A stretch of DNA of 21,853 bases from a virus: IMG/VR virus record IMGVR_UViG_3300028388_006123, positions 1-21,853 of that record; one strand, written 5' to 3'. The position numbers and the translations under genes were made by a program. Shown in pieces: positions 1 to 21,853 of this stretch. The first letter of the stretch is position 1. Each line of letters begins with the position of its first letter. The notes beneath the pieces are model-generated. The model was not told the DNA's origin, ran no database searches, and saw only the letters and a program-made list of their open reading frames with translations.

Positions 1-1077
1 CAAAATCCTGATGAGCAAACCAGAAAAAAGCTAGAGCGTGATGCTACAACCTACAACAATTTTCAAATTGTCAAAAAAGTTGGCTTAAACTCGATTTATG
101 GGGCATTGGGAAATCAATATTTTCGCTTTTTTGACGTGCGTAACGCAGAGGCTGTCACCCTGTCTGGTCAAATGGCTATACGATGGATTGGTAAAAAATT
201 AGAGCAGTATTTGCAAAAAATTGCACACACGGATGAAAAATTCTTGATTTATTCAGACACCGATTCCATTTATGTCACCTTAGCACCCATTGTCAACAAA
301 GTCTATTCGCAAGAGCCTAGTATAAACAATGCTATATTCTTTATTGATCGGTTAGCAAAGGATAAGCTTGAACCTTTTATTGACAATTCTTACAAAGAGC
401 TCCAAATGCTAATGAACCATTATGATCAGAAAATGGTCATGAAGCGAGAAATCATAGCCGATCGAGCCATTTGGACGGGTAAAAAAAGGTATGTGGCCAA
501 CGTTCATGATTCCGAAGGTGTCCGCTATTCAAACCCAAAGATGAAAGTGATGGGCATGGAAATGGTGCGCTCATCCACACCAACGAATGTTCGCAAAAGA
601 ATGCGGGAGGTACTCAAACTCATCGTGGAAACAGATGAGCAAACCGTGCAAAAATTTATTGCAGACTATCGTGAAGAGTTTGAAACGCTACCAGTTCACG
701 AATTAGCCTTTCCACGTGGGGTTAACGGTATGGATAAGTATTTCGACCCCGTAAACATCTACGCTAAGGCAACCCCAATTCATGTACGTGGTTCACTAGT
801 GTGGAATCATTTGGTTAAGACCAAGAAGCTAAATACAAAATATGAGTACATCAAAGACGGTGATAAAATAAAATTCGTGTACTTGAATCTGCCCAATCCT
901 ACTCAAGAAAATGTCATTAGCTTCATGAACTATCTACCCAAAGAATTTGGGTTGGATGACTACATTGATTACGAAATGCAGTTTAAAAAATCTTTTGTTG
1001 AGCCCATAAAAATTATCTTAGACGCTGTTGGATGGGAAGCTAAAAAAACTGCAACCTTAGAATCCTTTTTTAGTTGA
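1..1077 (+). CDS. 43: DNA polymerase, family B (T4 gp43-like), C-terminal part
   Basis: Replicative DNA polymerase of a T4-like phage. The start lies before the window, and 358 codons plus TGA are visible, about 40% of the T4 protein (898 residues). The frame is open from base 1. Motif B of family B polymerases is seen at residues 25-38 (KKVGLNSIYGALGN), and motif C with the two catalytic aspartates as YSDTDSIYV near residues 83-91. KKRYVANV near residues 161-168 matches the conserved KxY region. The rest is the thumb, ending in a Phe-rich tail (ESFFS), which in T4 gp43 is the clamp-binding peptide. A TTG near base 106 is only an internal codon. The stop overlaps the next gene by 4 bases (TTGA), so translation is probably coupled. 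Family identity is very secure; binding to the clamp is inferred from T4. Confidence 0.97.
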   Translation, partial: QNPDEQTRKKLERDATTYNNFQIVKKVGLNSIYGALGNQYFRFFDVRNAEAVTLSGQMAIRWIGKKLEQYLQKIAHTDEKFLIYSDTDSIYVTLAPIVNKVYSQEPSINNAIFFIDRLAKDKLEPFIDNSYKELQMLMNHYDQKMVMKREIIADRAIWTGKKRYVANVHDSEGVRYSNPKMKVMGMEMVRSSTPTNVRKRMREVLKLIVETDEQTVQKFIADYREEFETLPVHELAFPRGVNGMDKYFDPVNIYAKATPIHVRGSLVWNHLVKTKKLNTKYEYIKDGDKIKFVYLNLPNPTQENVISFMNYLPKEFGLDDYIDYEMQFKKSFVEPIKIILDAVGWEAKKTATLESFFS

Positions 1078-1940
1078 GCCGAAAACATTTTATAGCATGG
1101 TTATCGCTTTGCACGGCAATATGTATTTCGGTGGTAGCCGCGTTTTATTCTATTGTTGGACTTACAAAAATCTTTTCGGCGTCGGTGGTAGCTGTGGCTA
1201 TCATGGCCACCTTTCTTGAAATAGGAAAGGTAGTCACTGCCACATGGTTGCATGAAAATTGGGACAGCTCGCCAAAGCTTTTGCGTGGATATTTAACTGT
1301 GGCCGTGGGTGTATTGATGTGTATTACCTCACTTGATCTAGAAAAAAGCACCACTACAATAGCCCAACTTGACAGTCAAATTCAGCGTCGACAATCCACC
1401 GTTGATCGCTATGAATCTACTCTTAGACAACTAGATCAAAGCATTGATCAATATCTTGACGCTGATTTAATAACACGTGGGTTGCAACAGAGACAGCTAC
1501 AACAAAATGAGCGAGCTTTTTTGACTTCGCAAATTTCACAAAATCTAGCCCAGATAGACTCACTTCAAGACATTAGAGGGGATTTTTTGCTTGATGTAAA
1601 ATCTTTTGAAGCAGAAGTGAGTCCAATCCTGTACTTTGCTTCACTTTTTGGCATGGAAGATAACTTAGATGGTGCTGTGAAAGTTATCATAATTCTTCTT
1701 ATATTCGTTTTTGACCCACTTGCAATACTCATGTTAGTATCTGCCAATGAGTCATTGAAACTTGTATATGCTACAACCTTACCAACAACCAATCCTGTGC
1801 ATTATGTTGGGCTTGAAACAGAAGCTATAAATGACAACAATGCTAATGCGGATGTGTTACGCAAAAAGCGTGAAGCTCATGAAAAAGCTATGATGCAAAA
1901 GCGTATTGAACAACAAACTCCTAAAAAGAGAAGACGATAG
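1074..1940 (+). CDS. Multi-TM membrane protein with central coiled coil (T4-like phage family)
   Basis: Integral membrane protein of 288 residues, function unknown. Hydrophobic segments lie near residues 7-30, 33-57, 70-88 and 201-224. Between the third and fourth is a Gln-rich coiled-coil stretch (about 92-165), and the tail is basic, ending KKRRR. The N-terminal pattern FYSIVGLTKIF...FLEIGKVVTATWL is one I recognise from membrane or 'coil-containing' proteins in many T4-like marine phages, often near the polymerase or recombination genes. The TTG start is chosen because it overlaps the polymerase stop by 4 bases and gives an N terminus that fits the family; no good ATG lies nearby. It sits between DNA polymerase and uvsX, so it may be made early and could anchor replication complexes at the membrane, but that is only inference. 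Confidence 0.8.
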   Translation: MSRKHFIAWLSLCTAICISVVAAFYSIVGLTKIFSASVVAVAIMATFLEIGKVVTATWLHENWDSSPKLLRGYLTVAVGVLMCITSLDLEKSTTTIAQLDSQIQRRQSTVDRYESTLRQLDQSIDQYLDADLITRGLQQRQLQQNERAFLTSQISQNLAQIDSLQDIRGDFLLDVKSFEAEVSPILYFASLFGMEDNLDGAVKVIIILLIFVFDPLAILMLVSANESLKLVYATTLPTTNPVHYVGLETEAINDNNANADVLRKKREAHEKAMMQKRIEQQTPKKRRR

Positions 1941-1942
1941 CC

Positions 1943-3028
1943 ATGTCACTTTTGAAAAAACTCGCCAAGACCAATCGCTCATCCCATTCATCTATATTGA
2001 GCGAGTCCCAAATTTTTACCAAGACGTCTACGCCAACAGACATACCCATGCTTAACGTTGCATTTAGTGGCTCTATTGATGGAGGTTTCACGTCGGGGCT
2101 AACCACCATTGCTGGCCCATCAAAGCATTTCAAAACCTTGTTTGGGCTTATTTGCTTAAAGTCGTATTTGAAGCAAAACAAAGACGCGATTGCCCTTTTC
2201 TATGATTCGGAGTTTGGCACACCCACATCATACTTCGAAGCCTTGGATATTGACACCAATCGTGTGTTGCACATTCCAATAACCAATGTTGAAGAACTCA
2301 CTCACGACATTTCTGTGAAATTGGCTGAAATTGAGCGTGGTGACAAGGTATTTTTGTTCATTGACTCTATTGGAAATCTTGCGTCCAAAAAAGAAGCAGA
2401 CGATGCCCTTGATGGCAAAAGCGTCGTGGATATGACACGTGCAAAATCATTAAAATCATTGTTTCGGATCGTGACACCCCACCTATCCATGAAAGACATT
2501 CCAATGGTCGTGGTCAACCATACCTATGACACGCAAGAGCTATACTCCAAGAAAGTTGTGTCTGGTGGCACAGGCGTGTACTACTCAAGTGACAATATTT
2601 GGATTGTTGGTCGCCAACAAGACAAGGTAGGCAAAGAAGTTGAAGGCTATCATTATATTATCAATGTAGAAAAGTCAAGATTCTTGGTGGAAAAATCCAA
2701 AATTCCAATAACTGTAAGCACTACAAAAGGCATATCAAAATGGTCTGGCCTTTTGGAAATTGCCCTTGAAACTGGTCATGTGGTCAAGCCTTCCAATGGT
2801 TGGTACACCCCCATGCTGATCAATTCGAGCACTGGTGAAGTGGTGGACGAGTCTCCTGCAAAAAAATATCGGCGTGCTGAAACAGATTGCGAAGAATTTT
2901 GGACACCAATCTTTGAAAAGACAGACTTCGCCAAAGCCATTGAAAACCGTTACAAGCTTGGTACTGTGAAATTGATGCAAGACCAAGAAACCCCACAGGA
3001 CATAGATAAAGCCATTGACCATGAGTGA
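1943..3028 (+). CDS. uvsX: UvsX, RecA-like recombinase
   Basis: Strand-exchange ATPase of T4-like phages, which forms filaments on ssDNA during recombination-dependent replication and repair. It has 361 residues against about 390 in T4. The Walker A motif reads GPSKHFKT at residues 58-65, the T4 UvsX variant (GPSK-FK-) rather than cellular RecA GPESSGKT. Walker B is FLFID at 137-141, followed by SIGNLASKKE, also UvsX-like. VVSGGTGVYYSSD near 207-219 corresponds to the conserved region ahead of the DNA-binding loop. The ATG lies two bases after the preceding stop. The 3' end overlaps the next gene by 8 bases. The order polymerase, membrane protein, uvsX, small ORF, helicase is common in T4-like phages. 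Identity is secure. Confidence 0.96.
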   Translation: MSLLKKLAKTNRSSHSSILSESQIFTKTSTPTDIPMLNVAFSGSIDGGFTSGLTTIAGPSKHFKTLFGLICLKSYLKQNKDAIALFYDSEFGTPTSYFEALDIDTNRVLHIPITNVEELTHDISVKLAEIERGDKVFLFIDSIGNLASKKEADDALDGKSVVDMTRAKSLKSLFRIVTPHLSMKDIPMVVVNHTYDTQELYSKKVVSGGTGVYYSSDNIWIVGRQQDKVGKEVEGYHYIINVEKSRFLVEKSKIPITVSTTKGISKWSGLLEIALETGHVVKPSNGWYTPMLINSSTGEVVDESPAKKYRRAETDCEEFWTPIFEKTDFAKAIENRYKLGTVKLMQDQETPQDIDKAIDHE

Positions 3029-3377
3029 AAGTCATATAACCGATTTTTTTGATTTAGTAGACCACCCCAAAAAAGATGACATGTTCTGTTTGCGTATCAA
3101 GAACATTGAAAAATTCAATGATTTTGTAGTACGCTTTGACAAACTATCATTTCATGAAGATGGCCAAGACAATGAAGAAGACGATGGTGTGGAAATGGTC
3201 GCAAGTTACGATATTGTTGAACTGCCCAATGGGGTAGATGAAACGACCCTTACACCTGACGACAAAGACTTTTTCGAAAAGTTGCTATCTGATATATTGA
3301 TATACCTTTTAACCATTGAACTAGACCGTCGAGAAAATAGTGGAAAAGACGATATTGAAGAATTTGTTGACGAATGA
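3021..3377 (+). CDS. Small acidic protein between uvsX and helicase, unknown function
   Basis: An acidic protein of 118 residues, rich in Asp and Glu (for example EDGQDNEEDDGVE in the middle and KDDIEEFVDE at the end). A central segment alternates like beta strands (FNDFVVRFDKLSF, VEMVASYDIVEL), and a hydrophobic helix lies near the C terminus (LLSDILIYLLTIEL). No domain is recognised with certainty. ATG at 3021 is preferred over TTG two codons upstream because it gives a compact ATG overlap with the end of uvsX. The 3' end overlaps the helicase start by 38 bases. In T4 this slot, between uvsX and gene 41, holds gene 40, a head-assembly-related membrane protein, but no similarity is visible. 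Position suggests a replication accessory role; this is inference. Confidence 0.75.
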   Translation: MSESHITDFFDLVDHPKKDDMFCLRIKNIEKFNDFVVRFDKLSFHEDGQDNEEDDGVEMVASYDIVELPNGVDETTLTPDDKDFFEKLLSDILIYLLTIELDRRENSGKDDIEEFVDE

Positions 3378-4719
3378 AACCTATGTTCGACGAGTCCTAC
3401 CTTTCATACAACCTGAATATTTCCAAGACACAGCAGAGCGCCATGTGTATGGGCTAATACAATCATTTTTTTCTGAATACAACAGTGCACCATCAAAAGA
3501 AGCATTGCTGATTGATTTAGAAAATTCAAGCGACATCGCAGAAAACACTTATGATTCTGTGAAAGCTATTATTGACGATATTACCGTCAATCAAGAATCT
3601 GAAAATTTGGATTGGCTTGTTGAAAAGACGGAAACCTTTTGTCAAGATCGTGCTATCTATAATGGAATCATGAAGTCCATTGAAATTGCAGATGGCAAAA
3701 GCGAAAATGTGTCTCGTGGCTCTATTCCGGACATTTTAGCAGATGCACTTAGTGTGTCTTTCAATGAAAATATTGGCCATGACTTGATCGAAGACGCCAA
3801 TAGTCGATTTGACTTTTACCACCGTGTGGAAAATCGTGTTCCCTTTGATATTGAGTTGCTCAATAAAATTACCAATGGTGGGTTACCTGAAAAAACGCTC
3901 AATGTTTTGATGGCACCAACGGGGGTCGGTAAGACGATGGTGATGTGTCATTTTGCCGCGGCCAACGTCATGGATGGTCGCAATGTATTGTATATAACCA
4001 ACGAAATGGCCGAAGAAAAGATTGCCGAGCGGATTGAAGCCAACCTCATGAACATGGACATTCAAGACATACACAAGCTCCCAAAAGATGTCTATGACAA
4101 GAAAATGGAAGCGTTGAAATCCAAGTTGGAAGGCCGACTAAAAATTAAAGAGTATCCTACTTCAATGGCCACAGTGAATCATTTCCGTTTTTTGTTAAAT
4201 GAGCTCAAACTCAAAAAGAATTTTGTGCCTGACATCATTTACGTGGATTATTTGAATATATGTGCTTCAAGTCGATATAAAAGTGGATCAGCAGTTGGCT
4301 CATACACCATTGTCAAAGCTATTGCAGAAGAATTGCGAGGCCTTGCTGTGGAAAGGCGTGTGCCAATCGTGACGGCCACTCAAGTGAATAGAAGTGGATT
4401 CAAAAATTCAGATATTGACCTTGAAAATACAAGTGAAAGCTTTGGAATCCCGGCCACGGCAGATTTAATGTTGGCCTTAGTGACAAGCGATGAACTTGAA
4501 GAGCTAGGACAGCTCATGATCAAGCAACTCAAAAATCGGTACAGTGATGCACAAATGTTCAAACGCTTTGTGGTAGGCGTAGAACGGTCGAAAATGCGGA
4601 TTTTTGATTGTGAAAATGAAGCCCAAAGTCTATCTAATTTAGAAGGTGGAAGTGCCGTAGTGAATGCTGCGTCGGTCAACAAGACATCCAAAGAAAAGTT
4701 CGAGTCATTTAAGATTTAA
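3340..4719 (+). CDS. 41: Replicative DNA helicase, DnaB-like (T4 gp41)
   Basis: Hexameric 5'-3' helicase that unwinds the replication fork and partners primase gp61. It has 459 residues (T4 gp41: 475). The GTG start is supported because residues 1-28 align without gaps to the T4 gp41 N terminus, ending in the shared pattern P-(5)-EYF, although this puts the start 38 bases inside the preceding gene. The RecA-fold core carries Walker A APTGVGKT at 192-199, NEM near 221-223 (helicase motif 1a region), and Walker B DIIYVDYLN at 298-306. ATQVNRSG near 346-353 is the DnaB-family H3-type motif. The C-terminal tail is hydrophilic. Primase lies about 12.4 kb downstream rather than adjacent as in T4. 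Identity is secure. Confidence 0.96.
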   Translation: MEKTILKNLLTNETYVRRVLPFIQPEYFQDTAERHVYGLIQSFFSEYNSAPSKEALLIDLENSSDIAENTYDSVKAIIDDITVNQESENLDWLVEKTETFCQDRAIYNGIMKSIEIADGKSENVSRGSIPDILADALSVSFNENIGHDLIEDANSRFDFYHRVENRVPFDIELLNKITNGGLPEKTLNVLMAPTGVGKTMVMCHFAAANVMDGRNVLYITNEMAEEKIAERIEANLMNMDIQDIHKLPKDVYDKKMEALKSKLEGRLKIKEYPTSMATVNHFRFLLNELKLKKNFVPDIIYVDYLNICASSRYKSGSAVGSYTIVKAIAEELRGLAVERRVPIVTATQVNRSGFKNSDIDLENTSESFGIPATADLMLALVTSDELEELGQLMIKQLKNRYSDAQMFKRFVVGVERSKMRIFDCENEAQSLSNLEGGSAVVNAASVNKTSKEKFESFKI

Positions 4720-4725
4720 TTCCAC

Positions 4726-4732
4726 TAAATAT
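4726..4732 (+). promoter_or_regulatory. Possible T4-type late promoter (TAAATAT)
   Basis: CTAAATAT lies just after the helicase stop and 34 bases before the next ATG. It shares the TAAATA core of the T4 late octamer TATAAATA. If it works like a T4 late promoter, transcription would begin near 4737, leaving a leader of about 29 bases. The position, at the switch from replication to structural genes, supports the call, but the sequence is a short AT-rich match. Confidence 0.4.
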
Positions 4733-4763
4733 GTGTGTACTTCGAAACGTTGAAAACACACAT
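4731..4763 (+). other. Inverted repeat / RNA hairpin upstream of the 541-residue protein gene
   Basis: ATGTGTGT (4731-4738) pairs with ACACACAT (4756-4763), an 8-bp perfect stem with a 17-base loop. It ends three bases before the ATG at 4766. No U-tract follows, so it does not look like an intrinsic terminator. In a transcript from upstream it could partly hide the start codon; a transcript starting near 4737 would lack most of the 5' arm. Confidence 0.45.
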
Positions 4764-4765
4764 GT

Positions 4766-6391
4766 ATGCGTTTGCAAAATGAGAAAGCTCCGGCTACCGA
4801 TAAAGAATCGGGGCTTCCCAAAAAATATTTTTCTTCTAAGCAGTCTGATTCGACCAAAGACAAACGCGCGGCGCATTTCAAAAAAAAGGCTAAAATGGAT
4901 GACGACAATCCAAAAGCCTATGAGCCTGCCCCTGGTGATGCAACAGCCAAGACGAAGCCAAGCAAGTACACCAAGAAATACAAGCAAATGTTTGGTGAAA
5001 ATTTGCAAACATTGCCAAGTGGAAAATTTGGGCTATCGCGTCGTGATATGCCACAGATTAAATCCACCTATGTTCCTGACTATCTAGCTTTTCTAAAAGA
5101 CCAAGGTATTAGAGTTCGCCACCTTGCCGTTGCAGTATCAAAACTCACGAACACACAAAAAGAGCTAGACCCCCAAAAAATTCAAGACTTGGCTACTGGT
5201 CTGCGGCCAGATGCCCTTGCCAAGCCGGTGATTGTGTCTAAAGACATGTTCATCTTAGATGGACACCACCGCCTTAACGCCTTGTTAAATATTGATCCTT
5301 CATACAAAGTCAAAGTGTACCAAGTCGATTTGCCTATTGCTGACTTGATTGACGTCACAAAGACGTATCCAAAAGTACGGTACAAGGAGCTCACTGAAAA
5401 AGCACCAAATACTGAAGATGCCATGAAACGCTACAAAGATGGTGATGCGGGCTTTAGTGACATTGTGCACCTAAAAGCCAAAGGTTTGATACCACGTGCA
5501 GATGGATCAAAACGTAAGTCAAAAAAATATCAAGAGTCTTTTTTGGGTGTTGATATTGTCGAGTTGGCTGAAGAAATGGACTGTCCACCTGCAACACAGG
5601 ACTTAGAGCTCAACACCAAAAATCGTAACAAAGCGATTGAAGCAGATTACATTCAGTATGGACCACTAAATGTGGATGAGCCGGGCGACTATTGGCAAAA
5701 AATTGCAAAATTTTGGGATACAACCGAAGAAGCGGCCAAGAAATCAAATTGTGGAAATTGTGTCGCATTTGATATTTCAGAGCGCATGAAAGACTGCATG
5801 CCCGGTGAAACTTCCGATGAAGATGGTGAACTTGGCTATTGTTGGATGCACCATTTCAAATGTCATTCGGCTCGGTCATGTAGAACATGGGCAAAGGGTG
5901 GTCCAATTACAGAAGACGAAGACTCTTTTGAGTGGCAAGAACGTGCGTTTTCCAAAAACACCGACGAACAAGCCTTCACACCAGCAAAAAATAAATTTGT
6001 GAGCGAAACACTAGAACAATTACTTGATGAAAAAACATCGTCAAAGACGATCAAAGCCATTAAGAACAAAGCCAAAGAAACAGGCATTGACTATAAAATT
6101 TTGAAAAAGGTTTTTGATCGTGGCGTTGCTGCGTGGCGCACGGGTCATCGTCCAGGCACAACACCTGTGCAATGGGGACTTGCGCGGATCAATTCGTTTG
6201 CTACGGGTGGCAAAACCCAAAAAACAGCCGATAAAGATTTGTGGGCAAAACACAAAGGCAAAGCAAACGAACAACAAGACTTGCCTATTCCAGAAGTTGG
6301 TTCGACCGAAACAGCGGTCAATTTTCGCAAAACCACACCTGGTCAGCCCAAACGTATCCTTTCATTCAAAGAGTATTTAAAAACACGCTAA
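4766..6391 (+). CDS. Virion-type protein with ParB-like domain and central Cys cluster
   Basis: A 541-residue multi-domain protein. Residues about 10-45 (ESGLPKKYFS...RAAHFKKKAK) match a short domain common in phage structural proteins. Residues about 105-185 resemble a ParB/Srx fold: KPVIVSKDMFILDGHHRLNA carries the I-L-D-G-H-H-R-x-x-A core. Residues about 326-375 hold six cysteines in CxxC and spaced arrangement (NCGNC, KDC, GYC, KCHSARSC), resembling the high-potential iron-sulfur-like patches of some phage virion proteins. Residues about 410-500 (AAWRTGHRPGTTPVQWGLAR, then SFATGGKTQKTADKDLW) form another domain typical of phage structural proteins. The protein ends in SFKEYLKTR, like the short F-K-E-Y/F tag of T4-like capsid-associated proteins. 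Its place ahead of other structural-type genes fits a packaged protein. The nuclease or ATPase activity of the ParB part is unproven. Confidence 0.8.
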   Translation: MRLQNEKAPATDKESGLPKKYFSSKQSDSTKDKRAAHFKKKAKMDDDNPKAYEPAPGDATAKTKPSKYTKKYKQMFGENLQTLPSGKFGLSRRDMPQIKSTYVPDYLAFLKDQGIRVRHLAVAVSKLTNTQKELDPQKIQDLATGLRPDALAKPVIVSKDMFILDGHHRLNALLNIDPSYKVKVYQVDLPIADLIDVTKTYPKVRYKELTEKAPNTEDAMKRYKDGDAGFSDIVHLKAKGLIPRADGSKRKSKKYQESFLGVDIVELAEEMDCPPATQDLELNTKNRNKAIEADYIQYGPLNVDEPGDYWQKIAKFWDTTEEAAKKSNCGNCVAFDISERMKDCMPGETSDEDGELGYCWMHHFKCHSARSCRTWAKGGPITEDEDSFEWQERAFSKNTDEQAFTPAKNKFVSETLEQLLDEKTSSKTIKAIKNKAKETGIDYKILKKVFDRGVAAWRTGHRPGTTPVQWGLARINSFATGGKTQKTADKDLWAKHKGKANEQQDLPIPEVGSTETAVNFRKTTPGQPKRILSFKEYLKTR

Positions 6392-6392
6392 C

Positions 6393-6962
6393 ATGCCTGC
6401 CGTCTCCAAAGCTCAACAACGATTATTTGGTCTAGCTTACGCTGTAAAAAAGGGTGACTTGTCACGAAGTGAAGTGTCTGACGATGTGCTTAAAATTGTT
6501 GACACCCTTAGTAAAGCCAAAATTCGTGACTTTGCCGCCACCAAACATGATGGGCTTCCCGATATGGTTGAGCTCATGTCTATGATTCGTCGCAAACGCC
6601 CAATCCATGAAGATGAAACGGGCTATACCTTTGAGCTACAAGAAGCTGAATATCAAGGCCGTGATGTTGAGCTTGACAAACCCTTTCGCCTTGGCGATGG
6701 TGAAAACAAAAAATTTGCAGTCTATGTCAAAAATGACAAGGGCAATGTGGTGCGTGTAGAGTTTGGTGATCCTAACATGGAAATCAAACGTGACAGTGAC
6801 GCAAGACGCAAGTCGTTTCGTGCACGTCATAAATGCGACACCGATCCTGGGCCAAAATATAAGGCCAAATATTGGTCATGTAAATTTTGGGAAAAGGGGA
6901 AAACCGTTAGTGACTTACTTGGTGAAAAGCTAACATTAAGAGAATGGCTAAATACAAAATAA
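6393..6962 (+). CDS. Phage structural-type protein, DUF3008-like N terminus
   Basis: A 189-residue protein with two recognisable parts. The N terminus (PAVSKAQQRLFGLAYAVKKG) is the short SK-AQQ-LFG motif found in DUF3008-type phage proteins. From about residue 75 (GYTFELQEAEYQGRDVEL) to 175 is a beta-rich domain ending in FGDPNMEIKRD, then SFRARHKCDTDPGP and YWSCKFWEKGK, a signature I know from T4-like and other phage virion or prohead-associated proteins. The two cysteines (KCD, WSC) lie in this signature. The end, LTLREWLNTK, resembles the FKEYL-like tag that ends the preceding protein. It starts one base after the previous stop, so the two are probably co-translated. The structural role is inferred from family and context. 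Confidence 0.78.
   Translation: MPAVSKAQQRLFGLAYAVKKGDLSRSEVSDDVLKIVDTLSKAKIRDFAATKHDGLPDMVELMSMIRRKRPIHEDETGYTFELQEAEYQGRDVELDKPFRLGDGENKKFAVYVKNDKGNVVRVEFGDPNMEIKRDSDARRKSFRARHKCDTDPGPKYKAKYWSCKFWEKGKTVSDLLGEKLTLREWLNTK
6948..6955 (+). promoter_or_regulatory. Possible T4-type late promoter (CTAAATAC)
   Basis: CTAAATAC lies at the very end of the preceding gene, 20 bases before the ATG at 6976. With T4 late spacing, transcription would start near 6960, giving a leader of about 16 bases. It shares the 7-mer TAAATAC with sites at 16100, 16562, 16643 and 21544. Confidence 0.4.
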
Positions 6963-6975
6963 AATACTTCATCAC

Positions 6976-7848
6976 ATGTTTACCAAAAACGACCAATTAA
7001 ACAAAATTGCCGAAGCCTATAAAAAGCAAAAATCCAAGACCATGGAATTTGTGGATGAAGTCTTTGGGCAAGTTTATACCATTGCCGCTGAAGATGCCAA
7101 CGAATTTATTACCAAGGCGGCCGCGGCCAAAAAAGCGGGTGAAACCACCTTTAAGCTAAATGGCAAAGAGTATCCTGTCACGATCAAGATTGACCCTGAT
7201 AAAGTGTTGGAAGCCGAGCGTATGCTCAAAAAAGGCAAAGACAACACAGCCGATGTGATTATCAACCCAACCGATGACGACCTTCGTGAGTCTGATGGGG
7301 AATCCGTCTTGAATGAAGCAGACAGAGTTTCAAAAGCACTCAAAGACATCAAGAAGGAATACAAGAAACTCAAAAAACAGTTTTCACGAAAAGGTTCTTA
7401 TGAAAATTTTGGTGAAAAAGAAGGTAGGAAGTTAAGAGATAAGTATGATTTCAACCCATATGGTTCACCCGAAGACAGAAAAATTGCAAAAATGATTCAA
7501 GACTTTGAAGCTTGGGCAATGGATTACGACGGAAGTCCAAGCAGGTATGATGCAATGTTTGAATCCGTCGTGAACGAAATGAACGACATGGAAATGGTCG
7601 CAGACCAACTAGTCAACAATGTCGAAGATGGAATGATGAGCAAAAATGAGTTTGCAGATTTATTGAGTCAAGAAACGAAATTTGACAAGAAGTCTCTTGG
7701 CAAAATCTATGATGAATATCTTGACCTTGACCCACGAACACGTATGAAAATGTTGAAGACACGGGACATGATGAAGTTCTTGAAAGACCAAGGACTGAAA
7801 GAAGAGGTCTTGACCGAGGGTAAGTACGATGCAATGTTGTATCGTTAA
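6976..7848 (+). CDS. Putative capsid-associated protein with prohead-protease-like cleavage motifs
   Basis: A 290-residue hydrophilic, charged protein without cysteine. Residues 1-85 form a small domain (YTIAAEDANEFITKAAAAKK, then FKLNGKEYPV, common in marine T4-like phage proteins), followed by a helical Lys/Glu-rich region. Two motifs fit the T4 gp21 prohead-protease rule, L/I-x-E followed by A/G/S: SVLNEAD near residues 110-116 and EVLTEGK near 278-284. A third related element, SVVNEMN near 197, lacks the small residue after Glu. These look like cleavage or capsid-targeting tags, so this may be a scaffold or internal-head protein. The ATG has no strong Shine-Dalgarno but follows a late-promoter-like site. 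The function is not proven and the 3' part is unrecognised. Confidence 0.7.
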   Translation: MFTKNDQLNKIAEAYKKQKSKTMEFVDEVFGQVYTIAAEDANEFITKAAAAKKAGETTFKLNGKEYPVTIKIDPDKVLEAERMLKKGKDNTADVIINPTDDDLRESDGESVLNEADRVSKALKDIKKEYKKLKKQFSRKGSYENFGEKEGRKLRDKYDFNPYGSPEDRKIAKMIQDFEAWAMDYDGSPSRYDAMFESVVNEMNDMEMVADQLVNNVEDGMMSKNEFADLLSQETKFDKKSLGKIYDEYLDLDPRTRMKMLKTRDMMKFLKDQGLKEEVLTEGKYDAMLYR

Positions 7849-8043
7849 AGGTGTAGGCTTTATGGAAATTGGTAAAGAGCTTAAAAAGAATGGTATCAAA
7901 TACTCATTTTCTACAGACTTCATGCCAATGTATAAGATTGATAAAATGCCCATAGCAATCGTAAATAAAGATATGGCCGCTGGTGCGGAAAGAGAAGTTG
8001 GTGACGTTGCGATTGGCTTGTTAGAATCCGTCTTGACCGAAGG
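7300..8043 (+). repeat. Four dispersed imperfect repeats encoding ESVLxE(A/G)
   Basis: The 20-base element GAATCCGTCTTGACCGAAGG at 8024-8043 has close relatives at 7300-7319 (differing at 17 and nearby positions), 7561-7580, and a more diverged one at 7802-7820. All are read in the protein frame as E-S/E-V-L/V-x-E. The shared third-codon bases show that this is DNA duplication or recombination as well as protein convergence. The elements lie in two adjacent genes. Confidence 0.6.
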
Positions 8044-8191
8044 TGCTTCGTCTGAAGAAAGAAAATCCGTATTACGTCTTGCAAGAAAAATGGCAAAATA
8101 CAGAAATACCAACTTACAGGGTGGATTAGATAGCATTTTATTGGCTACAGATGAACTTGAGCGTGACATAAAAGCTGGAAAAATCAAGTAA
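7862..8191 (+). CDS. Small capsid-associated-type protein with LTE|G motif
   Basis: A 109-residue protein, unrecognised in its N-terminal part. That part (MEIGKELKKNGIKYSFSTDF, then KMPIAIVNKDMA) looks like a small alpha/beta fold. The middle carries LLESVLTEGASSEE, an excellent match to the T4 prohead-protease rule (L-x-E then G) and almost identical in DNA to elements of the upstream gene. The remainder is a basic helix (ERKSVLRLARKMAKYR). The frame stays open upstream to 7829, but ATG at 7862 is chosen because AGGTG sits 8 bases before it, just after the upstream stop, and gives a normal N terminus. It may be a split or duplicated partner of the 290-residue protein. Function unknown. Confidence 0.68.
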   Translation: MEIGKELKKNGIKYSFSTDFMPMYKIDKMPIAIVNKDMAAGAEREVGDVAIGLLESVLTEGASSEERKSVLRLARKMAKYRNTNLQGGLDSILLATDELERDIKAGKIK

Positions 8192-8213
8192 AATAGATTA
8201 AGACGTCTTTCCT

Positions 8214-8858
8214 ATGGAAAATTTACAAGAAAAAAACTGGATTGTGCTTACTAAAGACTTTGTTGGTGAGTATAAAAATACAAATTGGAAAAAGGTTTTG
8301 TCTAGGTTAGCTAGGACTTATGGGCTTTCGCCAAATGATGTGTATGTCCATGATGACTACCAAACGCCGTCCCCAATGAAAGATGGCTATGGTTTAAGCG
8401 ATTTGCTTGACAAATATAAGGCTGTGTTATATCCACGAAGAGGTTCGGCTAGTTTGTTTGCTTCTGATGAAGACCCAACCGATGACGAAAGTCTTTCAAT
8501 AGAGCGTGTGATGGAAATGTATGATGTCTATGAAGCTGATCAATATCAAGACACGTTTGGCTCACGTGAAGAAGCTGAACAGTACATTGAGTCATATGGG
8601 CTTCAAGATGCAAAAATTTATGCATTAGACCTTGACGATGACATGATGGTGCACGAAGATGAGTATGACGACGTAGATATGGCCATGAGTCAAACCTACA
8701 AAATTGGCAAATATGCCGATGAGCTTATGGATTTACTCCAGCAAGAAGATGAGCTAGATGCATGGGTGCAGTCTAAAATTACCAAGGCGTCGGATTATAT
8801 TTCAGCGGTGGTGCACTATTTAGAGTACGAACAAGAAAAATCAACACCAAAATTTTAA
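8214..8858 (+). CDS. Acidic protein with C-terminal WVQSKITKASDYI domain
   Basis: A 214-residue, strongly acidic protein without cysteine. The C-terminal 50 residues (KIGKYADELMDLLQQEDE, then WVQSKITKASDYISAVVHYL) form a helical module that I recognise from many T4-like aquatic phage proteins. It usually sits at the end of small structural or capsid-associated proteins. The first 150 residues (WIVLTKDFVG, WKKVLSRLARTYGLSPNDVY, an Asp/Glu-rich middle) are not recognised. The ATG lies 22 bases after the previous stop and no clear Shine-Dalgarno is seen. It is part of the run of capsid-type genes; the role is inferred. Confidence 0.75.
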   Translation: MENLQEKNWIVLTKDFVGEYKNTNWKKVLSRLARTYGLSPNDVYVHDDYQTPSPMKDGYGLSDLLDKYKAVLYPRRGSASLFASDEDPTDDESLSIERVMEMYDVYEADQYQDTFGSREEAEQYIESYGLQDAKIYALDLDDDMMVHEDEYDDVDMAMSQTYKIGKYADELMDLLQQEDELDAWVQSKITKASDYISAVVHYLEYEQEKSTPKF

Positions 8859-8862
8859 AATT

Positions 8863-9078
8863 ATGTCACTACGAAGACCTACCTATGCTCCAAGTGTTGC
8901 CACCGATCGTGGCTGGGTTCACACCGAAACTGGTGAGCTACTCGTTTCACATTCCAATTTGCTAGCCAAGCTAACCGAAGCAGGCCTTGACAAATATGCT
9001 GAACCTATCAAAAAGGCTACGCCAAAGAAACAAGCCCCAAAAAAAGCCAACACAACGTCTGCTAGCAACAACGCCTAG
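8863..9078 (+). CDS. Small basic protein, unknown
   Basis: A 71-residue protein. The N-terminal part (APSVATDRGWVHTETGELLV, then SHSNLLAKL) is a compact, probably folded segment of a kind seen in T4-like aquatic phages. The C terminus is a Lys/Pro/Ala-rich disordered tail. The ATG follows the previous stop by four bases, and its own stop lies two bases before the next ATG, which supports a translated operon member. A DNA- or virion-binding tail is possible, but nothing proves it. Confidence 0.7.
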   Translation: MSLRRPTYAPSVATDRGWVHTETGELLVSHSNLLAKLTEAGLDKYAEPIKKATPKKQAPKKANTTSASNNA

Positions 9079-9080
9079 TC

Positions 9081-9482
9081 ATGTACCAAAATTTGACGGA
9101 GGATAATGTCCTTCTGTATGCGATGCACATATATGATAATCCGCAGTGTTTAAGTGTGGATGAGTTTCATGATGACTTCAATCGTATCAAATATATCAAG
9201 CGGTTGTTTAGTCGGTACAAACTAAATAATGAATTGAAGGAACGGTTAATCATTAACCATATGATTGTTCTTTCGAATATGTTTGGCGTTGCTGGAACTG
9301 TGAGACTGTTGTTTTTAAGGATTGATCCTGTGTTTTACAATATCCTGAAAAGCTTTTTGGTGTTTTTGGAATACATGCCCGAAGTAGTTGAAGGGATCAA
9401 TGGGCAAAATATTGTGAGTAGCGACCTTGCGTTAGATAAAACTGTAATTGGCAAACTTCGAAATTTGCGAAAATTTTCTTAA
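9081..9482 (+). CDS. Conserved T4-like phage protein, unknown function
   Basis: A 133-residue helical protein. The run YDNPQCLSVDEFHDDFNRIK, then YIKRLFSRY, is a strongly conserved signature of a small family in T4-like cyanophages and relatives, and the rest (ERLIINHMIVLSNMFG, then LLFLRID, FLVFLEYMPE) keeps the family pattern. It is probably cytosolic and all-alpha. In related phages it sits among late structural genes, which agrees with its place here. No enzymatic motif is visible. It starts two bases after the upstream stop. Confidence 0.85.
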   Translation: MYQNLTEDNVLLYAMHIYDNPQCLSVDEFHDDFNRIKYIKRLFSRYKLNNELKERLIINHMIVLSNMFGVAGTVRLLFLRIDPVFYNILKSFLVFLEYMPEVVEGINGQNIVSSDLALDKTVIGKLRNLRKFS

Positions 9483-9485
9483 CCC

Positions 9486-9818
9486 ATGTATAAAACCAAA
9501 AAACAACTCCAAGACGAAATGACCACAGCGGCTGTGGCTGGACTCGCTGGTGATCCACCTGTGAGCAAACAAGCGCAACAACGCTATGTCAAGCGTAACA
9601 AGTTTGCAGGTAAAGATGTCTTTGTCGTGGATGAAACGTCTTTTTTGAAAGCACGTACTATCAAAGGGCGTTACGAACAATTTGCTAAATATATAGAAGA
9701 CGAAGTGGCACTTGCTGAAATACGTGAGTATGCCAAAAAACACCCACGCAATGACATTATCGTGCAAAGCGAAAAAACTGGTGCAATGATGTACTTAAAA
9801 AAAGGTAGTCGCTCCTAA
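9486..9818 (+). CDS. Small conserved phage protein, unknown function
   Basis: A basic 110-residue protein without cysteine. The N terminus (KTKKQLQDEMTTAAVAGLAG) is helical. The rest (DVFVVDETSFLKARTIKGRY, FAKYIEDEVALAEIREYAKK, then GAMMYLKKGSRS) resembles a small family whose members end in TGAM-YL, found among late genes of T4-like aquatic phages. It sits four bases after the previous gene and two bases before the tail-fibre gene. A virion or assembly role is inferred from position only. Confidence 0.7.
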   Translation: MYKTKKQLQDEMTTAAVAGLAGDPPVSKQAQQRYVKRNKFAGKDVFVVDETSFLKARTIKGRYEQFAKYIEDEVALAEIREYAKKHPRNDIIVQSEKTGAMMYLKKGSRS

Positions 9819-9820
9819 GC

Positions 9821-10666
9821 ATGTCCTTAACGCTAGCCAACACGATAAATGACATGCGAGTCACCGTCAATCAACTGATTGACGATGTGTCCACCATTAG
9901 TATTGACTCTATTGGTGACTTGACCGATGTCGATCTTACAGGCCTTAATGACGGATTTGTGTTGGTCTATGATGCCCTTGATGCTCAATTTGAGCCCGTG
10001 GAATTTCAGACTGTGGGTGGGGCAAACAACCAAATTCAGTACAATCGCTTTGGGGATCAGTTTGCTGATGCCAACCTCACATTTGATTTCATCAACGCTA
10101 TACTTAGTGTACCCAACGCCAATGTGTCTAACATTGCCGCGTCCAATGTGGTGACCGAAGATTTGGTGGTTAACACCGGTGGCATAAACATTTTGAGCAC
10201 CAATACTGGTGATATAGTCACGCTTAATACCAATTCATTCACCACCAACACGATTGATGCGTCCACGTTGAATTTGGACTCCATTGTGGCCAACACTATA
10301 ACCACCAACAATTTGGTGGCCGAAGACATTCAGTCTAACACGGCGAATGTGGTGACTTTGACCGCAAACTCGATTACAGAAACATCAAGTCGAGCGTTCA
10401 AGGAAAATGTGGTGTTGTATGAAAGTGGGTTATCCACTGTGGTGGCCTTAGAGCCTATAACCTACACGTGGATAGGGCAGTCTGAACCCCACCTTGGCCT
10501 TATTGCCGAAGATGTGGCGGTGGTTGAGCCATTGTTAGTACAACAAAATGATGACGGCCAAGGCGTGGCTGTCAAATATAGTCGACTAGTCGTTCCACTG
10601 CTTGGTGCAGTCAAAGAATTATCCGATCGTATAAATAAATTAGAAGAACAAATATCTAACCTGTAG
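9821..10666 (+). CDS. Tail fibre protein with C-terminal S74 intramolecular chaperone
   Basis: A 281-residue short fibre, probably trimeric. The N terminus (IGDLTDVDLTGLNDGFVLVY) is the usual phage-fibre 'L-DVDL-G' repeat, followed by NNQIQYNRFGDQFADANLTF, another fibre motif. Residues about 95-185 are an Asn/Thr/Val-rich repetitive shaft (I-V-T-L-N-T-N pattern). The last 95 residues are an endosialidase-type chaperone (Peptidase_S74): the cleavage-site region SSRAFKENV, then HLGLIAEDV, VKYSRLVVPLLGAVKELSDR, and a short coiled coil (RINKLEEQI). In this family, self-cleavage before the Ser releases the chaperone once the trimer has folded. There is no cysteine, in sharp contrast with the next gene. 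Host-recognition role inferred from domains. Confidence 0.9.
   Translation: MSLTLANTINDMRVTVNQLIDDVSTISIDSIGDLTDVDLTGLNDGFVLVYDALDAQFEPVEFQTVGGANNQIQYNRFGDQFADANLTFDFINAILSVPNANVSNIAASNVVTEDLVVNTGGINILSTNTGDIVTLNTNSFTTNTIDASTLNLDSIVANTITTNNLVAEDIQSNTANVVTLTANSITETSSRAFKENVVLYESGLSTVVALEPITYTWIGQSEPHLGLIAEDVAVVEPLLVQQNDDGQGVAVKYSRLVVPLLGAVKELSDRINKLEEQISNL
10630..10637 (+). promoter_or_regulatory. T4-type late promoter, exact TATAAATA
   Basis: An exact match to the T4 late -10 octamer TATAAATA lies inside the last codons of the tail-fibre gene, 47 bases before the ATG at 10685. T4 spacing would put the start near 10643 and give a leader of about 42 bases that contains GAGG (10678-10681), a reasonable Shine-Dalgarno. 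It is the only exact octamer I found in the window. The overlap with coding sequence (Arg-Ile-Asn-Lys) means a chance match is possible. Confidence 0.55.
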
Positions 10667-10684
10667 TAGTCCACACCGAGGCAC

Positions 10685-13600
10685 ATGGCAGATCTAAAAG
10701 ACACAATTGTTGATGGCGCGTTACAATCCGATAGTTTAACGGTAGGACAACCACCTGAAACAAAAACCTATACAGCATATGCAAATGTCGAAAAGGGTGA
10801 GTTTGTCGCAGGCATTACATCGAACATTGCAAAACCCATTGACACCACCATTTGTTGTGTTCCTGATGTGACGTACCAACAATGTGAATGGGCATGTCAA
10901 GCAAAATTTGACTCTATTGAAGATGCGTATGAACTTGTTAGTTTTCAGCGTTGGTTGGGTCTTGAAGAAGACGACGTGTGTTTTTGCAACTGTGGTGGAA
11001 ACACCTGTTGTGGGGAGTATAGTTGCGAAATATTTGCATGCAAGTCCTTGCTTTGTTGTGGTGATGTCGAAGGTGTATTTAGATGTGGGTATCTTTGCAA
11101 TTGTATAAAACCTGTTTTTGGGGTAGAAACTACATGTCCTTTGCCATGCCCTGTGGGTGTGACGGGTTGGTGTGAAGGATATGAGCAAAAAGTATTTTCT
11201 TGCAAAGGCCATGACATGGCCACATTTTCGCTGAATCCATACAATATTGCACCTGGCTTTAGTAGATGTAGTGCATGTAGAATGATGACCGTGCGTCAAA
11301 GTATGGGCTTACATCCCACGCAATCGGTCAAAATTATGGAACCGTTTGACTACGATTGCTATCGTGATAAAGTCATCATGGCCTTTACTGTCGGCTATCA
11401 GTGTGCACGTGCGGTTGGAGATAACGCCCCATTTTGCTCAAGATATGGCTTTTGCTCGGCCTTTTGCTGTGACTACAATAGCGATCCAAATTGCTATGTG
11501 CACAATATAGATGACTGCGTACCTTGTTGGTATTGCAAATTAAAAACCGCGGCTAGAATTTGGACTGGCACAGTCAATGCCGCGGCGTTCACCACCGATA
11601 GAACGTTACCACAATACAAGTTCCACTGCGACCACCTTTCATGTTGCTGTTGTTGGACACCTCGATGTCCTGGTCTTGTAGACACATTTAGTACGTCATT
11701 GTGTGTGTATGACTGCTGTTGTGTCGGTGTCTTTGAAGATGACACCTGTTACCGTGATGGTGTGGCTTGTAGAATTTATATGCCTGACTATGAGTATTGC
11801 TCCGATAACCGTGAGTGCTATGGAATGTTTTCTTGTGCCCAAACAGAAGCCTACCGCTCTAGGAGTGAAAGTGCTGTAGGCTTTGGGGTAAGTCATTTTG
11901 GGTTATGGAGAGTTGGCCAAGATGGGGTTTATGTAGGTTTAAACTTTGGGTTTCAATGTGGTGGCTGTGGTGGTGCGTCTGCAAACACTCACCGTGATGC
12001 GTTGCTTTCATTTGTTGGAAAGCTAGAATCCAATGGAGCGTTTCATTTTTACAATCCATGTGATGAAGAAAGAGAACGAGTGGCCGCTCACCAATATGTG
12101 AGTGCTCACTATGGCCAATGCTCTTTGAATGACACCGTTGGAAAATATTCAATATGTCAAAGCGATACCTACGATTTGAATACCTATATTTTTAGAGGTC
12201 CATTCATGTCGTATGGTTATGATACGCCATGTCATGACGACACACTTTGCCAGACCATGGCATTTTTTGTGGAAAGTGGCAACTGTTTGGTCATGAAGCG
12301 CTACAAAATTCCACAGCTCAATGCGAGTGGATGTTTTGTGTCAAGTGCCGAAGGCTATACCCACAACACATCTCCGTATAGTTGTTGTGCTGTGTGTGTG
12401 GAAGACTTTTGCTTGTGTTGTGATGAAAATGCATGTTGCGAAGCCATTCATGGCTTTGGAAGTCGCGATCAACTAAATATGCCATTTTTGTGGAACTACA
12501 AGACGGGTCAGGGCATTTTGCGTGGCTGTCGTCATGAGTATTCTGAATTTGGCTCACATGCTATTCATTTCAACACCAACGATGGCAACATGGTGTCACA
12601 TTGCGTTGAAGAGCCCTGTTGCTTCATGTGTGCTGAATTCCGACGAGAAGATTCGGGATGGGATTATCAAATTCATGCCACGGATTGCAATCATGATCGT
12701 TATATAAAAATGATTCGTGATTGTCAGTGTTGCTTGAACCAATTTAACGATGCATGTCCAGAGCTACGCTGTTGCTACAGCAGTGACGGGTGTGACAATT
12801 ATGTCATTATGAGCATGCCCATCTACAACCCACCATTTTCTTGTGGAAATGTGACGTGTCAGTGCAATCAGTTTTACGTTTGTCGCTATTTCCAAAAATA
12901 CACCAATGTGTGCACGTGGGAAGAACTTGAGTGTACCGACGATTTGGGGTGTGTTTGCTCCACAATTTGTAGATGTCATTATTTTGACGGCCTTACAGTC
13001 TTTTGCGCGCCAAATGTCAATGGCTGTTGCTATCAATTATGCATGCCGTCATCTTGTTACAACACCGCCTGTGATAATGGATGCTGCACGGGATGTAATT
13101 ATCTTTGCACGAACTATTGGCGTGGTCAATGGATGATCGTCACAGGTGGCACGGGTGCAGGTCAAGTGCGTCAAATTTGCTGTAATTGTAGGGGATTGGG
13201 AAATTGTCCCATGTGCCTGAAAGTCTTTACACCATTTGACCCTGTGTTGGATAATACGTCCTGTATTGATTTATGTAGATGCTACGTACCTCTATGTGAC
13301 CTTGAGCGACCATGCATGTTGCTGTTTTGTAGTGAGCGTAATGCCTATGCATGCACTATGCGTAACACTTGCAAAAACTATGTCAAATTAGAACCTGTTG
13401 GCAATTCAAGCACTTCAACGTACAACCTTTATGTGTATCCTTACAAAGACGTATTTACGTGTGCTGGTAGAGACTTTTCAAAAGTCTATTTCCTATGCTT
13501 TGACCTTGAAGCCAATGGTGCATTTACAAACATCTGCGAGTGTTGTCTTTGCGTGATTCCTTTTGAGTCTTGTCATCGTACCGATGGACTTGATTCGCGT

Positions 13601-16102
13601 GGTGCACTTCATCAATGTGCCAATCGTCAATGTCACATTGATTACTACCTTGATGAAGCAAGACCTGCCAAGTGCAATGAAGAAATTGATCAAAGATTCT
13701 TTGATAGTTCCGACATTCAAGGCACCGGAAACCACCCCTGTGGGAACTTCCCTATTGTATGCACCTATTTACCAGGTGAAGGTCTTGGGTGCTATTTCTT
13801 GGGAATAAACGGTAAAGGAATTAACCGAGCGTCACGTCAAAGTGCCAATTGTAAACATACGGGTTCAGTGTGTTTTAGATGCGATGGCAATCAGATGCAA
13901 AATGTAGATGACGGCTTTGAAGTAGAAAATTACTACTATAATTGCTTTAACAGACACGATATGGCGTGTATAGACGACGCTGGTGGCGGAGGAGAATTTA
14001 GGGGTGGACAACAAATGGGGCAATATATGGGCTTCTGGCATTATTCTTGTGATTTTGCCAACACGGGCTGTCCAATTTCTATTGTTGGGCGTCAAGGTGA
14101 TGTAGGAAGGTATTGCGGTAGATGTCGGGGTATAAGTTGTAATCAGCAAATGATTTACCCTCTTTTGAAACGTACACATTTCCAAAAAGCAACAACTAAC
14201 ACATACAGAAATTGTCACAAATCGAAACTTGGGGTTTATAGCACAAGGGATTATATAGAACATGGCTTTGCACCACAAGTGTACCCAATGGGTGTGGCCA
14301 ACATAACAAGCCCTGGATATAGCTTTACGTGTGTCACCGAGCAGTGCGAAATCGTTGGGATTGCCGAAAGTTCTGCCCAAGAAGGTGAAACTTTCACAGT
14401 ACGACCAAATGGCTCAATAACCTCTAATACCTTCACGGGGCTTACGCCAGGTCGTCAATATTTCTATCAAACCTATGGCACGACAGATGCCAATTTACGT
14501 GCTTGTTTTGTCACAGCTGACCAACTACAATGTGGTCCAGGCGATGAGTATGTGAGAGTCGGCTGTGCGATTACTGCCAACACATTTAGTTTAAACCTTG
14601 CCTTTGAAACAGCAAATGCCGCGTCTATTTTTGCTGATCGTGAAGTCAACAAATGCATTCCTGGTGTACCAATAGAGCAATTCAAGACGCTTGAGTGTTG
14701 TGCTATGAGAATGTATGATGCTGGATGCGATGACTGTATTGGCAAACTCTGCTTACACCAACTAAAAGTGACTGCCGCACGTACAGGTGAATATTTTGGT
14801 GAAATTAAAACCTGCGTTAGAAACAACGATCATTCAAAAACTAATTACTATAATTGTTACTACTGCTGCCCACAACAAGGTGTTTGCCTCATGGGTGTGC
14901 ATGATGAACATTGTAGTAGGATTTCGCGTAGTGGTAATGACTTTGCTTTTTGGAAAGTCACTGTGCCTGGTGATCGCATGTACCGCCTTAGCGCCGTATG
15001 TGTCGAAGCAGAAAATGACCTAACCCCAATAAATTTTTGTAGTGGAATAAACCAAGCAAGATTACCATTTGGTTTAGTACGTTATGACCTTGCTATTGGT
15101 CGCTCATATTGGCTAGATGAGTTGACTTGTTGTAAACCAACATTCTTGCAACACTTATCTTGCTTTGGAAATTATCCAGCGCGACCTTGCGGTATATGTC
15201 AAAGGTGTAAACTATGGCCATACAATGAACACTGTTGCGATTGTTTTGCGTGTATGCACGAAGGTACGTGTGATTGGATGAATGACAGTGGCATTGTGCC
15301 AAAGTCTCTACGTGACAATCCATGTCGCAATCGCGTGAGCAATAATCTTTGTAGACAAAGCTTGGCCGATCAAGACAATTGTCGTCATCATGAACGTCCA
15401 TGTATAGAAGGCTACCACCATAGTTGTGTGCTCTATGATGCAGAATGGAGTTGCTATTTCCAACGATGTGGGTGGCCTTCAAACCACCGCCGTGTGCTTG
15501 TATATACTTCTAATGCTGGCAAACGAAATCGATTTGAGCCTTGCTTCCACTTTGGTGAATGTCGAGATTGTAGTTGCGATTACTTTTGCTATGTTGCCTG
15601 TTGTTCGAGACATTGGTGTTGTTTATTTAATTGTTTTTACGACACACATACCAACCAAATGTCTGAAAGTGAAAAAGTGTATGACGGGCTTGAAAATAAT
15701 AATCCTTGCTGTTGTGATTTTGGTGCACAAGCATGTCTTGGCTGTCAAATTTCAAATGGGGATTTGCCAATAGACTTCAATCAATGGATTCCATCTTTTT
15801 ATGGCAAGAGCGACTATCCTTATGTGTGCTGTGGTATAAATCCACACCAAGAATGTCATGACGTCCAAGTGCCTTTTTATGAAAACCCAAATATGGACTA
15901 TATGCTATGTTGGTGTGGTGAAAAAGCATGCTGTGAGTTTGCCTATGGGTTACCAAATGTGCTTTATCCAGGGCGAACTTATTATGTTGGCGTCAACTAC
16001 CATGTCTGCTTTGGAAAAGAACAGATGCGTAGAGGAACTAATGGTGCTCGCTTCGGGGCAAAAGTGATTTTCGACGTATTCTGTTGCGAAGACTTCTGCT
16101 AA
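10685..16102 (+). CDS. Giant cysteine-rich virion-type protein (1805 residues, about 11% Cys), likely adhesin
   Basis: One uninterrupted 5418-base frame with GAGG upstream. I counted about 197 Cys by eye, with about 26 adjacent CC pairs, several CCC and one CCCC near residue 320. Cys density is high at residues about 58-390, 565-960 and 1340-1805, and lower between. The first 57 residues have none and carry TYTAYANVEKGEFVAG, a typical phage structural start. Near 812-850, WRGQWMIVTGGTGAGQVRQ followed by a Cys-rich stretch and DNTSCIDL matches the common virion domain G-TGAGQ-R-I, with Cys where Thr/Val/Tyr is usual. Near 1222-1265, IVGIAESS through TGLTPGRQYFYQ matches another virion beta domain and is Cys-free. 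No signal peptide, TM or enzyme motif is seen. The gene follows the fibre gene, so a receptor-binding or fibre-surface role is likely. Whether the Cys form disulfides or bind metal is unknown. Confidence 0.85.
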   Translation: MADLKDTIVDGALQSDSLTVGQPPETKTYTAYANVEKGEFVAGITSNIAKPIDTTICCVPDVTYQQCEWACQAKFDSIEDAYELVSFQRWLGLEEDDVCFCNCGGNTCCGEYSCEIFACKSLLCCGDVEGVFRCGYLCNCIKPVFGVETTCPLPCPVGVTGWCEGYEQKVFSCKGHDMATFSLNPYNIAPGFSRCSACRMMTVRQSMGLHPTQSVKIMEPFDYDCYRDKVIMAFTVGYQCARAVGDNAPFCSRYGFCSAFCCDYNSDPNCYVHNIDDCVPCWYCKLKTAARIWTGTVNAAAFTTDRTLPQYKFHCDHLSCCCCWTPRCPGLVDTFSTSLCVYDCCCVGVFEDDTCYRDGVACRIYMPDYEYCSDNRECYGMFSCAQTEAYRSRSESAVGFGVSHFGLWRVGQDGVYVGLNFGFQCGGCGGASANTHRDALLSFVGKLESNGAFHFYNPCDEERERVAAHQYVSAHYGQCSLNDTVGKYSICQSDTYDLNTYIFRGPFMSYGYDTPCHDDTLCQTMAFFVESGNCLVMKRYKIPQLNASGCFVSSAEGYTHNTSPYSCCAVCVEDFCLCCDENACCEAIHGFGSRDQLNMPFLWNYKTGQGILRGCRHEYSEFGSHAIHFNTNDGNMVSHCVEEPCCFMCAEFRREDSGWDYQIHATDCNHDRYIKMIRDCQCCLNQFNDACPELRCCYSSDGCDNYVIMSMPIYNPPFSCGNVTCQCNQFYVCRYFQKYTNVCTWEELECTDDLGCVCSTICRCHYFDGLTVFCAPNVNGCCYQLCMPSSCYNTACDNGCCTGCNYLCTNYWRGQWMIVTGGTGAGQVRQICCNCRGLGNCPMCLKVFTPFDPVLDNTSCIDLCRCYVPLCDLERPCMLLFCSERNAYACTMRNTCKNYVKLEPVGNSSTSTYNLYVYPYKDVFTCAGRDFSKVYFLCFDLEANGAFTNICECCLCVIPFESCHRTDGLDSRGALHQCANRQCHIDYYLDEARPAKCNEEIDQRFFDSSDIQGTGNHPCGNFPIVCTYLPGEGLGCYFLGINGKGINRASRQSANCKHTGSVCFRCDGNQMQNVDDGFEVENYYYNCFNRHDMACIDDAGGGGEFRGGQQMGQYMGFWHYSCDFANTGCPISIVGRQGDVGRYCGRCRGISCNQQMIYPLLKRTHFQKATTNTYRNCHKSKLGVYSTRDYIEHGFAPQVYPMGVANITSPGYSFTCVTEQCEIVGIAESSAQEGETFTVRPNGSITSNTFTGLTPGRQYFYQTYGTTDANLRACFVTADQLQCGPGDEYVRVGCAITANTFSLNLAFETANAASIFADREVNKCIPGVPIEQFKTLECCAMRMYDAGCDDCIGKLCLHQLKVTAARTGEYFGEIKTCVRNNDHSKTNYYNCYYCCPQQGVCLMGVHDEHCSRISRSGNDFAFWKVTVPGDRMYRLSAVCVEAENDLTPINFCSGINQARLPFGLVRYDLAIGRSYWLDELTCCKPTFLQHLSCFGNYPARPCGICQRCKLWPYNEHCCDCFACMHEGTCDWMNDSGIVPKSLRDNPCRNRVSNNLCRQSLADQDNCRHHERPCIEGYHHSCVLYDAEWSCYFQRCGWPSNHRRVLVYTSNAGKRNRFEPCFHFGECRDCSCDYFCYVACCSRHWCCLFNCFYDTHTNQMSESEKVYDGLENNNPCCCDFGAQACLGCQISNGDLPIDFNQWIPSFYGKSDYPYVCCGINPHQECHDVQVPFYENPNMDYMLCWCGEKACCEFAYGLPNVLYPGRTYYVGVNYHVCFGKEQMRRGTNGARFGAKVIFDVFCCEDFC

Positions 16103-16106
16103 ATAC
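16099..16106 (+). promoter_or_regulatory. Possible late promoter overlapping the stop codon (CTAAATAC)
   Basis: CTAAATAC includes the TAA stop of the giant gene and precedes the 39-codon ORF at 16122. T4 spacing predicts a start near 16111, leaving a leader of about 11 bases. The core 7-mer TAAATAC recurs at several gene junctions in the window. Short AT-rich sites like this can also arise from TAA stops. Confidence 0.4.
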
Positions 16107-16121
16107 AAATGCACAATAGCT

Positions 16122-16241
16122 ATGCCTGTCAAGTTAATTTGGACGTTATTGATTAACGGTGGTTTTCGGCTGTTGATGCATATTGTGAACAAGTTGTTTG
16201 CGTACCTTGAAAAAATAAAACTCAAAAAACCAAAATCATGA
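16122..16241 (+). CDS. 39-residue hydrophobic small protein, single predicted TM or amphipathic helix
   Basis: ATG to TGA gives 39 residues, starting MPVKLIWTLLINGG and ending EKIKLKKPKS. About 20 residues are hydrophobic with scattered charge, followed by a Lys-rich tail, so it could be a small inner-membrane peptide with the tail in the cytoplasm. The stop overlaps the next ATG by 4 bases (ATGA), a translational-coupling arrangement used elsewhere in this genome, which supports a real gene. No Shine-Dalgarno is obvious. It might be a holin-like or lysis-timing peptide or a membrane anchor, but there is no direct evidence. Confidence 0.6.
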   Translation: MPVKLIWTLLINGGFRLLMHIVNKLFAYLEKIKLKKPKS

Positions 16242-16564
16242 GTAGAGAATTAAAAGAAACCAAAGAGCTGTTAAGTTTTGTTTTTGCCTTAGTCTATGCG
16301 ACGTCAAAAACAATGCAAGACGGAAAATTTGAATACCGCGAAGCGTTGAATTATGTGGGTGCAGTGCGTAAGGTAGCCAACGCGGTTAATGGCATTGACG
16401 CAGTACCCGCTGAAATTGCTGATTTGACAAACGAAGAAATTGATGAGCTAAAAGCATTCATCGTGGAAGAATTTGACATCGAAAACGATGTGCTTGAGCA
16501 AAACATTGAAGAAATGCTTGACCTCGCGGCAGATTTCGCAAAAGTGGCGATTGCTTTGACATAA
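16238..16564 (+). CDS. Small helical phage protein, unknown function
   Basis: An acidic, all-alpha protein of 108 residues without cysteine. It has the pattern ELKETKELLSFVFALVYATS, then MQDGKFEYREALNYVGAVRK and LTNEEIDELKAFIVEEF, with evenly spaced hydrophobics. Similar small helical proteins occur near tail and fibre genes of aquatic phages, but I cannot assign a function. Its ATG overlaps the stop of the 39-residue ORF, so expression is probably coupled. The gene ends directly at a terminator, making it the last member of the late fibre transcription unit. Confidence 0.75.
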   Translation: MSRELKETKELLSFVFALVYATSKTMQDGKFEYREALNYVGAVRKVANAVNGIDAVPAEIADLTNEEIDELKAFIVEEFDIENDVLEQNIEEMLDLAADFAKVAIALT

Positions 16565-16568
16565 ATAC
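16561..16568 (+). promoter_or_regulatory. Late-promoter-like ATAAATAC, doubtful
   Basis: ATAAATAC overlaps the TAA stop of the 108-residue gene and is a closer match to TATAAATA than CTAAATAC. A start near 16573 would be followed within 50 bases by the terminator at 16588, so it would give only a short RNA unless read-through occurs. It is listed because the same 7-mer recurs at gene junctions. Confidence 0.25.
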
Positions 16569-16587
16569 AATAGAAGCAAAACGTTTG

Positions 16588-16626
16588 AAACCCATGTGAT
16601 TTGTTTCGCATGGGTTTTGTTTTTTC
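16588..16626 (+). terminator. Rho-independent terminator
   Basis: AAACCCATG (16588-16596) pairs perfectly with CATGGGTTT (16609-16617) over a 12-base loop, followed by a U-rich run (TGTTTTTTT). It closes the late fibre/Cys-rich transcription unit, 23 bases after the stop of the 108-residue gene. Confidence 0.88.
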
Positions 16627-16641
16627 GGCATGGTCAACCAA

Positions 16642-16649
16642 CTAAATAC
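16642..16649 (+). promoter_or_regulatory. Possible late promoter placing the start on the ATG (CTAAATAC)
   Basis: CTAAATAC lies just after the terminator, and exactly four bases separate it from the ATG at 16654. If the T4 late geometry holds (octamer at -13 to -6), transcription would begin on the A of that ATG, giving a leaderless message. The same spacing is seen at 21543. Confidence 0.45.
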
Positions 16650-16653
16650 TACG

Positions 16654-17136
16654 ATGGCCGATCAAAATCCAACTTTACAGACCGATGTCGAATTGCTCAA
16701 AAAAGACGTTGAGCAAATTTCAGAATTTCTCAAGCGCCTAGATGTGGCGATTGAAAAACTAAGTGAAGTTTCCACGGGCATATCTAAAATTATAGCCGTC
16801 CATGACAAACGCATGGAAACCGTAGAACAGACAGATAAACAGCTTTTTGAGATCATTGATGTCGAGCGCACCAAAAACGAAAGTGAGCGTGGTCGATTGT
16901 ACAAGCGTATTGACGAAGTGGAGCGTCAGGTCAATGATAGAATAACGGACCACCAGCATGATGTACTCACCAAACTTGGCGACATTGAAGTACAAAATTC
17001 TCAAATTTTCCAAAAGTTAGAAACTAGAGTCCATTCCCTAGACAAATGGCGATGGCTCATGATTGGTGGTGGTGCTGTTGCAGGCTTTCTTGCCAACTAT
17101 ATCTTAGAAATTATACAGGTTCTATTTCCCTCTTAG
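16654..17136 (+). CDS. Coiled-coil protein with C-terminal transmembrane segment (T4-like phage family)
   Basis: A 160-residue, mostly helical protein without cysteine. The pattern LKKDVEQISEFLKRLDVAIE, then KLSEVSTGISKIIAVHDKRM, is one I recognise from a widespread family in T4-like phages. The C terminus ends in LDKWRWLMIGGGAVAGFLAN plus YILEIIQVLFP, a single TM helix preceded by the family's WRW motif. An upstream in-frame ATG at 16630 would add eight residues, but 16654 is preferred: it gives the family-like start MADQNP and fits the promoter-like CTAAATAC. Neither start has a clear Shine-Dalgarno. It is probably a membrane-tethered rod facing the cytoplasm. A lysis or membrane role is possible but not shown. 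Confidence 0.8.
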   Translation: MADQNPTLQTDVELLKKDVEQISEFLKRLDVAIEKLSEVSTGISKIIAVHDKRMETVEQTDKQLFEIIDVERTKNESERGRLYKRIDEVERQVNDRITDHQHDVLTKLGDIEVQNSQIFQKLETRVHSLDKWRWLMIGGGAVAGFLANYILEIIQVLFPS

Positions 17137-17156
17137 ATATAAAACACGTACATTCA

Positions 17157-18164
17157 ATGTCAATGATTGAATACGACGTAAAATATCTAAGGCTTCTATC
17201 TTCCCACCTAGATAGATTTACACAAAAGGATACATACCTTTTCAACTTTCGGTGTCCTGTTTGTGGAGATTCCAAAAAGAATCAACACAAAGCACGTGGA
17301 TATGCTTTCAATTACAAGCAAGGCTTAGTGTATAAGTGTCACAATTGTGGCACATCGATGGCTTTTTCGAAGTTGCTTGAGCTAGTAGATATTGGATTGT
17401 ATCAACAATATCGCATGGAGCGTTTCAAAGGTGGCTCGTCAACAACAAAAGACCCTTTGCCAGAAATAGCAACCAAAAAAGTTGTCAAGGGGGTATTAGA
17501 TGAATGTTGCGTCAAGGTGTCTAGTTTGCCCCATGACCATGAAGCATTGCGTTATTTGGAAGAACGTCACACACCAAAGCCACGTTGGGAAGAGCTTTAC
17601 TATACCGAGTCATCTCAAAACTTAGAAAAGGTCAACGAAGCAGTCTATGCAGATCGTATTACCGATCCATACCCACGGTTAGTCATCCCATATCGAAATC
17701 GTGATGGGCAGCTCACTGGGGTTACTGCTCGAACCCTTGGTAAATCTAGCCTTCGATATATTAACATTAAAGCAACAGATGAGCCTATGATTTATGGGCT
17801 TGATAGGGTGAGCACCAATCAAGAAATTTTTGTGACTGAAGGTGCGTTCGATTCTATGCTTTTGCCAAACGCGGTGTCGGCTAGTGGAAGCGACTTAAAA
17901 AAAGTAGAGAAAGTCTTGCCAAGCCACCTGCTAACATATATTTACGACAACGAGCCAAGAAATGTCGAAATTGTCAAAAAAATATTTTCAACGATTGAAA
18001 TGGGTGCAAAAGTAGTCATATTTCCTAACTCCATAAAGCACAAGGATTTGACTGATTGTCTTAGAGCTGGTTTAGACATTGCAGAACTCATCGAAGTGCT
18101 AAATAATAATACCTTCGAGAAGTTAAGTGCCCTAGTAAAATTTCATGAGTGGAAAAAAATATGA
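17157..18164 (+). CDS. 61: DNA primase (T4 gp61-like)
   Basis: Makes RNA primers on the lagging strand with helicase gp41. It has 335 residues (T4 gp61: 342). The zinc ribbon is CPVCGDSKKN with Cys33 and Cys36, closed by YKCHNCG (Cys61 and Cys64). The TOPRIM part has the catalytic Glu in FVTEGAFDSM (Glu228) and the acidic pair region YIYDNEPRN (Asp264, Glu266), almost the T4 motif. HKDLTDCLRAG near 295-305 follows. The frame extends upstream to 17046, but that part overlaps the preceding gene; ATG at 17157 gives an N terminus that lines up with T4 gp61 (Zn motif about 33 residues in). A second ATG two codons on is possible. The stop overlaps a trivial ATG. Confidence 0.95.
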   Translation: MSMIEYDVKYLRLLSSHLDRFTQKDTYLFNFRCPVCGDSKKNQHKARGYAFNYKQGLVYKCHNCGTSMAFSKLLELVDIGLYQQYRMERFKGGSSTTKDPLPEIATKKVVKGVLDECCVKVSSLPHDHEALRYLEERHTPKPRWEELYYTESSQNLEKVNEAVYADRITDPYPRLVIPYRNRDGQLTGVTARTLGKSSLRYINIKATDEPMIYGLDRVSTNQEIFVTEGAFDSMLLPNAVSASGSDLKKVEKVLPSHLLTYIYDNEPRNVEIVKKIFSTIEMGAKVVIFPNSIKHKDLTDCLRAGLDIAELIEVLNNNTFEKLSALVKFHEWKKI

Positions 18165-18214
18165 GTTTACTGTTATCCCCTTTTTCTGCTCATCTGACTA
18201 AATCATAAAACTGA

Positions 18215-19465
18215 ATGAGAACTGTTATTAAAAAAAATGGTCAAAGAGACGCTTTTGACCATACGAAAATTATTCGTGCTATTGAACTTGCGATGAGCCG
18301 CACCGATTACAAAGAGTATGGTGTTGCCAAAGTGATTGCCGAACAAGTGACCGAAGATTTGTTTCATGGATTGAGTGCCGATACGATGCCAACCGTAAAC
18401 GACATACACGATCTAGTCGAAAACAAACTCATGGACAACAAACTTAACACGGTCGCCAAGGAATATATCCTGTATAGGGATTCCAACAAGCCTAATATTT
18501 TTAAGAAGCGTATTTCACTCAAGCCATACGAGTATCCAGACCTAGAGTCATACGTGGACGCAATCCGTCATTCCTATTGGGTTCACACAGAATTTAATTA
18601 CAACTCCGATATTCAAGACATTCAAGTCAATCTTGACCCAAGTGAACGTCAAGCTGCTATTCGTGCGATGCTAGCCATTTCTCAAATTGAAGTGGCCGTC
18701 AAGACATTTTGGGGCGACATCTATAAGAGAATGCCCAAGCCTGAAATTGGCAGTGTTGGGGCAACATTTGCAGAGTCAGAAGTACGCCACGCCGATGCCT
18801 ATTCCAATCTCATCAAATTGCTTGGCCTAAACGAAGAATTTGAAAGCCTTATGGACGTGCCTGTCATGAGGCGTCGAATCAAGTATTTGGAGAAAGCCTT
18901 GTCAACCTCCAAAACTGTCGAAGACCGTGACTATTTTGAGTCAGTGATTTTGTTTTCCATGTTCGTTGAAAATGTGTCTTTGTTTTCGCAATTCTTAGTC
19001 ATCATGTCTTTCAATAAATTTAAAAATGCGTTGAAAGGCATATCAAATGCAGTAGAAGCAACATCAAAAGAAGAGCAAATCCACGCAGAATTTGGATTTG
19101 ATCTAATCAACGTAATCAAAAAAGAAAACCCTAATTGGTGGACGGATCAACTAGTGGAAGACCTAAAACAAGCTACAATCGAGGCCTTTGAGGCCGAAAA
19201 GGGCATAGTCGAGTGGATGTTTGAAGCCGGCGACCTCGACTTTCTATCGAAAGATCAGACCCTTGCATTCATAAAAAACCGCTTCAATCAATCGCTTGAC
19301 CAAATAGGCATTGAGCCCATTTTTGACGTGGACGAAAGCCTACTAGAAAAAACGGAATGGTTTGATGACGAAACCCTAGCAACCAAGCATACCGATTTTT
19401 TCAACAAGCGAAGTATCAATTATACGAAACGCCAACAATCTGTAACTGAAGACGACTTATTTTAG
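18215..19465 (+). CDS. nrdB: Ribonucleotide reductase small subunit NrdB with N-terminal ATP-cone
   Basis: Class I R2 subunit, which generates the radical used by NrdA to make dNTPs. It has 416 residues, about 90 more than a simple R2 core. Residues 1-90 are an ATP-cone (VIKKNGQRDAFDHTKIIRAI), an allosteric nucleotide domain normally found at the start of NrdA. The R2 part shows likely metal ligands Glu159, Glu189, His192, Glu252, Glu287 and His290, with the radical Tyr196 kept four residues after His192. The first ligand is Glu rather than the Asp of E. coli. The C terminus (SVTEDDLF) is the acidic tail that docks on NrdA. NrdA begins 3 bases after this stop. The fusion type is known from Leeuwenhoekiella blandensis NrdB and relatives. 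Confidence 0.93.
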   Translation: MRTVIKKNGQRDAFDHTKIIRAIELAMSRTDYKEYGVAKVIAEQVTEDLFHGLSADTMPTVNDIHDLVENKLMDNKLNTVAKEYILYRDSNKPNIFKKRISLKPYEYPDLESYVDAIRHSYWVHTEFNYNSDIQDIQVNLDPSERQAAIRAMLAISQIEVAVKTFWGDIYKRMPKPEIGSVGATFAESEVRHADAYSNLIKLLGLNEEFESLMDVPVMRRRIKYLEKALSTSKTVEDRDYFESVILFSMFVENVSLFSQFLVIMSFNKFKNALKGISNAVEATSKEEQIHAEFGFDLINVIKKENPNWWTDQLVEDLKQATIEAFEAEKGIVEWMFEAGDLDFLSKDQTLAFIKNRFNQSLDQIGIEPIFDVDESLLEKTEWFDDETLATKHTDFFNKRSINYTKRQQSVTEDDLF

Positions 19466-19468
19466 ATT

Positions 19469-21172
19469 ATGACACGAAAGCCATTTGATTGGATAACTAA
19501 GGATACCATAACATTCTTAGAAAGGGGATACTTGTCGGAAGACGAGTCTCCAAAAGAAAGAATTCGAACGATTGCAGACCATGCTGAAAAATTGCTAGGC
19601 ATAAAAGGCTTTGGTGACAAGTTTTTCGACTATATGAGTCGTGGATTTTACAGCCTTTCATCGCCTGTATGGGCAAATTTTGGTAAAGCACGTGGATTGC
19701 CCGTGTCATGCTTTGGATCTCACATCGAAGACAATATCGAATCTATTCTTTACACCCAAGCTGAAGTGGGTGAAATGTCAAAAATGGGTGGTGGCACGTC
19801 TGCCTATTTTGGAAACATACGACCGCGTGGAAGTGCTGTTAATGACAATGGCAAAGCACCTGGTGCAGTACATTTCATGAATTTGTTTGAGTCTGTGGTA
19901 GATAATATTTCACAAGGTAATACTAGGCGAGGAAGATTTTCACCATATTTGCCTATTGAGCACCCCGATATTGAAGAATTTTTGCAAATTGGCACGGAAG
20001 GATTTCAAATTCAAGACCTCACTCATGGTGTAACAGTGACCGACCAATTCATGGAAGATATGATTGGTGGTGACGCAGAAAAAAGAAAATTGTGGGCAAA
20101 AGTGATTCAGCGTCGTGGAGAAATTGGCTACCCATACATCATGTTTCATGACACGACCAATGACGGTGCACCTGATACCTATAAAGACCATGAGCGCACG
20201 ATTGTTGCTTCAAATTTATGTTCTGAAATAGCATTAAGTGCAAATGAAGAAGAGTCTTTTGTATGTGTCTTGTCTTCAATCAATTTGCTTCATTGGGATG
20301 AAATTGTGCAGACTGATGCTATTGAAACGATGGTGTATTTTCTTGATGCTGTGGTAAGTGAGTTTTTAGCCAAACTAGAAGCCATTGGTTCTGAAAGCAC
20401 CATAGAAGGCGATCGTGCATGGAATTTTATGAAAAAAGCCTACAATTTCGCAAAAAGCCAAAGGGCACTTGGTCTTGGCGTGCTGGGTTGGCACTCCCTA
20501 TTGCAGGCCAAGGGGTTTGCGTTTGCTTCGACTGATGCAGCCAAACTCAACGTTCAAGTGTTCAAGAAGCTTCAACAACGATCATACCAAGCTTCGACCG
20601 AACTTGCCGAACGCTTTGGAGAGCCCAAATTGTTGCGTGGGTATGGTCGTCGAAATGTCACCTTAAACGCGATAGCACCAACCACGTCAAGTGCTTTTAT
20701 TCTTGGTCAAGTCTCACAATCTATTGAGCCTATTTGGTCAAATTGCTATGTCAAAGATATGGCCAAGCTCAAGGTGACGATAAAAAATCCGGTGCTTAAA
20801 GCCTTGCTTCAAGACTTAGGCCGCGATGACAAACAGACGTGGGATTCAATCAAAAAGCATGATGGCTCGGTTCAACATTTAGACTTTTTGGATCAGCACC
20901 AAAAAGATGTATTCCGCACGTTTGCTGAAATCAATCAATCTGCCATTTTGAATCAAGCAGGGTCGCGTCAACAATACCTCGATCAAGCACAGTCGCTTAA
21001 TCTTATGATACCACCAGACATGGCCGTCAAGGAAATCAATCAACTGTTGATTGACGCATGGAGACTCAAGATAAAAACGTTATATTATCAACACTCCATG
21101 AATTCAGCACAAGCCTTTGCACGTAAGAAGTTTCAGATTGACGATTTACGTTGTGAAGCCTGTGAAGGGTGA
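19469..21172 (+). CDS. nrdA: Ribonucleotide reductase large subunit NrdA (no ATP-cone)
   Basis: Catalytic subunit of class I RNR, reducing ribonucleoside diphosphates. It has 567 residues, shorter than E. coli NrdA (761) mainly because it has no ATP-cone and starts directly in the R1 fold. Active-site residues are present: Cys81 (PVSCFGS), Asn249-Cys251-Glu253 (SNLCSEIAL), Cys266 (FVCVLSSINL), and the radical-transfer Tyr pair in LYYQHSMNS near 543. The tail carries the redox pair Cys562/Cys565 (RCEACEG). The barrel motif NAIAPTTSSAFILG is intact. It looks functional, not truncated. With nrdB directly upstream, allosteric on/off control has probably moved to NrdB. The order nrdB-nrdA is the reverse of the usual operon. 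Confidence 0.95.
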   Translation: MTRKPFDWITKDTITFLERGYLSEDESPKERIRTIADHAEKLLGIKGFGDKFFDYMSRGFYSLSSPVWANFGKARGLPVSCFGSHIEDNIESILYTQAEVGEMSKMGGGTSAYFGNIRPRGSAVNDNGKAPGAVHFMNLFESVVDNISQGNTRRGRFSPYLPIEHPDIEEFLQIGTEGFQIQDLTHGVTVTDQFMEDMIGGDAEKRKLWAKVIQRRGEIGYPYIMFHDTTNDGAPDTYKDHERTIVASNLCSEIALSANEEESFVCVLSSINLLHWDEIVQTDAIETMVYFLDAVVSEFLAKLEAIGSESTIEGDRAWNFMKKAYNFAKSQRALGLGVLGWHSLLQAKGFAFASTDAAKLNVQVFKKLQQRSYQASTELAERFGEPKLLRGYGRRNVTLNAIAPTTSSAFILGQVSQSIEPIWSNCYVKDMAKLKVTIKNPVLKALLQDLGRDDKQTWDSIKKHDGSVQHLDFLDQHQKDVFRTFAEINQSAILNQAGSRQQYLDQAQSLNLMIPPDMAVKEINQLLIDAWRLKIKTLYYQHSMNSAQAFARKKFQIDDLRCEACEG

Positions 21173-21177
21173 TGGTG

Positions 21178-21505
21178 CCAAGCTTCCTTCGAATAACGGA
21201 GAAAGCATATGATTACAATACCATTCGTTCAAGGTATGTTAACGGCCATCGCAATATTGATGGTTGTTGGTGTATTTTGGGCAATACGACAAGTCATAAA
21301 CCTCAAACACCAAATAGAGTCTTTGTATAGTCAGATCGATGAAAGTATGCGAAGACTTGACTTACGAGTAGATGTTGAAAGTGAACAACGAAATCAGATT
21401 GTTGACGACGTTCACCGCAACATTGACTCACGTTTCGATAAGTTCGAAACACGCTTACTACAAGAGTACCTAGATAAGTAAACCATAATGTAGAAGGAAG
21501 CTTGG
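21178..21505. repeat. 13-bp perfect inverted repeat flanking the 90-residue ORF
   Basis: CCAAGCTTCCTTC at 21178-21190 is the exact reverse complement of GAAGGAAGCTTGG at 21493-21505. The arms bracket the small membrane-protein gene with about 300 bases between. The downstream arm ends two bases before the terminator stem. No target duplication or recombinase is visible. It could be an RNA long-range pairing or the footprint of gene gain. Confidence 0.6.
21209..21481 (+). CDS. Small membrane-anchored coiled-coil protein
   Basis: A 90-residue protein. Residues about 8-26 (QGMLTAIAILMVVGVFWAIR) are one TM helix, followed by a heptad-patterned charged helix (LKHQIESLYSQIDESMRRLD and on to FETRLLQEYLDK), so it is a short rod anchored at the inner membrane. 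Similar small proteins occur near RNR or late genes in T4-like cyanophages; the function is unknown. AACGGAGAAAGCAT just upstream gives a clear GGAG Shine-Dalgarno, one of the best in the window, which suggests strong expression. A terminator follows 26 bases after the stop, and an inverted repeat encloses the gene. Confidence 0.78.
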   Translation: MITIPFVQGMLTAIAILMVVGVFWAIRQVINLKHQIESLYSQIDESMRRLDLRVDVESEQRNQIVDDVHRNIDSRFDKFETRLLQEYLDK

Positions 21506-21507
21506 AG

Positions 21508-21538
21508 CCACGTGGGTGAATACTCACGTGGTTTTTTT
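21508..21538 (+). terminator. Rho-independent terminator
   Basis: CCACGTGGGT (21508-21517) pairs with ACTCACGTGG (21522-21531) over a GAAT tetraloop. This is a 10-bp stem with one G-U pair, followed by seven T. It ends the primase-NrdB-NrdA-small membrane protein unit. Confidence 0.92.
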
Positions 21539-21542
21539 ATGA

Positions 21543-21550
21543 CTAAATAC
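21543..21550 (+). promoter_or_regulatory. Possible late promoter placing the start on the ATG (CTAAATAC)
   Basis: CTAAATAC lies directly after the terminator, four bases before the ATG of the RuvC-like gene. With T4 late geometry the start falls on the A of the ATG. It has the same sequence, the same spacing and the same post-terminator position as the site at 16642. Confidence 0.5.
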
Positions 21551-21554
21551 CTGT

Positions 21555-21853
21555 ATGAAAGTTGCAGGTATTGATTATTCTTTGACGTCCCCTGCCATGT
21601 ATATTGGCGACAGTGACCTCACCCAATTTAGTGATGGTCACGCCTATTACCTTACCGAAAAAAAGAAGTTTGTGGGAGACGTGGCCAATATTACAGGAAA
21701 AAGAATGGATTCGTGGGAAACGCTTGAGCAACGCTACGACATCATAAGCGAGTATTTTGTGTCCACGATAAAATCCCACAACGTCAAGTATGTCTTCATT
21801 GAAGGTTATGCTTATGGTGCAAAGGGTCAAGTATTTAATCTAGCTGAAAATGG
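21555..21853 (+). CDS. RuvC-like Holliday junction resolvase, N-terminal part
   Basis: An RNase H-fold nuclease, cut by the window end after 99 codons. The start MKVAGIDYSLTSPAMYIG carries the first catalytic Asp (Asp7) in the G-I-D-x-S-L context. YVFIEGYAYGAKGQVFNLAE carries the second acidic residue (Glu in FIEG) of RuvC/poxvirus A22-like enzymes, in the form known from T4-like cyanophages. It probably resolves branched replicating DNA before packaging, doing the job of endonuclease VII (gp49) in T4. It follows a terminator and a late-promoter-like site, so it begins a new transcription unit. Confidence 0.88.
   Translation, partial: MKVAGIDYSLTSPAMYIGDSDLTQFSDGHAYYLTEKKKFVGDVANITGKRMDSWETLEQRYDIISEYFVSTIKSHNVKYVFIEGYAYGAKGQVFNLAEN

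Follow-up and report, generated by a model that had tools for sequence, protein, structure and literature searches.

The 21,853-base viral sequence analysed here (the window, which at positions 1-21,853 is the entire IMG/VR record) carries a gene for a 1,805-aa protein with 197 cysteines (10.9%), and this content is an extreme outlier which is not due to chance. Two regions of the protein match domains of phage fibre-type proteins, and in one of them the cysteines occupy positions that behave like serine and threonine positions. We tentatively propose that this T4-related phage uses the gene late to make a virion protein of the fibre or adhesin type, in which about half of the usual serine and threonine would have been swapped for cysteine and which would be hardened by disulfides after lysis.

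The cysteines are encoded by 125 TGT and 72 TGC codons and form 26 runs of at least two residues, among them a CCCC at residue 320 and two CCC at residues 344 and 1675. The recount agrees with the initial annotation of positions 10685-16102, which had given about 197 cysteines, about 26 CC doublets and one CCCC in a single 5.4-kb frame. The 2,904 genes of 244 related viral loci had a mean cysteine content of 0.93%, and the richest of the 110 genes on related viral contigs that code for 800 aa or more reached 2.36%. In 173 proteins of at least 400 aa with a tested phage fibre-type domain the mean was 0.6% and the maximum 1.9%, which places the 1,805-aa protein at z = 26. Internal repeats were not found in the protein. 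It had also been pointed out that neighbouring proteins of 71, 108, 110, 160, 214, 281 and 290 aa contain no cysteine. Counting confirmed this (with 160/168 aa for the fourth), but it is unremarkable since 17-34% of the like-sized proteins on related contigs are also free of cysteine; the remaining neighbouring proteins have one to seven cysteines each.

A mutational bias toward TGY codons was considered and rejected. TGY makes up 10.9% of the codons in the frame of the cysteine-rich gene versus 0.8% in the neighbouring genes, whereas the other two frames (2.8% and 6.2%) are close to those of the neighbours (3.6% and 5.3%). The synonymous codon usage of the gene correlates with that of the neighbouring genes at 0.954. 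Because only the coding frame shows the TGY excess and the codon usage is native, the enrichment is a trait of the protein and not of the base composition. The features discussed are compiled in Table 1.

Table 1. Features in and around the cysteine-rich gene (positions refer to the window)
Feature	Position	Strand	Remarks
Peptidase_S74 (intramolecular chaperone) fibre protein, 0 Cys	9821..10666	+	Adjoins the cysteine-rich gene upstream; Pfam 2.7e-6; PHROGs tail fibre/baseplate matches
Late promoter match, T4-type, TATAAATA	10630..10637	+	Sole exact match in the window
GAGG, Shine-Dalgarno-like	10678..10681	+	3 nt before the ATG; seen in the sequence itself
Gene of the cysteine-rich 1,805-aa protein	10685..16102	+	One clean frame, ATG to TAA; native codon usage; frame-specific TGY
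Cysteine-free N-terminal 56 residues	10685..10852	+	First cysteine is residue 57; possible virion-attachment end
GTGAGQ beta-domain, residues ~792-863	13058..13273	+	Profile 28.9 bits native, 45.7 bits with C to S
GLTPG fibre-type domain, residues ~1189-1301	14249..14587	+	Profile and phmmer
YPGRTYYVGV stretch	15962..15991	+	2.6-5.8 bits, shuffled maximum -0.5; motif only
108-aa protein, 0 Cys	16238..16564	+	Next gene 3' of the cysteine-rich gene
Intrinsic terminator-like hairpin (14 bp stem, T run)	16586..16619	+	After the 108-aa gene

A relative over the whole length of the protein was found neither in Pfam, PHROGs, NCBIfam and PDB nor by tblastn of INPHARED with the native or the C-to-S query, nor in peptide-pattern scans of IMG/VR and GTDB or in 30 records of related phages. 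Around gp61, NrdB and UvsX in 240 viral loci there was no long cysteine-rich gene in sense orientation; the cysteine-rich frames found there were mostly antisense or belonged to small proteins, several of them zinc-finger-looking. Two domains could be placed by profile. About 1,600 of the 1,805 residues lie outside these domains and lack an assignment because there is no whole-length homologue.

The motifs GTGAGQ and GLTPG, which we take to be motifs of phage fibres, were tested on the protein as profiles. The GTGAGQ profile was built from about 120 phage proteins fetched by a motif scan of IMG/VR. It scored 28.9 bits against residues 776-880, whereas controls with the motif kept and the flanks shuffled reached 10.6 +/- 2.5 bits (maximum 21.9). 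Masking the motif brought the score down to almost nothing; much of the profile score is thus due to the motif. The domain, at residues ~792-863, shows the motif G-T-G-x-G-Q-x-R-x-I together with its flanking strands, and the family has no Pfam match. An AF2 model of the domain consists of beta strands (pLDDT 71.5). Its fold neighbours in BFVD include Caudovirales tail and S74-type proteins with a probability of ~1.00 but E >= 5.6e-3, a suggestive result that falls short of significance, and PDB gave no significant structural match to the model. One of the proteins with this domain (L294) belongs to phrog_376, 'tail protein'. The domain is widespread in phage proteins (IMG/VR loci L242-L363), some of which contain as many as three copies, and none of the Pfam models is matched consistently across the family.

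The GLTPG profile, first built from only 11 IMG/VR proteins, scored 33.5 bits against residues ~1189-1301 (flank-shuffled controls at most 25.5 bits), and a second profile from 35 sequences scored 33.4 bits. In this region the elements GIA..., GLTPGxxYY... and VG.A[IL] occur in this order. With the native protein as query, phmmer retrieved L413 (E = 1.8e-5), which like L454 is a T4-related contig coding for tandem propeller fibres that end in a GLTPG domain. The YPGRTYYVGV stretch close to the C-terminus may possibly be a degenerate second GLTPG domain, although the resemblance is weak. We rejected the idea that the protein is itself a marine beta-propeller fibre, as the native sequence gave no propeller-blade match; the N-terminal 'ASG...VNxDGTV' domain of the propeller fibres had no match either. 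An AF2 prediction for residues 1160-1805 from the single sequence was uninformative (pLDDT 29).

Judged by its genes the source phage is T4-related. Upstream of the cysteine-rich gene lie a DNA polymerase fragment, UvsX, a gp41-type helicase, several small proteins and the S74 fibre protein; downstream follow the 108-aa protein, for which the searches gave no significant family, a coiled-coil protein, a gp61-type primase, NrdB, NrdA and a RuvC-like resolvase. The best identities to other phages are 61% for UvsX and 42% for gp61, and no close kin was found. The slot of the cysteine-rich gene, between a conserved 133-aa gene and gp61, is filled by variable, fibre-like genes in more distant relatives. 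NrdA and NrdB are 73-76% identical to genes of otherwise different-looking phages. For NrdA, genes on contigs binned as Bacteroidetes also show 73% identity, a weak hint at the host; these identities suggest that the two genes are exchanged as a pair. In a Pfam scan of this part (window 18215-21172) NrdB has an N-terminal ATP-cone and NrdA (567 aa) has none. With its N-terminal part phrog_451 matches the coiled-coil protein (DUF7201, 16630-17136) that precedes the primase, and with its C-terminal part the primase itself; the two are apparently fused in other phages. A 541-aa protein (4766-6391) contains a ParB-like region, a cysteine cluster (CGNC...C...GYC..H..KC...SC) and a C-terminal DUF5824 stretch.

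The exact match to TATAAATA is situated 47 bp 5' of the ATG of the cysteine-rich gene; over both strands the expectation for the window is 0.77 matches, and the promoter evidence consists of this single 8-mer. Together with the strong terminator-like hairpin downstream it makes late expression of the gene likely. The sequence CTAAATA is found ten times on the plus strand of the window versus twice on the minus strand, in many cases at the end of a gene or just ahead of a start (positions include 4725, 6948, 9685, 16099, 16642, 18099 and 21543, plus strand) and sometimes within CTAAATAC; CTAAATA or CTAAATAC could be a late-promoter variant of this phage. The two profile-tested domains, the adjoining S74 gene and the late-promoter match support a fibre- or tail-type protein, in line with the fibre or adhesin identity suggested in the initial annotation.

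The GTGAGQ domain allowed the cysteine positions to be compared with those of homologues. Replacing all cysteines of the domain by S, N, T, Q or A raised the profile score from 28.9 to 43-45.7 bits, and the lowest scores (28-31 bits) were obtained with C, P, W, F or L at these positions. Changing random non-cysteine residues to serine lowered the score to 22.8 +/- 4.2 bits. In the alignment (A1) the 12 cysteine columns that can be aligned contain no cysteine in 81 homologues but mostly T, S and A, and a scan of other phages for cysteine at the first position after the GTGAGQ motif gave no protein with the domain. The cysteine content of the approximately 120 homologous proteins does not exceed 2.4%. 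Thus homologues with normal cysteine content at the same positions, which the initial annotation would have counted against its view, do exist for this one domain; the anomaly remains. Because the homologues have no cysteine in these 12 columns, the enrichment appears to be a derived feature of the 1,805-aa protein.

The overall composition agrees with such a replacement. Serine and threonine amount to 11.1% in the protein versus 21.3% in the homologues, but with cysteine included the totals are 22.0% and 21.8%. The agreement is in part a coincidence since alanine and valine are also low; compared with the homologues Ala, Val and Ile are low and His, Tyr and Phe are high. From the replacement scores, the Thr/Ser/Ala columns and these totals, cysteine seems to stand in for small polar residues, taking the place of about half of the usual serine and threonine. 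A single domain of 72 residues supplies the substitution evidence; in the GLTPG domain the change of cysteine to serine gave no gain (33.5 to 30.5 bits).

We therefore put forward the following scheme as a tentative explanation of these features. The 1,805-aa protein would be a large, late-expressed virion protein of the fibre or adhesin type made of beta-rich tail-type domains, with about half of the usual serine and threonine changed to cysteine, mainly at semi-variable polar and probably surface positions. The chain would fold in the reduced state inside the host cytoplasm. After lysis, oxygen would convert the dense surface thiols to intra- and inter-chain disulfides, which would covalently harden the fibre or its contacts, comparable to the disulfide-linked virion of phage Milano. 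It counts against the scheme that the other virion-type genes in the window are Cys-poor, unlike in Milano, where the enrichment extends to several structural proteins. A bolder version of the scheme is conceivable but rather doubtful: about half of the Ser/Thr surface of one virion fibre would have become cysteine and form a protein-wide disulfide or thiol armour, a redox-hardened or thiol-reactive organelle for host binding that arises only outside the reducing cytoplasm and goes far beyond any described phage.

We considered several alternatives to disulfide hardening. First, most surface thiols could remain unpaired and, through thiol-disulfide exchange, bind the phage covalently to a disulfide- or thiol-rich host surface. 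This is compatible with the fibre-type domains and with cysteines at polar, probably exposed positions that are spread without a pattern. However, such thiols oxidise fast in oxygenated water, and the sequence cannot tell them from structural disulfides; we consider this alternative unlikely.

Second, cysteine and histidine could bind Zn, Cu, Fe or Fe-S clusters, as the initial annotation had proposed. The 197 cysteines, a histidine content of 2.7% versus 1.0% in the homologues and nine CxxC...CxxC arrangements within 40 residues fit this proposal. On the other hand the spacing of the cysteines, with 24 C-x2-C pairs versus 22.8 expected, shows no CxxC excess, which argues against classic metal sites. 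Neither a ferredoxin-like CxxCxxCxxxC motif nor a strong periodicity was found in the protein, there are just five CxxH and six HxxC, and the cysteine positions of the GTGAGQ domain act like Ser/Thr positions. Apart from the raised histidine the proposal thus finds no support in the sequence, and we rate it as quite improbable.

Third, the protein might not belong to the virion at all but act inside the host as a cysteine-rich effector or decoy, or sequester cysteine or metal. That no whole-length homologue was found and that the gene lies amid replication and nucleotide genes would suit such a role, whereas the two tail-type domains, the adjoining S74 gene and the late-promoter match speak against it, leaving it with little probability. 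Even less probable is an assembly or drift artefact without function: the gene is known from a single metagenomic record and has no close relative, but 1,805 codons are open, codon usage is native, the TGY excess is restricted to the frame and both domains have intact motifs. Finally, a late decoding of UGY codons as serine or threonine by a phage tRNA, giving an ordinary Ser/Thr-rich fibre, would account for the equal S+T+C totals and the S/T-rich cysteine columns but can practically be dismissed, because, of the five columns with the strongest S/T conservation, four retain Ser/Thr encoded by normal codons and none has cysteine, no tRNA was found in the window, and the ribonucleotide reductase and primase genes use cysteine normally. 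We are not aware of a precedent in phages for the late reassignment of a sense codon.

Should the cysteines pair after lysis as proposed in our scheme, the protein would be a natural beta-rich fibre that evolved by wholesale replacement of Ser/Thr by cysteine and would offer a case in which redox-triggered maturation of a phage adhesin can be tested. It would extend the dense disulfide stabilisation of the Milano type to a giant fibre-type protein, and it would raise the question how about 200 thiols remain unpaired during folding. The data suggest that fibre domains tolerate heavy cysteine substitution at their surface. Disulfide-rich virions are already known; in the open-licence literature we did not find a description of a fibre-type protein with ~11% cysteine that arose by Ser/Thr replacement.

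Cysteine-enriched, disulfide-linked virions have been described for the Agrobacterium phages Milano and 7-7-1, which have contractile tails (PMC10491603, PMC10811340, PMC12796354). The disulfides of Milano form cross-links in neck, collar, capsid, sheath and baseplate and make the virion more stable (PMC10491603, PMC10811340). The earlier claim that the protein has no precedent was therefore too strong, although cysteine amounts to just 1.4% of the proteome and ~2.4-2.6% of the structural proteins in these phages (PMC10491603, PMC10811340, PMC12796354). A relationship to Milano or 7-7-1 was not detected by tblastn of INPHARED. The proteins of uncultured phages that share the match to the GTGAGQ profile at residues ~792-863 (L257, L304, L294) belong to the cysteine-poor homologues described above, unlike the 1,805-aa protein. 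The GLTPG domain is shared with beta-propeller/GLTPG fibre-like proteins of marine T4-related phages (L413, L454) and others (L451); these are Cys-poor and carry the domain mostly at the C-terminus, whereas in the 1,805-aa protein it is internal and not accompanied by propeller repeats. A 414-aa phage protein (L345:1319-2560, minus strand), the contig of which also carries a GTGAGQ protein, is likewise enriched in cysteine (5.1%), but has half the density of the 1,805-aa protein and no noticed similarity to it. In Milano and 7-7-1 the cysteines are spread over many proteins; here they are concentrated in one chain, a putative virion protein with Cys-poor neighbours, and their density is four to five times that of the structural proteins of Milano.
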